Shown here: positions 1-64,000 of the stretch, piece by piece
How the letters are laid out: each line of letters begins with the position of its first letter
Numbering within the stretch: position 1 is the stretch's first letter
Source of the DNA: Hoeflea prorocentri
Lineage (GTDB): Bacteria; Pseudomonadota; Alphaproteobacteria; Rhizobiales; Rhizobiaceae
Assembly (NCBI RefSeq): GCF_027944115.1
Contig: NZ_JAPJZI010000001.1
Coordinates: 3,472,001-3,536,000 of the forward strand
Reading direction: 5' to 3'
Length of the DNA stretch: 64,000 nucleotides
Translations under genes and position numbers: made by a program
The notes under the pieces: model-generated
Seen by the model: only the letters and a program-made list of their open reading frames with translations
What the model was told of the DNA's origin: nothing
Database searches by the model: none

Positions 1-1
1 G

Positions 2-502
2 GATCCGTCCGATCTTGTCTATCTCTTCGCCCCGCTCAAACAGGCGCGGCTCGACTACCTGGTTCAAAAGGCGGTGGAAATGGGTGCAGGCGTGCTGCAG
101 CCGGTTTTGACCCATCACACGCAATCGGGCCGCATCAACCTTCGAAGGCTTGAGCGAAACGTGATCGAAGCATGTGAGCAATGCGGTGTTCTCTCGCCGG
201 CAGAGTGCCGCGAACCGGCCAAGCTGGAAAGACTGCTTGAAGGCTGGGACAGCGATCGCCGGCTGATCTATTGCGATGAAGCCGCCGACACCCACAACCC
301 GATCGCCGTGCTTCAGGCACTGCCGAACAGTCCGCTCGCCGTTCTCATCGGTCCGGAGGGCGGGTTTTCCGAAGACGAACGGACACTGCTTCGCTCATGC
401 GATTTCGTGACGGCTATCCCTCTTGGTCCGCGCATCCTCCGCGCCGACACGGCAGCAGTCGCAGCCCTTGCTCTTGTTCAGGCCACAATCGGCGACTGGT
501 GA
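2..502 (+). CDS. rsmE: 16S rRNA (uracil-1498-N3)-methyltransferase RsmE, 5'-truncated by window edge
   Basis: C-terminal two thirds of RsmE, which methylates U1498 of 16S rRNA using S-adenosylmethionine. The frame is open from base 2, so the gene starts outside the window. The SPOUT-fold SAM-binding knot is visible as GPEGGF followed by [11 protein letters not shown] near the C-terminus, both hallmarks of the family. The upstream part contains QKAVEMG and a conserved EACEQCGV helix. The next gene, gshA, follows after 171 bases on the same strand; this rsmE-gshA neighbourhood is common in rhizobia. Family assignment is secure; only the N-terminal RNA-binding (PUA-like) part is missing from view. 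Confidence 0.95.
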
Positions 503-673
503 ACCGATATGCGCTCATCAACTATTTCTGAACGCTGCGATCAACGATTTTTGCTTGCATGCTGCGGCAAACCAGTCCAAGCAGCGCGAGCGCCAGACAA
601 ATGGTGCTGCGCAGTGTATCAAGCCACGGGCGAGACCAGGCCTGCCCGACAGAATAAAGAGAAATAGTGCGAT

Positions 674-2047
674 ATGGCTCGCGACACGACCGACCAGACC
701 CCCGTCACGACACACGACGAACTGATCTCCTATCTGGCTGACGGTTGCAAGCCGAAGGACGACTTCCGTATCGGCACCGAGCACGAAAAGTTCGCCTTCT
801 TCTTGCAAGACAATACGCCGGTTCCCTACGAAGGACCGCGATCCATCTCGGCCTTGCTGACGGGCATGCGCGATGTGCTGGGCTGGGAGCCGATCCTCGA
901 CGAGGGCAAGATCATCGGTCTTGTCGAGCCGACGGGCCATGGAGCCATTTCGCTTGAGCCCGGCGGCCAGTTCGAGCTTTCAGGCGCGCCGCTTGAAAAC
1001 ATTCACCAGACCTGCCGGGAATCCAATGCCCATCTGTCGCAGTTGCGGGAGATCGCCGAACCGCTCGGCATCGGCTTCCTGGGTCTCGGCGGCAGCCCGC
1101 TTTGGACGCGCGACGAGACACCGCGCATGCCGAAATCGCGCTACGATATCATGACGCGCTACATGCCCAAGGTCGGCAGCCAGGGCATCGACATGATGTA
1201 CCGGACCTGCACGATCCAGGTTAATCTCGATTTTTCCAGCGAGGCGGACATGCGCCGCAAGATGCAGGTGTCCATGCGTCTGCAACCGCTGGCGACCGCT
1301 CTTTTCGCCCTGTCTCCGTTTACCGAAGGAAAACCGAACGGACTTCTTTCATGGCGCTCCAATATCTGGCGCGATACCGACAAGGACCGCACGGGTATCC
1401 TTCCCTTCGTGTTCGCGGATGATTTCGGCTTTGCCGACTATGTCGAATGGGCGCTTGACGTGCCGATGTATTTTATCTTGCGCGAGGGCCGGTATCACGA
1501 CTGCACACATGTCACGTTCCGCCAGTTCATGAACGGTGCCCTGGAAGGACAGGTGCCCGAAGGGCATCCGACAATGGGTGACTGGACCAACCACCTTTCT
1601 ACCTTGTTTCCTGAAGTGCGCTTGAAGCAATTTCTGGAGATGCGCGGCGCCGATGGCGGCCCCTGGCGCAAGATCTGTGCGCTGCCGGCCTTCTGGGTGG
1701 GCCTGCTTTATGACGATGCGGCGCTTGATGCCGCAATGGAACTGACAAAGACCTGGGGCGTCGACGAGGTACAGGCACTGCGCGATTCGGTGCCGCAAAA
1801 GGGTTTCGATGCCGAAATCGCCGGCAAAAGCCTGCATGACATTTCGCGCGACGTGCTCGGTATCGCCAGGTCCGGCCTGCAGTCACGCGGCAGGCTGAGC
1901 GAGGACGACAATGACGAAGCGCATTTCCTGGCGCCGCTCGAAGAAGCCGTTGCGCGCGGCAAAACCGGTGCGCAGGAGCTGCTGGACCTTTATCACGGCC
2001 GCTGGGACGGCTCCGTGGATCCTGTCTTCAAAGACTACGCCTATTGA
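674..2047 (+). CDS. gshA: Glutamate-cysteine ligase
   Basis: Catalyses the ATP-dependent first step of glutathione synthesis, joining glutamate and cysteine in the cytoplasm. The 457-residue product matches the plant/alphaproteobacterial GCL type rather than the enterobacterial one: the N-terminal ELISYLADGCKP segment is followed by RIGTEHEKF, the glutamate/metal site typical of this class, and later by GRYHDCTHVTFRQFM and PGGQFELSG. The ATG at 674 has only a weak upstream ribosome site (GAGAAA). It is preceded by rsmE and followed by an unrelated DUF937 gene, so it may be transcribed with rsmE. No gshB is present in the window. Confidence 0.95.
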   Translation: MARDTTDQTPVTTHDELISYLADGCKPKDDFRIGTEHEKFAFFLQDNTPVPYEGPRSISALLTGMRDVLGWEPILDEGKIIGLVEPTGHGAISLEPGGQFELSGAPLENIHQTCRESNAHLSQLREIAEPLGIGFLGLGGSPLWTRDETPRMPKSRYDIMTRYMPKVGSQGIDMMYRTCTIQVNLDFSSEADMRRKMQVSMRLQPLATALFALSPFTEGKPNGLLSWRSNIWRDTDKDRTGILPFVFADDFGFADYVEWALDVPMYFILREGRYHDCTHVTFRQFMNGALEGQVPEGHPTMGDWTNHLSTLFPEVRLKQFLEMRGADGGPWRKICALPAFWVGLLYDDAALDAAMELTKTWGVDEVQALRDSVPQKGFDAEIAGKSLHDISRDVLGIARSGLQSRGRLSEDDNDEAHFLAPLEEAVARGKTGAQELLDLYHGRWDGSVDPVFKDYAY

Positions 2048-2174
2048 CAATGCCGGCATCGCCGGCCCGCGTCACCGGTGAAGGGGCGGTCCGCACTCAA
2101 CACATTGCCTGTCCCGGTCAAATCTGATTCTATGAGCGCAGTGCCCTACCACGCTGACCATGGAGGCTCAGATC

Positions 2175-2975
2175 ATGCTGCCGCTCTACGAAATGATGAT
2201 GCGTGCCCAGAACGGTGAGGCGATGCGCGCCTTTGCCGGGCAATTCGGGATGAGCGAGGAGCAGGTCAACCGGGCCATGGAGGCCTTGATGCCTGCCTTT
2301 GCCACAGGCCTGAAGCGAAGCACGGCCAGCCCGCAGGGTATCGGTGAATTCATGCAGGCGCTCACGATGGGCCATTATGCGGACTATTTCAACGATCTTG
2401 CCGCCGCCTTCACACCGCAAGGCATCGCGGAAGGCAATGCGATGCTCGGCCGGATATTCGGATCAAAGGATGTCAGCCGGGCCATAGCCAACCAGGCGGC
2501 CATGGCAACAGGGATTGCCCAGGACGTCTTCAAGCAGATGATGCCGGCAGTTGCCTCGATCCTTATGGGAGGCCTGTTCAATCAGGCGTCTGCGGCAGGC
2601 TCGAAACCCGATACGGGCAATCCGGTCGCCGACATGTTCGGCCAGATGATGGCGCAAACGGCTCAGTCTCAAAAGCAGGCAGCCGAGTTCACCGGTCAGC
2701 TCGGCAAGATGATGGAGGAGACGTTCGGCGGCAGTGCGGCCAGGTCAAACGATAAACCGCAGGCGCTCAATCCGTTCACAGACATGATGGAAACCATGAT
2801 GAAGAACGGTTTCCCGGGCATGGCGCAGCCGGCCGAGCCGGAAAAGGAAGAAAATCCGTATTCAAAGATGATCAGCGACATGTTCGACGCCGGCACAAAG
2901 GTGCAGAAAGAATACCAGAAGAATGTCGATGCGGTGTTCGACAGCTACATGAAGAATCTGGGCGGCAAGAGTTAA
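2175..2975 (+). CDS. DUF937 family protein
   Basis: Predicted 266-residue cytoplasmic protein of unknown function. The N-terminal 130 residues are helical and methionine-rich (LPLYEMMMRAQNGEAM, FKQMMPAVASILMGGL) and resemble the DUF937/YidB family; the C-terminal half is low-complexity, Gln/Met/Lys rich, with repeated short segments of the type DMMETMMKNGFPGM. The start is placed at 2175 because GGAGG at 2162-2166 lies eight bases before it; an in-frame ATG at 2160 sits in front of that ribosome site and is unlikely to be used. It stands alone between gshA and the DUF1127 gene and is followed by hairpins. Confidence 0.8.
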   Translation: MLPLYEMMMRAQNGEAMRAFAGQFGMSEEQVNRAMEALMPAFATGLKRSTASPQGIGEFMQALTMGHYADYFNDLAAAFTPQGIAEGNAMLGRIFGSKDVSRAIANQAAMATGIAQDVFKQMMPAVASILMGGLFNQASAAGSKPDTGNPVADMFGQMMAQTAQSQKQAAEFTGQLGKMMEETFGGSAARSNDKPQALNPFTDMMETMMKNGFPGMAQPAEPEKEENPYSKMISDMFDAGTKVQKEYQKNVDAVFDSYMKNLGGKS

Positions 2976-2991
2976 CAGATCCGGGCAAAAG

Positions 2992-3019
2992 CCCGACGAC
3001 TGCTAATGCAGCCGTCGGG
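2992..3019 (+). terminator. Stem-loop downstream of the DUF937 gene
   Basis: CCCGACG-A-CTGC, loop TAAT, GCAG-C-CGTCGGG: an eleven-pair stem with one A/C mismatch, starting 17 bases after the DUF937 stop. A second hairpin, GCGGGC/GCCCGC, follows at 3026-3050. Neither has a T run, so intrinsic termination is possible but not certain. Confidence 0.45.
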
Positions 3020-3168
3020 TAAGTAGCGGGCACAGGGCATATTGGCCCGCTGGGGAAGCAGTATCGACTACGCGATTGGGAGATCCGCGCCTGGATCATC
3101 TTGCCCGGCCGGGGGGAGACCTGCCGGGAAAATCAGAACCGTATGGGGCACCGATACTGCAAGAGCTA

Positions 3169-3444
3169 TCAAAGCAACGTGAGCTGCGACCTTCGGCGCA
3201 ACGCTGCGCGCATAAGATCCATCGAGTTATCGTCGAACGGGCCACCCCTGAGAGCGTGGCGCAGATCGTCCCGCGAGATACCGATGTCATCGAGCATATG
3301 ATCGTTGAAATCGCTCAGGCCCATCACCTGCCGGCGATTACGGTAACGCACGAAAAGAGAGACGATCGCTTTACGTGCGGTTGTCCAGGCGGATCCACGC
3401 TTTCCGGCTGCCTGTATATCGAGGGCTCTATTGATACTGGTCAT
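3169..3444 (-). CDS. DUF1127 small protein (YjiS-like)
   Basis: A 91-residue protein with the C-terminal DUF1127 signature: FNDHMLDDIGISRDDLRHAL preceded by a basic, hydrophobic helix (AIVSLFVRYRNRRQVMGLSD). Members are small, positively charged, stress- or nutrient-regulated proteins; several in Agrobacterium have been linked to RNA binding and phosphate/carbon homeostasis. The start at 3444 is chosen because AAGGAG sits just before it; the longer reading frame to 3534 lacks a ribosome site. It is transcribed divergently from the LysR-type gene that begins about 210 bases away, so that regulator is the obvious candidate to control it. Confidence 0.85.
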   Translation of the reverse strand: MTSINRALDIQAAGKRGSAWTTARKAIVSLFVRYRNRRQVMGLSDFNDHMLDDIGISRDDLRHALRGGPFDDNSMDLMRAALRRRSQLTLL

Positions 3445-3657
3445 TACATCTCTCCTTTCCGAGTCCGCCCCTTTGTGGGAACTGCGGACTCCAGTAATGG
3501 CGGCATGACTCGTCATCAGCAGGTTGGAATTCAAATTTTGGAAGCATGCCGCCGCCGCAACTCATCAGTGCGACGCAATGCATAATTTCAAAGCTTGACT
3601 AATTAATCTGGTGAATGTTTCTAATAGTAATTATCATTTTTTTTGATGAGCCCTTTC

Positions 3658-4602
3658 ATGGCCGCACCTCTTGATCTCGACCAGCTCAGAACCTTCATCG
3701 CGATTGTCGATATGGGGAGTTTCACCCGCGCCGCGCAGGAGGTGAACAAGACCCAGTCGGCGGTATCCATGCAGATGCGACGGCTTGAGGAAAGGATCGG
3801 CAAAACTCTGTTTGAAAAGGACGGGCGTATCAACCGGCTGACCGGCGAAGGCGAACGTCTGCTCGCCTATGCACGGCGGCTTGTCAGGCTGAACAATGAA
3901 ACGCTTGCCGCCTTCGATGAGGAGGCGCTTGCCGGAACGATCCGTCTTGGAACGCCGGACGATTATGCCGACCGGTATATGCCCGACATCATCGCGCGGT
4001 TTGCCAAGACAAATCCGAATGTCGAGCTGACGATCACCTGCGAGCCCTCGAAGGACCTCGTCGAGAGAGTCCATCGCAATGAGCTGGACATCGCGCTTGT
4101 CACCCATAATCCGAAAGTACGCAACTCGGTGATTGTCCGGTCCGAGCCTTTGCTTTGGGTCACGTCCATGGCGCACTCGGTTCATGCGGAGACGCCGGTT
4201 CCGCTGGCGGTGGGGCGGCGCAGCTGCGACTGGCGGCAACTCGGTTGCGCGGCGCTCGATTCGGTCGGGCGCGAATACAGTATCCTTTTCACAAGCTGGT
4301 CGTCGACCGTCGTCGCATCGGCGGTGCTGGCCGGCCTTGCCGTGTCCTTGCTGCCGGAATCGGCGTTGCGGCCCGGCATGCGCATCCTGACGCCTGGCGA
4401 TGGATATCCGGCCCTGCCGCCGGCCGAAATCGGCATGATCAGACGGCCAGGCGTCGCCACGGTGCTCATGGACGCGATCACCGATCATATCGCCGCAAGT
4501 CTCGACAATATGTCGCCGGCTGAGGAAGGCGCCAACGGCCGTGGACCGCAGCGCAAGCCCCACGGCCGGCAAAAGAACGCACTGGCATCCTTCAGTTGGT
4601 AG
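3658..4602 (+). CDS. LysR family transcriptional regulator
   Basis: LysR-type regulator of 314 residues. The N-terminal winged helix-turn-helix runs over about the first 65 residues (LDQLRTFIAIVDMGSFTRAAQEVNKTQSAVS...) and is followed by a periplasmic-binding-protein-like effector domain (GTIRLGTPDDYADRYMPDII; DIALVTHN). Three in-frame starts lie close together: TTG 3643, ATG 3646 and ATG 3658. None has a strong ribosome site; 3658 places the helix-turn-helix at the usual distance from the N-terminus. The tail after residue 295 is basic and disordered. Divergent from the DUF1127 gene; effector unknown. Confidence 0.88.
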   Translation: MAAPLDLDQLRTFIAIVDMGSFTRAAQEVNKTQSAVSMQMRRLEERIGKTLFEKDGRINRLTGEGERLLAYARRLVRLNNETLAAFDEEALAGTIRLGTPDDYADRYMPDIIARFAKTNPNVELTITCEPSKDLVERVHRNELDIALVTHNPKVRNSVIVRSEPLLWVTSMAHSVHAETPVPLAVGRRSCDWRQLGCAALDSVGREYSILFTSWSSTVVASAVLAGLAVSLLPESALRPGMRILTPGDGYPALPPAEIGMIRRPGVATVLMDAITDHIAASLDNMSPAEEGANGRGPQRKPHGRQKNALASFSW

Positions 4603-4644
4603 ACCGGCCTTGACCGGACGGCCAGAACCGGGCGCTATAGATCC

Positions 4645-6231
4645 ATGGCTCAACCTTCTTCCGGCGATTCGCAAAGCAACCTGGCGGAATATTCCGTCAG
4701 CGAAATATCGGGCTCGATCAAGCGGACCGTCGAGGATGCGTTCGGTCATGTGCGCATTCGCGGCGAAGTCTCCGGATATCGAGGCCCGCACTCCTCCGGA
4801 CATGCCTATTTTTCGCTAAAGGACGACCGTGCACGGATCGAGGCGGTGATCTGGCGCGGCGTTTTCTCCAAGCTGAAGTTCAAGCCCGAAGAGGGCATGG
4901 AGATGATCGCCACCGGCAAGGTGACGACCTATCCGGGATCCTCCAAGTATCAGATCGTCATTGAATCGATGGAGCCGGCGGGCGCCGGCGCGCTGATGGC
5001 GCTTTTGGAGGAGCGACGCAAGAAGCTGGCCGCGGAAGGCCTCTTTGACGAGGCGCGGAAACAGCTGCTGCCGCATATGCCCCGCGTCATCGGCGTTGTC
5101 ACGTCACCAACCGGCGCCGTCATCCGCGACATCCTGCATCGCATCACTGACCGTTTTCCGGTTCATGTCCTTGTCTGGCCGGTGCGTGTTCAGGGCGAAA
5201 CCAGCGGTGACGAGGTGGCAGCCGCCATAAACGGTTTCAATGCGCTGGAGCCGGGCGGACCGCTTGCCCGGCCCGATGTGCTGATCGTTGCGCGCGGCGG
5301 TGGCAGCCTTGAGGATTTGTGGGGGTTCAATGACGAAGCCGTCGTACGGGCCGCCGCGCAGAGCGATATTCCGCTGATCTCTGCCGTCGGCCATGAAACC
5401 GATTGGACCCTGATCGATCATGCCGCCGATGTGCGGGCGCCGACACCCACGGGCGCGGCGGAGATGGCGGTTCCGGTCAAGGCGGAGCTTGAGGCCGGGC
5501 TTGCGGCCATCGCAGCGCGCCTTTCCGGCAGCGTCTCGCGATCTCTGGACAGCAACCGGCAGTCCGTCAGGGCGCTCTCCCGTGCCCTGCCCTCCATCGA
5601 CATGCTTCTGGCCTTGCCCAGACGCCGGTTTGACGAGGCCGCAAGCCGGCTCGGGCGCGCACTGCAGCTCAATACGGCGGGCAAGCGACAGCTTTTCGAA
5701 CGCCGCGCCGCGCAACTGACGCCGGCAACCCTGCAAAGACAGGTGCTTGAGAAGAACCAGCGCCTGCTGGAACTTGGAACGCGTAACGAACGGCAGCTTG
5801 AACGACAGATCGAGCGTTCCGCGTCGAGGCTATCCAATGCGTCTGCTCGGCTGACGTTGCGTCCGGCGGCCGACAAGGCGGCACGCGGGCGCGAGCGCGT
5901 CCAGGTGCTTGCCCGAAGGTCGGGTGAAATTGTTTCGCTGCTTTATGAAAGGCAGGAGCGCAAATTGCAGGAAGCGGCCCGCCTGCTCAATTCACTGTCC
6001 TATCGCAACGTCCTCAAGCGCGGTTATGCCGTCGTTCGCGATTCGCAGGATCTGGCGGTGGAAAGTGTTGCTGCTCTTTCGCAGGGTGACGCGATATCAC
6101 TGGAGTTTGCCGACGGAAGGCTGAGCGCCGTCGCGGGCGATCAGGCCGCGGAACCGAAACGCGCCAAACCAAAACCAAAAAAACCCGGCAAACCTGCCAA
6201 GGGCGGCGCGGATCAGGGCAGCCTTTTCTGA
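4645..6231 (+). CDS. xseA: Exodeoxyribonuclease VII large subunit
   Basis: Catalytic subunit of exonuclease VII, which degrades single-stranded DNA and works in repair and recombination with XseB (not in this window). The 528-residue product starts with an OB-fold ([32 protein letters not shown]), followed by the catalytic domain with [16 protein letters not shown]-like and [15 protein letters not shown] segments and [28 protein letters not shown], both diagnostic. A long coiled-coil region follows, then [17 protein letters not shown]. The C-terminus is a Lys/Pro-rich tail ([18 protein letters not shown]) typical of rhizobial XseA. Starts 42 bases after the LysR stop on the same strand. Confidence 0.96.
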
Positions 6232-6285
6232 ACCGTTTGACCGAATACATCGCTTAACCACCGCTCAACAGGAATGGAAACGACC

Positions 6286-6792
6286 ATGTCCAAATCGAAA
6301 ACATATGTCGTCAGCACGTCTCAGATCCCTTCAGAGGCCGCATTTCATTTCAGCCACCCCCTCAACCCGAATTCGGATATGCGGCTGGTGCCGCTTTCCG
6401 ATCAGACGGGGATGCAGAGAATGGGTGTCACTCTTGGCCGCATCCCTCCCGGCAAAGAGGGGTTCTTGCCGCATAGCCAGGTCAGTCAGGAGGAGTTTAT
6501 CTTCATTCTCGAAGGTGAAGGACACCTGACGATCGACGGCGATGTCACTGTTGTGGTGCCCGGAGACTTTGCCGGTTTCCCAACCGACGGTGCTGTTCAT
6601 CATCTTGAAAACAAAGGAAACTCGGATCTCGTTTATCTGATGGGCGGGGAAAGGACGGCTGCCGAAGTCGCCCGCTTCCCGACCCTCGGCAAAACCGGCT
6701 TCTGGGCGGACGGTGCGATGCATTTTGTCGACGATGCGGATGTTACGGCTTATAGGCCGGAAGACTTTGCGCTCAGAAAGAGCGACGGGTGA
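6286..6792 (+). CDS. Cupin domain protein
   Basis: A 168-residue single-cupin protein. The cupin motifs are GFLPHSQVSQEEFIFILEGEG (motif 1, with His and Glu metal ligands) and PGDFAGFPTDGAVHHLEN (motif 2, with a His ligand). Such proteins can be metal-dependent dioxygenases, isomerases or sugar-binding proteins; substrate cannot be told. The ATG at 6286 (MSKSK) is favoured over the one at 6274, since the GGA-type ribosome sites fit the later codon better. It follows xseA by 54 bases and ends six bases before the convergent acvB-like gene, leaving no room for separate terminators. Confidence 0.82.
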   Translation: MSKSKTYVVSTSQIPSEAAFHFSHPLNPNSDMRLVPLSDQTGMQRMGVTLGRIPPGKEGFLPHSQVSQEEFIFILEGEGHLTIDGDVTVVVPGDFAGFPTDGAVHHLENKGNSDLVYLMGGERTAAEVARFPTLGKTGFWADGAMHFVDDADVTAYRPEDFALRKSDG

Positions 6793-6798
6793 CGCGGT

Positions 6799-7485
6799 TT
6801 AGTCAGGCCGGCGCTGCCTGACTTCCGCGTCGATGATATCGGCAATCAACGTCCAGTTCCGGTCATAAGTGTGGCCGCCGGGAACCCCCGTCACTGCAAC
6901 GCCGGCGGCAACGCCACAGGCCATATCCGTCTCCTTGTTTCCGGTCAGGCACAGAACCTTTTCAGACGGCAATTCATCAATCGCGGCGGCGACGCCATGG
7001 CTGCCGCATATGATGCCGAACATGCCGAGCAACGAGATTTCAAACTCTGTTTTCAGGAAGGGGCTCAACAGCGCGATGAGTACGATTCGATTGCGCGTAT
7101 CGGCACTCATCAGCGGCCAGGCAAAGGGCACGGTATCGGCTCCGAAAGAATAGCCGGCGATGATAAGGTCTTCAGTCTGCCATTGAGTTGCAAAATGTTG
7201 CAGTAACCGCTCGGTATCGACAGCCATGGTTTGCGGCGCCTGCTCATACCAGAAATACCGCAGCGAACTGACGCCGACGACTCCGTAGTCACGCTGCGCC
7301 AGGGCGTCTGCCATGCCCTGCATGGTGGCACTCCAGCCGCCATCGCCCGACCACAGGACCACCGTGGCCTTGGCCCTGCCCGAAGACGGCTGCGTGACAT
7401 GTACCGGCAAATCGTCAATGGCGGTCTGCGCCACCGCCGGAACAGCCAAGGCGAGCACGACAAGGATGGCTGCCAGGAACCTCAC
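6799..7485 (-). CDS. AcvB/VirJ family serine hydrolase (short form), probable lysyl-phosphatidylglycerol hydrolase
   Basis: A 228-residue secreted alpha/beta hydrolase. Signal peptide MRFLAAILVVLALAVPAVAQ; nucleophile elbow GYSFGAD (GxSxG), then LTGNKETD and GGHTYDRNW as likely Asp and His regions. Agrobacterium AcvB (about twice as long) hydrolyses lysyl-phosphatidylglycerol in the periplasm, and Rhizobium tropici AtvA is its partner to LpiA. This copy has only one domain, the size of VirJ. It starts with GTG inside the stop codon of the upstream lpiA/mprF gene (GTGA overlap), which argues for coupled translation and a joint role in setting lysyl-PG levels. Confidence 0.88.
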   Translation of the reverse strand: MRFLAAILVVLALAVPAVAQTAIDDLPVHVTQPSSGRAKATVVLWSGDGGWSATMQGMADALAQRDYGVVGVSSLRYFWYEQAPQTMAVDTERLLQHFATQWQTEDLIIAGYSFGADTVPFAWPLMSADTRNRIVLIALLSPFLKTEFEISLLGMFGIICGSHGVAAAIDELPSEKVLCLTGNKETDMACGVAAGVAVTGVPGGHTYDRNWTLIADIIDAEVRQRRPD

Positions 7486-10049
7486 CTTTTCATGGCCTTG
7501 AGACGTCCACCCGAGATCAGCGCCGTAACGTCAAAGAGGACACGTGGCACCGCCAGCCCACCCGGACAGGCAAGGTAATTCGGGCCCCAGACCGGTCCGA
7601 ATTTTTCCTTGAAGGCGCGCAGGCCCTCGAAGTGATAAAACTCTTCGCCATGCTGGTAGATCATGGTGCCGATCCGGTTCCAGGACGTGGCAAGCGGATG
7701 GTCGGCAAGGCCCGCCAGCGGCGCGGCGCCGAGATCGAACCAATGGAAGCCCTCCTCCTTGGCGTTCAGCAAGAGCTCAGCGAACAGGAAATCCATCATG
7801 ACGGAGGAAATTTTCGGACGGTACCGCATCAGGTCGATGGACATTTCGTGTTTTTGCGCCCCGCGCAGGATGTTGGCGAAAGCCACGATCTCGTCGCCCT
7901 TGCGCACCACGGCGCAGTCGAAACATCGCATGTAGTCGTCATCGAAATAGGCAAGGGCAAAGCGTTTTTCGCTGCCCGATTTTATAGAGAGCCAATCATC
8001 CGAAACGGCGCGAAGCTGCGGCAGGATGGGCGGCACCTCTTCCTTAGGGACAATCGAAAAGGTCAAGCCGTCTTTTTCGGCCCGCCGGCGCGCATAGCGC
8101 AGATCCTTGTGCTCGGGCACATCCAAGGTGAACGCGCCAAGGTCAAGGCGCGCCACCTCGCCGATTTTCAGGATCGACAGGCCCATATCCAGATAGAGTG
8201 GAAGGAAATCCGATTTCACCGAGTAGAAAACGGTCCGGTAGCCGGCCTGGTCGGCCATCTCGCGGAAGCGCCAGGCCAGCTCGGCTCCGCGTTCCGGATC
8301 TCCGATCGGGTCGCCCTTGGCAACATAGCTGCCGCCGGAAACACCGTACATGAGGAAGGCGCTTTCATCATCCGACACCAGGAAATGCTTGTCGCCAAGC
8401 AGTGCGATGGTTGCATCCGGGTCCGGCGCTTCGTCGACAAGCCGCCTGACGCTGTCCGGGATCTCCTCCGCCGGAGGAATGACGGACGGCCGGCGATTGA
8501 GCATCATGTGGAGGCCGAGCGCAAAAAGCGCGGCCACGAGCGCCACGCTGCCGCGCAGGAAACGCGGTGCATCGGCGTTCCAACTGAACTCCCACCAGAG
8601 CTGGTTGGAATACTCCACGTGACGATAGGCAAAAAAACCGAGCCAGACGGCAGCAGCAACGGTAATGGCGATCACCGACAGCCAGGCAGGCGTCAGAACA
8701 AGGACGGATTCGCCGGATTTTCGGTAGAAGGCCTGACGGAAGGGAAGCAGGAACAGGAAAATGGCGAAGAGCAACACCGCTTCCTCGTAATTCAAGCCCT
8801 TCGTCAGCACGAAAACCGTTCCCGCCGCCAACAGGCCCATGGCGAGGAAATAGGCGGATTGGCGCCTTTGGAGCAGCGCATGGGCGACGACCAGCAAGGC
8901 CAGACCGACGAGACTTGCAAGCAGGTGCGAGGATTCCACGAACGGCAAAGGCAGCAGCGACCTGACGGCCTCGTGGGAGACAGCGCTTTCGGGTAAAGAG
9001 CCCGACAGGAGCAGAACCAGCCCGCCGATAAAGGTGAAGGCCGCAGCGATCGGCGGTACGAGCGGCTCGGAAGCCCTGCCAATGCTCTGAACGGATTGGC
9101 GTATCGCCTGCTGCCCACGCGTGACCTCCATGTAGAGGAGAGCGAGGGAGACAGGCACCAGCGGCAGGAAGTAGTAGACAAACCGGTAAATCAGCAAAGC
9201 GCCGATCACATCAGAGCGCCCGGCCGCGCCAAGACCAGCAATGATCGTGGCTTCAAAGACACCTAGCCCGCCCGGCGAATGGCTGATGGCGCCAATAACA
9301 ACGGCTGAAATATAGACCACGAAAAAGCCGCTCATCGAGCCGGTCACATCGGCGGGCATTAAAACGTACAGGGTGGCGGCAGACGCCGCGATATCGACGA
9401 CGCCGGCGAGAAGCTGCAATGCGCTGATGCCAACCGAGGGCAACCGGATATTGATGCCGCGCAGCACAAAGCCCCGCTGGCCGCGTGCGACCCATATGAG
9501 ATAGGCGGCAAAGACAGCGAGGATCAGAAAGCCCGCAAAGCGGACCAGTTCGCTCGGCAGTTTGCCGAATATGAGCGAGCCACCGGGATAGAGGGCGAAA
9601 GAAAGACCGATCAGGAAGGCCATTCCCAGCCACAACGACATCCAGGAGAGCGCCACGATCTGACCGATGAGGGGTACTTCCAACCCCTTCTGGCTATAGA
9701 CACGGTAGCGCAGAGCGCCGCCCGTCAGGACGTGAAAACCGGCAACATCGGAAATCGCGAAACCGGCGACACCGGCCCAGGATGCCGTCAGATAGGACAC
9801 CCGGCCGGGGGCGACGGTTCGCACGGCCAGTATTTCATAACAGGCGATCGCGCAGAAACTGATGATTGTCGCAAGGACCGCCAACAACAGGCTGGTGACG
9901 GGTGTCATCTCGATATCGCGCAGAACTTCCGCAAGCGAGATATCCTCGGTGAAGTGATGGAGCAGGTAGAACGAAAAGAGCGTGACGCAGACGGCGAACA
10001 AGCCGGTCATAACGGTTTTGACGTTGATCCCGTGCTTGTGTTCCGCCAT
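7482..10049 (-). CDS. lpiA: Bifunctional lysylphosphatidylglycerol synthetase/flippase MprF (LpiA)
   Basis: Integral membrane enzyme that transfers lysine from lysyl-tRNA to phosphatidylglycerol and flips the product, giving acid and cationic-peptide tolerance. The 855-residue product has an N-terminal multi-pass region of about 14 membrane segments (from AVCVTLFSFYLLHHF to roughly residue 510, containing SHSPGGLGVFEATI) and a C-terminal GNAT-like DUF2156 catalytic domain (LLGDKHFLVSDDESAFLMYGVSGGSY; HWFDLGAAPLAGL). ATG 10049 is preferred to a TTG at 10073 because GGGAA lies ten bases before it. Two-gene operon with the acvB-like hydrolase, as in R. tropici lpiA-atvA. Confidence 0.94.
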   Translation of the reverse strand: MAEHKHGINVKTVMTGLFAVCVTLFSFYLLHHFTEDISLAEVLRDIEMTPVTSLLLAVLATIISFCAIACYEILAVRTVAPGRVSYLTASWAGVAGFAISDVAGFHVLTGGALRYRVYSQKGLEVPLIGQIVALSWMSLWLGMAFLIGLSFALYPGGSLIFGKLPSELVRFAGFLILAVFAAYLIWVARGQRGFVLRGINIRLPSVGISALQLLAGVVDIAASAATLYVLMPADVTGSMSGFFVVYISAVVIGAISHSPGGLGVFEATIIAGLGAAGRSDVIGALLIYRFVYYFLPLVPVSLALLYMEVTRGQQAIRQSVQSIGRASEPLVPPIAAAFTFIGGLVLLLSGSLPESAVSHEAVRSLLPLPFVESSHLLASLVGLALLVVAHALLQRRQSAYFLAMGLLAAGTVFVLTKGLNYEEAVLLFAIFLFLLPFRQAFYRKSGESVLVLTPAWLSVIAITVAAAVWLGFFAYRHVEYSNQLWWEFSWNADAPRFLRGSVALVAALFALGLHMMLNRRPSVIPPAEEIPDSVRRLVDEAPDPDATIALLGDKHFLVSDDESAFLMYGVSGGSYVAKGDPIGDPERGAELAWRFREMADQAGYRTVFYSVKSDFLPLYLDMGLSILKIGEVARLDLGAFTLDVPEHKDLRYARRRAEKDGLTFSIVPKEEVPPILPQLRAVSDDWLSIKSGSEKRFALAYFDDDYMRCFDCAVVRKGDEIVAFANILRGAQKHEMSIDLMRYRPKISSVMMDFLFAELLLNAKEEGFHWFDLGAAPLAGLADHPLATSWNRIGTMIYQHGEEFYHFEGLRAFKEKFGPVWGPNYLACPGGLAVPRVLFDVTALISGGRLKAMKR

Positions 10050-10153
10050 GGCGCTGCTGTTCCCGTTTCCCAATGGTCATACGTAACAGAGTCGCCAGGC
10101 AAAAGTCAGTCGGTACTGCCGGCTTTACACACTAAGCGTCCATATTCGGGAAA

Positions 10154-10230
10154 TGGTACGGTTGGGTGGGTTCGAACCACCGACCTCTGGATCCACAATC
10201 CAGCGCTCTAACCAGCTGAGCTACAACCGC
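10154..10230 (-). tRNA. tRNA-His (anticodon GTG)
   Basis: Read on the minus strand, a complete cloverleaf: acceptor GCGGTTG pairing with CAACCGT (G1 opposite U72), D-arm AGCTCAGCTGGTTAGAGCG, anticodon stem CTGGA/TCCAG with loop TTGTGGA (anticodon GTG), T-arm GGTGG/TTCGAAC/CCACC, discriminator A73, and an encoded CCA. The base before G1 is T, so there is no encoded G-1. This combination (no G-1, A73, G1:U72) is the derived alphaproteobacterial form of tRNA-His. Confidence 0.97.
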
Positions 10231-10308
10231 ACGGCACAGCGTCAAATGCTGACGGCTGACATACGGCCCCGCGATGCGTTTGGCAAGAGGCCCCGGGCAC
10301 GGCAGGTA

Positions 10309-10334
10309 TAAAAAAACCGGGCCTTTCGGCCCGG
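10309..10334 (-). terminator. Rho-independent terminator of the phasin gene
   Basis: Minus strand: CCGGGCC, loop GAAA, GGCCCGG, then seven Ts. Seven G/C pairs with a GNRA tetraloop and a clean U run, 36 bases after the phasin stop codon. Confidence 0.93.
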
Positions 10335-10369
10335 CTTCGGATTGGCGCTATCGCCACGGACTTTCAGGA

Positions 10370-10825
10370 TCAGCCGATCTGGAAGTTCTTGGCAGCCTTT
10401 TCGTAGGCGTCCTTGCCGGGCTTGGAAACCTTGTCGGCAACCTTGCGGGCTGCTTCATGAAGTTCCTTGGCCTGATCGACGGCGGCTTCAGCCTGCTTGC
10501 GCATGAAGCCGGTCTGAAGTTCGACCAGTTCAGCAACGGACTTTACGCCCAGAAGCGCTTCAATGTGCGTCAGCGAATTGTCGGCATTCGTGCGCACGGC
10601 GTCGATTGCCTTCATGCTGATTTCGACAGTGCCGGCCTGAGCGCTCTCAAGGGTCTGCTCGACCGTCTTCGTTGCGTCTTCTGCGGCAGTCTTCAGCTTG
10701 TCATAAGCTTCCTTGGACTGAACCAGTCCCTTTTCGGCAAATTCGCGGTAGGATTCAGTCAGTTTTGTCGGATCCACGGTTGCGAATGCGAATACGTCTT
10801 CATTTGCGGTTTTCTTGGCAGCCAT
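10370..10825 (-). CDS. Phasin family protein
   Basis: A 151-residue amphipathic, all-helical protein of the phasin family, which coats polyhydroxyalkanoate granules. Visible features: Lys/Ala/Glu-rich heptads throughout, the segment LTESYREFAEKGLVQSKEAYDKLKTAAEDAT, and the conserved FMRKQAEAAVDQAKEL near residue 110. ATG 10825 is chosen because AAAGGAG lies eight bases upstream; the GTG at 10834 overlaps that ribosome site. It has its own promoter and a perfect inverted repeat overlapping the -35 box, and its own terminator. The acetoacetyl-CoA synthetase nearby (16.7-18.7 kb) fits a PHB-metabolising organism. Confidence 0.9.
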   Translation of the reverse strand: MAAKKTANEDVFAFATVDPTKLTESYREFAEKGLVQSKEAYDKLKTAAEDATKTVEQTLESAQAGTVEISMKAIDAVRTNADNSLTHIEALLGVKSVAELVELQTGFMRKQAEAAVDQAKELHEAARKVADKVSKPGKDAYEKAAKNFQIG

Positions 10826-10890
10826 TTCATGCACTCCTTTGATTTCGGGCCCTGTTGGCAGGCACCCGACGCATAATTCTGTCTTGCGTC

Positions 10891-10919
10891 TATATAGCGA
10901 TGATTATTGTGCATTGCAA
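10891..10919 (-). promoter_or_regulatory. Sigma-70-type promoter of the phasin gene
   Basis: Minus strand: -35 TTGCAA (10914-10919), 17-base spacer, -10 TATATA (10891-10896). Transcription would begin near 10884, giving a leader of about 59 bases before the ATG at 10825. Confidence 0.7.
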
Positions 10920-10940
10920 CATAAATTTTGCAATGCACAA
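10907..10940. promoter_or_regulatory. Perfect inverted repeat operator over the phasin -35 box
   Basis: TTGTGCATTGCAA (10907-10919), spacer CATAAATT, TTGCAATGCACAA (10928-10940): a perfect 13-bp inverted repeat. Each arm also contains a nine-base palindrome, TGCA-n-TGCA, with centres 19 bases apart. One arm covers the -35 hexamer, so a bound protein would block RNA polymerase. PhaR (AniA) is the usual repressor of phasin genes and prefers TGC/GCA-rich sites; that identity is inference. Confidence 0.7.
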
Positions 10941-11017
10941 TTTTGGCATTAACCCTGTTGTCAGGAAAGGCCGTTCAAGTCCCACGCCCTGCTGGACCCG
11001 GCCACCATTGCCACCTA

Positions 11018-11033
11018 TTAACAAAGTCTTAAC
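11018..11033 (+). promoter_or_regulatory. Candidate CtrA binding site
   Basis: TTAACAAAGTCTTAAC is an exact match to the CtrA consensus TTAA-N7-TTAAC. It lies 115 bases before the start of the PdhS-like kinase gene, in a 207-base stretch (10941-11147) that otherwise holds no gene; no clear -10 element can be picked out around it. Confidence 0.65.
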
Positions 11034-11147
11034 GATCGTGTTTAGTTGGCCGCCGGTTTCCGTCCGGGATGAAGGCGCCCAAAAAGAATATTAGGGACGC
11101 CGGGCGTTGGCGTAATCAGCGCCTGGCACTAGGGAACGGGATCAGAC

Positions 11148-14100
11148 ATGCCGACGGGTCGATACCCTTTTATCGATATTGCCGTTCACGACAATGTACG
11201 TTCGCGGTTTTGTGCAGGCGACGCGCTGATACTTGTTTCACCCTTTCTGGACACAATCTTCTGGATCAATGGCGCAGGCGCACGGCTGCTGGGACATGAA
11301 TCCCTTTACGCCAGCATGGACGCCGGACTGGGCGCTGCCGGATCCGCCTATCGCCAGATCGAGGCCGCGGCCCGCGTGGTGCGTAATCGTGGCGGCACCT
11401 ATCCATTCGTCATGCGTTCCGACAGCGGTTTCAAACATGAACTGCGCTCTGCACAGATTGAGAAGATCAACCTGCCCGACGGCAATCCGGCTTTGCTGAT
11501 TTCAGCAAAGGTCGATGAAACCGGGAAAACGCAGACGCAGGTCGCCAACACAATCCTTGACGGGTTCGAGGACATGGACACACACGCGGCCGTGCTCGAC
11601 GAAAACGGCAGCGTGCTCGAAGCCACCTCATCCTTCGCCCGTATGCGGCTTGGCGACGAGGTAAGACGGCAGATTGTCAGCGAAGTGTCGGGCGATCGTG
11701 AGCGGCTTGCAAAGCACCCTATTCCAACGGTTCTCGGACAGCTTCCCTCCGCCGTTGCCCGCCTCAGCGATGATCCCGGGCTGTTCCTTCTTTTTGCGGT
11801 CGAAATGCCGGTTGATGCCGATGAACCGGCATCCCAGGCGCAAAAGAACAGTGAACCCGAGGCCGCCCCGAAGCGCAAACCAGCCAACCCGCGCCCAAAG
11901 ACACGGGTTGCCGGTCGGCCAGGGACCGTCCCCTCTGTGCTCAACATGACACCTCAGGATGCAAGAGTTGAGGAAGACGAGGAAGATTTGCTGGACCTTC
12001 CGGCGGAACGCGACACCGACGCCCCCCCGCAAGAGCAGCCAAACAGCAGTACCGCCGCCGAGGCACCTTCAGCGAAGCGTGAACCGGAGCAGCCGGTTGA
12101 CGTTCCGGCTCCGGCCCCGGCCCAGAGCAGCGCCCAAGAACCCCACCAGAAAACGGCCGACACGTCCGCATTTGTGTTCAATCCCGAGAAGCGGCCGACA
12201 CGGTTTGTCTGGAAAATCGACGCCCATGGGGTCTTCAAGGAGATTTCGCCGGAATTCGCGGAGACGGTCGGTCCCAACTCCGCAGACGTGAAAGACCGGA
12301 AATTCTCCGACGTCGCACAGGTCTTCAATATTGATCCGGACCACACGATCGCCGACCTGCTTCGCAAGCGCGACACCTGGTCCGGCAAGTCGGTTCTGTG
12401 GCCGATCCAGGGAACGGATCTTCGTGTGCCTGTCGATCTTGCAGCCCTGCCTACCTACTCCCGCGAACGCGAGTTTGACGGCTTTCGCGGCTTTGGCATC
12501 GTGCGCCCGGCCGACGCCGAGACGGACCCGGAGAAGATCGGCATCGCACTTGGTGGCGCGGGCGGTTTCCCTGCCATTGATCCCGGCCCGGACGAACCGG
12601 CCAGCCATGAAACCGTCGACAAGCCCGCAGGCGAAGACAAGCCGAGCGGCGCAGCAGCCCCCGCAGAGGATGATGAGACGGAAAAGCCTGCGTTGAAGAT
12701 CAGCGACACGCCGGGCCGTCGCCAAAGCGACAAGATCATAAGCCTTCAGGATCGCCGCTCACAGGCACGGGACGGTCTCAGCAATACCGAGAAACAGGCT
12801 TTCCGGGAAATCGCCCAGCGGCTTGGTGCGGCCCGGAGGTCAAAAGATGGCGATGATGAACAGCCCCCGGAGCCCTTCGGAAAACGTGCGTCCCCACCGA
12901 ACAAAACCGAGCACGGCGATCCCAAGGGAGCGCAGCAGGCATCCGACAAGGATAACCGTGCAGACAATACCGAGGGCGCCGACCCTGGTGCCGATGCGGC
13001 ACCGCCGAGTGGAAAACGTCCCCTTGTTGGTGACCAGACCGACGCACCGGACGGCAATTCCGTTACGCCTGCTGTTATCGAACAGCTTCCCGCCCCGGTT
13101 ATCGTCCATGACGGCACGACAATTTTCTACATCAATGAAGAATTCCGCCAGTTGACCGGCCATTTGACCAAATCGGAACTGAATAGAGCCGGCGGCATGG
13201 CCGGGCTCTTCGATGACGGAGATGGCAGCACCGGCGACGAGAGCACCTCGACCGGTGGCGACCTGGTGCTGAAGACAAGAGACGGCTCCCGGATAAGCGT
13301 ACGTGCGAAGTTGCGCTCCATCCGCTGGGAAAAGGGGCGCGCGCTGATGCTTGCCCTTCAGCCCCTGGTTTCAGAACAGCAGGTCAGCGCCGAGGACGCC
13401 GGTGTACCGGACAGCCCGCCGCTTCAGCCGGAGATACCGGACGAGACGGGAATGCCGGCGGCGTCGGCTCTTCAGGTGGAAGTCGAAGAATTGCGCTCCA
13501 TTCTGGAGACCGCAACGGATGGCGTGGTGCTTATCGGCGAGGACGGGATCATCCGTTCGATGAACAACTCGGCCAGCGCCCTGTTCGATTACGACGAAGC
13601 GGAGACCAGCGGACAACCGTTTGCGATGCTTTTTGCCCATGAGAGCCAGCGCGCCGTACGGGACTATCTGTCCGGGCTGACCGGCAATGGCGTTGCAAGC
13701 GTCCTGAACGACGGGCGCGAGGTGATCGGCCGCGAAGCCTCCGGCGGCTTTCTGCCGCTGTTCATGACCATTGGCCACCTGTCGGGCTCCAACGGCTATT
13801 GCGCGGTCATGCGCGACATCACCCAGTGGAAGCGTGCAGAAGAAGAATTGCGATCGGCCAAGAGGGAAGCCGAAACGGCCAGTTCCCACAAGAGCGACTT
13901 TCTGGCGCGTGTCAGCCATGAGATCCGCACACCGCTCAACGCCATTATCGGCTTCGCCGAACTGATGGCGGAAGAGCGTTTCGGTCCGATCGGCAGCCCA
14001 CGCTATGTTGAATATGCCAACGACATACGCCGTTCAGGCAAACATGTTCTCGATATCGTCAATGATCTGCTCGATATCTCCAAGATCGAGGCCGGTGAGC

Positions 14101-14588
14101 AGGAACTGGATTTTGCCGCCGTATCGCTGAATGATGCTCTGCTGGAGGCCATTTCAATCCTGCAGCCGCAAGCCAATGACCGTCGCGTCATCATGCGAAC
14201 CAGCCTGGCGTCGGATGTGCCGCAGGTGGTGGCCGATGTCCGATCGATCAAACAGATCGCGATCAACCTGTTGTCCAATGCCGTGCGCTTTACTCCGGCT
14301 GGCGGGCAAGTCGTCGTTTCGACGACCTACGAGCCGAACGGCAATGTCAGCCTGCGCATTCGTGACACGGGCGTCGGCATGACGCGAGCCGAACTGGAGC
14401 AGGCTATGAAGCCGTTCAAGCAGGTTGCCGGTCTGAACCGTCCGCGCGGCGAAGGCACAGGGCTCGGCCTGCCGCTGGCGAAAGCCATGGCTGAAGCAAA
14501 CAGGGCGCAGTTCGCCATGAACTCGCAGCCGGGCGAAGGAACGCTGATCGAGATCGTGTTCCCGTCGCAGCGCGTGCTTGCGGAGTAA
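11148..14588 (+). CDS. PAS-domain sensor histidine kinase, PdhS-like
   Basis: A 1146-residue histidine kinase without membrane segments, resembling the soluble PdhS kinases of Brucella that act like PleC/DivJ on DivK and so on the CtrA pathway. N-terminal 120 residues form an undescribed sensory region; about residues 215-380 and 465-640 are acidic, Pro-rich and disordered; PAS-like domains lie near 345-460, 640-740 and 785-905. The kinase core begins with SHKSDFLARVSHEIRTPLNAIIGFAELM (His near 923), then NLLSNAVRF (N box), DTGVGM (G1) and GEGTGLGLPLAKAM (G2). GGGA six bases before ATG 11148. A consensus CtrA box lies upstream. No cognate response regulator is adjacent. Confidence 0.87.
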   Translation: MPTGRYPFIDIAVHDNVRSRFCAGDALILVSPFLDTIFWINGAGARLLGHESLYASMDAGLGAAGSAYRQIEAAARVVRNRGGTYPFVMRSDSGFKHELRSAQIEKINLPDGNPALLISAKVDETGKTQTQVANTILDGFEDMDTHAAVLDENGSVLEATSSFARMRLGDEVRRQIVSEVSGDRERLAKHPIPTVLGQLPSAVARLSDDPGLFLLFAVEMPVDADEPASQAQKNSEPEAAPKRKPANPRPKTRVAGRPGTVPSVLNMTPQDARVEEDEEDLLDLPAERDTDAPPQEQPNSSTAAEAPSAKREPEQPVDVPAPAPAQSSAQEPHQKTADTSAFVFNPEKRPTRFVWKIDAHGVFKEISPEFAETVGPNSADVKDRKFSDVAQVFNIDPDHTIADLLRKRDTWSGKSVLWPIQGTDLRVPVDLAALPTYSREREFDGFRGFGIVRPADAETDPEKIGIALGGAGGFPAIDPGPDEPASHETVDKPAGEDKPSGAAAPAEDDETEKPALKISDTPGRRQSDKIISLQDRRSQARDGLSNTEKQAFREIAQRLGAARRSKDGDDEQPPEPFGKRASPPNKTEHGDPKGAQQASDKDNRADNTEGADPGADAAPPSGKRPLVGDQTDAPDGNSVTPAVIEQLPAPVIVHDGTTIFYINEEFRQLTGHLTKSELNRAGGMAGLFDDGDGSTGDESTSTGGDLVLKTRDGSRISVRAKLRSIRWEKGRALMLALQPLVSEQQVSAEDAGVPDSPPLQPEIPDETGMPAASALQVEVEELRSILETATDGVVLIGEDGIIRSMNNSASALFDYDEAETSGQPFAMLFAHESQRAVRDYLSGLTGNGVASVLNDGREVIGREASGGFLPLFMTIGHLSGSNGYCAVMRDITQWKRAEEELRSAKREAETASSHKSDFLARVSHEIRTPLNAIIGFAELMAEERFGPIGSPRYVEYANDIRRSGKHVLDIVNDLLDISKIEAGEQELDFAAVSLNDALLEAISILQPQANDRRVIMRTSLASDVPQVVADVRSIKQIAINLLSNAVRFTPAGGQVVVSTTYEPNGNVSLRIRDTGVGMTRAELEQAMKPFKQVAGLNRPRGEGTGLGLPLAKAMAEANRAQFAMNSQPGEGTLIEIVFPSQRVLAE

Positions 14589-14614
14589 CGGGTAAACAAA
14601 CCGGATTGTGTTAG

Positions 14615-14631
14615 TTTAGAATATTTCTAAA
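14615..14631. promoter_or_regulatory. Iron control element (Irr box)
   Basis: TTTAGAATATTTCTAAA: perfect inverted repeat TTTAGAA-N3-TTCTAAA, identical to the rhizobial ICE motif bound by Irr. It begins 27 bases after the kinase stop and ends 97 bases before the iron permease start. A possible -35 (TTGTGT, 14606) and -10 (TAAAGT, 14628) would flank it, but these hexamers are poor. Confidence 0.8.
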
Positions 14632-14727
14632 GTATTGATTTTAAAAGACGATCTTGACCGCTGCGGATATTTCTGCTTTCGAAGCCGGAACCCAGAGTGC
14701 ACGAAACCCGGCCAGGAATGACAACAT

Positions 14728-16425
14728 ATGTCCATGCCGCAGCTGTTTGTTGGAAACGGCTCGATTCGCAGCGAGAATCCTGTTCTCCTCGCGTTCGCAG
14801 GCTTCATTGCGCTGTTTGTTCTCGTACCCGTCGCCGCACTGGTCTACCTCGCCGTCACCGGTCAAAGCGGCGAGTGGCCACACCTGATCCGTTATGTGAT
14901 CCCACGCGCCGTTTGGGTGACCGGAGCGCTCCTGACCGGCGTCGCCATCCTTGCCGGATCGATGGGCATCCTGAGCGCATGGCTGGTCGTTTCCTTCGAC
15001 TTTCCGGGCAGGAGAACCATGGCCTGGGCGCTGGTCTTGCCGTTTGCGGTTCCCACTTACCTTGCGGCCTACGCCTATGGCGAGTTTCTGGACTATACCG
15101 GCCCGCTCCAGTCCGGTTTTCGCGCACTCTTCGGCTATACGTCACGGGCTGATTACTGGTTCCCCGAGGTTCGCTCCCTTCCGGGAGCGATGGTTGTTCT
15201 TTCCAGCGTGCTCTACCCCTATGTGTATCTGACGACACGCGCACTGTTCTTAATGCAGGGCCGGTCGGCAAGTGACGTGGCCCGTACGCTCGGTGCAAGC
15301 AGGCTGTCCGTTTTCTGGCGTGTGCAACTGCCGATGGCCCGCCCTGCCCTGGCGATCGGCATCACGCTTGCACTGATGGAAACGCTGAACGACATCGGCG
15401 CGGTGGAATATCTCGGCGTCAATACGCTGACCTTTGCCATATACGACACCTGGCTTAATCGCGGAGACCTTGCGGGCGCCGTACAGATTGCCTGCGCAAT
15501 GCTGTTTCTGGCCTTGCTCGCGGTCCTCGTCGAGCGTTGGGGACGACGCCGTCAGCGGTACAATGTCGGGCGGACAACCAGCGCAGTGCACGATGTTACG
15601 CCGGTCGCGCTCACCGGGGTCAAAAAATGGGCAGCAACTGTTTTGTGTGCCCTGCCGATCCTTCTGGGATTTGGCATCCCGGCTTACATACTCGGCGGTT
15701 ATGCCTTTAAAAGGCTGGACCAGCTTTTGGACAGCCGCATCTATTCCGCGCTTGCCGACAGTCTGATGGTGTCCAGCGCAACGGCACTTTGCACAGTGCT
15801 GCTGGCATTTGTCCTGGCCTATGCAGCCCGCGTCTCGCGTCAACCGCTGGTTTCGCTGACTGGCAAGATCGCCTCCTTCGGCTATGCGGTTCCCGGCACC
15901 GTTCTGGCACTTGGCGTGCTCATACCTCTTGCTTCGCTTGATACGGCAATCAACACATTCACACGCAACACATTCGGATTCGGGGTCGGACTTATCCTGA
16001 CCGGATCGGGACTTGCCATCATATATGCCTGCAGCATCCGTTTTCTCACCATGGCGGAAGGCTCGATCGAATCGGGCTTCCACAAGCTCTCGCCCCACCT
16101 CGATATGGCGGCGCGTACGCTGGGCCGAAACGCACGCGAAACCTTCAGCACCATTCTTCTGCCGATGATGAAACCCGCAGTTGTAACTGCGGCTCTGCTG
16201 GTTTTTGTCGACACGTTGAAGGAACTCTCCGCGACCCTGTTGCTGCGACCCTTCGACTTCAACACGCTTGCGACGCTCGTTTACGAAGACGCCTCGCGCG
16301 CACGGGTCGAAGAAGCCTCGGTTGCGGCCTTCATCATCATCCTCGCAGGCATTCTGCCGGTGATACTTGTATCAAGAAGCATGATCGACAACGGCAACCG
16401 CTTTCGCGCCTTCATTCGGCGCTAG
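14728..16425 (+). CDS. Iron(III) ABC transporter permease (fused double-permease, FbpB/SfuB type)
   Basis: Inner-membrane permease of 565 residues with about 12 helices and two BPD_transp_1 modules, as in SfuB/FbpB/AfuB ferric-iron importers. EAA-type loops are visible in each half: VARTLGASRLSVFWRVQLPMARPAL (about residue 185) and MAARTLGRNARETFSTILLPMMKPAV (about residue 460). AGGA precedes ATG 14728. The matching binding protein and ATPase are not next to it and must be elsewhere. The Irr box upstream supports iron as substrate; sulfate or thiamine permeases look similar, but the regulatory site and double-module form favour iron. Confidence 0.86.
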   Translation: MSMPQLFVGNGSIRSENPVLLAFAGFIALFVLVPVAALVYLAVTGQSGEWPHLIRYVIPRAVWVTGALLTGVAILAGSMGILSAWLVVSFDFPGRRTMAWALVLPFAVPTYLAAYAYGEFLDYTGPLQSGFRALFGYTSRADYWFPEVRSLPGAMVVLSSVLYPYVYLTTRALFLMQGRSASDVARTLGASRLSVFWRVQLPMARPALAIGITLALMETLNDIGAVEYLGVNTLTFAIYDTWLNRGDLAGAVQIACAMLFLALLAVLVERWGRRRQRYNVGRTTSAVHDVTPVALTGVKKWAATVLCALPILLGFGIPAYILGGYAFKRLDQLLDSRIYSALADSLMVSSATALCTVLLAFVLAYAARVSRQPLVSLTGKIASFGYAVPGTVLALGVLIPLASLDTAINTFTRNTFGFGVGLILTGSGLAIIYACSIRFLTMAEGSIESGFHKLSPHLDMAARTLGRNARETFSTILLPMMKPAVVTAALLVFVDTLKELSATLLLRPFDFNTLATLVYEDASRARVEEASVAAFIIILAGILPVILVSRSMIDNGNRFRAFIRR

Positions 16426-16452
16426 TGGAAATTTCCCTTTGTAATCAAAGGC

Positions 16453-16479
16453 AAAAAAAAGGTGCGCCGCGCGCACCTT
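16453..16479 (-). terminator. Rho-independent terminator (minus strand)
   Basis: Minus strand: AAGGTGCGC, loop GCG, GCGCACCTT followed by a run of Ts (the stem's TT plus six more). It lies 237 bases beyond the aacS stop and only about 30 beyond the convergent permease stop. The 16480-16715 stretch between holds no gene; it contains a near-CtrA box, CTAA-N7-TTAAC, at 16584-16599. Confidence 0.8.
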
Positions 16480-16715
16480 AAAATCAAAATTTGCTGTCAA
16501 TGGGCATGGTATCCGCAAAGCCTGGAGAACTCTCAAGCACGCGGGAGATCACGTTAAGTTACGGTATCGTATGGCGCGGATTGCTAACGCATCCTTAACA
16601 AAGCTTCACGAATTGTAACCAAGCGGAGCCGCCGCTAAAAGAAGGTAAATATTTTGTACACCTTTCATTAACCATGACAGCCCGGTGCAGTGCATACCGC
16701 AGGTTGCCTACGCGC

Positions 16716-18668
16716 CTATTTGAGTTCGTTCAAACCGGAAAACAGCGACAAGGCCTCCGGATTGGCCAACGCTTCCTGGTTCTTGACCGCCCGGCCATGA
16801 ACCACGTCACGCACGGCAAGCTCCGTTATCTTGCCGGATTTCGTCCGGGGAATATCGGAAACGGCGATGACTTTGGCCGGGACATGGCGCGGTGAAGCGC
16901 CCGTCCTGATCCTGGCCTTGACTCGTGTGATGAGCTCATCGTCAAGGGAAACGCCATCCGCCAGGCGCACGAACAGGATGACACGGACATCGTCTTCCCA
17001 ATCCTGGCCGATACAGATGGCCTCGACGATTTCGTCCATCTGTTCGACCTGATTGTAAATCTCCGCGGTCCCGATCCGCACACCGCCGGGATTGAGTGTT
17101 GCATCGGACCGGCCATGGATGATCATCCCGCCGTGTTCGGTCCACTCGGCGAAGTCGCCGTGGCACCAGATATTGTCGAAACGCTCGAAATAGGCCGAAT
17201 GGTATTTGGCGCCATCCGGATCATTCCAGAACTTGATCGGCATGCAGGGAAAGGCCCGGGTACAGACCAGTTCGCCCTTTTCCCCGATCACCGACTTGCC
17301 GTCATCGTCCCACACGTCGACGGCCATGCCGAGGCCAGCGCCCTGGATTTCGCCCTTCCAGACTGGCTTGACCGGGATCGCACAGACAAAACAGGACACG
17401 ATATCGGTTCCGCCGGAGATCGAAGCCAGGTGCAGATCTTTCTTGATGCCTTCATAAACAAATGAGAAGCCATCGGGCGACAGCGGCGAACCGGTGGAAG
17501 CAACCATACGAAGCGCCGACAGATCGTGGCTGGAAATGGGCGTCAGACCTTCCTTGCGCAACGCATCGATGAATTTGGCCGAGGTTCCGAAGACGTGGAA
17601 ACCCTCTTCAGCGGCATAGTCAAAAAGAACATTACCGTCCGGATGGAACGGCGAGCCATCGTAAAGGCAGATCGTCGCGCCAGTGGCCAGCCCCGAGGCC
17701 AGCCAGTTCCACATCATCCAGCCGCATGTGGTGAAATAGAACAGTCGCTCTCCCGAACGCAGGTTGAAATGAAGCTGCTGTTCCTTCAGGTGCTGAAGAA
17801 GGGTTCCGCCGACGGAATGCACAATACATTTCGGAATTCCGGTCGTGCCGGAAGAAAACAGAATGTAGAGCGGGTGATCGAAAGGCAGCGGTTCATATTC
17901 CACCGCACGGGCGTCAAAGGGTTCAACGAAATCGTCGAGCGTCTCGGCGGCGGCGAGTGAGGCCGCCAGGGCACTTGCATCGCCGGCATAGTGAACGATC
18001 AACGTCTTTTGCGGCTGAAGTTCGGCCTCCACCTTACCGAGTTTCTGCGACACATCCTGATACTTGCCATTGTACCAGTAGGCGTCACAGGCAATGAACA
18101 GTTTCGGCTCGATCTGTCCGAAGCGGTCAAGGACACCCTTATCGCCAAAATCCGGAGAGCAGGACGACCAGATGGCGCCGATTGAGGTGGCCGCCAGCAT
18201 GGCTGCAATGGTTTCGGGCATGTTGGGCATCATGGCCGCAACGCGATCGCCCTTCGTCAACCCCATTGCGCGCATGGCCTGCTGAAGACGAGACACCAAT
18301 GCATGAAGCTCATCCCAGCTCATGCGGGCGCGTGCCTTGTCCTCACCACGAAAGACAATGGCGTCATCGCTGCCAGTGCGGCTGAGAAGGTTTTCGGCAA
18401 AGTTCAGGGTTGCGCCAGGGAAGAAACGGGCGCCGGGCATCCGGTCTCCGTCTTCAAGAATGGTGTCACCCTTTTTACCTTTTACACCGCAGAAATCCCA
18501 GACCGCTGCCCAGAAGTCGGCGCGGTCTTCTATCGACCAGGCATGCAGCGCGTCATAGCCGGTGATCTCCTTGCCGACGCGTTCACTGCAAAAGCCAGCA
18601 AATGATGTGACAACCGCATTCTCAACCATTTCCTCGGTTGGCGTCCAAAGCGGATTCTGGCCGTTCAT
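16716..18668 (-). CDS. aacS: Acetoacetate-CoA ligase (acetoacetyl-CoA synthetase)
   Basis: Activates acetoacetate to acetoacetyl-CoA with ATP, needed when PHB is mobilised through 3-hydroxybutyrate. The 650-residue product belongs to the ANL adenylating family: phosphate-binding loop ILFSSGTTGIPK near residue 270, TCGWMMWNW and the C-terminal lysine motif RTKSGKITE. The N-terminal LWTPTEEMVENAVVTSFAGF segment is specific to acetoacetyl-CoA synthetases as opposed to acetyl-CoA synthetases. Start at 18668 is fixed by GGGAGG just upstream; the frame stays open to 18746 but without a ribosome site. Rhizobial AcsA2 is the characterised relative. Confidence 0.94.
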   Translation of the reverse strand: MNGQNPLWTPTEEMVENAVVTSFAGFCSERVGKEITGYDALHAWSIEDRADFWAAVWDFCGVKGKKGDTILEDGDRMPGARFFPGATLNFAENLLSRTGSDDAIVFRGEDKARARMSWDELHALVSRLQQAMRAMGLTKGDRVAAMMPNMPETIAAMLAATSIGAIWSSCSPDFGDKGVLDRFGQIEPKLFIACDAYWYNGKYQDVSQKLGKVEAELQPQKTLIVHYAGDASALAASLAAAETLDDFVEPFDARAVEYEPLPFDHPLYILFSSGTTGIPKCIVHSVGGTLLQHLKEQQLHFNLRSGERLFYFTTCGWMMWNWLASGLATGATICLYDGSPFHPDGNVLFDYAAEEGFHVFGTSAKFIDALRKEGLTPISSHDLSALRMVASTGSPLSPDGFSFVYEGIKKDLHLASISGGTDIVSCFVCAIPVKPVWKGEIQGAGLGMAVDVWDDDGKSVIGEKGELVCTRAFPCMPIKFWNDPDGAKYHSAYFERFDNIWCHGDFAEWTEHGGMIIHGRSDATLNPGGVRIGTAEIYNQVEQMDEIVEAICIGQDWEDDVRVILFVRLADGVSLDDELITRVKARIRTGASPRHVPAKVIAVSDIPRTKSGKITELAVRDVVHGRAVKNQEALANPEALSLFSGLNELK

Positions 18669-18863
18669 GCTTCCTCCCAAATCCCCAGTTACCGATGACC
18701 GGCTCTTAGCACGCTGCATCGAAACAGATAAAGCGGCCATTACCATTTTGTCGCGCGTTAATCCAAATGCGCGGCTTCAATTGCATTCGCCTGAGCAACC
18801 CATTACCCCTATGGCCGGTGGCGGACAGGTGTTGTTGCACCGTAACGGAAGGTCAAGCGCGAC

Positions 18864-20756
18864 TTGGAACGCAAACGGCTATACCACAGGCGCTGGTTTC
18901 GGGCGATCATGGCTATCGTGGTCGTCGCCGGCATCGTTGCGGCCGTCAGCGGCATCGCCCTGCCCTTTGTCATATCCACTGACCTGGTGCGTGACCGGCT
19001 GGAACGGGACATCTCGGATTGGACCGGGCATGAATTCGAGTTGCTCGACAATCCGCAAATCGGCTTCTGGCCGGTGCCGCGCATTGAGCTAAACCGCATC
19101 AGCGTCTCTTCAAAACAGTTTCCCGACGCCGAACCGATTGTCTTTGCCGATGAGCTTAAGGCCGATTTCAGCATTTTCTCTGCACTTCGCGGGCGGCCAA
19201 GCTTCTCCAATTTCGTTCTCGTGAGACCGGTCTTTACTGTCGAGAAATTTCCGGAAGGCATCACCAGTTGGAACAGCCCGTCCGGGCGAATCGCCGAAGG
19301 CATTGATTCCGCCGTGGCGCATGCCGATGCCGGTGACGATGCATCCAAGCTGCCGCCGATCCCGGCCTACAGGCTTGGAGAGGTTACGGTCGAAAACGGC
19401 GCCTTCAACTGGATCGACCGGACAAATGGCGATTCCGAAAGAATAACCGCGATCAACGGTACGGTCAGCTGGCCAAGGCTGAACGGCGCCGCACGGGCGG
19501 ATGTGCGCGGGATTTATCGCGGCGAGGCCGCATCACTCAGCGTGACATCGAACCAGCCGCTGCGGCTTCTGGCCGGACGCACGGCAAATTTCACCATCGA
19601 TCTGAAGGCAGCGCCGCTGAATGTGAACTTTCAGGGGGACGCCAACCTTTCAAAAAACCCGTTCGCCCTTGGTGCCGTTGCCGTGCAGAGCCCCTCCATG
19701 CGGCAGGCGCTGGAATGGGTGGGAACCGAGATCAAGCCCGGTGAAGCCATTGGCGAGATGTCGCTGGAGGCCGACCTTCAGCTTCAGAACGATCGCGCGA
19801 TGCTCGACAAGCTGATTGTCGAACTGGAGGGCAATCAGGGCATCGGTATCCTCGATATCAAACGCGATGAGGATACGCCCGGCATTTCCGGGACGCTGGC
19901 TTTCAATTCACTTGATATCGCGTCCTTTCTGAGGGCCTTCACGCCCCTGCCGCGCAGTGGCGAGGACATCGCCAAAACCATCGATACGTCCTTTTTGAGC
20001 CAATTGAAGCTCGATATGCGGCTTTCGGCACAAACAGCGACCCTGGGCAGGATCAGCCTGACCGACGTTGCTGCCGCCGCGCGTATCGACGGTGGACGGG
20101 CGACTTTCGATGTCGGCGATGCGACGGCCTATGGCGGGTCTGTGCTGGGGCGTGTCACCGTGGCCGAGAGCGGCGTCGAGGGCGGCGGTGAACTGCGCTT
20201 CTCCGCAAGGGACATCAATCTGGAACAGGTTCTGTCGGCACTGGATATTCAGGGCCCCTTTCCTCAGGGCACCGCGTCGATGAACGCGGCACTCTCAACA
20301 CCCTTTCCGACCTGGGCGACCGGGTTAAGTGACCTCGACGGAAAACTGGAGCTTTCGATTATCAACGGCTCTGTTCCGTCTTTCGACACAGCTCAGTTCA
20401 GGGAACTGGCAAAGACCGAGCGTTTCTTTGGTCTCGGCGGCATCTCGCAAGGCTCCTTTCCTTTCAAGACCGCTGAATTTCAGGCGACCTTCTCCAACGG
20501 TCTGGCCGAAATCAACAAGGGCGATATTGTCGCGGAGGAGACGTCCTTAAGCCTGACCGGCATCATTCCCTACCAGCGTGGCGGGTTGGCGCTGATCGGG
20601 ATTCTGCGTGACGTCAATACCGAGGCAGCAGCCGAAACCGGCGACGATGGAACACAGACGGAAACCGGGGACCCCGTGCGCGAGGAAACCGGCATACAGT
20701 TCTTTGTCGGCGGATCCTGGCCGACCCCTGTCATTTCGCCGATCATCAGTAACTAG
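18864..20756 (+). CDS. AsmA family protein
   Basis: A 630-residue inner-membrane-anchored protein with a large periplasmic domain. A basic N-terminus (RKRLYHRRWFRA) precedes one membrane helix (IMAIVVVAGIVAAVSGIALPFVI), then the AsmA segment DRLERDISDWTGHEFELLDNPQIGFWPVPRIELNRISV and, in the C-terminal third, repeated beta-strand segments of the AsmA_2 type. AsmA-like proteins are bridge-like, and are linked to outer-membrane lipid homeostasis. TTG 18864 is favoured, with GGAAGG eleven bases upstream and the positive residues needed for membrane orientation; ATG 18909 would remove them. Confidence 0.86.
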   Translation: MERKRLYHRRWFRAIMAIVVVAGIVAAVSGIALPFVISTDLVRDRLERDISDWTGHEFELLDNPQIGFWPVPRIELNRISVSSKQFPDAEPIVFADELKADFSIFSALRGRPSFSNFVLVRPVFTVEKFPEGITSWNSPSGRIAEGIDSAVAHADAGDDASKLPPIPAYRLGEVTVENGAFNWIDRTNGDSERITAINGTVSWPRLNGAARADVRGIYRGEAASLSVTSNQPLRLLAGRTANFTIDLKAAPLNVNFQGDANLSKNPFALGAVAVQSPSMRQALEWVGTEIKPGEAIGEMSLEADLQLQNDRAMLDKLIVELEGNQGIGILDIKRDEDTPGISGTLAFNSLDIASFLRAFTPLPRSGEDIAKTIDTSFLSQLKLDMRLSAQTATLGRISLTDVAAAARIDGGRATFDVGDATAYGGSVLGRVTVAESGVEGGGELRFSARDINLEQVLSALDIQGPFPQGTASMNAALSTPFPTWATGLSDLDGKLELSIINGSVPSFDTAQFRELAKTERFFGLGGISQGSFPFKTAEFQATFSNGLAEINKGDIVAEETSLSLTGIIPYQRGGLALIGILRDVNTEAAAETGDDGTQTETGDPVREETGIQFFVGGSWPTPVISPIISN

Positions 20757-20807
20757 AAGACTGAATCAACAACCTGCACTGGAGTCGGATGCAACGGCAC
20801 TGATGGT

Positions 20808-21887
20808 CTATTGCGGCGACAGGCGTTTTTTGGCGTCCTTCCAAAGGCCTGCAACAAGTTCCGCGGCAGAACCTTCTTTGGCCAGCATTGCCGATTGTCC
20901 CGCCCACGCCTGCATCGTCTCTATGGAGTTGGATTTCGCGGCTTCACTGCGCATTTTCTGGGTAAGGCCGCGCTGAACGGGATAGGGAGCAGGGTCCGGT
21001 GCGCCGTCAGATCCGGCAGCCTCGACGTAAGCGGTTTTGACGCTGCGGCCCAGACGACCGGAAAACGCCCGCGTGGCCACGGTGTCTTCCGGCCGCGAAA
21101 CGCCGATGGCATCCGCCCAGGCCGGGGCAATACTGGCTTCGGTCGTCCTCAACAAACCGGTTCCGATCTGCACCGCCGACGCTCCCAACAACAATGCCGC
21201 GGACACACCGCGCGCATCTGCGATTCCACCCGTCGCAACCACCGGGACCTTAACGGTGTCGACGATTGCCGGAAGCAGCGAGAACAGGCCCACCAAAGCC
21301 GTTCCCGCTTCGTCAGCATCAAAGGCGCCGCGATGGCCTCCGGCTTCCATGCCCTGTGCGACGATGACGTCAGCGCCGGCTTCTTCCGCCGCAATTGCTT
21401 CTTGTACCGTGGTGACTGTGGCAAACCATTTGATGTTGCGCTCTTTCATCCGAACGACAAAGTCATCGGGGTACAGGCCCATGATGGACGAAATCACCGC
21501 GGGCCCGGCGTCCAACAACGCATCGCACTGCTTTGAAAAATTCACCAGCGAAGGTTCCCCAGCAGTGGCCGGCACCTCAGGGCCCCATCGGGCCAGGAAT
21601 GCGCGGACGGCATTCTCATGGACAGGATCACGCTTCGGTGCCGGGTCCGGTATCCAAAGGTTGAACTGGAAAGCGCCATTTGAACCGGCCCGCATCTGCG
21701 ACGCCCAATCGGCAATCGCGTCCGGCTCCATCAAAAGTGCGCCGCATGCGCCCATGCCGCCGCCCTCCGCAACGGCAATCGCGAGCGATGTCGGGCAAGC
21801 GCCGGCCATGGGCGCCATGAGGATTGGAACTTGAAGCGAATAGTCGGCACAGAAGGCTTCAGCACGGGCAATGGGATTTTGTTCCAT
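20808..21887 (-). CDS. Nitronate monooxygenase (2-nitropropane dioxygenase family)
   Basis: FMN-dependent oxidoreductase of 359 residues with a TIM-barrel fold that oxidises alkyl nitronates such as propionate-3-nitronate. Visible FMN-site elements: ILMAPMAG at the N-terminus, VIVAQGMEAGGHRG (containing the catalytic His), VVATGGIADARG and QIGTGLLRTTEAS. ATG 21887 is preceded by GGAGTGAG. It shares strand with the regulator gene upstream (137 bases apart) and converges with the AsmA gene (51 bases). Enoyl-ACP reductase FabK belongs to the same superfamily, but the His in the GGHRG segment and length favour nitronate monooxygenase. Confidence 0.88.
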   Translation of the reverse strand: MEQNPIARAEAFCADYSLQVPILMAPMAGACPTSLAIAVAEGGGMGACGALLMEPDAIADWASQMRAGSNGAFQFNLWIPDPAPKRDPVHENAVRAFLARWGPEVPATAGEPSLVNFSKQCDALLDAGPAVISSIMGLYPDDFVVRMKERNIKWFATVTTVQEAIAAEEAGADVIVAQGMEAGGHRGAFDADEAGTALVGLFSLLPAIVDTVKVPVVATGGIADARGVSAALLLGASAVQIGTGLLRTTEASIAPAWADAIGVSRPEDTVATRAFSGRLGRSVKTAYVEAAGSDGAPDPAPYPVQRGLTQKMRSEAAKSNSIETMQAWAGQSAMLAKEGSAAELVAGLWKDAKKRLSPQ

Positions 21888-22024
21888 TGGTCTCACTCCA
21901 TAAAACAATTCTGGTTTGAAAGAGGCTCAAATCATTTTCACCGTCAAGAACAACCCGCTCCTGTCCCGCGCGGTGCGGATAGGCCTGGCCAATCGACCCG
22001 GGGTTTTCCCGATACGGACCGGCA

Positions 22025-23446
22025 TTACTGAAAATCGAAGGCGCTGAGGCCCGTGACCATCTCGTCAAGACCCGACGGGCGCGTGAGCGGCGGTTCGGCA
22101 CGCGCCAGACATCCCTGTCTTTCGCACAACCGGCAGGCCGGCCCGATTTGTGTAGGCTTGATTGCCGAGCCCTTGACCGTATCGCCATAAATGATTTCGT
22201 CGCGGAAACCGATGTCGCAGCCGACCAGGACCGCTGTCCGTCGCACTCTTTCGTTGAAAGCGCCCTGCGGCCCCTCAAGCGTGCGGGCAATCGTCAGGAA
22301 TTCGGCGCCATCCGGCATTTCGACGGCATCGACCAGAATCTGGCCCGGCTGGGTGAACGCGGCATGGATATTGAGCTTGGGGCAGCCGCCGCCGAAGCGC
22401 GACTGCGGAAACCCTCTCGCGCCGGCGCGCCGGAACCGGTTTCCTGCATTGTCGACCTCGAGCATGAAAAACGGCACCCCTGACGTACCGGGGCGCTGCA
22501 GCATGGTGACACGGTTGGCGACCTGCTCGAAGGAAACATGGAAACGCGAACGCAACACATCCAGATCATACCGGGCGCGCATGGCGGCTGCCTGGAAGGC
22601 CCCGTAGGGCATCATGATGGCATGGGCGGCGTAACGGGCAATCTCAAAACGCCCGAGCCGCCGGGCCTCGTCGGAAGCAAAATCCAGTTGCTCGAGCTCT
22701 GCCGAAATCTGGTCACCAAAGGCAAGCTGCGCGACCTCGACTGCGATCTCCCGCAACTGATCGAAAGGCGACAACCGCTCGGACAGAAAAAGCCTCATGG
22801 AGTGGCGGTCGAACCGGCGCCGCCAGTTCGGCATTGTGTGAACGGGCAGGAGCCGCACGACAACACCGTGCTCACGCGCCAGCCAGGACCGCAACGCATT
22901 GCTCAAATCCTCGACCGGCTTGATGTGTGTATGGAGTTCCTCGGCAGCCTCTTCGATTGCGGCGATGTGATTGGGCCGGCGTTCGAACACCTCGCGCACC
23001 TCGTCAACCGGAAGCCTGGTTCCCGAAACCGTGGGTGTATGGCCTTCCCGCGCCAGAAGTTCCGAAAGACCGGAAAGACGCGATTGCGCCTCCTTATAGG
23101 CGCGGTAGAGCTTGACGACGCCGGCCGCTGCGTTCGGAGCGGCGTCGGCGACTTCGATCAGTTCCTGGTCGCCGGGAAGCGCCTCCGCGAGAAGCGGATC
23201 GGAGAAGACCTCCTTCAGGGCGCTCATCGTGCCTGTCGTCTCGCCCTGCAGCTCTTCCAGATCGATCTTGTAGACAGATGTCAGCTTGAGAAGGAGTTGA
23301 ACCGTCAGCGGCCGCTGATTGCGTTCAATCAGGTTGAGGTAAGAGGGTGAAATGCCCAGTTCTTCGGCCATGGCCGTCTGCGTCAGACCGTGCTGATTTC
23401 GGATTCGGCGCAGGCGCGGCCCGGCAAAGATCTTTTGTTCCGCCAT
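22025..23446 (-). CDS. ScfR/RamB-type transcriptional regulator (XRE helix-turn-helix, ImmA/IrrE-like and DUF2083 domains)
   Basis: A 473-residue regulator. Residues 10-65 form an XRE helix-turn-helix (LRRIRNQHGLTQTAMAEELGISPSYLNLIERNQRPLT). The middle region is ImmA/IrrE-like but lacks an HExxH metal site (the equivalent stretch reads LREIAVEVAQ), so it is probably a ligand-binding rather than protease domain. The C-terminal DUF2083 part has the clustered cysteines CRLCERQGC. Relatives (RamB, PccR, other ScfR proteins) sense short-chain acyl-CoAs and control the glyoxylate bypass or propionate use. ATG 23446 is chosen by homology. Divergent from aceA over a 229-base spacer with repeated TTTACAA sites, so aceA is its likely target. 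Confidence 0.88.
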   Translation of the reverse strand: MAEQKIFAGPRLRRIRNQHGLTQTAMAEELGISPSYLNLIERNQRPLTVQLLLKLTSVYKIDLEELQGETTGTMSALKEVFSDPLLAEALPGDQELIEVADAAPNAAAGVVKLYRAYKEAQSRLSGLSELLAREGHTPTVSGTRLPVDEVREVFERRPNHIAAIEEAAEELHTHIKPVEDLSNALRSWLAREHGVVVRLLPVHTMPNWRRRFDRHSMRLFLSERLSPFDQLREIAVEVAQLAFGDQISAELEQLDFASDEARRLGRFEIARYAAHAIMMPYGAFQAAAMRARYDLDVLRSRFHVSFEQVANRVTMLQRPGTSGVPFFMLEVDNAGNRFRRAGARGFPQSRFGGGCPKLNIHAAFTQPGQILVDAVEMPDGAEFLTIARTLEGPQGAFNERVRRTAVLVGCDIGFRDEIIYGDTVKGSAIKPTQIGPACRLCERQGCLARAEPPLTRPSGLDEMVTGLSAFDFQ

Positions 23447-23449
23447 AAT

Positions 23450-23510
23450 ATTTACAACATTTGACAAATCTGGGTGTAATGAGCCTATTACAAAATTTAC
23501 AAATTTACAA
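23450..23510. promoter_or_regulatory. Repeated ATTTACAA sites between the ScfR-type regulator and aceA
   Basis: ATTTACAA occurs at 23450-23457 and, as AATTTACAA, at 23494-23502 and 23502-23510 (two copies overlapping by one base, eight-base period). ATTTGTCA/TGACAAAT occurs nearby in both orientations (23462, 23516). Such TTTGTAAA-like elements resemble the TTTGCAAA sites of ScfR regulators. Confidence 0.5.
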
Positions 23511-23675
23511 TTGCGATTTGTCATAACTTAGACAGCATGACCCTTTTATCACGCTGATTTTGCGGATTTTTCTATTCATCTTGTGCACTGCACTGTAAAA
23601 ATGGTCATACAAATTCCAAAACAAGGGCGACTTCTTATCAAAAGAAGCTCACAGGTTTACCGAACGGAGATCGCA

Positions 23676-24965
<1,290 letters not shown>

Positions 24966-25053
24966 GCGGCTTGTGGGACCGGCGGCACCATGCCGCCTGT
25001 CCTCGCCGGCGGATTGTCCGCCACCTGCCATCGCCAGATAAGGAGATATCACA

Positions 25054-25290
25054 ATGGCACCGCAGACACGCGTCAAAGAACGGGCTGAAGAACAGTCCTC
25101 TGCCATGACCGCAGACCAGCAGGCTGCGATCCGCATGGTTGCAAACGACCTGCACAGGCTGAACCAGTCGGTGATGAAGGCCGTCGATGCGGGTGTGTCC
25201 GTTGAACTGGTACGCTCCGCACGCCATCACGGCGGGGATGGCAACTGGGGAGACCTTCTCATCCCCGTCATCGTTACACAGGGCTCTTAA
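25054..25290 (+). CDS. Small hypothetical protein downstream of aceA
   Basis: A 78-residue soluble protein with no domain I recognise. The N-terminal half is charged and helical (VKERAEEQSSAMTADQQAAIRMVANDLHRLNQSVMKAVDAG) and the C-terminus ends in a hydrophobic IPVIVTQGS. AAGGAG lies eight bases before the ATG, a strong ribosome site, which argues that the gene is real. It follows aceA by 88 bases, with a long hairpin after it, so it is likely the last gene of an aceA transcript. Function unknown. Confidence 0.72.
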   Translation: MAPQTRVKERAEEQSSAMTADQQAAIRMVANDLHRLNQSVMKAVDAGVSVELVRSARHHGGDGNWGDLLIPVIVTQGS

Positions 25291-25304
25291 GGCCTCTGTC
25301 GAAG

Positions 25305-25345
25305 GACCGGTCCGGCTGACGAAGAGCCTCTCAGCCGGACCGGTC
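25305..25345 (+). terminator. Long perfect hairpin after the aceA operon
   Basis: GACCGGTCCGGCTGA, 11-base loop, TCAGCCGGACCGGTC: fifteen perfect pairs starting 14 bases after the small gene's stop. No T run follows, so it may act as an mRNA 3' stabiliser or a factor-assisted terminator. The rest of 25346-25603 is AT-rich and shows no gene; it should hold the promoter of the next gene. Confidence 0.6.
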
Positions 25346-25603
25346 ATATTCCGCCGTCCAGAAGCTATAAATCCTGTGACGGAGGGCTCATCCAACGGAT
25401 CCGACGATACCCTCGGGCGGCATAATAACTGCTCGTTAAACATAGCCGCCATTTTCAAATATAGCTCAACAACCACCAGTTTTATTAAGAGTGAAATAAC
25501 TGCACGTGGGTAGTATCCACGGCGCGACAAATGATTTGTCGATATCCGGCCGCTTTCGGCCTCACCTAGTGTGCCCATTGTTTTCGGCGTTCAGGATATC
25601 GTC

Positions 25604-28198
25604 ATGCGTACGTCCAACCCAGCTGCATCTCCAATCTATCCGGACCGCGATCTTGAAGCGCGATGCGAACAGAACGGCCAGCCTTGCGTTGCGACACGGG
25701 AGCCCGCTGAGGAGCGTGACGGTTTAGAGCTCGATCAACTGACCGAATTTCACGATGCGCGCGTCCTTCTACGCAAGTGGAAAGCCGCAAGAACCTTAAA
25801 CTCCCTTCCGCTTTATGAGGATCTGGTCCTGGGCTCGCTCGGCAAGCTGGCCGACGAAATCGCTGTTGTCCGCAATATCGGGAACGAGGAGCCCGTTATT
25901 GTGCGGGCAGGCAACAAGTTCGAAAATGTTGTCCAGCGCAACTGCAATCTGACGCCGCTTTCCTCGCTGCCGGTCAATTATCAGTTCTCGATCTCAACTG
26001 CCCTGGATTGCGCGCGATCCACAGGTTCTCCCGGGTTGCGCCTTTGTCAATCGACTGTAGAGGGCATGATATCAACGGTAGAACTCGTCGCCTTGCCGCT
26101 GGCCTCACATTGGGAAGGCGAGTTCTTTTTGCTGTTCGCCCGACCGCGTGAAAAACAGGTAGACCTTGCCAGTCTTTTGATCAACTCGACCAATGAAGGC
26201 ATCATGGCACTGTCGTGCCTGGAAGAACGGAACGGTCAACCGCTCGACTTCATGATCTTGAGCATCAATGACGGGGCTGCAAAACTGCTCGGCTCCACGG
26301 TCGAAAAACTGCGGTCCTCCCGGTTATCGGAAGCCCTGACACGCGCCGGTTTCCGGCGGGGCCTTCGCGCGCTGCGCGCGGCGCTGAGGACCGGTGACCA
26401 CAGCAGCTTTACATTCGAATATACGGCCGAGAAACACAAAGTCTCGATCAAGGCCGGGATATCACGCGCCGGCGAATTGTTGACGGTCACTCTCATTGAC
26501 GTTGGCGAGTTGCGGGCGCGCGAAGCGCTATTCCGCTCCATGTTCGACGCAAATCCCGTGCCGATGGTGGTTGTCGCGCAGCAGGACGCCCGTATCCTTC
26601 GGGTTAATGACGCTGCGCTTCGGCTCTATGGCTACGGGCGCGACGATTTCATGCAGCTCAGCCTGCGTGACCTGCGCCTGAGAGAGCTGGGTGGCGGCGA
26701 GGACGATGGAGACGGTGACGTACAGGCAGGCGGAAGCTGCTGGACGCACGAAGCGGCCTGCGGGACGGTGCTTAACGTCGTGGAATATGAACGGGACATT
26801 ACCGTCGAAGGTGTTCCCGCCACACTCGCAACAATTGTCGACATGACCGAGCGGGCCCGCGCCGAGGCCCAGATCACGTTTCTTGCACATCATGATCCGC
26901 TGACACGCCTGCCCAACCGAACCGTCTTTACCGAGGCGCTGGAAAGGTCATTTTCCGATTTCGAGCGCGGCGCCACCGCCTTCAGCGTTCTGACGATCGA
27001 CCTTGACGGTTTTAAACTGATCAACGACACGCAGGGTCACGATGCGGGCGATATGGTTCTGACAGAGGTCGCGCGCCGGCTCGTCGAACTGGCCGGGGCG
27101 GAGGATACGGTGGCGCGGCTGGGCGGCGACGAATTCGCCATGATCCTTTCGGGTTGCAGCACACGGGAGGCTTGCCTGGAACGCGCCACGCACATTCTGA
27201 AGGCCCTCGATCTGCCCCACGATCTCAATGGCAGGCTTGCCAATATCGAAGCCAGTATCGGCATCGCGGTGGTTCCGGGTGAGGCAAAGGTACCGGAACA
27301 GGCTCTCAAATTCTCTGACCTGGCGCTCTACAGGGCGAAAAAGGATACCGGCAGCGCTGTCCGGGTTTTTGAACCGGAGATGGATCGCGTCGAGAGCGAG
27401 CGGCGGTCGCTGGAGGTGGAGTTGCGGCGCGCGGTCATCGAACGCGAATTCGAGCTTCATTATCAGCCGATCATGTCGGTCAAGACCGGTCGGCTGAGAG
27501 GCTTTGAGGCACTCATCCGCTGGCGGCACCCAAGCCGTGGACTTGTGCCGCCGGCGGACTTCATCCCCTTGGCCGAAGAGGCCGGGCTGATTGAACAAAT
27601 GGGCGAATGGGTTCTTTTTGAGGCTTGCCGCCAGGCCGTGGACTGGCCCGGACATCTCATCGTCGCCGTCAATGTTTCCGCACGGCAGTTCGGCAGCGAC
27701 CGGCTCGTGGGCACCGTCAGGAACGCCCTTGATGAAAGCGGCCTGGCCGCCGAAAGGCTGGAAGTCGAAATCACCGAAAGCGTCCTTCTCAACGATACCC
27801 AGGACAATATCGAGGTGCTGCAGCAACTGCGCGCGCTCAATGCCCGTATTGCGCTGGACGATTTCGGCACCGGATATTCGAGCATGGGCTACCTGGCGAA
27901 GTTTCCCTTCAACCGCATCAAGATCGACCGCAGCTTCGTGCGCGATATCGGAGACAACAAAAGCTCCCAGGCCGTGATCCGGGCCATCGTCAGTCTCGGA
28001 TCGAGCCTCGGAATGGATATCACCGCCGAAGGCGTTGAGAACGCCGACCAGCTGGAAGTTCTTATCAGTGAGAACTGCAGCGATCTGCAGGGTTATCTGT
28101 TCAGTCCGCCGATCCCGCGACAGGATCTGCATCGCGTTATCGAAGCCTATTGCGGACCGGAAGACACTGTTTGTGAGGATAAGGACAAAGTGGCCTGA
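25604..28198 (+). CDS. PAS-GGDEF-EAL cyclic-di-GMP enzyme
   Basis: An 864-residue cytoplasmic protein with both cyclic-di-GMP domains. Order: an N-terminal region of about 180 residues of unclear fold, two PAS-like domains (about 190-300 and 305-420), GGDEF (LGGDEF near residue 506) and EAL (FEALIRW near residue 634, then NVSARQF, EITES, DDFGTGYSS, KIDRSFV, AEGVE). All catalytic residues of both domains are intact, so both synthesis and hydrolysis are possible. The inhibitory RxxD site is absent: the equivalent residues are GAED. ATG 25604 has AGGA seven bases upstream and is favoured over GTG 25571. Converges with the flavoprotein gene, three bases away. Confidence 0.92.
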   Translation: MRTSNPAASPIYPDRDLEARCEQNGQPCVATREPAEERDGLELDQLTEFHDARVLLRKWKAARTLNSLPLYEDLVLGSLGKLADEIAVVRNIGNEEPVIVRAGNKFENVVQRNCNLTPLSSLPVNYQFSISTALDCARSTGSPGLRLCQSTVEGMISTVELVALPLASHWEGEFFLLFARPREKQVDLASLLINSTNEGIMALSCLEERNGQPLDFMILSINDGAAKLLGSTVEKLRSSRLSEALTRAGFRRGLRALRAALRTGDHSSFTFEYTAEKHKVSIKAGISRAGELLTVTLIDVGELRAREALFRSMFDANPVPMVVVAQQDARILRVNDAALRLYGYGRDDFMQLSLRDLRLRELGGGEDDGDGDVQAGGSCWTHEAACGTVLNVVEYERDITVEGVPATLATIVDMTERARAEAQITFLAHHDPLTRLPNRTVFTEALERSFSDFERGATAFSVLTIDLDGFKLINDTQGHDAGDMVLTEVARRLVELAGAEDTVARLGGDEFAMILSGCSTREACLERATHILKALDLPHDLNGRLANIEASIGIAVVPGEAKVPEQALKFSDLALYRAKKDTGSAVRVFEPEMDRVESERRSLEVELRRAVIEREFELHYQPIMSVKTGRLRGFEALIRWRHPSRGLVPPADFIPLAEEAGLIEQMGEWVLFEACRQAVDWPGHLIVAVNVSARQFGSDRLVGTVRNALDESGLAAERLEVEITESVLLNDTQDNIEVLQQLRALNARIALDDFGTGYSSMGYLAKFPFNRIKIDRSFVRDIGDNKSSQAVIRAIVSLGSSLGMDITAEGVENADQLEVLISENCSDLQGYLFSPPIPRQDLHRVIEAYCGPEDTVCEDKDKVA

Positions 28199-28201
28199 GG
28201 G

Positions 28202-29380
28202 TCAGACAAATTGACCGGCAGCCCAGCCGGACGACCAGGCCCACTGGAAATTGTAGCCACCGAGCCAGCCGGTCACATCGACGGCCTCGCCGATAAAAAA
28301 GAGGCTGGATACGGCCTTTGCCTCCATCGTCCGTGAGTTCAGTCCGGCCGTATCGACGCCGCCGAGCGTCACCTCGGCCGTTCGATAACCTTCTGACCCG
28401 GTCGGTTTGATTTGCCAGTCCTGAGCCGCATCGGCGATCCGGCGTAGCAGAGCGTCGTTCATATCGGCTATCCGCCCGGCGGCGCCAACGCCCTCGCAGA
28501 TGATCTGCGCAAGCCGTTTTGGCAGATGCGCGGACAGGATGGTGTGCGGCGTTTGGCGTCCGCCCTGTCCTCTTGCGTCTCGCAGCACGGAAAACAGGTC
28601 CCTGTCCGGCAGCAGCGACAGCGTGATTTCGTCCCCCTCTCGCCAATAGGAAGAAATCTGGAGGACGGACGGGCCGCTGATGCCACGATGGGTAAACAGC
28701 ATCGCCTCGTTGAAGGCCGCACCGTTGCACCGCACAGCCGCATCGACCGAAACGCCGGACAGGGGTTTCAGCCTCTTACGCAGTTTCTCATCAAAGGTGA
28801 GCGGGACAAGAGCCGGCCGGGTTTGCGTCACAGCCAATCCGAATTGTTCGGCAATGCGGTATGCAAGGCCGGTTGCACCCATTTTGGGAATGGACTTGCC
28901 GCCCGTGGCGACAACAAGCGCACTGCATCTGACCGGTCCGGTCGCAAACCGTATGGTGAAACCGTCATCTTCCCGTGTGACACCCTCGAATGTCACGCCG
29001 AGCGACAGATCGACCCCGGCATCGCGCATCAGCCCCGTCAGCATATCGATGATCTGCCTTGAGGATCCGTCACAAAAGAGCTGACCGAGGGTCTTTTCGT
29101 GATAGGCGATACCGCTTCGCGCGACGAGATCGATGAAGTCATACTGGGTGTAGCGGCCAAGGGCCGATTTGCAGAAATGTGGATTGGCGGAAAGGAAATT
29201 CCCGGGTGCGGCGTGAAGATTGGTGAAGTTGCAGCGGCCACCCCCGGAAATGCGGATCTTTTCGCCAGGCGCACGGGCGTGATCGATGATCAGCACCTTG
29301 CGGCCGCGCCTGCCCGCCTCAATGGCGCACATCATGCCGGCTGCGCCGGCACCGAGAATGACAACGTCATAACGCTGCAT
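28202..29380 (-). CDS. NAD(P)/FAD-dependent oxidoreductase, HI0933 family
   Basis: A 392-residue flavoprotein of the HI0933/YhiN family. The N-terminal Rossmann dinucleotide site is ILGAGAAGMMCAIEAGRRGRK; the family-specific EKIRISGGGRCNFTN follows, then VVATGGKSIPKMG and the C-terminal IGEAVDVTGWLGGYNFQWAWSSG, which closes the FAD site. The enzymatic reaction of this family is not established. ATG 29380 has GGGAAG eight bases upstream. It is divergent from the glutamine-synthetase-like gene (131-base spacer) and convergent with the GGDEF-EAL gene. Confidence 0.92.
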   Translation of the reverse strand: MQRYDVVILGAGAAGMMCAIEAGRRGRKVLIIDHARAPGEKIRISGGGRCNFTNLHAAPGNFLSANPHFCKSALGRYTQYDFIDLVARSGIAYHEKTLGQLFCDGSSRQIIDMLTGLMRDAGVDLSLGVTFEGVTREDDGFTIRFATGPVRCSALVVATGGKSIPKMGATGLAYRIAEQFGLAVTQTRPALVPLTFDEKLRKRLKPLSGVSVDAAVRCNGAAFNEAMLFTHRGISGPSVLQISSYWREGDEITLSLLPDRDLFSVLRDARGQGGRQTPHTILSAHLPKRLAQIICEGVGAAGRIADMNDALLRRIADAAQDWQIKPTGSEGYRTAEVTLGGVDTAGLNSRTMEAKAVSSLFFIGEAVDVTGWLGGYNFQWAWSSGWAAGQFV

Positions 29381-29511
29381 GAATCGCGCTTCCCAAGATC
29401 TGCACACCTGCAAGACGTGCGTTTCGGACAGACCGGATGCGGGCCAAAGGTTTCAAATACATATTGCTTGTTCTAAGAGAACCGGAACGCAAGTCCGCTA
29501 GTGAGCGATTC

Positions 29512-30957
29512 ATGGCCGAGAAATCCAAAAAGACATCCGCACGACATGCGGACGATGCCAGACAGGCGCGCCGCAGACCCGCCTATGTAGACAATACGCG
29601 CGGTGTTGCAAACTGGAAGCATGCGGGCGAATGGCTCAAATGGCGCGGTATTGAGGATATCGAGTGCATCACGCCCGACCTTGCAGGCGTGCCGCGCGGC
29701 AAGATGATGCCGACATCGAAGTTCACGTCCAACACGTCGCTTTCGCTGCCTTCGGCGCTCTTCCGGCAGACCATATCGGGCGAATACCCGGAGGAAACCG
29801 GCAACTTCCGTTACGATCCGCAGGACGGCGATTTGAAACTGATGCCCGATCTGTCCACATTGGCGGCTGTCCCGTGGGAGAGCGACCCGACGGCACAGGT
29901 CATCTGCGATATTGTCGATCCGGAAGGCAAAAGCGTCGATTACGCGCCGCGCAACGTGCTCAAACGCGTCCTGTCACTTTATGAGGACAAAGGATGGCGC
30001 CCGGCGGTGGCTCCGGAAATCGAGTTTTATCTCGTTGCCCTTAACGATGACCCGGACTATCCGCTCCAGCCGCCCGTGGGGCGCTCGGGACGCACCATCG
30101 CCCGTGGCCAGTCCTATACGATCGCCGGGGTCAACGAGTTCGATGAGCTGATTGACGATATCTACCATTTCTCCGAGGCGCAGGGCCTTGAGATCGATAC
30201 GCTCATTCATGAAGAAGGGCCTGCGCAGCTCGAGATCAACCTGCGGCACGGCGATCCGTTGCTTTTGGCCGACCAGGTGTTCATGTTCAAGCGGACCATC
30301 CGCGAGGCGGCGCTCAAACACGGCATCTACGCGACCTTCATGGCAAAGCCGATGCAGGGTCAGGCGGGTTCCGCCATGCATATTCACCAATCGGTCACGG
30401 ATGCAAAGACCGGCGGCAACATCTTCTGCAACCGGGACGGTTCGCCGTCTTCCAAGTTCTTTTCCTTCATCGGGGGAATGCAGCATTTTGTCCCGAAGGC
30501 CCTCGTCATGATGGCGCCCTATGTGAACTCCTACCGGCGGCTTGCTCCGCAAATGGCCTGCCCGGTCAACAATGCCTGGGGTTACGACAACCGTACGGTC
30601 GCTTTCCGTGTCCCGCATTCGGACCCGGCGGCCCGGCGCGTGGAAAACCGCCTGCCGTCTTCGGACGCCAATCCCTATCTCGCGCTCGCCGCATCGCTTG
30701 CCTGCGGCTGGCTCGGCATGGTGCGGGAAATCGTGCCGGACAGCCCGACCGAGACAACGGCGAATGAGGGCACGACGGTCGACCTGCCGCGCGGTCTGCT
30801 CGACGCCCTGTCGGTGCTGGAGGACGAGCCGTCCTTCATCGAGGTCTTCGGCAAGGACTTCATCGACATCTATGCCGGGGTGAAGCGCGGCGAGTTCGAG
30901 ACTTTCATGGAAGTGATCAGCCCGTGGGAGCGCGAGTTCCTGCTTTTGAACGTCTAA
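29512..30957 (+). CDS. Glutamine synthetase family protein, gamma-glutamylpolyamine synthetase-like (PuuA)
   Basis: A 481-residue ATP-dependent ligase of the glutamine synthetase superfamily. Active-site blocks: EIEFYL, HEEGPAQLEINL, GQAGSAMHIHQS, YVNSYRRL, AWGYDNRTVAFRVP and ARRVENRLPSSDANPYLALAAS. The shape and blocks are closer to gamma-glutamylputrescine synthetase (PuuA) than to GlnA: no adenylylation-site segment is seen. A basic Lys/Arg-rich stretch of about 25 residues at the N-terminus is unusual. ATG 29512 is taken as the start, though its ribosome site is weak (AGTGAG); the open frame begins at 29437. Likely role: glutamylation of a polyamine or amine for catabolism; substrate not certain. 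Confidence 0.85.
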   Translation: MAEKSKKTSARHADDARQARRRPAYVDNTRGVANWKHAGEWLKWRGIEDIECITPDLAGVPRGKMMPTSKFTSNTSLSLPSALFRQTISGEYPEETGNFRYDPQDGDLKLMPDLSTLAAVPWESDPTAQVICDIVDPEGKSVDYAPRNVLKRVLSLYEDKGWRPAVAPEIEFYLVALNDDPDYPLQPPVGRSGRTIARGQSYTIAGVNEFDELIDDIYHFSEAQGLEIDTLIHEEGPAQLEINLRHGDPLLLADQVFMFKRTIREAALKHGIYATFMAKPMQGQAGSAMHIHQSVTDAKTGGNIFCNRDGSPSSKFFSFIGGMQHFVPKALVMMAPYVNSYRRLAPQMACPVNNAWGYDNRTVAFRVPHSDPAARRVENRLPSSDANPYLALAASLACGWLGMVREIVPDSPTETTANEGTTVDLPRGLLDALSVLEDEPSFIEVFGKDFIDIYAGVKRGEFETFMEVISPWEREFLLLNV

Positions 30958-31058
30958 ATCCGGCTAAGGAGAGGCATTCGCGGCGTGAACGATCATCAAA
31001 AGGGCTGTGCGGCCGTTTGCTCAGCCCAGGCCAGTCAAGCTGCCAGCGGGACTTCGGC

Positions 31059-32759
31059 CTAACCGATCACCTCAAAACGATCGACATCAACGAGCCCGTA
31101 GTCGGTCAGCTTAAGGTGCGGTATGACAGGAAGGGCGAGGAACGCGAGTTGCAAAAACGGTTCTTCAAGAACCACGCCAAGAGACCTTGCAGCGGCGCGC
31201 AACTCTACGAGTTTCCGATGTACGTCCTCGAACGGCTCCAGGCTCATCAAACCGGCGATGGGCAACGCGACCTCGGCCAACACCGCGCCGTCCTTGACCA
31301 CAACGAAACCGCCTTCTATTTCGGTCAGCCGATTGGTCGCGACAGCCATGTCGCCATAGTCCGCACCCACCACCGCCAGGTTGTGGTGGTCATGACAGAC
31401 AGTGGATGCGATCGCACCGGCCTTCAAACCAAACCCACGGACAAACCCGGTTGCGATGTTGCCGTTCTTTCCGTGTCGCTCGACGATGGCAATCTTGACC
31501 AGATCGCGGTCGGTATCGGGCCGTTTGTCACCGCCGTCAGGCTCGATATCAACCGTCAAATGACTGGTGATGATTTTGCCAGGCTCGATCCCGATCACCG
31601 GCGTTTTCGCGGTGTTGCTTGCGGTACGAAATGACGCTGCCGTGACCTGAGGCGCCTTGACGCTTCGGCGTGCCACCGGCGGGACCGGCCGAACCGCACC
31701 GAAGGCCGCGTCATCCAGCAAAACGCCTCCGCATAGCACGTGTTCGGCACGGCACTCTTCCAGTGATTCCAGTACCACGATATCCGCACGTTTTCCCGGC
31801 GCGATCAGCCCACGGTCTCTAAGACCGAAAATTTCGGCAGCCGACTGGCTGGCAGCGCGATAGACGGCAAGCGGCTCGGCCCCCTTATGAATCGCGGTGC
31901 GGATCATGAAATCGAGATGTCCGTGTTCTGCTATATCCAGCGGGTTTCGATCATCCGTGCAAAAGCCGATATAGGGTGAGTTGCGTTCGGTGATTATCGG
32001 CACCAGCGCCTCAAGATCCTTTGACACAGAACCTTCGCGGATCAGGACTCTCATCCCTTTTTGCAGTTTTTCAATCGCCTCTTCAGCGGTCGTTGTTTCA
32101 TGGTCTGTCAAGATGCCTGCCGAGAGGTAGGCATTCAGATCAGTCCCCCGAAGGAGCGGCGCATGTCCGTCGATATGGCAGCCTTGGAAAGCATTTAATT
32201 TCTCCATTGCCTGCGGATCTTTGTGAATTACGCCGGGGTAGTTCATGAACTCCGCAAGGCCAATAACGTGAGGATTGTCCAGGTAGGGCTTCAGATCGTC
32301 GGCAAGCAGTTCGGCCCCGGCCGTTTCCATCGTTGTCGACGGAACACAACTGGAGAGCTGCACAAATATGTCCATGACAGTGCGCTCGGCTGCCTCCAGG
32401 AAGTACCGAATGCCGTCAATTCCGGCCACGTTGGCGATCTCGTGCGGGTCACAGATTACGGAGGTAACGCCGCGTGGTGCCACGCACCGATCAAACTCAA
32501 ACGGTGTAATCAGCGAGCTCTCGATATGCAGATGTGTGTCGATGAAACCAGGCACCAGAATACGTCCGGTCACATCGATGACGTTCTTGCCATCATACTG
32601 GCCACAGGTACCAACGATCGTGTCACCGCAAATGGCGACATCGCCCTGCAACAGTGCGCCTGTCACCAGGTCCAGCACCTGCCCGCCGCGCAACACCAGG
32701 TCGGCCGGGACCCTGCCTGAACCCTGATCAATCCTGTCGTTTAAGGAAGCCTTATACAT
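31059..32759 (-). CDS. ade: Adenine deaminase
   Basis: Hydrolyses adenine to hypoxanthine and ammonia in purine salvage. The 566 residues fit the COG1001 family. Metal-binding motifs are complete: [22 protein letters not shown] and FCTDDR; the C-terminal domain carries [14 protein letters not shown]. The start is ATG 32759, eleven bases after the permease stop; the frame is open to 33167, but that extension runs inside the permease gene and is not coding. Last gene of the leftward operon, so the deaminase probably acts on the compound imported by the ABC transporter. Related enzymes can act on N6-substituted adenines, which remains an alternative. Confidence 0.93.
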
Positions 32760-32770
32760 GCGCCATATCT

Positions 32771-34345
32771 CTATTCGGCCTGCTGCATGCCAAAGTGTGC
32801 CAGCGTGCGCCGCTCGACAGCCAGGACAATGTAGTAAAATGCTACGGACAGCAGGACGGACACGGCCGCGACGGTCCAGATCATGCCATAATCCAGGTAG
32901 CCGCGTGACCGGTTGAGCAGATTGCCCAGTCCCGTGCCCGTTGCCAGCCATTCTGCAATCATCACCCCGAGGAGTGCGCGCGGTACGGTCAATCGGGTCG
33001 ATGCGAAAAGATAAGGCAAGGCGGCAGGAATGGACACCATCCGCATTTCTTTCCAGGCCGAGGCACCATAGGCACGCGGCAGCTCGAGCACAGAGTGCGG
33101 CACTCTCTGAATTCCCTGCGCCAGTAGAACGAAGGCCGGAAAGAAGGTCACCGAAATGGTGACCCAAAGCGTTACCGAGTAACCGCGTCCGAGGATCAGA
33201 ACCAGCAGCGGGGTCAGCGCCACCAGGGGCATGGTCTGTGTGACCAGCGCTATCGGCATGAAGGTTCGCAAGAAGCCGGGAAACATTCGAGAGGAGATCG
33301 CCAGCAGGAAGGCAAAGATCAGCCCTGCCGCCATGCCAAGCGCGGTTATCGGCAGCGTTTGCAGCAGTGCATCCAGGAGCTTGCTGCGCGCGCTGGCGGA
33401 GCCTTCGGACAGGAACAGATAGTCAATCACACCGAAGGGTGTTTTTGCTATGAGGTCCGGCACGCCCGTCAGCTTGATGAAGGCCCACCAAAGCAAAAAA
33501 GGAAGCATCAGAGTACCGGCCGAGATGAGCAAGCGAACGGGGCGCGAGTATTTCGGGTATTCGCCGGCGGACGGAATCGCGGTGTTCAGGGTGACTGACC
33601 GGGTACTGCCCAATATCCTGTTGGAGATCACCGCGAATATTGCGTAACTCAAGCCCGCAATCACCGTTGCCGCCAGTCCTATACCCCAAAGCCGTTCCGG
33701 CTCTCCACGCCCCAGAGACCCAAGCAAATAGGTGCCGAGTCCCCAGCGTCCGCCGCCGCCGAATTCCGCCAGAATTGCACCGAGAACCGCATTTGGCGCA
33801 GCAACGCGCAATCCGCCAAGGATGTCGGGAACCGCGCCGCGCAGGCGGACAAGTTTCATCACAAGCCAGTTTCCGCCGCCATAAGCGCGCACCAGATCAG
33901 CGGACCGTGTATCGTATTGCGACAGGCCGATCACTGTCGCACTCATCGTGACGAAATACACCCCCAAGGCCGCCAACGTGACCCGCGGAGCCATTCCGGA
34001 CAAGGTCAGTACGAGAATTGGTGCGATGGCAATGGGAGGGAGCGCGAAAACGGCAATGTTCACTCCACGGGTCAATCGCAGAAGCGTGGGAGACAGGACG
34101 AAGACAATGCCTGCCGCGATCGCCAGAGTGTTGCCGATGAGAAAACCTAGGCTAGATGCGTAAACCGTTGCCCATATATGGCCCGGATAATCCCCCAGAT
34201 CTGTCCAAAAGCGGATCAGAATCTCGCTCAAACCCGGCAGGGCACCGCCGGCAACCCAGTCCATTCGGCCGACAATTTCCCACACAACAATTACGACAAG
34301 AATGTTGCGAATCGCTGCTGCAAGGGAGGTGTTGTGGCTACTCAC
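32771..34345 (-). CDS. ABC transporter permease, two permease modules fused in one chain
   Basis: A 524-residue inner-membrane permease with about 12 helices. Two BPD_transp_1 modules are joined head to tail; EAA-type loops appear as [26 protein letters not shown] (about residue 140) and [25 protein letters not shown] (about residue 420). NMT1/SsuC-type importers normally use two copies of a single-module permease, so the fusion is uncommon. The GTG start at 34345 overlaps the ATPase stop by eight bases (GTGAGTAG), with AAGGTG seven bases upstream. Works with the ATPase and the NMT1-type binding protein encoded just upstream; adenine or a related nucleobase is the likely cargo. Confidence 0.9.
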
Positions 34346-35108
34346 CGTGAAGCACCTTGGCAATTCTGTCGGTCAGAGCATGGAACTCCGGATCGGAGAA
34401 CAGGTCCGGATGGCGAGGGCGAGCAAACGGCACTTCGACGATATCAATCACGCGTCCCGGGTTGGCGTGCATGATCGCAACATAGTCTGCCAGGAATACG
34501 GCCTCATCGATCCCGTGTGTGACCAGCAGCGCGGTCGATTCGGATTCCGACCAGATCCGCTGCAACTCCACGTTCATCTGCCTGCGGCGAATCTGGTCCA
34601 GCGCACCGAACGGCTCATCCATGAACAAAACCTTGGGTGACGTGATCAAAGACCGCGCGATGGAAACCCTTTGCCGCATCCCGCCTGACAATTCACCAGG
34701 AAGTGCCTTTTCGTATCCTTTCAGTCCGACCAACTCGATCAAATGGGAGATTTCGGTGTTGTACCGCGACGGGTTCCGACCCAACACCTCAAGCGGCAGG
34801 GCCACGTTTTTTGCGACGGAACGCCAGGGTAACAGCGCCGCATCCTGAAATGCCACGCCGGTGACGCCGCCGGCCGTGGCCGTAGCGGAAGGTTGACCCG
34901 CGATCCGCACCTCTCCTGCATCATGGCTTTCCAGTCCGAGAGCGATGCGCATGGCGGTCGATTTACCGCAACCCGATGGTCCGATCAGCGCGGTAAATGA
35001 ACCTGGAGGGCATTCCAGGTTCATTTCCTTCAATGCCTCCACCACCTTGCCGCGGCCCCTGTAGGTCTTGGAAACCGAGCGAAGCAAGATGCCGGCAGGC
35101 TCGGACAT
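34338..35108 (-). CDS. ABC transporter ATP-binding protein (SsuB/TauB type)
   Basis: A 256-residue ATPase that powers the importer. Walker A GPSGCGKST (about residue 45), Q-loop VAFQDAALLPW, signature LSGGMRQR, Walker B VLFMDEP and the H-loop His in LLVTHGIDEA are all intact. ATG 35108 shares its A with the stop TGA of the binding-protein gene (TGATG), with AGGAAC upstream; its own stop overlaps the permease GTG. This tight packing shows that binding protein, ATPase and permease are translated as one unit. Its closest relatives by pattern serve nitrate, taurine, sulfonate or HMP-type importers, so sequence alone does not give the substrate. Confidence 0.94.
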   Translation of the reverse strand: MSEPAGILLRSVSKTYRGRGKVVEALKEMNLECPPGSFTALIGPSGCGKSTAMRIALGLESHDAGEVRIAGQPSATATAGGVTGVAFQDAALLPWRSVAKNVALPLEVLGRNPSRYNTEISHLIELVGLKGYEKALPGELSGGMRQRVSIARSLITSPKVLFMDEPFGALDQIRRRQMNVELQRIWSESESTALLVTHGIDEAVFLADYVAIMHANPGRVIDIVEVPFARPRHPDLFSDPEFHALTDRIAKVLHGE

Positions 35109-36079
35109 CACAGTTCCTCAAGCAACGTGGTGTCGAACATGTCACGGGTGCCGTTGATTCCCACCGCGGACAATGCCTCGAGATTCTTCTGTATATCTTC
35201 CTCAGACATTGAGAATACTCCGGCCTCCGCGACGATCAGGTCCTTTTGAGCGGTGTTGAAGAACACTTCGTTTTCGATCGTGCGGCCGGTTCCCTTGAAC
35301 CACGTGTCCGCCCACTTTGGCGGATAGACGCTCGGATCAGCAAGGTTTTCGTTCCATCCCCGACGGCTTACCCGCAACCAGGAAATCAGTTCCTTCCGCT
35401 TGGTCGCAAGCGTTTCCTCGGTCACGACCACCGTGTCATTGAATGTCGTCACACCATAATCGTAGATCAGGAAGGAGTGCGCTTCCTCCCCCAATGCGCT
35501 AATTGTGTAGGGCACATTGGTTGTGAAATCCAATGAGGCGTCAATTTCACCGCGGACCAATGGTGTCGGATCATACGCGTAGGGCACAATGTTGACATCT
35601 GCCCGATCGATGCCGTTCAAGCTCAGCAACGCTTCGACCGTTACTGTATTGACGGGTGGAACAGCCACTGTCTTGCCGACAAGATCGGCCGGCGAATTGA
35701 TCGCGCTCTTTTTCAGCGACACAATGCCCAGCGGGTTTTTCTGATATTGCGTCCCGATGATCTTGAATTTTGCACCCTGTTCCGAAATCGCCCGAATCGT
35801 AGTGTCCGGCAACGTCAGCGCGAGATCAGCTCGACCCGCTATTATTGCGCTTTCGGGAATAACGTCGGGTCCGCCCGGAAGGTAGTTCAATTCCAGACCG
35901 GCCTCGGTGTAATAGCCCTTGTCGATCGCCAGAAAATACCCGGCAAACTCAGCGTCGTTGATCCAGGCGGCCTGCATTGTGAACGGTGTCGCGGCTGATG
36001 TGCGTCCGGCCAACAGTGTTGCAGTCATCCCGGCTGCCGCGGCTCCCAGGAAATTTCGGCGGTTCATTGCTGTTTTCAT
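35108..36079 (-). CDS. ABC transporter substrate-binding protein, NMT1/THI5-like
   Basis: A 323-residue periplasmic binding protein. The N-terminus MNRRNFLGAAAAGMTATLLAG looks like a twin-arginine signal (RRNFLG). The NMT1 domain follows: AAWINDAEFAGYFLAIDKGYYTEAGLELNYLPGG, ARADLALTLPDT-like and NPLGIVSLKK. NMT1/THI5 proteins bind pyrimidines such as the thiamine precursor HMP or formylaminopyrimidine, and also other planar rings. GGGAA lies eight bases before ATG 36079; the frame extends further upstream without support. It follows the MTHFS-like gene by 46 bases. With adenine deaminase in the operon, a nucleobase-like ligand is the best guess. Confidence 0.9.
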   Translation of the reverse strand: MKTAMNRRNFLGAAAAGMTATLLAGRTSAATPFTMQAAWINDAEFAGYFLAIDKGYYTEAGLELNYLPGGPDVIPESAIIAGRADLALTLPDTTIRAISEQGAKFKIIGTQYQKNPLGIVSLKKSAINSPADLVGKTVAVPPVNTVTVEALLSLNGIDRADVNIVPYAYDPTPLVRGEIDASLDFTTNVPYTISALGEEAHSFLIYDYGVTTFNDTVVVTEETLATKRKELISWLRVSRRGWNENLADPSVYPPKWADTWFKGTGRTIENEVFFNTAQKDLIVAEAGVFSMSEEDIQKNLEALSAVGINGTRDMFDTTLLEEL

Positions 36080-36125
36080 TTGTTCGTTCCCTGTTTTTTG
36101 TTTGCGAACGGTAAGGACCTGCTCC

Positions 36126-36863
36126 TCAGGCAATTCCCTTGATGCGTTGAAGCTCGCGAAGCGGCGGCGTCTGATCGATCTGCTTCGGCTCAAGCAAATC
36201 CCAGATCACGCCATGTGGCCTCTTGGCTCGGCGTTCCACCGTGTGCAGCTTGTCGGGCGTTGCGATGTAGTCGACCAGGATATCGGTAGCGCTCGGGTGC
36301 AGTTTTTCATGGACGACCTGACAATCGTGTACAGCGGCCACGACCGGAGTGTCTTCGCCGACGAGACCAAGATCGGTGAACATGCCCCATTCAAGATCAA
36401 AGAAGCCGTGGCCTTTGCCAAAGCGGACGCCGTCTATGGATACGGCGGAAGCGCCGGTCACCAGAAAGTCGATCCGTCCATGCGCGGCGATTTCTTCAAG
36501 CAGGACCGGTCTGCCGAAGTGCTCCATACCGTCCAGCCACGCCGCATAGAGCTCTGCACCTTTGGGGACCATGCCCGGTTCGATCATCAGGAAGCCCCGA
36601 TAGATACCGTATGTCGACATGAAGAACGTCTTTTCCTGTTCGATCAGGCGCCGCCGCAAATCGACAAGGCAGTTGTCCGGCGTAATGAAAAGAAAGTCCG
36701 CGTCCTTGCATTTCTGCATATCCAGAATGCGATCGGCTGCTATTTCCGATCCCTCAAAATCCGGAATTACCTCAGCAAAATTCAGATCGAACCGCGTGTC
36801 CGGCTTGGCCACGTCCTTCAGTTTTGTCCAAATCTGTTGGCGGATGATACTGGATTTTGACAC
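36126..36863 (-). CDS. 5-formyltetrahydrofolate cyclo-ligase-like protein (MTHFS/MTHFSD family)
   Basis: A 245-residue cytoplasmic protein. The C-terminal SIDGVRFGKGHGFFDLEWGMF matches the GVRxGKGxGYFD block of the divergent MTHFSD branch rather than the canonical GYGGGYYDR of true 5-formyltetrahydrofolate cyclo-ligase; the N-terminal Lys/Arg segment KSSIIRQQIWTKLKD is also present. True enzymes consume ATP and 5-formyl-THF; what this branch does is not settled. The GTG start at 36863 has AAGGG six bases upstream. First gene of the five-gene leftward operon, directly beside the GTTTCA repeat region and divergent from the RpiR regulator. Confidence 0.82.
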   Translation of the reverse strand: MSKSSIIRQQIWTKLKDVAKPDTRFDLNFAEVIPDFEGSEIAADRILDMQKCKDADFLFITPDNCLVDLRRRLIEQEKTFFMSTYGIYRGFLMIEPGMVPKGAELYAAWLDGMEHFGRPVLLEEIAAHGRIDFLVTGASAVSIDGVRFGKGHGFFDLEWGMFTDLGLVGEDTPVVAAVHDCQVVHEKLHPSATDILVDYIATPDKLHTVERRAKRPHGVIWDLLEPKQIDQTPPLRELQRIKGIA

Positions 36864-36877
36864 GCCAGACCCTTTCT

Positions 36878-36949
36878 GTTTCAGTACGGTGTTTCAGAGT
36901 TTCATCCGAAGAAGTTTCATTGTTTCATAACTCTGCAACACACGTTTCA
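36878..36949. promoter_or_regulatory. Six GTTTCA repeats, probable RpiR operator
   Basis: GTTTCA starts at 36878, 36891, 36899, 36914, 36922 and 36944. The middle four form two identical-format tandem pairs, GTTTCA-N2-GTTTCA (36891-36904 and 36914-36927), exactly 23 bases apart. All six face the same way and lie in the spacer between the RpiR gene and the operon. Confidence 0.75.
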
Positions 36950-36991
36950 TAATGTCAAATCCGGCATTAAACTGTTGTTTTGGATAGCAAA

Positions 36992-37840
36992 ATGTCAACA
37001 CGACTCGCTCTGAGAATACAGGATAGAATTACGCGGCTTACCAGAAGTGAACAACAATTGGCCAAGGTGATTCTGGAAGCACCGTCGCTTATTGAAACAC
37101 ATACGGCCACGGAACTTGCCCAACTTGCCCAGGTATCGAAGGCAACGGCTGCCCGTTTTTTTCGCACGCTTGGCTATACCGATTTTGAAGAAGTCAAAGT
37201 TCAGGCCCGGGAGGAGAGAAACCGCACCCAGCCATACAGCTACGCAGCCTCAGCCTCGAAAGAGGTTATTCTGGGTCGCACGATCAGCGAACATCTCGAG
37301 CTGGAACTGGGCAACATCACCCGCACATTTGAGGAAATGGGTTCCGGCACACTTCAGCAAGCCTCCAAACTGATCAAGGAAGCCCCGCGGCTTTGGTTCC
37401 TCGGGCTTGGCGCCGATGGCTGGTGCGCGCGCTATGGCCGGGTCATGTTTTCCAGACTGCGCCACAACGTACACTTGCTGGGACTGGCCGACAGTTCGCT
37501 GGCGGAGGATCTGGCAATGGCCGGCCCGCGCGATGTCATTGTGCTGGTAGCGCAAGGCGCGCAGCCGAAAAGCCTTCGACCCGTTCTGTCCTATGCGAAA
37601 ACAACCCGTGTTCATGTCATCACCTTGACCGACCACACAAATTTGGCATTGACCAAGCGGTACTCCGATATTGTCCTGCGATGTCATATCGCAAATTACG
37701 GACTGGTCCCGACCTATACAACGCTGGTCAGCACCCTCCGATTGTTAGCGATCTCCTATGTCGGACTGGTTGGGGAAACGGCGATCCAGAGAATGGGGCT
37801 GATCGGCGAAATCAATGAAGAGCTTGATATGCTCGACTGA
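36992..37840 (+). CDS. MurR/RpiR family transcriptional regulator
   Basis: A 282-residue regulator. The N-terminal helix-turn-helix region (about residues 1-80) includes RLTRSEQQLAKVILEAP and HTATELAQLAQVSKATAARFFRTLGYTDFEEVK, typical of RpiR; residues 120-260 form a SIS domain (LWFLGLGADGWCARYGRVMFSRL; VIVLVAQGAQPKS) that normally binds a phosphosugar or a sugar-like effector. ATG 36992 is preferred to TTG 36980, with GGA eight bases upstream. Divergent from the MTHFS-like/ABC/adenine deaminase operon across 128 bases packed with GTTTCA repeats, so it almost certainly controls that operon and itself. Confidence 0.92.
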   Translation: MSTRLALRIQDRITRLTRSEQQLAKVILEAPSLIETHTATELAQLAQVSKATAARFFRTLGYTDFEEVKVQAREERNRTQPYSYAASASKEVILGRTISEHLELELGNITRTFEEMGSGTLQQASKLIKEAPRLWFLGLGADGWCARYGRVMFSRLRHNVHLLGLADSSLAEDLAMAGPRDVIVLVAQGAQPKSLRPVLSYAKTTRVHVITLTDHTNLALTKRYSDIVLRCHIANYGLVPTYTTLVSTLRLLAISYVGLVGETAIQRMGLIGEINEELDMLD

Positions 37841-38244
37841 TGTATATCGCTGCAAACGACTTGCGCGGTCGGGTCATCCCGAAGACACAGGCATGTGCGC
37901 CTCACACCCTGTTCAGACGCGGCAACGACCTTTATTCTTTGCCGCTTCCGGCGCCGAATTCATCAAGGTCAGTTTCAACTGTGCGGTATCCAGGTCTGAA
38001 GCAGGACCCGTTCGTGGAAAACAATGTCGTGGCGCTGCTCCGTCGGACCGACGTGAAGGGACTCAAAGACACCATGCGACAGTCAGCCAGGAGAACAGTT
38101 TCAGACCCCTTTGCATTGCAGCAGAGACAGGTTTCCGCCCTGTCGGCAAATTAGTTCTGGCCTTTTTAAATCGATTAGATTATGAGAAGTCGCGACAGTG
38201 CCCGTGGCCCTCGACCCATTTTTTCAAACAGCGAGTCAGCAGCG
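37841..38244. other. 404-base spacer without a gene, zwf leader
   Basis: No supported gene here; short frames lack ribosome sites and recognisable sequence. The first 300 bases look like ordinary mixed-composition DNA. The last 90 bases turn AT-rich (around TTTTTAAATCGATTAGATTATG, 38164-38185), and are the likely place for the zwf-pgl-edd promoter, though no clean -35/-10 pair stands out. Confidence 0.55.
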
Positions 38245-39720
38245 ATGAGCAGTCAGACTATCCCCGTCGATCCGTTCGACTATATCGTCTTTGGCGGCAC
38301 CGGTGACCTGGCCGAACGCAAATTGCTGCCGGCACTCTATCATCGGCAGATATCCGGTCAGTTAAGCGAACCGACTCGGATCATCGGTGCGTCCCGGTCG
38401 GATCTGAGCGACGACGCCTATCGCGATTTTGCAAAACAGGCGCTGTCCGAGCACCTTAAAGAGGGTGAATTCCAGGACGATGAGGTCAAGCGCTTCCTTG
38501 ACCGGCTGCATTATGTTTCGATCGATGCGAGCTCTGACCGCGGCTGGGACCGGCTGACCACGGTGTTGGCGGATGGTCAGGACCGGGTTCGGGCCTTCTA
38601 TCTCGCGGTCAGCCCATCGATATTCGGCAAAATTTGTGAGCGGATCAGCAGCAACGGGCTGATCAACGACAATACGCGCATCGTGGTGGAAAAGCCGATC
38701 GGTCGCGACCTCGCCACCGCCCACGCGCTCAATGACACGATCGGCAAGGCGTTTGCGGAAGAACAGATTTTCCGCATCGATCACTATCTCGGCAAGGAAA
38801 CCGTTCAGAACCTGATGGCGCTGAGGTTTGCCAACGCCCTTTACGAACCGCTGTGGAACTCGGCACATATCGACCACGTTCAGATTACCGTGGCCGAATC
38901 GGTCGGCCTGGAAGGACGTGCGGGCTATTACGACCGCGCCGGCGCTCTGCGCGACATGGTGCAGAACCATCTTCTGCAACTGCTTTGCCTGGTCGCCATG
39001 GAGGCCCCGACTTCCATCGACGCCGAGGCGGTGCGCGACGAGAAGCTCAAGGTCCTAAGAGCGCTTCGGCCGATTGATGACAGCAACGCAGCCAAGCTGA
39101 CCGTGCGCGGGCAATACCGCGCCGGCGCATCCGCCGAGGGTGCCGTCGATGGATATCTGGAAGAGCTTGGAGACGAGACCTCCAACACTGAAACCTTCGT
39201 GGCCATCAAGGCCGAGATCGAGAACTGGCGCTGGGCCGGTGTGCCGTTTTACCTGCGCACCGGCAAGCGGATGGCGCAGCGCGTGTCGGAAATCGTCATC
39301 AACTTCAAACCGATCCCTCATTCGATCTTCAGCCATGGCGCCGGGCAGATCATCGCCAATCAGCTTGTCATAAGGCTGCAGCCGGATGAGGGTGTGAAGC
39401 AGTGGATCATGATCAAGGATCCAGGCCCCGGCGGCATGCGCCTGCGGCATGTTCCGCTCGATATGAGCTTTGCGGCCAGTTTCGGCGGTCGCAATCCGGA
39501 TGCCTATGAACGGCTTTTGATGGATGTCATCCGTTGCAACCAGACGCTCTTCATGCGGCGCGATGAGGTGGAAGCGGCATGGCACTGGATCGACCCGATC
39601 CTGACGGCATGGGAAGATTCCGACCAGGCCTGCCAGGGATATACGGCGGGCACATCCGGGCCGACAAATGCCATTGCGCTTATCGAGCGCGATGGCCGCA
39701 CCTGGCACGAAAGCAGGTAG
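38245..39720 (+). CDS. zwf: Glucose-6-phosphate 1-dehydrogenase
   Basis: Oxidises glucose-6-phosphate to 6-phosphogluconolactone with NADP+, feeding the Entner-Doudoroff path. The 491-residue length is standard. The dinucleotide site FGGTGDLAERKLLPALYH is at the N-terminus; VVEKPIGRDL and the active-site signature RIDHYLGKE (about residue 183) follow. ATG 38245 gives the normal N-terminus; the frame is open upstream to 38182. First gene of zwf-pgl-edd: pgl starts 13 bases after its stop. Confidence 0.97.
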   Translation: MSSQTIPVDPFDYIVFGGTGDLAERKLLPALYHRQISGQLSEPTRIIGASRSDLSDDAYRDFAKQALSEHLKEGEFQDDEVKRFLDRLHYVSIDASSDRGWDRLTTVLADGQDRVRAFYLAVSPSIFGKICERISSNGLINDNTRIVVEKPIGRDLATAHALNDTIGKAFAEEQIFRIDHYLGKETVQNLMALRFANALYEPLWNSAHIDHVQITVAESVGLEGRAGYYDRAGALRDMVQNHLLQLLCLVAMEAPTSIDAEAVRDEKLKVLRALRPIDDSNAAKLTVRGQYRAGASAEGAVDGYLEELGDETSNTETFVAIKAEIENWRWAGVPFYLRTGKRMAQRVSEIVINFKPIPHSIFSHGAGQIIANQLVIRLQPDEGVKQWIMIKDPGPGGMRLRHVPLDMSFAASFGGRNPDAYERLLMDVIRCNQTLFMRRDEVEAAWHWIDPILTAWEDSDQACQGYTAGTSGPTNAIALIERDGRTWHESR

Positions 39721-39733
39721 GCCGCAGACGGAT

Positions 39734-40435
39734 ATGAGCGAACCGGAAATCACACGCTTTGCAGACGGTGATGCGTTGGCGCAATCGCTATCCGCCAATG
39801 TCGCCGGCCTGCTTCAGTCTGCTGTCGACGCCGATGGCGCTGCATTTTTTGCCGTCTCGGGCGGCAACACGCCCCGGCTCTTTTTCCGGCAGCTGAGCGC
39901 CGCCGATATCGACTGGAAAAAGGTGACCGTGACACTGGTGGACGAACGTTTCGTTCCGCCCTCGAGCGAGCGCTCGAACCAGCGCCTTGCGGCGATGAAC
40001 CTGTTGCAGGACAAGGCGGCCCTTGCCGCTTTCATTCCGCTTTACAGCGACGGCATGACGGCTGACGCAGCAGCCCGTGACGCGGCTTTGAAGTTCGGCG
40101 AAATCGGCAAGCCGCTTGATGTCGCTGTCCTCGGCCTCGGAACGGATGGACACACCGCCTCGTGGTTTCCGGGCAGCCCCGATCTCGGCATGCTGACCGA
40201 TCCGCAGCAAGGTTTTCAGGTTATGGCGACTGAGGCTCCCGGTCAGCCGGAAACACGGCTGACCTTGACGCTTCCGCCGCTGATGCGTGCAAAAAATGTC
40301 ATCTTGCACATCGAGGGCAAACAAAAGCGTTCAGTGCTCGAGAATGCCATGAACAGCGGGCCGGTGGAGGAACTTCCGGTCCGCGCTATCTTAAGGCGCA
40401 CCGAAAGGCCGCTAAAGGTCTACTGGGCGCCCTGA
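39734..40435 (+). CDS. pgl: 6-phosphogluconolactonase
   Basis: Hydrolyses 6-phosphogluconolactone to 6-phosphogluconate, following Zwf. The 233-residue product has the family blocks FAVSGGNTPRLFFRQL, VTLVDERFVPPSSERSNQRL and LGLGTDGHTASWFPGSP, the last with the catalytic His. Starts at ATG 39734, 13 bases after zwf; the frame extends to 39668 within zwf, but without support. Second gene of the operon, with edd following after 60 bases. Confidence 0.95.
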   Translation: MSEPEITRFADGDALAQSLSANVAGLLQSAVDADGAAFFAVSGGNTPRLFFRQLSAADIDWKKVTVTLVDERFVPPSSERSNQRLAAMNLLQDKAALAAFIPLYSDGMTADAAARDAALKFGEIGKPLDVAVLGLGTDGHTASWFPGSPDLGMLTDPQQGFQVMATEAPGQPETRLTLTLPPLMRAKNVILHIEGKQKRSVLENAMNSGPVEELPVRAILRRTERPLKVYWAP

Positions 40436-40495
40436 ACGTCCGGCGGCCCAGTGCCGCACGCAGAATTCGCGAACCCGATCAACGGCAGGAATATT

Positions 40496-42316
40496 ATGCC
40501 CGCTCATTCAACCGTGCAGTCCATCACCAAACGTCTCGTGGAACGCTCGAAACCCACCAGGGAAGCCTATCTGGAGCGCGTGAAAAAGGCCGGGGAAGAG
40601 GGGCCGAACCGGACGGTCCTGTCCTGCGGCAACCTGGCTCATGGATTTGCCGCCTGCGGACAATCCGACAAGGATGCGCTTGCCGGCGACCGGATCGGCA
40701 ATCTTGGGATCATCACCGCCTATAATGACATGCTCTCGGCGCATCAGCCCTTCGAGACGTTTCCTGCCCAGATCCGCGACGCTGCCCGCGAGGCGGGCGG
40801 CGTGGCACAGGTCGCCGGCGGCGTTCCGGCCATGTGCGACGGTGTCACCCAGGGCCAGCCGGGCATGGATCTTTCTCTCTTCTCCAGGGACGTCATTGCC
40901 CTTTCGGCAGCCGTTGGGCTTTCCCACAACATGTTCGATGCCGCGGCCTATCTTGGCGTGTGCGACAAGATCGTTCCGGGTCTGGTGATCGCCGCTCTCA
41001 CCTTCGGCCATCTTCCGGCGGTCTTCATACCTGCCGGACCGATGACGTCAGGCCTTCCGAATGAGGAAAAAGTCCGCATCCGTCAGCTTTATGCGGAAGG
41101 CAAGGTCGGCCGGGCCGAGCTGCTGGAAGCGGAATCGAAATCCTATCACGGGCCGGGCACCTGCACCTTCTACGGCACAGCCAACTCCAATCAGATGCTG
41201 ATGGAGATCATGGGCTTTCACCTGCCCGGCGCCTCTTTCATCAATCCGGGCACACCTTTGCGCGATGCCCTGACCCGCGAGGCGGCAAAGCGTGCGCTGG
41301 CGATTACGGCCCTTGGCAATGAATACACTCCGGCCGGTGTGATGATTGATGAGCGCAGCATCATCAACGGCCTTGTCGGGTTGCACGCCACCGGCGGATC
41401 GACCAATCACACCATGCACCTGATCGCGATGGCCCATGCCGCCGGGATCATGCTGACCTGGGAAGATATTTCCGAGCTGTCCGACGTCGTTCCACTGCTC
41501 GCCCGCGTCTATCCAAACGGTCCCGCGGACGTCAACCATTTCCACGCCGCCGGCGGCATGGGATTCATGATCTCGCAGTTGCTGAAAGGCGGTCTGCTGC
41601 ATGACGATGTCCGCACCGTCTGGGGCGAAGGCCTCCAGGCCTATGCGATCGAGCCGAAGCTGAACAGCGATGGAACGGTTGCGCGCGAGCCGGCTGCAGA
41701 CAAAAGCGCCAATCCAAAAGTGCTTTCGACCATCGACGAACCGTTTCAGGACAATGGCGGCCTTAAGGTGCTCAGCGGAAATCTGGGCAAATCGGTTATC
41801 AAAATCTCGGCGGTGAAGGCCGAGCGCCGCATTGTGGAAGCGCCGGCCAGGGTCTTCGACAGTCAGCAGGCTTTGCAGGAGGCGTTCAAGGCCGGCGAAC
41901 TGGATGAGGATTTCGTCGCCGTCGTCCGCTTTCAAGGCCCCCGCGCCGTCGGCATGCCGGAACTGCACAAGCTGACCCCGCCGCTCGGTGTTCTTCAGGA
42001 TCGCGGCTTCAAGGTCGCGCTCGTCACCGATGGACGCATGTCAGGGGCATCCGGCAAGGTGCCGGCGGCCATCCACATGACACCGGAGGCGCTGGATGGC
42101 GGGCCGATTGCAAAAATCCACGACGGTGACCTGATCCGGCTCGACGCCTCCAGCGGAAGTTTGGACGTGCTTGTCGATGCCGCCGAATTCAATGCCAGGA
42201 CACCAGCCACGGCAGACCTGACCGAAAGCGAGCACGGCATGGGCCGGGAATTGTTTGCAAATTTCCGAGCGCTCGCCGGGCGGGCCGACGAAGGCGCGAG
42301 TGTACTTTACCGCTAG
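40496..42316 (+). CDS. edd: Phosphogluconate dehydratase
   Basis: Dehydrates 6-phosphogluconate to 2-keto-3-deoxy-6-phosphogluconate, the defining Entner-Doudoroff step. A 606-residue iron-sulfur enzyme of the IlvD/Edd family: [50 protein letters not shown] and [19 protein letters not shown] are clear, including the cluster cysteines of the family. ATG 40496 has GCAGGAA just upstream; GTG 40451 is not needed. Third gene of zwf-pgl-edd. The aldolase gene (eda) is not adjacent, so it lies elsewhere. Confidence 0.96.
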
Positions 42317-42328
42317 AGCAAATCAGGC

Positions 42329-43246
42329 TCAGAAATTCGGTGGTGTCCTACCCGCGTGGCGGTAGGCTGAAACCAGCGTGTTGGCCATGAGCATGGCGAT
42401 CGTCATCGGTCCGACACCGCCGGGCACCGGGGTGATCGCGCCGGCAACTTTTGCGCATTCGCCATAGGCCACATCGCCCACAAGGCGCGTCTTACCCTCG
42501 CCGCGCTCCGGCGCAGCGATCCGGTTTATACCCACGTCGATGATCGTGGCGCCCGGCTTGACCCAGTCGCCTTTGATCATTTCGGGCCGGCCAACGGCGG
42601 CGACCAGAATATCGGCATTGCGGCAGGCGGCCGGCAGATCAGGCGTCCGGCTGTGTGCGACCGTCACCGTGGCATTTGCGGCCAGGAGCAAGCTCGCCAT
42701 GGGTTTGCCGACAATATTCGAACGCCCGACGACAACGGCGTTAAGACCTGAGAGATCCTTGCCCCGGACCCGCTCGATGAGCAGCGTGGACCCGGCCGGC
42801 GTGCAGGGTACAAAGGCCGTTTCCACTTCACCCGTTGTCAGTTTGCCGGCGTTGATAACATGAAAACCGTCCACATCCTTTTGCGGATTGATCGCCTGGA
42901 TGACACGGCCGTCATCGATGTGGCCGGGCAATGGAAGCTGCACGAGAATGCCGTGGATTTGCGGGTCGTCGTTCAGCTCTTCCACCAGCGCCAGAAGGTC
43001 TGCCTCGCTGGTTGAATCGGCCAGCGTGTGCTGCACGGAATGAAAGCCGCATTCCTTGGCCTTCTTGCCTTTGGAGGCGACATAGACCTTGCTTGCCGGA
43101 TCTTCCCCGACAATCACGACGGCAATACCGGGAATGACCCCGGTTTGCTGTTTCAGTTCTTCCGCCGCCTGCTTGACGGTTTCAACCACACTATCGGCGA
43201 CGGACCGTCCGTCGATAACCGCTGCATCCTGCATCTGTGCTGTCAT
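42329..43246 (-). CDS. folD: Bifunctional methylenetetrahydrofolate dehydrogenase/methenyltetrahydrofolate cyclohydrolase
   Basis: Interconverts 5,10-methylene- and 10-formyl-tetrahydrofolate with NADP+. A 305-residue Fol[16 protein letters not shown] carries the catalytic Lys, with [47 protein letters not shown] and [14 protein letters not shown] following. GGAG lies eight bases before ATG 43246; the frame is open to 43438. Convergent with edd, 12 bases between stops. Upstream spacer 43247-43590 contains hairpins only. Confidence 0.96.
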
Positions 43247-43404
43247 CTGCCGTGCTCCAACTCGCAATTTCCAGATTTCTGTGCGCCTTCTAGAGCATAT
43301 ACGGAAGCAATGAAAAGGCCCGTTCGCGCCGTAAGGCGTCAAATCCGTAATGTGGTTCGGCAAAAGAGCCGCATTGCACCCACGATTCTGCGGGACACTC
43401 AGAA

Positions 43405-43440
43405 CTGTGCCGGCAAGCAGGGAGAGGCTCGCCGGCACAG
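43405..43440. repeat. Hairpin in the 344-base spacer upstream of folD
   Basis: CTGTGCCGGC, 16-base loop, GCCGGCACAG: ten perfect pairs. No T run on either side. The spacer 43247-43590 has no supported gene; it holds this hairpin, the two next to the hfaD-like stop and, presumably, the folD promoter. Confidence 0.6.
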
Positions 43441-43508
43441 GGGACTTGCAAGGACAGACGGCAAAGCGCAGGCCGCCCCCGATCTTCTTACCTGCCTACA
43501 GGTCCGTC

Positions 43509-43564
43509 GGAGGATGAGATCCTCCTGTCACACCCGGGCTCTGGTGCGGGCGTGAGCCCGGGTG
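43509..43564 (-). terminator. Two adjacent hairpins after the hfaD-like gene
   Basis: CACCCGGGCTC (43531-43541) pairs perfectly with GAGCCCGGGTG (43554-43564); GGAGGAT-gag-ATCCTCC (43509-43525) follows in the direction of transcription. The first begins 26 bases after the hfaD-like stop. No T run is present, so termination is inferred from position. Confidence 0.55.
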
Positions 43565-43590
43565 AATGTGTTGAGGCCTTATGTTCAGGC

Positions 43591-44961
43591 CTAGTTGATC
43601 GACGATAGCGAAACCGCCGAAGCAGCGCCAACCGCTGAGATCGAAACCGAGGCACCGGCACCGCTGATCGACCCCGTGTTGATCGTCGCCGCCCGATTTG
43701 TCACAGCCGCATTGTTGAGCGATGCCTGATTGACCGCGCCGATCGTCGGTGAACCAAACGCTTGCGCCTCGTTGATGCTCGTGACCGCAACGGACGAGAC
43801 GGCACCGGTCGCCCCGATCGAGGCCGATGCGCCACGACCGTTGATGGTGCCAGCAGAAATGGTGTGGCGGGCAATCGTGGTTCCGTTCGATCCGACACCG
43901 CCATTGGTGACAACACCGTCATTTTGCGTACGCTGGGTGATCAATCCCATCGTGATGGACGGCGTGCCGTTGATGCCGCTGCTGTTGATGCTCGTGACCG
44001 AGACGGACGAGGCGGCACCGGTCGCAGATACGCTGACCGACGCGCCGTTTCCTGAGATGGCGCCGACATTCAGAACGCCACCGGCATTGCGCGACGTGCC
44101 CTGATGGTTGTTGCGCACCGCACCGCCGCTATTGGTCGTCGTCTGACCGATATTGCCGATGGACAGATTGTCGATCTCGGCTGCGCCGATATGGCTGGAC
44201 GAGACAGACGAAACCGCACCAAGAGCGGAAATCGAGGCCGACGCGCCCGCCCCGCTGACGGCGAGTGGGCTTGCATTCGAGAATGCGCCGAAATTGCTGA
44301 CATCGCTGCCGGTTGTGAGGGTTGTCCTCTGGCTGATATTGGCAACGCTCAGATCACCGCCGCTGCCCGGCTGCGCACGGGTATTGGCGACGGACGATGC
44401 CGCACCTGTCGCCGAAACCGAAGCCGCGGCGCCGAGACCGGTCAATCCGGTAGCGGATATACGGCTTGACCGGTTGCTTCCATTCGTCACGTCGGCATTG
44501 TTCGTCGCATTTTGAGTGATGCTTGACAGATCGACATCGGAAAACGTGTTGGAACCGATACCGGTTACCGAGACAGCCGAAACCGCACCTGATGCGGAGA
44601 CGGAAGCGGACGCACCTGCGCCGCTGATGGTTGACGACACATCAACCGTGCCACCGCCATTGACGACGACGCCGTTGTTGCTGCTTGTCTGTGAGATATT
44701 GCCGAACCCGCCGGCCGGCGTGACATAATCAGCGCCGATCCCGAGGACACTGACGGACGATGCCGCCCCCGTCGCCGAGATGGACGCACTCGAACCTGCT
44801 CCGCTGAGCGAACCGTTGATATCAACGCTTTGCCCCGTGGACTGGGTGACAGTGTTGTTGTTGGTGTTGGATTGGGTTACGGCAGTTTGCGCGAAAGCGC
44901 CTGATACTCCAGCCAGCATCGCAGCCATGGCGACACCAGCGACCAAACTGGTCTTACACAT
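43591..44961 (-). CDS. Repetitive secreted surface protein, HfaD-like
   Basis: A 456-residue exported protein: signal peptide to about residue 25 (CKTSLVAGVAMAAMLAGVSGAFA), then seven imperfect repeats of 59-71 residues. Each repeat has a Q/N-rich strand of the type ISQTSSNNGVVVNGG followed by SGAGASASISATGAVSSVSV; the SGAG element begins near residues 53, 113, 174, 236, 303, 374 and 433. Almost no charged residues or cysteines after the signal, consistent with a beta-solenoid or amyloid-like fibre. Holdfast anchor HfaD of Caulobacter has a comparable nature, and the two genes upstream resemble HfaB and HfaA. GAGGAG lies eight bases before ATG 44961. Confidence 0.72.
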   Translation of the reverse strand: MCKTSLVAGVAMAAMLAGVSGAFAQTAVTQSNTNNNTVTQSTGQSVDINGSLSGAGSSASISATGAASSVSVLGIGADYVTPAGGFGNISQTSSNNGVVVNGGGTVDVSSTISGAGASASVSASGAVSAVSVTGIGSNTFSDVDLSSITQNATNNADVTNGSNRSSRISATGLTGLGAAASVSATGAASSVANTRAQPGSGGDLSVANISQRTTLTTGSDVSNFGAFSNASPLAVSGAGASASISALGAVSSVSSSHIGAAEIDNLSIGNIGQTTTNSGGAVRNNHQGTSRNAGGVLNVGAISGNGASVSVSATGAASSVSVTSINSSGINGTPSITMGLITQRTQNDGVVTNGGVGSNGTTIARHTISAGTINGRGASASIGATGAVSSVAVTSINEAQAFGSPTIGAVNQASLNNAAVTNRAATINTGSISGAGASVSISAVGAASAVSLSSIN

Positions 44962-45471
44962 TGCAGTTCTCCTCGCACGCGCATCATGCGCGCCACTCAA
45001 TTCGAACCATGCCATCCGTCCAAGCCCGCTGACCTGCCGCATACGCGACCGGCGCGACGCTTGACCCGGATCACACAACGCCGTCTCTTCACATGCGAGC
45101 GCGTTGCTTCGACATAGCCCAGGCACACGCGGTCAGATCGTTCCGAGCGCCGACTGCTGGCGCTCCGATCTCACCACCAAAACCCAACCGGCCGTTTCTG
45201 CTCCTTTGATCGTCAGTACAGACTGCGTGGTGTCGAAGGTCTGCGAACGGAGTTCATTCTCCGCCTCGCAGCACCGCGGGTCACCTATCCACAACCTGCT
45301 CGTCCGGTTCGGCGCGGGAGACTAAATACGAAACTGTTGAAATTTGCGTTAATTGGCAAAAATTAGTATGTGAAAATTTTCTCTTCATGGTTGAAATAAT
45401 ATAAACAGGGGTGAACCCTTGAAACGTGGCGTTCCCACATGCTGATCCGCATGCGTGAAGTGCCGTCCGGG
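44962..45471. other. 510-base spacer between the hfaB- and hfaD-like genes
   Basis: No supported gene. The section 45310-45420 is strongly AT-rich, unlike its surroundings, and would suit a separate promoter for the hfaD-like gene on the minus strand. The rest, up to the start codon, would be a leader of up to 350 bases containing the bulged hairpin at 45135-45171. Confidence 0.5.
45135..45171 (-). other. Bulged hairpin in the hfaD-like leader
   Basis: AGATCG-ttcc-GAGCGCC, loop GACTGCT, GGCGCTC-CGATCT: thirteen pairs in two blocks, with a four-base bulge on one side. It lies about 175 bases before the hfaD-like start and is not followed by a T run, so an RNA-level role in the leader is possible. 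Confidence 0.4.
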
Positions 45472-46275
45472 CTAGACGGATGCGTCGAGAAGGTCGCCGA
45501 CCATTCCCCTGCAACTTGCTGCCGCTCTCGGGAATTCCTTCATGACGACATCGGCCACGCCAAGCGCGATCGGGCCGTTCAGAGCTTCAAGCTGCAGACG
45601 TTCCTGGCTTTGAAACGCTATGTTTCCGGATGCCAGCGTGTTGCCGAATGTGCGGCCCACACCCGCACCGATCTGCGTATAACGGACCGGGCGCTGGATC
45701 ATGCTCATCTGCCTGTTGACGCGCGTCGCTGAGCGGTCGAGCTGAATCGAAAGACTAAGCTGGGCCCATCCGATCCCGACCGTCGGGCCGACGCCGGCAA
45801 CGCGGATATCGGATTTGACCGGAAGGCTGAAATCGAGACTGTTGAAGATCCCGTTGACCGCATAATCGGTCGGCACGGCCTTCGCAGGAGCACCGAAATA
45901 GGTCGACACCACCGTCGCACCGGCCTTCGACAGTGAATCTGTCACATAGGCCGCGCTGCCTCCCTGAGGCAGGAAATTGCCGGTTGCGCCGGAGGCCACG
46001 GCATTGATCTTGCCCGTGCTGTCGGCAAAGCTGCCGACAACAAAGGTTTTGTTTTTCAGGACACCGGTCTTTTTGATGCAGGCGAGCGTGTTTTCAATGC
46101 GGGTATAGGTCTGGACCTTCGTCGGCAACGGTGCCTGCGTCACCGGCACAGCCGCAGGTCTGTCTACCTCGCCGCTCCGTGGAAGCGTACAGGAGGCAAC
46201 GCCCACAAGCACGGGCCAAAGGACAAACATATTCCCGCGCCCCGCTACTTTACGCAATACAGACAAGATACCCAT
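45472..46275 (-). CDS. CsgG/HfaB-like outer-membrane secretion lipoprotein
   Basis: A 267-residue lipoprotein: the signal ends in GVASC, a lipobox-like VASC. The mature part resembles the CsgG family, whose members form the outer-membrane pore for curli (CsgG) or holdfast-anchor proteins (HfaB): FVVGSFADSTGKINAVASGATGNFLPQGGSAAYVTDSLSKAGATVV, then VNGIFNSLDF and ADVVMKEFP at the end. No CsgE or CsgF genes are near, which favours HfaB over curli CsgG. GTGGGAG precedes ATG 46275. It lies 48 bases downstream of the small hfaA-like gene and upstream of the repetitive hfaD-like gene, the same order as hfaABD in Caulobacter. Confidence 0.78.
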   Translation of the reverse strand: MGILSVLRKVAGRGNMFVLWPVLVGVASCTLPRSGEVDRPAAVPVTQAPLPTKVQTYTRIENTLACIKKTGVLKNKTFVVGSFADSTGKINAVASGATGNFLPQGGSAAYVTDSLSKAGATVVSTYFGAPAKAVPTDYAVNGIFNSLDFSLPVKSDIRVAGVGPTVGIGWAQLSLSIQLDRSATRVNRQMSMIQRPVRYTQIGAGVGRTFGNTLASGNIAFQSQERLQLEALNGPIALGVADVVMKEFPRAAASCRGMVGDLLDASV

Positions 46276-46323
46276 TTACTCCCACCTGGCTCAATGATTT
46301 CAAGTCCGCCGAGGTGCCCGGCG

Positions 46324-46692
46324 TCATCTGCTGTTTATCTCTCCATCGTTGGTGACATCACCTGAATTGGTGCTCGTTTGGTCCGCCGCTATATCTGAAA
46401 CGTTGTTGTTGCCGACAATCGACGTCGTGACGACCGTCTGACTGCCGATGGCCTGGATCGTCAGGGTTCCCGCGGTCCCGTTGTCGATGAGAAGACCCAT
46501 TTCGGCCGCGTTCACCTGCCCGGCGATTATGCCATTGGCCAGATGCGATTCCGCTGAATCCACCGCGCCGCCCACGGCAACCCCGGAACCGTCGGTCCCC
46601 CACATATTACCCGCCGAAAAGCCAATATTGTCAGCAAGTGCTTCACCGGCAATCAAAAAGGCTGCCGCTGCCAAGACAATGGAATTTTTCAC
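46324..46692 (-). CDS. Small curlin-like secreted protein, HfaA-like
   Basis: A 122-residue exported protein with a signal peptide to about residue 20 (IVLAAAAFLIAGEALA). The mature protein is Gly/Asn/Ser/Thr-rich, with curlin-like strands TIQAIGSQTVVTTSIVGNNNVSDIAADQTSTNSGDVTNDG. Caulobacter HfaA is a similar small exported protein that forms detergent-resistant, amyloid-like multimers at the holdfast. GTG start at 46692 with GGGGTAGG upstream. First gene of the hfa-like set; 296 bases separate it from the flagellar genes, with an AT-rich centre and an inverted repeat. Confidence 0.68.
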   Translation of the reverse strand: MKNSIVLAAAAFLIAGEALADNIGFSAGNMWGTDGSGVAVGGAVDSAESHLANGIIAGQVNAAEMGLLIDNGTAGTLTIQAIGSQTVVTTSIVGNNNVSDIAADQTSTNSGDVTNDGEINSR

Positions 46693-46988
46693 CCTACCCC
46701 CACGTACAAATGTACTTGCGGCAGCACAGATATGCCGCCAATTACATTGTCTCAGCTTTTACAACTATTGCTGTTGTCTGCCGGCTCGAGAACCCATTTT
46801 TTTGTGCTCGACACCGCCCGAGGCGAACAACGGGTTCAAAAAATGGTAACTATGAAAAGTAGTCAACCCGATACGATTTTTTATCTGTTGATATTCGGGG
46901 ATAACCCGCGATCATGGATAGTCTTCACGGAAATTTGTTGTGGCCGCACCACGGGGAACCGCTTCGGCTACCCGGATAACAGATTGGC
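46693..46988. other. 296-base spacer upstream of the hfa-like genes
   Basis: Holds no gene. CCATTTTTT (46796-46804) and AAAAAATGG (near 46838-46847) are inverted copies, with GAACCC/GGGTTC beside them, and the stretch 46840-46905 is AT-rich. The hfaA-like promoter on the minus strand is probably here; the same structure could also terminate the flagellar transcript. Confidence 0.45.
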
Positions 46989-47498
46989 CTAGTTGCTCTC
47001 GCCGACTGTCTTCGGCGGCGGCGGCGGAAGGCGACGCCTGCGTTCCCGATCACGAATCTCTGCCTTGGTGATAAACTCCATCTGCTCCACCAGAACTTCG
47101 TGAAACACTTTGCGGCCAAGTTTCTCGTTCAGACCGTCACGCACGACAGCACGGAAGGCTTCAAGATCAAATTCCTCGACACGGGAAAAGTCTATAACCC
47201 GATTACCGACAAGAAGGGTGTAGAGCTGATCGGTGATCAGCACATGAGGCGGCAAGGTCAGTGAATTGAGCACTTCCGGCTCAGCCGTATAAACAAGCCT
47301 GGTGATAAAGTAGCCGCGAACCTGGCCTTCAAAAATGGCAGGAATTGAGATCAGGTCGGAGCGCACATAATCCAGCCCGCCGAAAAAGTCCGCCTGCTCC
47401 TGTGTCTCCACCGGTTTCGACGCCGTCTGCAGGGCAAAATAAACCGAGGCAAGCGTGACACCGCAAATCCACACACCCGTGATGACCAGTTTGATCAT
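46989..47498 (-). CDS. Membrane-anchored protein, FliL-like (tentative)
   Basis: A 169-residue protein with one N-terminal membrane helix (LVITGVWICGVTLASVYFAL) and a periplasmic domain. Its pattern is FliL-like: a strand region with VRGYFITRLVYTAEPEVL, ITDQLYTLLVGN, then EAFRAVVRDGLNEKLGRKVFHEVLVEQMEFITKAEI, as in the FliL C-terminal domain that sits around the motor. The C-terminal tail RRRRLPPPPPKT is unusual. Starts inside the stop of the FlgN-like gene (ATGA overlap). Last gene of the flagellar locus in this window; rhizobial homologues are annotated only as hypothetical. Call is by pattern, not by alignment. Confidence 0.6.
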   Translation of the reverse strand: MIKLVITGVWICGVTLASVYFALQTASKPVETQEQADFFGGLDYVRSDLISIPAIFEGQVRGYFITRLVYTAEPEVLNSLTLPPHVLITDQLYTLLVGNRVIDFSRVEEFDLEAFRAVVRDGLNEKLGRKVFHEVLVEQMEFITKAEIRDRERRRRLPPPPPKTVGESN

Positions 47499-47863
47499 AT
47501 GACCTCACGCATATAAAACTGGTCGGCCGTGTATGTGCCGTCGGCTTCGGCCTCCTGTGCGGCATCGCGCAGAAGATCAGTGACCTTTCGGACCGCATCG
47601 AGGTGTGCCTTGACCTTGGCCGTGTTGCGTTCCAGCTTGCCGCGGATCGCAACAAGCATCTCGCCATGCCGGCCGCTCATCTGCTCCGGCTGGACCGCCT
47701 CAGTCAGCGTCGAAAGCTCGTAAAGGCATCTGCTTTTTAAAACGTTGGACGCTTCGACATCGAAGTCCGGATCGGTTCCGAGTGCGGTGTTCTCAAAATC
47801 CAGAACCGCGTCGAGCCGGTTCAGCACCTTCAATACACGATCATCCGTATCCAGGCTGCTCAT
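47495..47863 (-). CDS. FlgN-like flagellar chaperone (tentative)
   Basis: A 122-residue helical cytoplasmic protein: VLKVLNRLDAVLDFENTALGTDPDFDVEASNVLKSRCLYELSTLTE, then a second helix with GKLERNTAKVKAHLDAVRKVTDLLRDAAQEAEADGTYTADQ. The NxxxLxxHLxAVxxVxxLL pattern and small size fit FlgN, the chaperone of hook-associated proteins FlgK and FlgL, both encoded in this locus. It follows the FlgJ-type gene after 62 bases and overlaps the FliL-like gene by four. Confidence 0.68.
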   Translation of the reverse strand: MSSLDTDDRVLKVLNRLDAVLDFENTALGTDPDFDVEASNVLKSRCLYELSTLTEAVQPEQMSGRHGEMLVAIRGKLERNTAKVKAHLDAVRKVTDLLRDAAQEAEADGTYTADQFYMREVI

Positions 47864-47925
47864 CGATTTCCGGCTCCCGCTTTTAATGTCTTACGAGGTG
47901 TTCGCATCATTGCAATATTCCGAAT

Positions 47926-48480
47926 TCAGCCGTCGCCCGGCTTGATGTCTTCATAGCCACCGTAATGCAAAGCAGCGCTTTCCTCAGCGCTGTGCAGCAT
48001 CGCCACCTGCATCTGATGGATGAGAGCAGCGGCAAAACTGCGATTGTCTCCGGTCTGTTTGACCTGCCCTGCATCGGCCTGCGGTGTTTCTGACTGCTGG
48101 GCCAAACGGTCGGCGGCCATCTGCCGTGCGATCCCAAGGCCACCGCCCTCGGCCAGCGCCTTGCCCAGTTGTTCCGCCATCATGCCTTTCCAGATATCGC
48201 CGGCGGTTCCCGAGCCGTATGTGTTTTCTGCGTCCGAGGGCAGCATGCTGCCGATAAAGGACTGCAGAACCATGGCCTCAAAATCCCGGTATGCCTTGGG
48301 CACATCGTCATTTTGCGGATTGACGCTGGCGCCGACCGGGCGGCTTGCGGCAGCCTCGAAAGCAGCCTGAGGCGCATTGTCGGGCGCAGCCATCAGCTTT
48401 CGATGCGCTTCACGTACGCTTGCCGGGTCTGCAGCCCGGACAACGTCCATAACCAGATCGCTCGGTGGTGATATGGCCAA
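47926..48480 (-). CDS. Rod-binding protein, FlgJ N-terminal type (CheL)
   Basis: A 184-residue protein with the rod-binding domain of FlgJ: AYRDFEAMVLQSFIGSMLPSDAENTYGSGTAGDIWKGMMAEQLGKALAEGGGLGIARQM. The C-terminal muramidase part of enterobacterial FlgJ is absent, so peptidoglycan must be cut by another enzyme; a separate lytic transglycosylase is encoded at 58.3 kb. TTG 48480 is taken as the start since AAGGGA lies eight bases upstream; ATG 48450 has none. Alphaproteobacterial members are often named CheL. Confidence 0.82.
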   Translation of the reverse strand: MAISPPSDLVMDVVRAADPASVREAHRKLMAAPDNAPQAAFEAAASRPVGASVNPQNDDVPKAYRDFEAMVLQSFIGSMLPSDAENTYGSGTAGDIWKGMMAEQLGKALAEGGGLGIARQMAADRLAQQSETPQADAGQVKQTGDNRSFAAALIHQMQVAMLHSAEESAALHYGGYEDIKPGDG

Positions 48481-48511
48481 CGCTCAGTCCCTTGTTATTC
48501 GTTGATGACGA

Positions 48512-48958
48512 CTATGCACCACGAAGCTTACGGGAGGCTTGAGGCCGCGTGTCTGAGGGCCGGGCACGCCCGCTCGCGGCCTCTACAAGATCAAGCAGCT
48601 CATCCTCGTCAGATTGCCTGCTTGCCTCTTCCAGCACGTTATCCAGGTGGTCGCCGATACGCTCGCACCTGGTCTTCTCACGCCTTGCCTTCTGTTCCTG
48701 GAGCCTTGCTTTGCCTGTCAGCGCCTGCCCGCGTTCTTTCAGCTTATCCAGTCTCTTTGCGTAGAGATGGGGAAACAGGCGGTGGACATGCGAAAATCCG
48801 CCCATCGCCTCGATCAGCCGGGCAATCTGTTCTTCCACTTCCGCCCGCTGGCGGTTGGTGTCGGCAAGTTCCGTCTCGGCCAGCCGCTGGAGCTGGCGCT
48901 GCAGGAGCGCCAGCCGGCCGAGGGTACGCACCCTTTCCTGGCGAGGATCAGCGGCCAT
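48512..48958 (-). CDS. FliJ-like coiled-coil flagellar protein (tentative)
   Basis: A 148-residue, highly charged, fully helical protein (RQERVRTLGRLALLQRQLQRLAETELADTNRQRAEVEEQIARLIEAM... KARLQEQKARREKTRCERIGDHLDNVLEEAS). Size and two-helix coiled-coil form fit FliJ, the export-gate stalk protein that touches FlhA and the FliI ring. ATG 48958 overlaps the end of fliR by 11 bases. Rhizobial homologues at this spot are labelled hypothetical; no FliJ signature can be asserted by eye. Confidence 0.6.
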   Translation of the reverse strand: MAADPRQERVRTLGRLALLQRQLQRLAETELADTNRQRAEVEEQIARLIEAMGGFSHVHRLFPHLYAKRLDKLKERGQALTGKARLQEQKARREKTRCERIGDHLDNVLEEASRQSDEDELLDLVEAASGRARPSDTRPQASRKLRGA

Positions 48959-49700
48959 CGAACACCGGGACAAAACCATCGGCGAACTGCGAAAAGAATT
49001 CTCCGGACCCGAAGAAGAGCAGGAAAAGACCGCCGGTAAGAATAAAGGGAAGCGAAATGAAGTAGACCGGTATCTGCGGCGCCAGCTTGTTCACCATGCC
49101 GACGGCAAGGTTGAAGATCAGTCCGTAGATAATAAAGGGACTGATCAGCCGCAGGATCGTCATGAAGGACGCTGACAGCGTATCGGACAGCGTCACCAGA
49201 GCCATCTGCGGATCAAAACTGCCGCCGACGGGCATCAGCTCGTAGGACATTGCCAGCGCCTCGATGACAATGTGATGGAAGTCGAGCATGAAAAGGATCA
49301 ATAGCCCCGTCAGCGCGATCAGATTGCCGAGCTCGGTCTGCGGATCCGGGCTCTCCAGCCCGGCCGACGCCATGGCGTTGAAACCGATCATCATGGAGAC
49401 AGCCGTTCCGGCAAACTGCAGCGCCAGAACGTAAAAGCGGGCGACAAGGCCGAGAACAGAGCCGATAAGAATCTCGACAACCACAAGGGAAACATATCCG
49501 CCGGTCGAGGTTTCGACCTTCGGATAGATCGATTGCCACATCAGCGGCAGAAGAGCCATCGACGCAGCGATCGCGACGAAGAGACGAACTTGTGGCGGGA
49601 CCCGGGCGCTGCCGAGCCCCGGCATGATCATGAAGCAGGCGCCGACGCGGCAGAATGAAGCAAAGAGAGCAAGGACCGTCCCTTCCGGGTCGGTGATCAT
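48948..49700 (-). CDS. fliR: Flagellar export protein FliR
   Basis: Inner-membrane subunit of the flagellar type III export gate, together with FliP, FliQ and FlhB. The 250 residues form about six hydrophobic helices; [62 protein letters not shown] and [28 protein letters not shown]-like segments match the family. ATG 49700 overlaps the flhA stop by four bases (ATGA), so translation is coupled. FliP and FlhB are not in this window. Confidence 0.95.
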
Positions 49701-51784
49701 GAGATCGAACCCAGAATCTCGATCTCGATGCCCTTGGCTATCTCAACGTGAGAAATGACCGGCAGCGTTGCAAAGAGCCTTTCCACGATCATGCGGACAT
49801 AGGGCCGCGCATCCGGAGCCGTCACAAGGACAAAGCGCGTTCCTTTGTCGAGGTGTCCGCGAATGACCTTGGTGGCCTGCTCGCTGAATTCCTCAAGCAA
49901 CGCCGGTTCGATATCGAACTCGACCACGTCGCCCTTGGGATCGCGTTTGAGCGCCTGGTGAAACGCCAGGTCCCAGCGGTTGCCCAGCCGCAAGATCCGC
50001 AGGACACCGTTATCGGCCAGATCGCCGCATAACTGCTGGGCCATGCGGATGCGGACATGTTCGACAATCTGCTCCGTCTTGCGAAGGTGCGGCGCCAGTT
50101 CCGCAACCGCCTCGAGGATGAGATGCAGGTTGCGGATCGACACACGCTCGGCCAGAAGCAGTTTGAGAACCGCCTGCAGGCCCGAATAGGACATGTGATT
50201 GGAGCAGATCTCGTCAGCCAGCTTGCGGTATTCCGGATCGAGTCTGTCGAGCAGCGCCTTCATGTCCTTGTAGGACAGCAATTGCGGCAAGTTGTTGCGG
50301 ATCACCTCGCTGAGATGGGTCAGGACCACGGAAACATTATCGATGGGATGGAAGCCCTCGCGCTTCAACTCCTCCATCAGAGTTTCCGTCACCGAAACCG
50401 CCGGCAGTCCGAAGGCGGGTTCGCGTATCTCCTCGCCCGGAACGGATGGCCGCTTGCCATTGCCGATCACGACCATAACCTCGCCGACGCGCAACTCGTT
50501 GACCGCAACGGCCGTTCCGTGAATGCGAATCTGGTAGGATTTGTCCGGCACGGCGAAATCGTCGGTAACCTTGATTTCCGGGACGACAAAGCCGTATTGC
50601 GTGGCGAATTTTTTCCTGATCTTGCCAACGCGGAAGGCAAGTTCCTGATGCGAGCCAAGCAGCCTGGCCGATACCTGCTTGCCGAGGCACAGCTCGATTT
50701 CAGCCGTGTGCAGCACGTTCTTGACCGAATCCTTTTCCTGCTCCTTCTGCTCGATCAGCTTTTGCTCTTCGTTCTGGCGCACCGCCTGGGTGTGGCGTTC
50801 CAGCTGGCGCGGGATGAACCAGCCGGCAAAAGCCATGGCGCAGCCCAGCACCATGAAGGGAAGGAAGGGCAAACCCGGCACGACGGCAAGCAGCACCATC
50901 AGTCCGGCAGCCACAAACAGCGCGCGCGGATAGCCGCTGAGCTGTCCGAGGACGGCAACGTCGGTGGAGCCGACAGTGCCGCCCCGGGAAACCAGCAGGC
51001 CCGCCGCGAGAGAAACGATCAGCGCCGGGATCTGAGAGACAAGGCCATCGCCGACGGACAGTTTGGTAAAGACGTCCGCCGCGTCGCTGATCTCCATTCC
51101 ATGGCGCGTGTAGCCGATGATGATACCGCCAAAAATATTGATGGCGGTGATGATGAGGCCGGCAATGGCGTCGCCGCGCACAAATTTGGAAGCACCGTCC
51201 ATGGAGCCGAAGAATGAGCTTTCTTCCTCAAGCTCCCGGCGACGCTTTTGAGCGGTTTTCTCATCGATCAATCCGGCCGACAGATCCGCGTCGATCGACA
51301 TCTGCTTGCCGGGTATCGCGTCGAGCGTAAACCGGGCGCCGACCTCGGCGATACGCGTCGCACCCTTGGTGATGACGATGAAATTGACGACCACCAAAAT
51401 GAGAAACACGATGACGCCGATGACAAAGTCGCCGGACATGACCATCTGGGAAAAGCCGCCGATCACATAGCCGGCCGCCGTCGTGCCGTTGTGGCCCTCC
51501 GAGAGGATCATCCTCGTCGTTGCGATGTTGAGCGACAATCGTGTCATTGTCGCAATCAGCAGAATTGTCGGGAAAGACGAAAAATCGAGGGGTCGCTGAA
51601 TCCACAACGCCACCATCAGGATCAGAACCGAAAATGCGATGGAAAAGGCCAGACCGATATCGATCATGAAGGCCGGGATGGGCAGGAACAGAATCGACAG
51701 GATGACGACAATGCCGATGGCAAATGTGACGTCGCGCCCCCTGCCCTCCAGCGGAGGCACTGCTACGGCTGTTGTCTCGGCCAT
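49697..51784 (-). CDS. flhA: Flagellar biosynthesis protein FlhA
   Basis: Proton-powered core of the flagellar export gate, 695 residues. The N-terminal half has about eight membrane helices; the FHIPEP-family signature is seen as [25 protein letters not shown], followed by [23 protein letters not shown]. The C-terminal cytoplasmic half forms the ring that docks chaperone-substrate complexes. It starts 112 bases after fliQ, a spacer with no other gene, and overlaps fliR. Confidence 0.97.
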
Positions 51785-51896
51785 GACAATCCTTGCTCGT
51801 TCACGACAATTGCAGCGCCTGCGGCGCGGTCATGCAATCGACGTCAAACTAGCGGACGAAACTTGCGCGAAGATGGTTGCAGCCGAACGGCGGTCG

Positions 51897-52163
51897 TCAA
51901 AAACCGCTTTCGATCCGCGAAAAGACAAGGGTTGTGAAGCTGTGGATCTGCGCACCGACAAACGGCGCCGATACTGCGACCGTCACCAGGATCGCGACAA
52001 TCTTGGGCACAAAGGTCAGGGTGATTTCCTGAACCTGCGTCAAAGCCTGCAGGAAGGCGATGCCGACGCCGACAAACATGGCGACGAACACCGCCGGCCC
52101 TGAAGCGATCAATATGGCCCAGACGGCCTTTTGAACAATATCGAGTGCGTCGGCTTCGCTCAT
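51897..52163 (-). CDS. fliQ: Flagellar export protein FliQ
   Basis: Small gate subunit of 88 residues with two membrane helices (AVWAILIASGPAVFVAMFVGVGIAFLQALTQVQEITLTFVPKIVAILVTV). The QVQEITLTFVPK linker is the FliQ signature. It follows flgD by 31 bases and precedes flhA, the order found in Sinorhizobium. Four to five copies join the FliPQR core. Confidence 0.95.
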   Translation of the reverse strand: MSEADALDIVQKAVWAILIASGPAVFVAMFVGVGIAFLQALTQVQEITLTFVPKIVAILVTVAVSAPFVGAQIHSFTTLVFSRIESGF

Positions 52164-52194
52164 TCGTCCTGCTTTAATCCAAGGCTGATCTGCT

Positions 52195-52599
52195 CTAGGA
52201 AACCGTCATTCCCGAACCGATGGCCACCCTCTCGCCGGTGTCGAGAATTGCCACGACGCCATCATCATAGAGTTCGATCTTCTCCACAACTCCGGTGATC
52301 GATCCGTCATGGGACGTTACGGTGCGGCCGATCATCGAGCCGGCCTGGCCGATGGACGAAGCGGCCAATATCTGCTCGAGGCGTTGGTTGGTCTGAATGG
52401 TCTGCTCGACCTGCGAGAACGACGCCAGTTGCGAAATGTACTGGGTGGCGTCCATCGGCTTGGTCGGATCCTGGTTCTGCATCTCGGCGACCAGCAGTTT
52501 GAGGAACGTGTCGTAATCGACCTGCGCCTTCTGTGACGCGGTGGCCGCGGCGCTGGAACCCGTTGCTCCGGAAACGCCTGATACTGCATCTACCGCCAT
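52195..52599 (-). CDS. flgD: Flagellar hook-capping protein FlgD (short form)
   Basis: A 134-residue scaffold that caps the growing hook. The conserved N-terminal block [41 protein letters not shown] is intact and ends in the FlgD_N motif; only a short C-terminal SH3-like part ([41 protein letters not shown]) follows, with no Ig-like FLG insert. The short form is usual in rhizobia. It overlaps flbT by ten bases. Confidence 0.94.
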
Positions 52600-53039
52600 G
52601 GTGCGATTTCCTTTCTGATATCTTCCAGGGTCTCAACAGGCATCTGGTGATTGTTGAGAATGTCCTCTTCGATCTTGTAGAGCGCGCGTATGGCCTTCAG
52701 GGATTCAAAGACACGCCCCTCCGTCACCATCGCGTCGATATGTTTGAGTTCCGTCAGGATCTGCTCATTGCTGAAACAGCTCAAGAGCATGACAACGGAC
52801 TTCTTGAACATGGCCTGCGATTGTTCCGCGCCTTCCGGATTAATCAGCATCATCTGAACAATAAAGTAGAGCTGGCGCAGGGGCGTTGTGGCATCCTCAG
52901 GCTGAAGAACGTGGTTTTCCAGAAGGAATGTCACGTCGTTGAGAAACTCAAGCCCGACTTTCCTGTCCACCCTCAGAACAGCGCCGTTGATAAATATTTT
53001 CTCGCCTGTTTTCAGCGAAATTCGCAATGAACTCTTCAT
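52590..53039 (-). CDS. flbT: Flagellin translation repressor FlbT
   Basis: In Caulobacter and rhizobia, FlbT acts after transcription to set flagellin mRNA translation, opposing or assisting FlaF. The 149-residue product has the family block [65 protein letters not shown]. Its ATG overlaps the flaF stop by four bases, and its end overlaps flgD, so flaF-flbT-flgD are a coupled unit. Confidence 0.96.
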
Positions 53040-53383
53040 TTCAGGCCGTCCCGGATTATGGATGAAATATCGATGATGCCCTCATAGTTGTCGGACTCTC
53101 CGGCCCGGATCTTCTCCGCCTCGCGAAGGATCCAGATGCCGATCGAGATCAGGTTCGCACGCAATTCCTGATCCAGCTCGTTTTCGGGAGACCCAAGGTC
53201 CTCGATGAACCGCACCCAGACCCGGTTGACGAAAAACAGGGCCTCGATGGACTCACGCGATCCCGCCCCCTTCTCGCTTGCCTGTTCGAGCATCAGGATA
53301 GATTTGTCCAGGACCTGCCGTTCACGGTCCTTGGAGTCAGCAACATCATCTTGCTGCACTTCCGCGTATGAGAACTGATACAT
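53036..53383 (-). CDS. flaF: Flagellar biosynthesis regulator FlaF
   Basis: A 115-residue helical protein needed for flagellin secretion and synthesis in alphaproteobacteria, partner of FlbT. Typical blocks: [10 protein letters not shown] at the start, [40 protein letters not shown] in the middle. It follows flgL by 46 bases and is translationally coupled to flbT. Confidence 0.95.
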
Positions 53384-53429
53384 TTCAGCTACCTTTTGCC
53401 CTCTTCGTTACTCTTCCTGCACGCACCGA

Positions 53430-54482
53430 CTAGAGATAGTTGGTCAAACTCAACTGCTGGATTCTGGCCGTCAGTTGGTAGGATATTTCCATTTGCGTGA
53501 TTAGTGTTGTCAGCCGTGTCGACGCCTCATAGGGATCGACCGATTCCAGTTCGCCGACATATTTCGACATGACGTTGATCTGGATGTTTAACGCTTCATT
53601 GGCCTTGTCGATGCGCTGCTCCGAAAGCCCAAGCTCCGCCTTTTGATGATTGACGCCCGAAATCGCGTCGCTTGTGTAGCCAATCGCCCGTTCGACCAGC
53701 ACGCCGCGGGTGTCATCGGTCAAGGGCGTCGTCAGCAGCTCGGAAATAATGACCGAAGCCATCGCCATGGCCTTCGGCCCGTCGGCATTGATCGTTGCGG
53801 AACTGTCCACCACCTCATTGGCGCTAATGCGGCTGGTCATGACCGTGCTGTCGGCACTGGACCAGTCCGCATCCCAGCCTGCCCCAAGGATCAGCGGCTC
53901 GACATGATTGGTCAGGAAATCATCCATCTGGGCGGGGGTGATGCTGGATGCCAGCGGGTCGTTCTGGGTGTGACCGAAATAGGAAAGATAGGCCGCGTCG
54001 AACGAGGCCTTGGCAGTCGATCCGGGCTCGAAATAGTCGGCCATCGGCCTGATGTCCGTATTGACGCCGGCGAGCAGATATTCTCCGTTGACGGAGGCGT
54101 TGGCAAAGGCTGTGAAATTTGAGAACGACGTGCTGACCGTATCAGCGATGACGCTCAGACGGCCCTGATCGTTGATATCGACAATGCTCAGGAGTGCGCT
54201 GAGCGACGTCTGGGCGCCTTCCACCATTTGCGTCAGCGCGTTTTGCGAGGCCGAAAGCCGGTTCGTCACAAGGGCGTTGCCTGAGATGATCGTGTTCATA
54301 CGCTCCACATCGCGGGTCAGCGAAATGTGACGGGATGATTGTGCACCAAGTTCCAGCCCGATATCGGCATGACGCTGGGTGACAGCCTCCTTGTGCGCAT
54401 CCATAATTTCAGACTGCGCGCGCTGCATGGTCAGGCGCATGGCGTTCTGGATGGCGAGTGTTGAAACGAAGGTTGTTTTCAT
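53430..54482 (-). CDS. flgL: Flagellar hook-associated protein 3, FlgL
   Basis: Junction protein between hook-associated protein FlgK and the flagellin filament. The 350-residue product has flagellin-like terminal helices: N-terminal AIQNAMRLTMQRAQSEIMDAHKEAVTQRHADIG and C-terminal STRLTTLITQMEISYQLTARIQQLSLTNYL. GAGGTAA precedes ATG 54482, four bases after the flgK stop. Exported by the flagellar system, probably with the FlgN-like chaperone encoded downstream. Confidence 0.95.
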   Translation of the reverse strand: MKTTFVSTLAIQNAMRLTMQRAQSEIMDAHKEAVTQRHADIGLELGAQSSRHISLTRDVERMNTIISGNALVTNRLSASQNALTQMVEGAQTSLSALLSIVDINDQGRLSVIADTVSTSFSNFTAFANASVNGEYLLAGVNTDIRPMADYFEPGSTAKASFDAAYLSYFGHTQNDPLASSITPAQMDDFLTNHVEPLILGAGWDADWSSADSTVMTSRISANEVVDSSATINADGPKAMAMASVIISELLTTPLTDDTRGVLVERAIGYTSDAISGVNHQKAELGLSEQRIDKANEALNIQINVMSKYVGELESVDPYEASTRLTTLITQMEISYQLTARIQQLSLTNYL

Positions 54483-54486
54483 GGCG

Positions 54487-55944
54487 TTACCTCACAACCG
54501 CCATAAGTGCATTCATCATTTCATCGATTGTGGCCAGTAGTTTTGTCGACGCCTTGTAGGACTGCTCGAGCTTCAGCATAAGCGTCATCTCTTCGTCGAC
54601 ATTGACACCGGTCTCCTTGGAATAGGTCTCAAGGATACGCGTACTCTCGGCATGCCGTGTCTCGGACGCATTCGATGCCTCGGAGCGCCCGGCCTCCAGC
54701 CAGCCAATCGATCCGGATGTATATTCGATCAGGCCCGTCCGGCTTCCAGCGAGTGCCGTCGGGTCAAAATCCATCGGCTCGTTAAGGCCGGTGACATAGC
54801 TGTCGAGGAGGCCACTGAAGCCGGCCGCGCCCGACGGGTTAGACACATAGGCAGCACCGTTGATGCCGCCATCGCGCAGCAGCATGGGGTTTCCGGAGCC
54901 CGGCACCAAAGCCGGGTTGACCATGATCGAGCCGGACATTCCCGGCACAATCGCCGGAGCAGTGGGCACCGTTCCGCCAGCCCAAGTGAAAAGGCCAGGC
55001 ATGTCTGGCAAGGCGCTGGCGGACTGGTCGTGCTCTGCAAAGGCAACAACAAGTCCGCGGGCGATTTCATCGAGCTGGTTCTGGTAGCTGGGCGCAATGG
55101 AATCACGCACCTGCAATTGTGCGGCCAACTCGCCCTTGGCACTGGTCTGCACGCCTTGGCCGACAGCCAGCGGGACACCGTCAATGTAGATGGCGTTGCC
55201 GTTCGTCGTCGGATCAAAGCCGGTGGTGGGAACAAAGCTGACGGATCTCGGGATTTTCTCAAAAAGGGTCTGACCACCGGTGGTATAGATTGCCAGATCG
55301 TTGCCCTGACGCTCGATCGTGCGGATGCCGACGAGTGACGATATCTCCCGGAGAAGGGTGTCGCGCTTGTCCAGGGCCTGCGAGACGTCTTCGCCCGAGA
55401 GTGTGCCGGCAACAACTGTCTGGTTTGTCTGTTCAAAGTCGGCAAGCAGGCTGTTCAGCTTGTCGACTCCCTGCTTGATTGCAAAATCGGCATCGAGGCG
55501 CAGTTGCTGAACCGCAGCCGAGGCATTGTTGAGATTGTCGGCAAGGTCTTTCGCGTCGGACACAACGGTTGCGGCCAGTGTCGTGTTGCCGGGGGTTGCC
55601 GAGAGGGTCTGAAGAGCCGTCTGAAGATTGCCCAGATAACGCGAAGGCGACAGTTCATTGTCGTTGCCGCCCAGCGTCGTCTTGATGCGGCTAAAGCCAT
55701 CGGCGACGATAAACTGCGCATGGCTGGCCGAAATGCTGTCCAGCGACTGCGACAACAGAAGCTTGTTTTCGGTGCGGTGAACGGAAACAGAAAGCGAGCC
55801 CCCAAGGTTCGACTGCAACATGGGAGCGCGCCGCGCATAGTTCGGATTGTTGGCATTGGCGATGTTGTCCGAAACCACAAGTGTCTGTTTCGAAGTGTTC
55901 GATAATATCGACTGAGCTGTTCTAATCGCCGCTGACAGTGACAT
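54487..55944 (-). CDS. flgK: Flagellar hook-associated protein 1, FlgK
   Basis: A 485-residue hook-filament junction protein. N-terminal LSAAIRTAQSILSNTSKQTLVVSDNIANANNPNYARR is the rod/hook family block; the C-terminal part ENVDEEM-like TGVNVDEEMTLMLKLEQSYKASTKLLATIDEMMNALM is characteristic for FlgK. AGGA lies seven bases before ATG 55944. It follows flgE by 26 bases and sits four bases before flgL. Confidence 0.96.
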   Translation of the reverse strand: MSLSAAIRTAQSILSNTSKQTLVVSDNIANANNPNYARRAPMLQSNLGGSLSVSVHRTENKLLLSQSLDSISASHAQFIVADGFSRIKTTLGGNDNELSPSRYLGNLQTALQTLSATPGNTTLAATVVSDAKDLADNLNNASAAVQQLRLDADFAIKQGVDKLNSLLADFEQTNQTVVAGTLSGEDVSQALDKRDTLLREISSLVGIRTIERQGNDLAIYTTGGQTLFEKIPRSVSFVPTTGFDPTTNGNAIYIDGVPLAVGQGVQTSAKGELAAQLQVRDSIAPSYQNQLDEIARGLVVAFAEHDQSASALPDMPGLFTWAGGTVPTAPAIVPGMSGSIMVNPALVPGSGNPMLLRDGGINGAAYVSNPSGAAGFSGLLDSYVTGLNEPMDFDPTALAGSRTGLIEYTSGSIGWLEAGRSEASNASETRHAESTRILETYSKETGVNVDEEMTLMLKLEQSYKASTKLLATIDEMMNALMAVVR

Positions 55945-55970
55945 GGTTGGGTCCTAAACCTGCGAAGCCC

Positions 55971-57227
55971 CTAGCGCTTGAGGTTCACCAGGACGTCCAT
56001 GAGATCCGAACCTGTCTGGAAGACCTTGGAGTTTGCGGTAAAGCTGCGCTGCGATTCAATCATACTGGTCAGCTCTCCGGCGATATCCACATTGGATGCC
56101 TCCAGCGCTCCCGATTTGATAGAGCCGAAACTGCCCGATCCGGCAAAGCCGGTGGTGACCACGCCCGATTCACTGTTTTGGGAGAACACATTTCCGGAAA
56201 TCGGGTCCAGTCTGTCGGGGCTTTGAACATCAGCCATGGCGATGCGGAACCTCGGAGACAGCGTGCCGTTCTCATATTTGGCAAAGACGGTACCGTCTCC
56301 CCTGATCTCGACGCTCGTCACCTTGCTCGGCGCGTTACCGTTTACGGTTGCATCGCCGACGCTGAAGTCCGATGCGAGCTGGGTCATCTTGGCAAAGTCG
56401 ATGGTCAGGCTCTGACCATCGGGCACAGTGAACGTCGCGCCTGTCGGACTGGCGGCCGCAAGCTGGCCATTGGTCGGATCGAAGGTCAGCGTCGTTGTCG
56501 TCAGCGGGCCTGAGGCATAAGGGAACGACGTTCCGGCCGTCGCGCCGGACTGGTCGAACACCGAGACTTCCCAGGTGTTGGCCGCAGTTTTTGTATAGTA
56601 GAAATCAAGCAGGACCTCCTCACCCAGATTGTCATAGACAACCAGCGAACTCTTTGCCGTGTATTCCGAACCGGCGGCATTCGCGGAAGGCAGCGTGCCG
56701 GTCACCACCGGTGCGCCGGACTGAAGGTTTGCCGTAAAGATGCCGTTGGTCGAGGGCACAGCCACCAGTTCGCCCTGCAACACGTTCACGGGCACAAGGC
56801 CGTCAAAACCGTTGACCACCGGCGTCGGGTTGCCGTTAGCGAAGTCATATCCCATCAACTTGTAGCCGGCGGCGTTGACAAGATTGCCCTCGCTGTCAGG
56901 GATGAACGAGCCGGCACGGGTCAGGAAAGCGGTGCCTGCGGTATCCTCGACGACAAAGAAGCCGCCGCCATCGATGGCCAGGTCCGTCGTTGATGTGGTG
57001 AACTGAAGATTGCCCTTTTCGGCAATCGCGTAGCGAACCGATGTGCTGACGCCGCCCGAGTTGTAAGATCCGCCGCCGCTCGGCAAGACCAGGGATGAAA
57101 ACTCGGTTGAGCTGCGTTTGTAGCCCGTCGTGTTGGCGTTGGCTATGTTGTCGGCCACCGTTCCGAGGCGTGCCGCCTGGGCATTCATACCGGAAACTCC
57201 GGTCCGCATCATTCCATAAAGGCTCAT
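55971..57227 (-). CDS. flgE: Flagellar hook protein FlgE
   Basis: Main subunit of the flagellar hook, 418 residues. The N-terminal YGMMRTGVSGMNAQAARLGTVADNIANANTTGYKRS and the C-terminal ELTSMIESQRSFTANSKVFQTGSDLMDVLVNLKR are the rod/hook core; the middle contains the FlgE D2-type region around LVVYDNLGEEVLLDFYYTKT. GAGGAA precedes ATG 57227. Start of the flgE-flgK-flgL-flaF-flbT-flgD-fliQ-flhA-fliR series; a promoter should lie in the 165 bases upstream. Confidence 0.96.
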   Translation of the reverse strand: MSLYGMMRTGVSGMNAQAARLGTVADNIANANTTGYKRSSTEFSSLVLPSGGGSYNSGGVSTSVRYAIAEKGNLQFTTSTTDLAIDGGGFFVVEDTAGTAFLTRAGSFIPDSEGNLVNAAGYKLMGYDFANGNPTPVVNGFDGLVPVNVLQGELVAVPSTNGIFTANLQSGAPVVTGTLPSANAAGSEYTAKSSLVVYDNLGEEVLLDFYYTKTAANTWEVSVFDQSGATAGTSFPYASGPLTTTTLTFDPTNGQLAAASPTGATFTVPDGQSLTIDFAKMTQLASDFSVGDATVNGNAPSKVTSVEIRGDGTVFAKYENGTLSPRFRIAMADVQSPDRLDPISGNVFSQNSESGVVTTGFAGSGSFGSIKSGALEASNVDIAGELTSMIESQRSFTANSKVFQTGSDLMDVLVNLKR

Positions 57228-57357
57228 CGCACAGTTCCTCGTTTGCTGTTGTGACAGGGGTCCTCGTATGCGCTTTTGTCAGGGTAGTTCGGCAGGCTTG
57301 CGCGAAGCTGGCTAAAGGCTGGTGGCGAACGGGAGCCGATGCGGCGTTTCGTTTGAA

Positions 57358-57383
57358 GGCGGACGCATGAAAGGGCCTCCGCC
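57358..57383 (-). terminator. Hairpin between rem and flgE
   Basis: GGCGGA pairs with TCCGCC over a 14-base loop, ten bases after the rem stop. Only two Ts follow, so this is a weak terminator candidate. The remainder of 57228-57357 shows no gene and is the expected flgE promoter region. Confidence 0.4.
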
Positions 57384-57392
57384 ATAATCCGC

Positions 57393-58064
57393 TTACTGCC
57401 AGTCTATGCGGTAACCGAGGAACCGCTTTGAATCGACGGGGTCGAAGCCGAGCCGCATGCGAAGTTTCTTGCGAAGCTTGCTGATATGGCTTTCGACAAC
57501 GTTTTCTTCGACATCATCATCAAAGATGCCGTAGATGGCATTGAATATCTGCGCCTTGGTGACCCGGCGGCCGCGATTGGCGACAAGGTATTCCAGAATG
57601 CGCCTTTCGCGACGCGGCAGTGGAAAAGGCTGACCGTCAATCTCGGGATCGCGCCCGTCGGAATAGACGCGGATCTGGCCGATCTGCGTGTATTCCTGCT
57701 CAGGCTCAAGCCTGCGCCGGATGGCAGCGGCCCTTGCAAGGATCTCACGTGGGTGAATGGGTTTGCGGACAACGTCATCGGCACCACAGTCGAAGAAGGC
57801 CAGCGTGGTGTCGAGCGACGGTTTGTCACTCACAGCAATCACAGGAGCCTTGGACCGATCTCTGATAACCCGTGGCAACACCATATTGTCACTGCCCTGG
57901 CCGATCAGAAAGGCTTCAACCGCATCGATGTCTGAATCCGCCGCCGTGTGGACCCACTCACCGAACTCGTCCGGATCGAACCCGGCGGACGGAACGCCTT
58001 CCCTGCCGAAGAGGGACGTATAGCCCTCTGTCACCAATTCCCTCTCATCAACCACTACGATCAT
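57393..58064 (-). CDS. rem: Flagellar transcriptional regulator Rem/FtcR, OmpR-type
   Basis: A 223-residue OmpR-type regulator that activates class III flagellar genes in rhizobia (Rem in Sinorhizobium, FtcR in Brucella). N-terminal receiver-like domain begins [18 protein letters not shown] and ends [14 protein letters not shown]; the usual phospho-accepting Asp region reads [12 protein letters not shown], with no Asp at the strand end, so phosphorylation seems unlikely. The C-terminal winged helix is [31 protein letters not shown]...[20 protein letters not shown] precedes ATG 58064. It sits between the fliK-transglycosylase and flgE groups, as in Sinorhizobium. Confidence 0.92.
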
Positions 58065-58094
58065 CGTTCCGCCCCGAATCACCTTACATCCCCG

Positions 58095-58110
58095 TTAAAC
58101 AATTGGTAAC
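58095..58110. promoter_or_regulatory. Near-consensus CtrA site upstream of rem
   Basis: TTAA-N7-GTAAC, one mismatch to the CtrA consensus TTAA-N7-TTAAC, 31 bases before the rem start. Close to the expected promoter position, so regulation of rem by CtrA is possible but needs proof. Confidence 0.35.
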
Positions 58111-58235
58111 GAAAGCGCAGAATCTTCGACAATTATAGAAAGTTAATGATGATTTTTTGTAGTTGATCGCGGTGGTGACCCCGATTTGCTACTACATCTT
58201 GTGTTACTCTGTGGATAAGTGCATATTTCCTGTGG

Positions 58236-58270
58236 GAATGTTAATGAATGTTCCAACGAAGTTAACATTC
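58236..58270. promoter_or_regulatory. Inverted repeat in the rem upstream region
   Basis: GAATGTTAA (58236-58244) and TTAACATTC (58262-58270), nine perfect pairs with a 17-base spacer, about 170-205 bases before the rem start in an AT-rich region. A dimeric activator site is possible; in Sinorhizobium rem is controlled by the LuxR-type pair VisN/VisR. Confidence 0.45.
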
Positions 58271-58334
58271 GTGTATTGACAAGCCATTGCGGTGACACAT
58301 TTCGTTCGAGCCTGCCGATTTACGCAAACTGCTA

Positions 58335-58892
58335 TTATAGGTTGTATTTACAGAACGCCTTAGCCTGCGCCGTCCAACGGCCATAACCGGTCGCAACAAG
58401 GTTCTTTATGACACGGCAAACATATTTCCTTTGCGCCGGATCGTTGTCCGGACCGGCATGATATCGGGCAACGGCCATCGTCCAGCTCTCATGGCGCCCG
58501 CGCAACCGGGCCAGAAATTTCGCCGCATAATCGACATTGCGCGCCGGGTCCAGCATGGCTGCGAGATCTGCGAACTGATCGCGGTGATAGTAGTGATTGA
58601 CCTGCATGCAGCCGAGATCAATCAACGTGCGACCATCGCGCCGCGCCGCGTGAAATGCTTTGAGTGCCTCGGACAGGTTGCGGGCAAAAACAGCCTTGCC
58701 CTCGATATTGAGCGCATAGGGGTGGAGCGAACCCTTGCGGCCGGTCTCGGTCAGCCCGACCGAATATAAAATCCCGACCGGAACACCGTGCCTTTTAGCG
58801 GCCGCAGCAATGTGACGCTCGCAAGCGCTTGCGTAAGCAACAGATGCGCTAGAGATAAACAGCGTCAGAAACAACGCGGTGCGGATCGTCAT
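58335..58892 (-). CDS. Lytic transglycosylase, SLT domain, flagellar locus
   Basis: A 185-residue exported enzyme: signal peptide TIRTALFLTLFISSASVAYASA, then the SLT fold with catalytic Glu in ILYSVGLTETG, and DLGCMQVNHYYH and AVARYHAGPDN blocks. It would cleave peptidoglycan glycan strands to let the flagellar rod pass, filling in for the muramidase missing from the FlgJ-type protein. ATG 58892 overlaps the 3' end of fliK by 44 bases in another frame; longer starts run further inside fliK and lose the signal peptide. Last gene before the rem promoter region. Confidence 0.88.
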   Translation of the reverse strand: MTIRTALFLTLFISSASVAYASACERHIAAAAKRHGVPVGILYSVGLTETGRKGSLHPYALNIEGKAVFARNLSEALKAFHAARRDGRTLIDLGCMQVNHYYHRDQFADLAAMLDPARNVDYAAKFLARLRGRHESWTMAVARYHAGPDNDPAQRKYVCRVIKNLVATGYGRWTAQAKAFCKYNL

Positions 58893-60303
58893 CGGCAGCT
58901 TCGTGGCCGGCCGGGCGGTCACCATGAGCGTGTTCTTCCTGACGGCCCGGGCGGCTGCCCCCACCATTGTCGGCTGAGCTGTTTTGACCCGACTGGTTCG
59001 CACTGTCACCGGTGCCAAGGCCCGCTGATTGCGAAGACTGCTGAGTAACGCCCCGATCCTGCACCGTATGCTGGACGGAAATCTGTTCGACCGCATATCC
59101 CTGTCCCTTCAGTGATTTGAGGATATGTTGCTGACTATCCGACAGATGCCGGTAGGCCTCGAGCGTTTGCGCATTGAGCTCAACAACCAGGCGCCCACCG
59201 GACAGTTTCAGTGTTGCGTCGACGGCGCCGAGCTCTGCCGGCTTGAGCTGAATCTTCAGCGTATTCACCGTATTTTGCGTGGCGTTCAAAGTGGTTGCGG
59301 AGACTGATTCAGTACCGCGCAACGCCGATCCCCACTGGCCTTCACTGGCAATCGCGTTGACAACCGAGGCCGCGCTTGACTGGGTCACTGAAAGGCCCAC
59401 GAACTGGCGCGCCTCAACCACTGTGACGGTGCTCGGCGACGGCGTGGGAGATGCGTCAGCCGCCGGCTGCGGCATCGCCGTGCCGCTGAATTTCGATGCC
59501 TGTCGTTCAGCAGCGAAACCGAATATATCAGGTCCGGGTTTTCCATTGCCCGTATGGCCTGCGTTCTGCTCACCGCGGGCACTCGCATCGCGCGGCGCGA
59601 CATGCGGCTGCACATCACGCTCCGGGGTACCGGCATTCGACGCAAGGGCCGTGTTGGTATTCGCCTGATTTGCTGCCTCACCGGAGCGGCCATTGTGCTG
59701 GCGCGCCGGCGAGGCCTGGACAGCCATGGCGCCTGCCGCCTGCTCCGCCGCAGATGGGCGGGTTACGGCAGCTTCGACGGTCAACTTTTCCGCCCTTTGT
59801 GCCGGTGTCGGATTATCAGTCTCGGCTCCCGCTGCTTCTATGGGCCTGGCTTCCTGCAGGACTTGTTCTTTGGTTGCCGGCTGGTTTTCCGGCATGTCGG
59901 CGGTCTTTGCATCAACGGGGAGATCCTCGCCGCCCGCTTGAACAGCCGTGACCTGCGCCGAATTGTCATCGGTTTTCGCAGCAGCTTCGCCCGGCATGGA
60001 TTTGCGAAGGACAGGAAGCTCGATCGGGCGGGAAAGAGAAGGCCGCTCGCCTTTTTGCAATCCCTCCGGCCTGACGGCCGGGCCGCCGGCAGCAATGTTT
60101 TCCGCATCCGCCTTGATGCCGGTGGCAAGACCCTTTGCCTTGCCCGCGCTCTTTTTGCCGGCTTCAACCACGGCGGCACCGAATGTGCGCCCCTGATCAT
60201 CTTCTGCTGGCAAAGCTTTGTGGCCCTTCGGTCTGTCTTTGCCGGCGAATGCCACCGTGTCGGCGGCGCCCTTGGCTGGACCTGACATCGGGTTGCTATT
60301 CAT
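58849..60303 (-). CDS. fliK: Flagellar hook-length control protein FliK (formerly MotD)
   Basis: A 484-residue hook-length ruler. The first 340 residues are disordered and Ala/Pro/Glu/Gly-rich; the C-terminal Flg_hook domain (LKIQLKPAELGAVDATLKLSGGRLVVELNAQTLEAYRHLSDSQQHILKSLKGQGYAVEQISV) is clear. After it comes a Gln/Ser/Gly and His/Asp-rich tail. Rhizobial members were first named MotD. ATG 60303 overlaps the motC stop by eight bases with GAGGAA upstream. The 3' end overlaps the transglycosylase gene. Confidence 0.9.
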   Translation of the reverse strand: MNSNPMSGPAKGAADTVAFAGKDRPKGHKALPAEDDQGRTFGAAVVEAGKKSAGKAKGLATGIKADAENIAAGGPAVRPEGLQKGERPSLSRPIELPVLRKSMPGEAAAKTDDNSAQVTAVQAGGEDLPVDAKTADMPENQPATKEQVLQEARPIEAAGAETDNPTPAQRAEKLTVEAAVTRPSAAEQAAGAMAVQASPARQHNGRSGEAANQANTNTALASNAGTPERDVQPHVAPRDASARGEQNAGHTGNGKPGPDIFGFAAERQASKFSGTAMPQPAADASPTPSPSTVTVVEARQFVGLSVTQSSAASVVNAIASEGQWGSALRGTESVSATTLNATQNTVNTLKIQLKPAELGAVDATLKLSGGRLVVELNAQTLEAYRHLSDSQQHILKSLKGQGYAVEQISVQHTVQDRGVTQQSSQSAGLGTGDSANQSGQNSSADNGGGSRPGRQEEHAHGDRPAGHEAADDDPHRVVSDAVYL

Positions 60304-61567
60304 TGCTTTCCTCGTTCAACAGAGTATCGATATTCATCAATTTTTCGCGCTTGGACGCCATAAAACTACCGTGCATGCTGGCTTCGGGATCTTCTTCGCC
60401 CTGCTCGGTCTCCGCATCCGCACGGACTGCAGGGTCACCGGCCGGCGCAATTGCCGGCACCATCAGCTCCTCCAGCGACGTCAGATCCGGTGGCGCGGTC
60501 ACCTGTTTGGCTATCGTCTTTGCCGCCTCGCGCAAAGCGAGATCGCGCTCCGACAGCTTGTGGTCCGGTATGGATGTCATCGCCTCGATTGCTTCGGTAA
60601 TATTGCTGGTCGGGACTTTGGCTATACCTGCGTAAAACCCGGCAAGGTCGCGGACTACGTCGCGTTTTTCTCCCGAAAGGGCTTCTGCCCGGGACGCGGC
60701 TAGCAGCGCAATCTCCTCCTTGCCTGCGATGGTGCTCATACGGGCCATGCGCAGATAGATCTCCCGCTGGCGCGGCAAGTCCATCAGGGACAAGATGTAA
60801 TCGATACGCTGCCTGTCCGCCGCATCGGAATGCAAGACAATGGCATGGACAAAAATGTCGACAAACTGGCTGGCATAGGGCGAATGAATAAAGCGCCGCA
60901 CATAGCGTTCCGCATTGTCAAGCGAGCGATCAATGTCTCCGACACGCGAGGCAATATGCGTGGCGCGGCGAAGGGAGGATTCCTCGATAATCGTTCCAGG
61001 CGCGACAAGGCGTGCACGATCGAAGAGATTGAGAGCTTCGATTTCATTTCTGGTGGCGGTCACATTGGCGGCGACCAGGATCATATAGGCGCCGATCCGC
61101 GTTTGCGAATATTCCGGGAGCAGCTTCAGCAACATCGGTTGCGCCTTTTCCGGAGCACCGGAGAAATAGATCGTAAGCGCATCGGTCAGGCGACGGTCAA
61201 AATGGCCGTCCTCATCCCTTTCGACCAGATGGGCAAGTGTCTGTGGATTGCCGCCGCTCATGGCATAAATCAGTGCGGCGTCGACATTGCGTTCGTCCTC
61301 GAAAATCTGCTTGTCGGCCTCGCGCAGGCTGCTGTCGACAATCTTGAGAAGATGGCGCTGAACCTCGCCAGCCGAATGATCGCCCAGTACGACGGAGTCC
61401 TGAACATATTGCAGCGACCTTACGAACTTGTAGGGCGGTAGCGGTGCAACATCCTGAAGCGCCTGGCCGTTGGCCGGCGTTCCCATCACGATGCCCATCA
61501 CGACAACCGATAGGCACACAAGGGCCTGAGCGCAGGAGAAACAAGCCTGTCGCAGCTTTGCCTTCAT
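60296..61567 (-). CDS. motC: Periplasmic motor protein MotC
   Basis: MotC is found in rhizobia and helps MotB and the stator, probably by binding MotB in the periplasm. The 423-residue product has a signal peptide (ALVCLSVVVMGIVMGTPANGQA) and a helical, tetratricopeptide-like body: PYKFVRSLQYVQDSVVLGDHSAGEVQRHLLKIVDSSLREAD, LPEYSQTRIGAYMILVAANV. The C-terminal 70 residues are acidic and variable. ATG 61567 is preferred to TTG 61576, five bases after the motB stop. Followed directly by fliK. Confidence 0.93.
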   Translation of the reverse strand: MKAKLRQACFSCAQALVCLSVVVMGIVMGTPANGQALQDVAPLPPYKFVRSLQYVQDSVVLGDHSAGEVQRHLLKIVDSSLREADKQIFEDERNVDAALIYAMSGGNPQTLAHLVERDEDGHFDRRLTDALTIYFSGAPEKAQPMLLKLLPEYSQTRIGAYMILVAANVTATRNEIEALNLFDRARLVAPGTIIEESSLRRATHIASRVGDIDRSLDNAERYVRRFIHSPYASQFVDIFVHAIVLHSDAADRQRIDYILSLMDLPRQREIYLRMARMSTIAGKEEIALLAASRAEALSGEKRDVVRDLAGFYAGIAKVPTSNITEAIEAMTSIPDHKLSERDLALREAAKTIAKQVTAPPDLTSLEELMVPAIAPAGDPAVRADAETEQGEEDPEASMHGSFMASKREKLMNIDTLLNEESNE

Positions 61568-61572
61568 AGCCG

Positions 61573-62874
61573 TCAACCCGCCGGCCGTTGTATCAGTATC
61601 TCGATGCGGCGGTTGGCATCGGCCAGAGGATCTTCCGGAATCTTGAGCCTGCGGTCGGCCTGACCGGACACCTCCTTGATGCGTTTCTCATCAAGACCTC
61701 CGCGCACCAGCATGAAAAAGGCGCTATGGGCGCGTGCCATCGACAGTTTCCAGTTGTCATTGTCGGCACGGGCAAATGGACGCGCATCGGTGTGACCGCG
61801 AATGATTACGGTGCCGTCCCGCTCGGCGAGAAGCTGTCCGATCTTTTCCATCGCCAGCACCATGTCGCGCTTTGGCACCGCAGACCCGACATTGAACATG
61901 CCGCCCTTCAGTTCGTCGGTCAGCGAGACCAGCAACCCACCATCCACCGGTGCGACTGTCAGCCCCTCGCCCAGCTGGATCTGTTCCTCTGCCAGGGCGG
62001 TTTCGATGCTTTCCTTGAACTCGCCGGCCTCCTGTTCTTCTGGATCGACTTCCTGCTTCTCGCGTTCGGCTTGCTGCTCTTCAGTCAGAGGCTCGCCTGG
62101 TTCCTCGGCGTCGGATTGACCTTCCGCCGTCAATCTGCCGGTTTTGGCGTCACTCGCCTCCTGCTCTTCATCCTGCGACTGCTCAAGGGCTGCAAGCCCT
62201 GCGCCGGCTGCTTCAAGCGCCTGCTTGATCGCATCGTTCGTTTCGGCCCGCGGAATGGTGCGCTCGACCCCGGTCTCGGTGATGTCTGAAGAGGTTTCTA
62301 TGTCCACCGATTTCGACCAGAAATCCGGATCGAACGGATCGCGGTAGGCCTCCCCGCCCGAGGCGCCTGTCGCGGGTCCGGACATATTCGCACCACCGTC
62401 TCCGGCAGCGCTGACATTTTTCTGCCGACCCGTCTCCAGGGCAATTTCGGAAAGGACCGAATAGGGATTTTCAAAAAAGTCCGCGTCGGAGTATTGCGAT
62501 TCTTCGCCGGCGGCCGAGTCGATATCGTCGCCGCCACCGGTCATCTGGCCGGCCTTGTAGCCCGCCTCCTGACTATCGGACAGGAACTCGACTTCATCAC
62601 CGACGCTTGCCTCATCCTGTTGTTTGAGGCCCCGCTCGGCCGGCTTGTTGTCCGTGAGCCTGATGGGATTGAAATAGCTGGCGACGGCCGCCTTGGTCTC
62701 GTCATTGGCTGCATTGATCAGCCACATGACCAGGAAGAACGCCATCATCGCGGTCATGAAGTCGGCATAGGCGATCTTCCACGCCCCGCCATGGTGACCG
62801 TGCTCACCTGATTTGCGTTTCTTGACGATGATGATCTCACCGCCGGAATGATGGGTGGATTGCGAATCCGTCAC
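61573..62874 (-). CDS. motB: Flagellar motor stator protein MotB
   Basis: A 433-residue stator subunit that pairs with MotA (not in the window). One membrane helix holds the proton-carrying Asp38 in [17 protein letters not shown]; a very long Glu/Gln-rich linker (about residues 80-300) follows, then the OmpA-like peptidoglycan-binding domain with [13 protein letters not shown] and [14 protein letters not shown]. The linker is longer than in enterobacteria, as usual in rhizobia. GTG 62874 overlaps the stop of the upstream gene by four bases. Confidence 0.95.
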
Positions 62875-63530
62875 GGAAGCACCTCACGCAGACGGTCGGC
62901 CCATTTCGACAGGCGCGTGCACAGTACCGCGTCGTCAATGTGGATGGTCAGATCGAATTCTTCGCTTTCAACGAACTCCATCAGCGCCGCGTCGTCGCCA
63001 AGCCGCTCCCTCAACGCCTCGAAAACCGATGCCGGACCACTGACAGTTTTGGTTGTCGCGGATTTGTCCTTCAGGCACTGCCGGATGGTTTCGGCGAGGG
63101 ATTCGACCATTTGCGTCGTCAGCGCCTGTTCAAACACCGGCGCAAGAACGCGTGTTACCTGAGCACCTATTGTCTCGACCAAATCGTTGCAAAGCGTATC
63201 ATATCGCGTGGCGAGTGCTGTTGAGAAATCCTGCTCATATCGGGTGCGCAACTCGTTGACTTCATCGCGGTGCCGGCCCCGCTCGCCTTCGAGTTCCTGC
63301 TCGTGCGTTGCAAGGAGCGCTTGCGTGGCTTCGCGTTTGCCCTGTTCAAAGGCGGCCGCCCGTTCGCCTTCGATATCAATCGCCGCGGCGGTGTGCACTG
63401 GCTGAGGCACCGTTTCGACGACAGATGATACCGGTTCCGGACGCGCGGGAAAAATGTCCGGTTCATCGGCCAATACATATGGTTCAGGCTTGCCGAAGTC
63501 TTTCAGATAGCGCTCTATCGCAACTGCCAT
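62871..63530 (-). CDS. Flagellar-locus protein, FliH-like (tentative)
   Basis: A 219-residue cytoplasmic protein. An N-terminal Pro-rich stretch (about residues 15-50) is followed by a coiled-coil ([46 protein letters not shown]) and a helical C-terminal domain ending [27 protein letters not shown]. This layout is that of FliH/SctL, the regulator of the export ATPase FliI; the homologue before motB in Sinorhizobium is annotated as hypothetical. ATG 63530 is chosen because GGAG lies nine bases upstream. It is coupled to motB by a GTGA overlap. Confidence 0.6.
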
Positions 63531-63633
63531 GCCTTTTGTCTCCGGGATCGGCCCCATCATGCGGAATCGCTAAAGCATTCTGAGATTTTCTGTCGGTGAA
63601 AGGATAGAAGCCGAAACTTGTGCGAGGGTGATG

Positions 63634-63663
63634 AAAAAGCCGGCACGCGTTGCGTACCGGCTT
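63634..63663 (-). terminator. Rho-independent terminator after flagellin
   Basis: Minus strand: GCCGGTACGC, loop AAC, GCGTGCCGGC, with one T/G wobble, then TTTTT. It lies 57 bases after the flagellin stop and would end the flagellin transcript, so the fliH-like/motB/motC operon needs its own promoter in 63531-63633. Confidence 0.88.
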
Positions 63664-63719
63664 GTCCAAAAATCCTGGCCTGTGGTCACGGGTTCGGCCC
63701 GCGACCTATGGGTCAGCTC

Positions 63720-64000
63720 TTACTGCCTGAAGAGGGCGAGGATGTTCTGAGAGCTGTTGTTGGCGATCGACAGGGCCTGGATACCGAGCTGCTGCTGCGT
63801 TTGCAGTGCTTTCAGGCGTGTCGATTCCTGGTTCATATCGGCGTCCACCAGACGACCCACACCCTCGGTTATGGCATCCATCAGCGTGTTGACAAAATCA
63901 TTCTGCATGTCGACGCGCGACTTGACCGCACCAAGGCTGGATGCCGCATCCGTCAGGCTTTCAAGAATGTTGTCGGCAACGCGGAGCATGGCGCTGACTT
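63720..64000 (-). CDS. Flagellin, C-terminal part (5' end outside the window)
   Basis: The last 94 codons or so of a flagellin, the filament subunit. The C-terminal D0/D1 helices are clear: NILESLTDAASSLGAVKSRVDMQNDFVNTLMDAITEGVGRLVDADMNQESTRLKALQTQQQLGIQALSIANNSSQNILALFRQ. The frame stays open to the window edge. Rhizobia usually have several flagellin genes in tandem at this position, so more may lie beyond. The strong terminator follows the stop. Confidence 0.95.
   Translation of the reverse strand, partial: VSAMLRVADNILESLTDAASSLGAVKSRVDMQNDFVNTLMDAITEGVGRLVDADMNQESTRLKALQTQQQLGIQALSIANNSSQNILALFRQ

Follow-up and report, generated by a model that had tools for sequence, protein, structure and literature searches.

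Few amyloid exporters are understood as well as the CsgG-type pores, and the curli proteins CsgB and CsgA share a motif. CsgG itself has been assigned to a wider protein family, and csgE and csgF have been reported missing from about half of the curli-bearing genera of Alphaproteobacteria (PMC3521004). The Hfa proteins of Caulobacter, described in PMC6707917 and PMC6372794, comprise a small exported protein (HfaA), a CsgG-like lipoprotein (HfaB) and a larger exported protein (HfaD). The same arrangement is found in 3 genes, here named A, G, and D, of the window, that is, the whole 64,000-nucleotide stretch of Hoeflea prorocentri DNA analyzed here. In the titles and abstract openings of the literature on CsgG, curli, and Hfa, with few subscription papers among them, no description of an A-G-D cluster was found. 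The most likely role of the cluster is CsgG-like export of a surface adhesin. The genes and the markers of their insertion site are as follows:

46324..46692, minus strand: A, small protein predicted to be exported, 122 aa, GTG start, signal peptide recognized by inspection
45472..46275, minus strand: G, putative lipoprotein of the CsgG/HfaB superfamily, 267 aa, lipobox VASC with Cys29
44962..45471, no strand: gap of 510 bp between G and D
43591..44961, minus strand: D, repeat protein predicted to be exported, 456 aa from ATG, 7 repeats of approximately 60 aa, rich in S, A, G, T, V, and N
46989..47498, minus strand: 169-aa gene at the end of the flagellar run, no Pfam family, marker of the insertion site on one side
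42329..43438, minus strand: folD, marker of the insertion site on the other side

The preliminary description of this DNA had proposed 3 leftward genes for exported proteins, and all 3 open reading frames are present on the minus strand, with signal peptides on A and D and a lipobox on G, as judged by inspection. The first GTG of D would yield a protein of 511 aa (43591-45126); the ATG at 44961 is the better start, with an AGGAG-type ribosome site and the signal peptide located there. A and G are spaced by 48 bp, and the distance between G and D is 510 bp in the window, about 520 bp in Nitratireductor XY-223, and about 33 bp at locus L002. D may have a separate promoter in the G-D gap, in which no consensus promoter was found and the promoter/terminator scan remained at the chance level. 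The cluster lies between a flagellar run (FlhA, FliR, rod-binding protein, and 2 small genes) and folD; flagellar neighbors recognized with Pfam are FlhA, FliR, the rod-binding protein, FlgK, and flagellin. No polysaccharide genes are located between the flagellar genes and folD, in agreement with the preliminary description for that stretch.

The central protein is the most informative for comparison with known systems. Whole-Pfam searches assigned G to no family, the Pfam CsgG model matched neither G nor any other part of the window genome, and a direct phmmer search of G against the PDB sequences produced no match. The NCBIfam models for HfaB (E 0.005, 16 bits, far below the 300-bit cut-off) and FlgI (E 9e-4, far below the cut-off) did respond. 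A profile of the G clade (10 sequences) matched the alignment of 23 alphaproteobacterial HfaB-family sequences over 230 columns with an E of 8e-12, compared to 0.037-0.75 for 1 reversed and 6 column-shuffled controls, and this full-length similarity bears out the suggestion that the 267-residue protein is CsgG-like. The HfaB-family sequences were collected by searching 289 genomes of the class with the NCBIfam HfaB model (31 with a match, 15 over the cut-off); 30 loci were fetched (L025-L054), and the 23 aligned sequences include 14 over the HfaB cut-off and 9 below it, with L038, L049, and L050 (no ORF recovered) and the weak L051-L054 omitted and the starts of rows L031, L032, L035, and L036 shortened. 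E. coli CsgG matched the same alignment (E 1e-16); it was not reached by the window-clade profile alone (E 0.087), and was reached at E 1e-5 once 7 distant relatives joined that profile. In the PDB search with the latter profile, CsgG entries took the first 5 places among the 6 matches, all 5 of them weak (E 0.013-0.018), and the alignment of the C-terminal half of CsgG was no better than E 0.013. The Pfam CsgG model recognized 5 of the 17 members of alignment A1 at E<=1 (best 3.8e-13). The lipobox cysteine, Cys29, called by inspection, is invariant in all 17 aligned relatives, as are Cys66 and Cys255. Alignments A1 and A2 omit L014/L068 (same gene as that of XY-223, L001), L011/L013 (unread bases), and the weak L022 and L023.

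In the tree, the 10 rows of the window clade group together with a support of 98/99; they are separated from CsgG and the HfaB family and lie close to a rhizobial HfaB-like clade, with long branches that leave the deeper placement unsure. A bridging alignment of 6 distant relatives (L016-L021) matched the window clade with an E of 4e-27 and HfaB with an E of 1e-33, connecting these two. The HfaB-like sister clade (L016, L017, L019, L020, and L021), from genomes of the same taxonomic family, is adjacent to the window clade in the tree. Sister-clade loci L017, L019, L020, and L021 also carry a small exported-looking gene upstream and an exported-looking gene downstream. However, the small and downstream proteins of the sister clade are its own, and its profile matches HfaB strongly. 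Judged by the profile matches and the tree position, G is a true, if distant, member of the CsgG/HfaB superfamily, which forms its own clade outside NCBIfam HfaB and is not an HfaB equivalog. With its separate clade and a score of 16 bits against a cut-off of 300, an identity of G as HfaB proper does not hold on this evidence.

D had been described as a repetitive surface protein, and its 7 repeats, spaced by 60, 61, 62, 67, 71, and 59 aa, agree with this. Mature D consists of 19.5% S, 14.8% A, and 14.6% G, with a single Tyr and neither Cys nor Trp. The consensus of 69 repeats from 13 proteins (the second D of L002, which is in the wrong frame, and the D of L005 were left out) starts with a strand bearing Q-T-x-x-N-N-G-x-V-x-N, followed by S-G-x-G-A-S-x-S-x-S-A-x-G-A. 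The hidden Markov model of this repeat scored all 10 A proteins, which are mutually related, above each one's own 50 shuffles, and none of the 9 HfaA proteins exceeded theirs. The match fell in a C-terminal Q-T-x-x-N-x-G-x-V-x-N stretch in 7 of the 10 A proteins and elsewhere in the other 3; the highest score among all 950 shuffles, 9.4 bits, was surpassed by 6 of the 10 and not by A of the window, at 3.6 bits. By these scores, A and D seem to carry a weak common strand motif of their own, which would suit 2 substrates of one pore. The similarity of A and D to the Hfa partners is another matter. The A profile, A3, matched the HfaA alignment, composed of 9 loci in which an HfaA-like ORF was found automatically, with an E of 0.005 (0.029 for the reversed control and 0.23-0.77 for 6 shuffles), and A matched one small protein, encoded upstream of the distantly related G of L018, with an E of 6e-6. 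The D-repeat model was compared with 31 ORFs that follow HfaB-family genes, a set not restricted to HfaD; its best domain scored 7.8 bits and came from L015, which is distantly related to the window clade, while 651 controls made by shuffling or reversal gave up to 10.8 bits. The identification of D as HfaD is therefore not supported at the sequence level, its scores being no better than those of the controls, a result that does not disprove kinship. The likeness to hfaABD stands for gene order and architecture; A is not demonstrably HfaA, D has no detectable similarity to the HfaD candidates, and no hfs genes adjoin the cluster.

The comparison with curli is similarly divided. What would be common to both systems is a putative pore of the CsgG superfamily and 2 exported partners with a common motif. 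By contrast, no curlin repeat (PF07012) was found in the window genome, with E. coli as the positive control; A3 and the D repeats yielded no significant match to E. coli CsgA/CsgB, and A and D displayed no detectable similarity to E. coli CsgE/CsgF. No curlin repeat was detected in A or D.

The order A-G-D is kept at all 11 distinct loci found for the clade (window included, each genome counted once), so that the 3 genes form a conserved unit, recurring in the same order at 10 further loci. Between the window and XY-223, third-codon positions account for 63 of the 100 differences in A, 134 of 197 in G, and 235 of 445 in D, which, like the recurrence at other loci, goes beyond chance; the dN/dS values are 0.11, 0.08, and 0.23, respectively, compared to 0.04 for flhA. 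All 3 genes are under purifying selection, although the dN/dS values are rough, with dS near saturation: dS is higher for A, G, and D (1.2-1.5) than for flhA (0.87), and for the same reason A-G-D may have been acquired separately. Relatives of G with 65-83% identity were recovered at 7 loci among 45 candidate stretches. Matches to G are present in 2 of the 8 genomes of the genus, 11 of the 394 genomes of the family (including the window's own, with 9 being distant), and 5 of the 297 genomes of the order (including the window's own and 1 chance match). A weak match in genome G271 (E 8e-4) was judged to be due to chance from the other ORFs at its locus, L012. No match was obtained with tblastn in the plasmid collection.

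Comparison of the stretch adjoining folD in 8 genomes of the genus revealed very different contents. The flagellar end directly adjoins folD in one genome (G378), an empty site, and the 2 are separated by a sole Wzz/GNVR co-polymerase gene in another (G513) and by a polysaccharide locus in 2 more (G670 and G642). Two others (G566 and G606) have a polysaccharide locus beside folD and yielded no match for the 169-aa flagellar-end gene. The folD-side polysaccharide loci encode GT2, GT4, WecG, DUF6492, flippase-like, and co-polymerase proteins, as well as GH10 in some. XY-223 carries A-G-D plus a polysaccharide locus at the site, and the window A-G-D alone. Given this differing content, A-G-D occupies a variable spot. 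Furthermore, tblastn with 14 proteins of the window's flagellar region and FolD gave no match in the 9 clade loci outside the genus (L002-L007, L065, L010, and L011, the last 2 being only 3.4-3.7 kb long), and the flagellar neighborhood of A-G-D looks incidental. The polar or flagellar reading proposed in the preliminary description is weakened accordingly, with G in only 2 of 8 genomes of the genus and the flagellar genes unmatched at the outside loci.

These observations bear on 3 other explanations of the cluster. That G is a periplasmic relative of FlgI, the P-ring protein, serving the adjoining flagellum is very improbable. The G clade profile did match 5 aligned FlgI proteins (80 columns, E 8e-7), a set found in the first place with the same profile and hence not chosen independently; the NCBIfam FlgI model picked up 8 of the 17 members of the G alignment at E<=1, and flagellar genes do adjoin G. 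Yet the match is limited to residues 38-119 of G, whereas the match to HfaB spans the whole protein and is stronger; the FlgI alignment was not matched by HfaB (0.12) and only at 0.006 by the sister clade, and no window flagellar gene occurs at the 9 loci outside the genus. A flagellar function was rejected as the main reading. A narrower form of the explanation that we favor, namely a curli-like, polysaccharide-independent fiber encoded by a mobile module, with a dedicated LuxR regulator and kinase in some relatives, appears possible but unlikely, its odds overlapping with those of the broader form. Divergent LuxR response regulator and kinase genes accompany the cluster at L002, L003, L004, and L006, where a second D-like gene also follows; L002-L006 have a downstream gene in common, of which the L002 copy contains a SPOR domain, and the patchy distribution and the empty site would fit a mobile module. 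However, the window cluster is flanked by neither the LuxR/kinase pair nor the downstream gene, the latter has no SPOR match in L006, the left flank of L005 is too short to tell whether LuxR/kinase genes are present, and the lack of curlin repeats in the genome and in A and D also speaks against a curli-like fiber. Homologs of LuxR and the kinase in the window genome (49% and 30% identity; C1:3.25 Mb) are unlinked, which is not enough to regard them as the regulator of A-G-D.

A true holdfast-type anchor, in which A, G, and D would sit at one pole and, like Caulobacter HfaABD, link a polar polysaccharide such as UPP to the outer membrane, is improbable, if less so than the P-ring reading. It agrees with the matching gene order and the homology of G to HfaB, and XY-223 provides an example of the cluster directly adjoining a polysaccharide locus (GT2, GT4, WecG, DUF6492, flippase-like, GH10, and Wzz/GNVR). 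The genome has a single Wza/HfsE-type locus, at C1:1.41 Mb, where the genome's one Poly_export (Wza) match is accompanied by Wzy, an HfsE/WcaJ-type initiating transferase, GT4, and Wzc; the transferase is over the cut-off for WcaJ and scores 344 bits against a cut-off of 750 for HfsE. The upp genes are described as including a Wza-type uppC and an initiating transferase, uppE (PMC12727192), and the C1:1.41 Mb locus is of the upp/hfs kind, as judged by composition. Because this locus is present, anchoring of a polysaccharide by A-G-D would be possible. However, a polysaccharide locus of the XY-223 type is found without A-G-D in 4 sister genomes, the window keeps A-G-D without that locus, and D is not recognizably HfaD. 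According to PMC9980756, UPP is conserved in Rhizobiales, in contrast to the rarity of G (11 of 394 family genomes including the window's own, 9 distant). Since UPP is conserved, A-G-D is rare, and the window cluster has no adjoining polysaccharide locus, a protein-fiber adhesin is a likelier role than a general anchor.

The best reading, drawn from sequence comparisons, is that A, G, and D encode the same kind of machine as hfaABD, with its own lineage and substrates; the original proposal would thus be right about the superfamily and not about the identity as hfaABD or a polarity based on the flagellar genes. We consider it rather probable that the 3 genes form a CsgG/HfaB-type export cluster, in which the G pore exports A and D to form an adhesive fiber or coat. 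In this scheme, G would form a ring-shaped pore attached to the outer membrane by its lipid anchor, and A and D would cross the inner membrane through Sec, pass unfolded through G, and assemble outside into a protein fiber or coat for adhesion. A, with one D-type strand motif, would act as the nucleator or base and D, with 7 repeats, as the bulk subunit, comparable to CsgB and CsgA or HfaA and HfaD. That G forms a pore and exports A and D, and that these polymerize and mediate adhesion, are all steps that we infer. A more specific proposal, to which we give somewhat less than an even chance, is that the cluster represents a separately evolved exporter of the CsgG superfamily in Hyphomicrobiales, with its own substrates (A as a starter with one motif and D with multiple repeats, both with a common strand code), 3 genes, no adjoining CsgE/CsgF, spread as a module, and located in one host beside a polysaccharide locus.

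Family cut-offs (Pfam and NCBIfam) miss such systems in rhizobial relatives, which is a warning for surveys relying on them. For the substrate signal that the pore would read, the strand motif of A and D offers a candidate open to direct testing. If the proposal is true, this compact 3-gene version with different substrates would show the minimal parts of the exporter.

Profile comparison aligned the clade of G, the CsgG/HfaB-superfamily lipoprotein of the window and its close relatives, with the flagellar P-ring protein FlgI (E = 8e-7, 80 columns, 36% identity), the FlgI set (L059-L061, L063, and L064) having been picked by the G clade profile itself. The profile match covers the following segment:

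Window 45919-46164: FlgI-matching segment of G, residues 38-119

FlgI was also among the matches in the class-wide profile search and in the NCBIfam search. Unlike the G clade profile, HfaB yielded no FlgI match in the profile comparison. The similarity may reflect a common fold, a borrowed segment or convergence.

When class genomes were searched with the HfaB model, a single genome, G692, accounted for 5 matches. In 5 loci from other Alphaproteobacteria (L043 and L045-L048), the HfaB/CsgG-like gene is directly followed by one for an exported-looking protein ending in A-[IV]-G-N motifs.

A polysaccharide locus encoding GT2, GT4, WecG, DUF6492, flippase-like and Wzz/GNVR proteins, with GH10 in some only, adjoins folD in the genus members G454, G670, G642, G566, and G606 (L001, L079, and L100-L103); it is missing from the same genomic spot in the window and in G378. 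Elsewhere, the window's genome carries a candidate upp-like cluster, which contains its only Poly_export match, and a regulatory pair homologous to that of L002, a locus from outside the genus:

G000:C1:1406545-1413807: Wza/Wzc/Wzy/HfsE-type locus (L117)
G000:C1:3247450-3250004: LuxR regulator and kinase pair (L113)

The L113 regulator and kinase (49% and 30% identity, respectively, versus the L002 pair) are unlinked to the window's cluster; their homologues in L002 lie divergent to the cluster of that locus. Downstream of the D (repeat protein) genes, the relatives with loci L002-L006 carry a further gene:

L002:11732-12814: SPOR-domain gene, with homologues in L003-L006

The domain was not found in the L006 copy. 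For these relatives, the gene with its SPOR domain in L002 suggests a connection with peptidoglycan at the septum or the poles.
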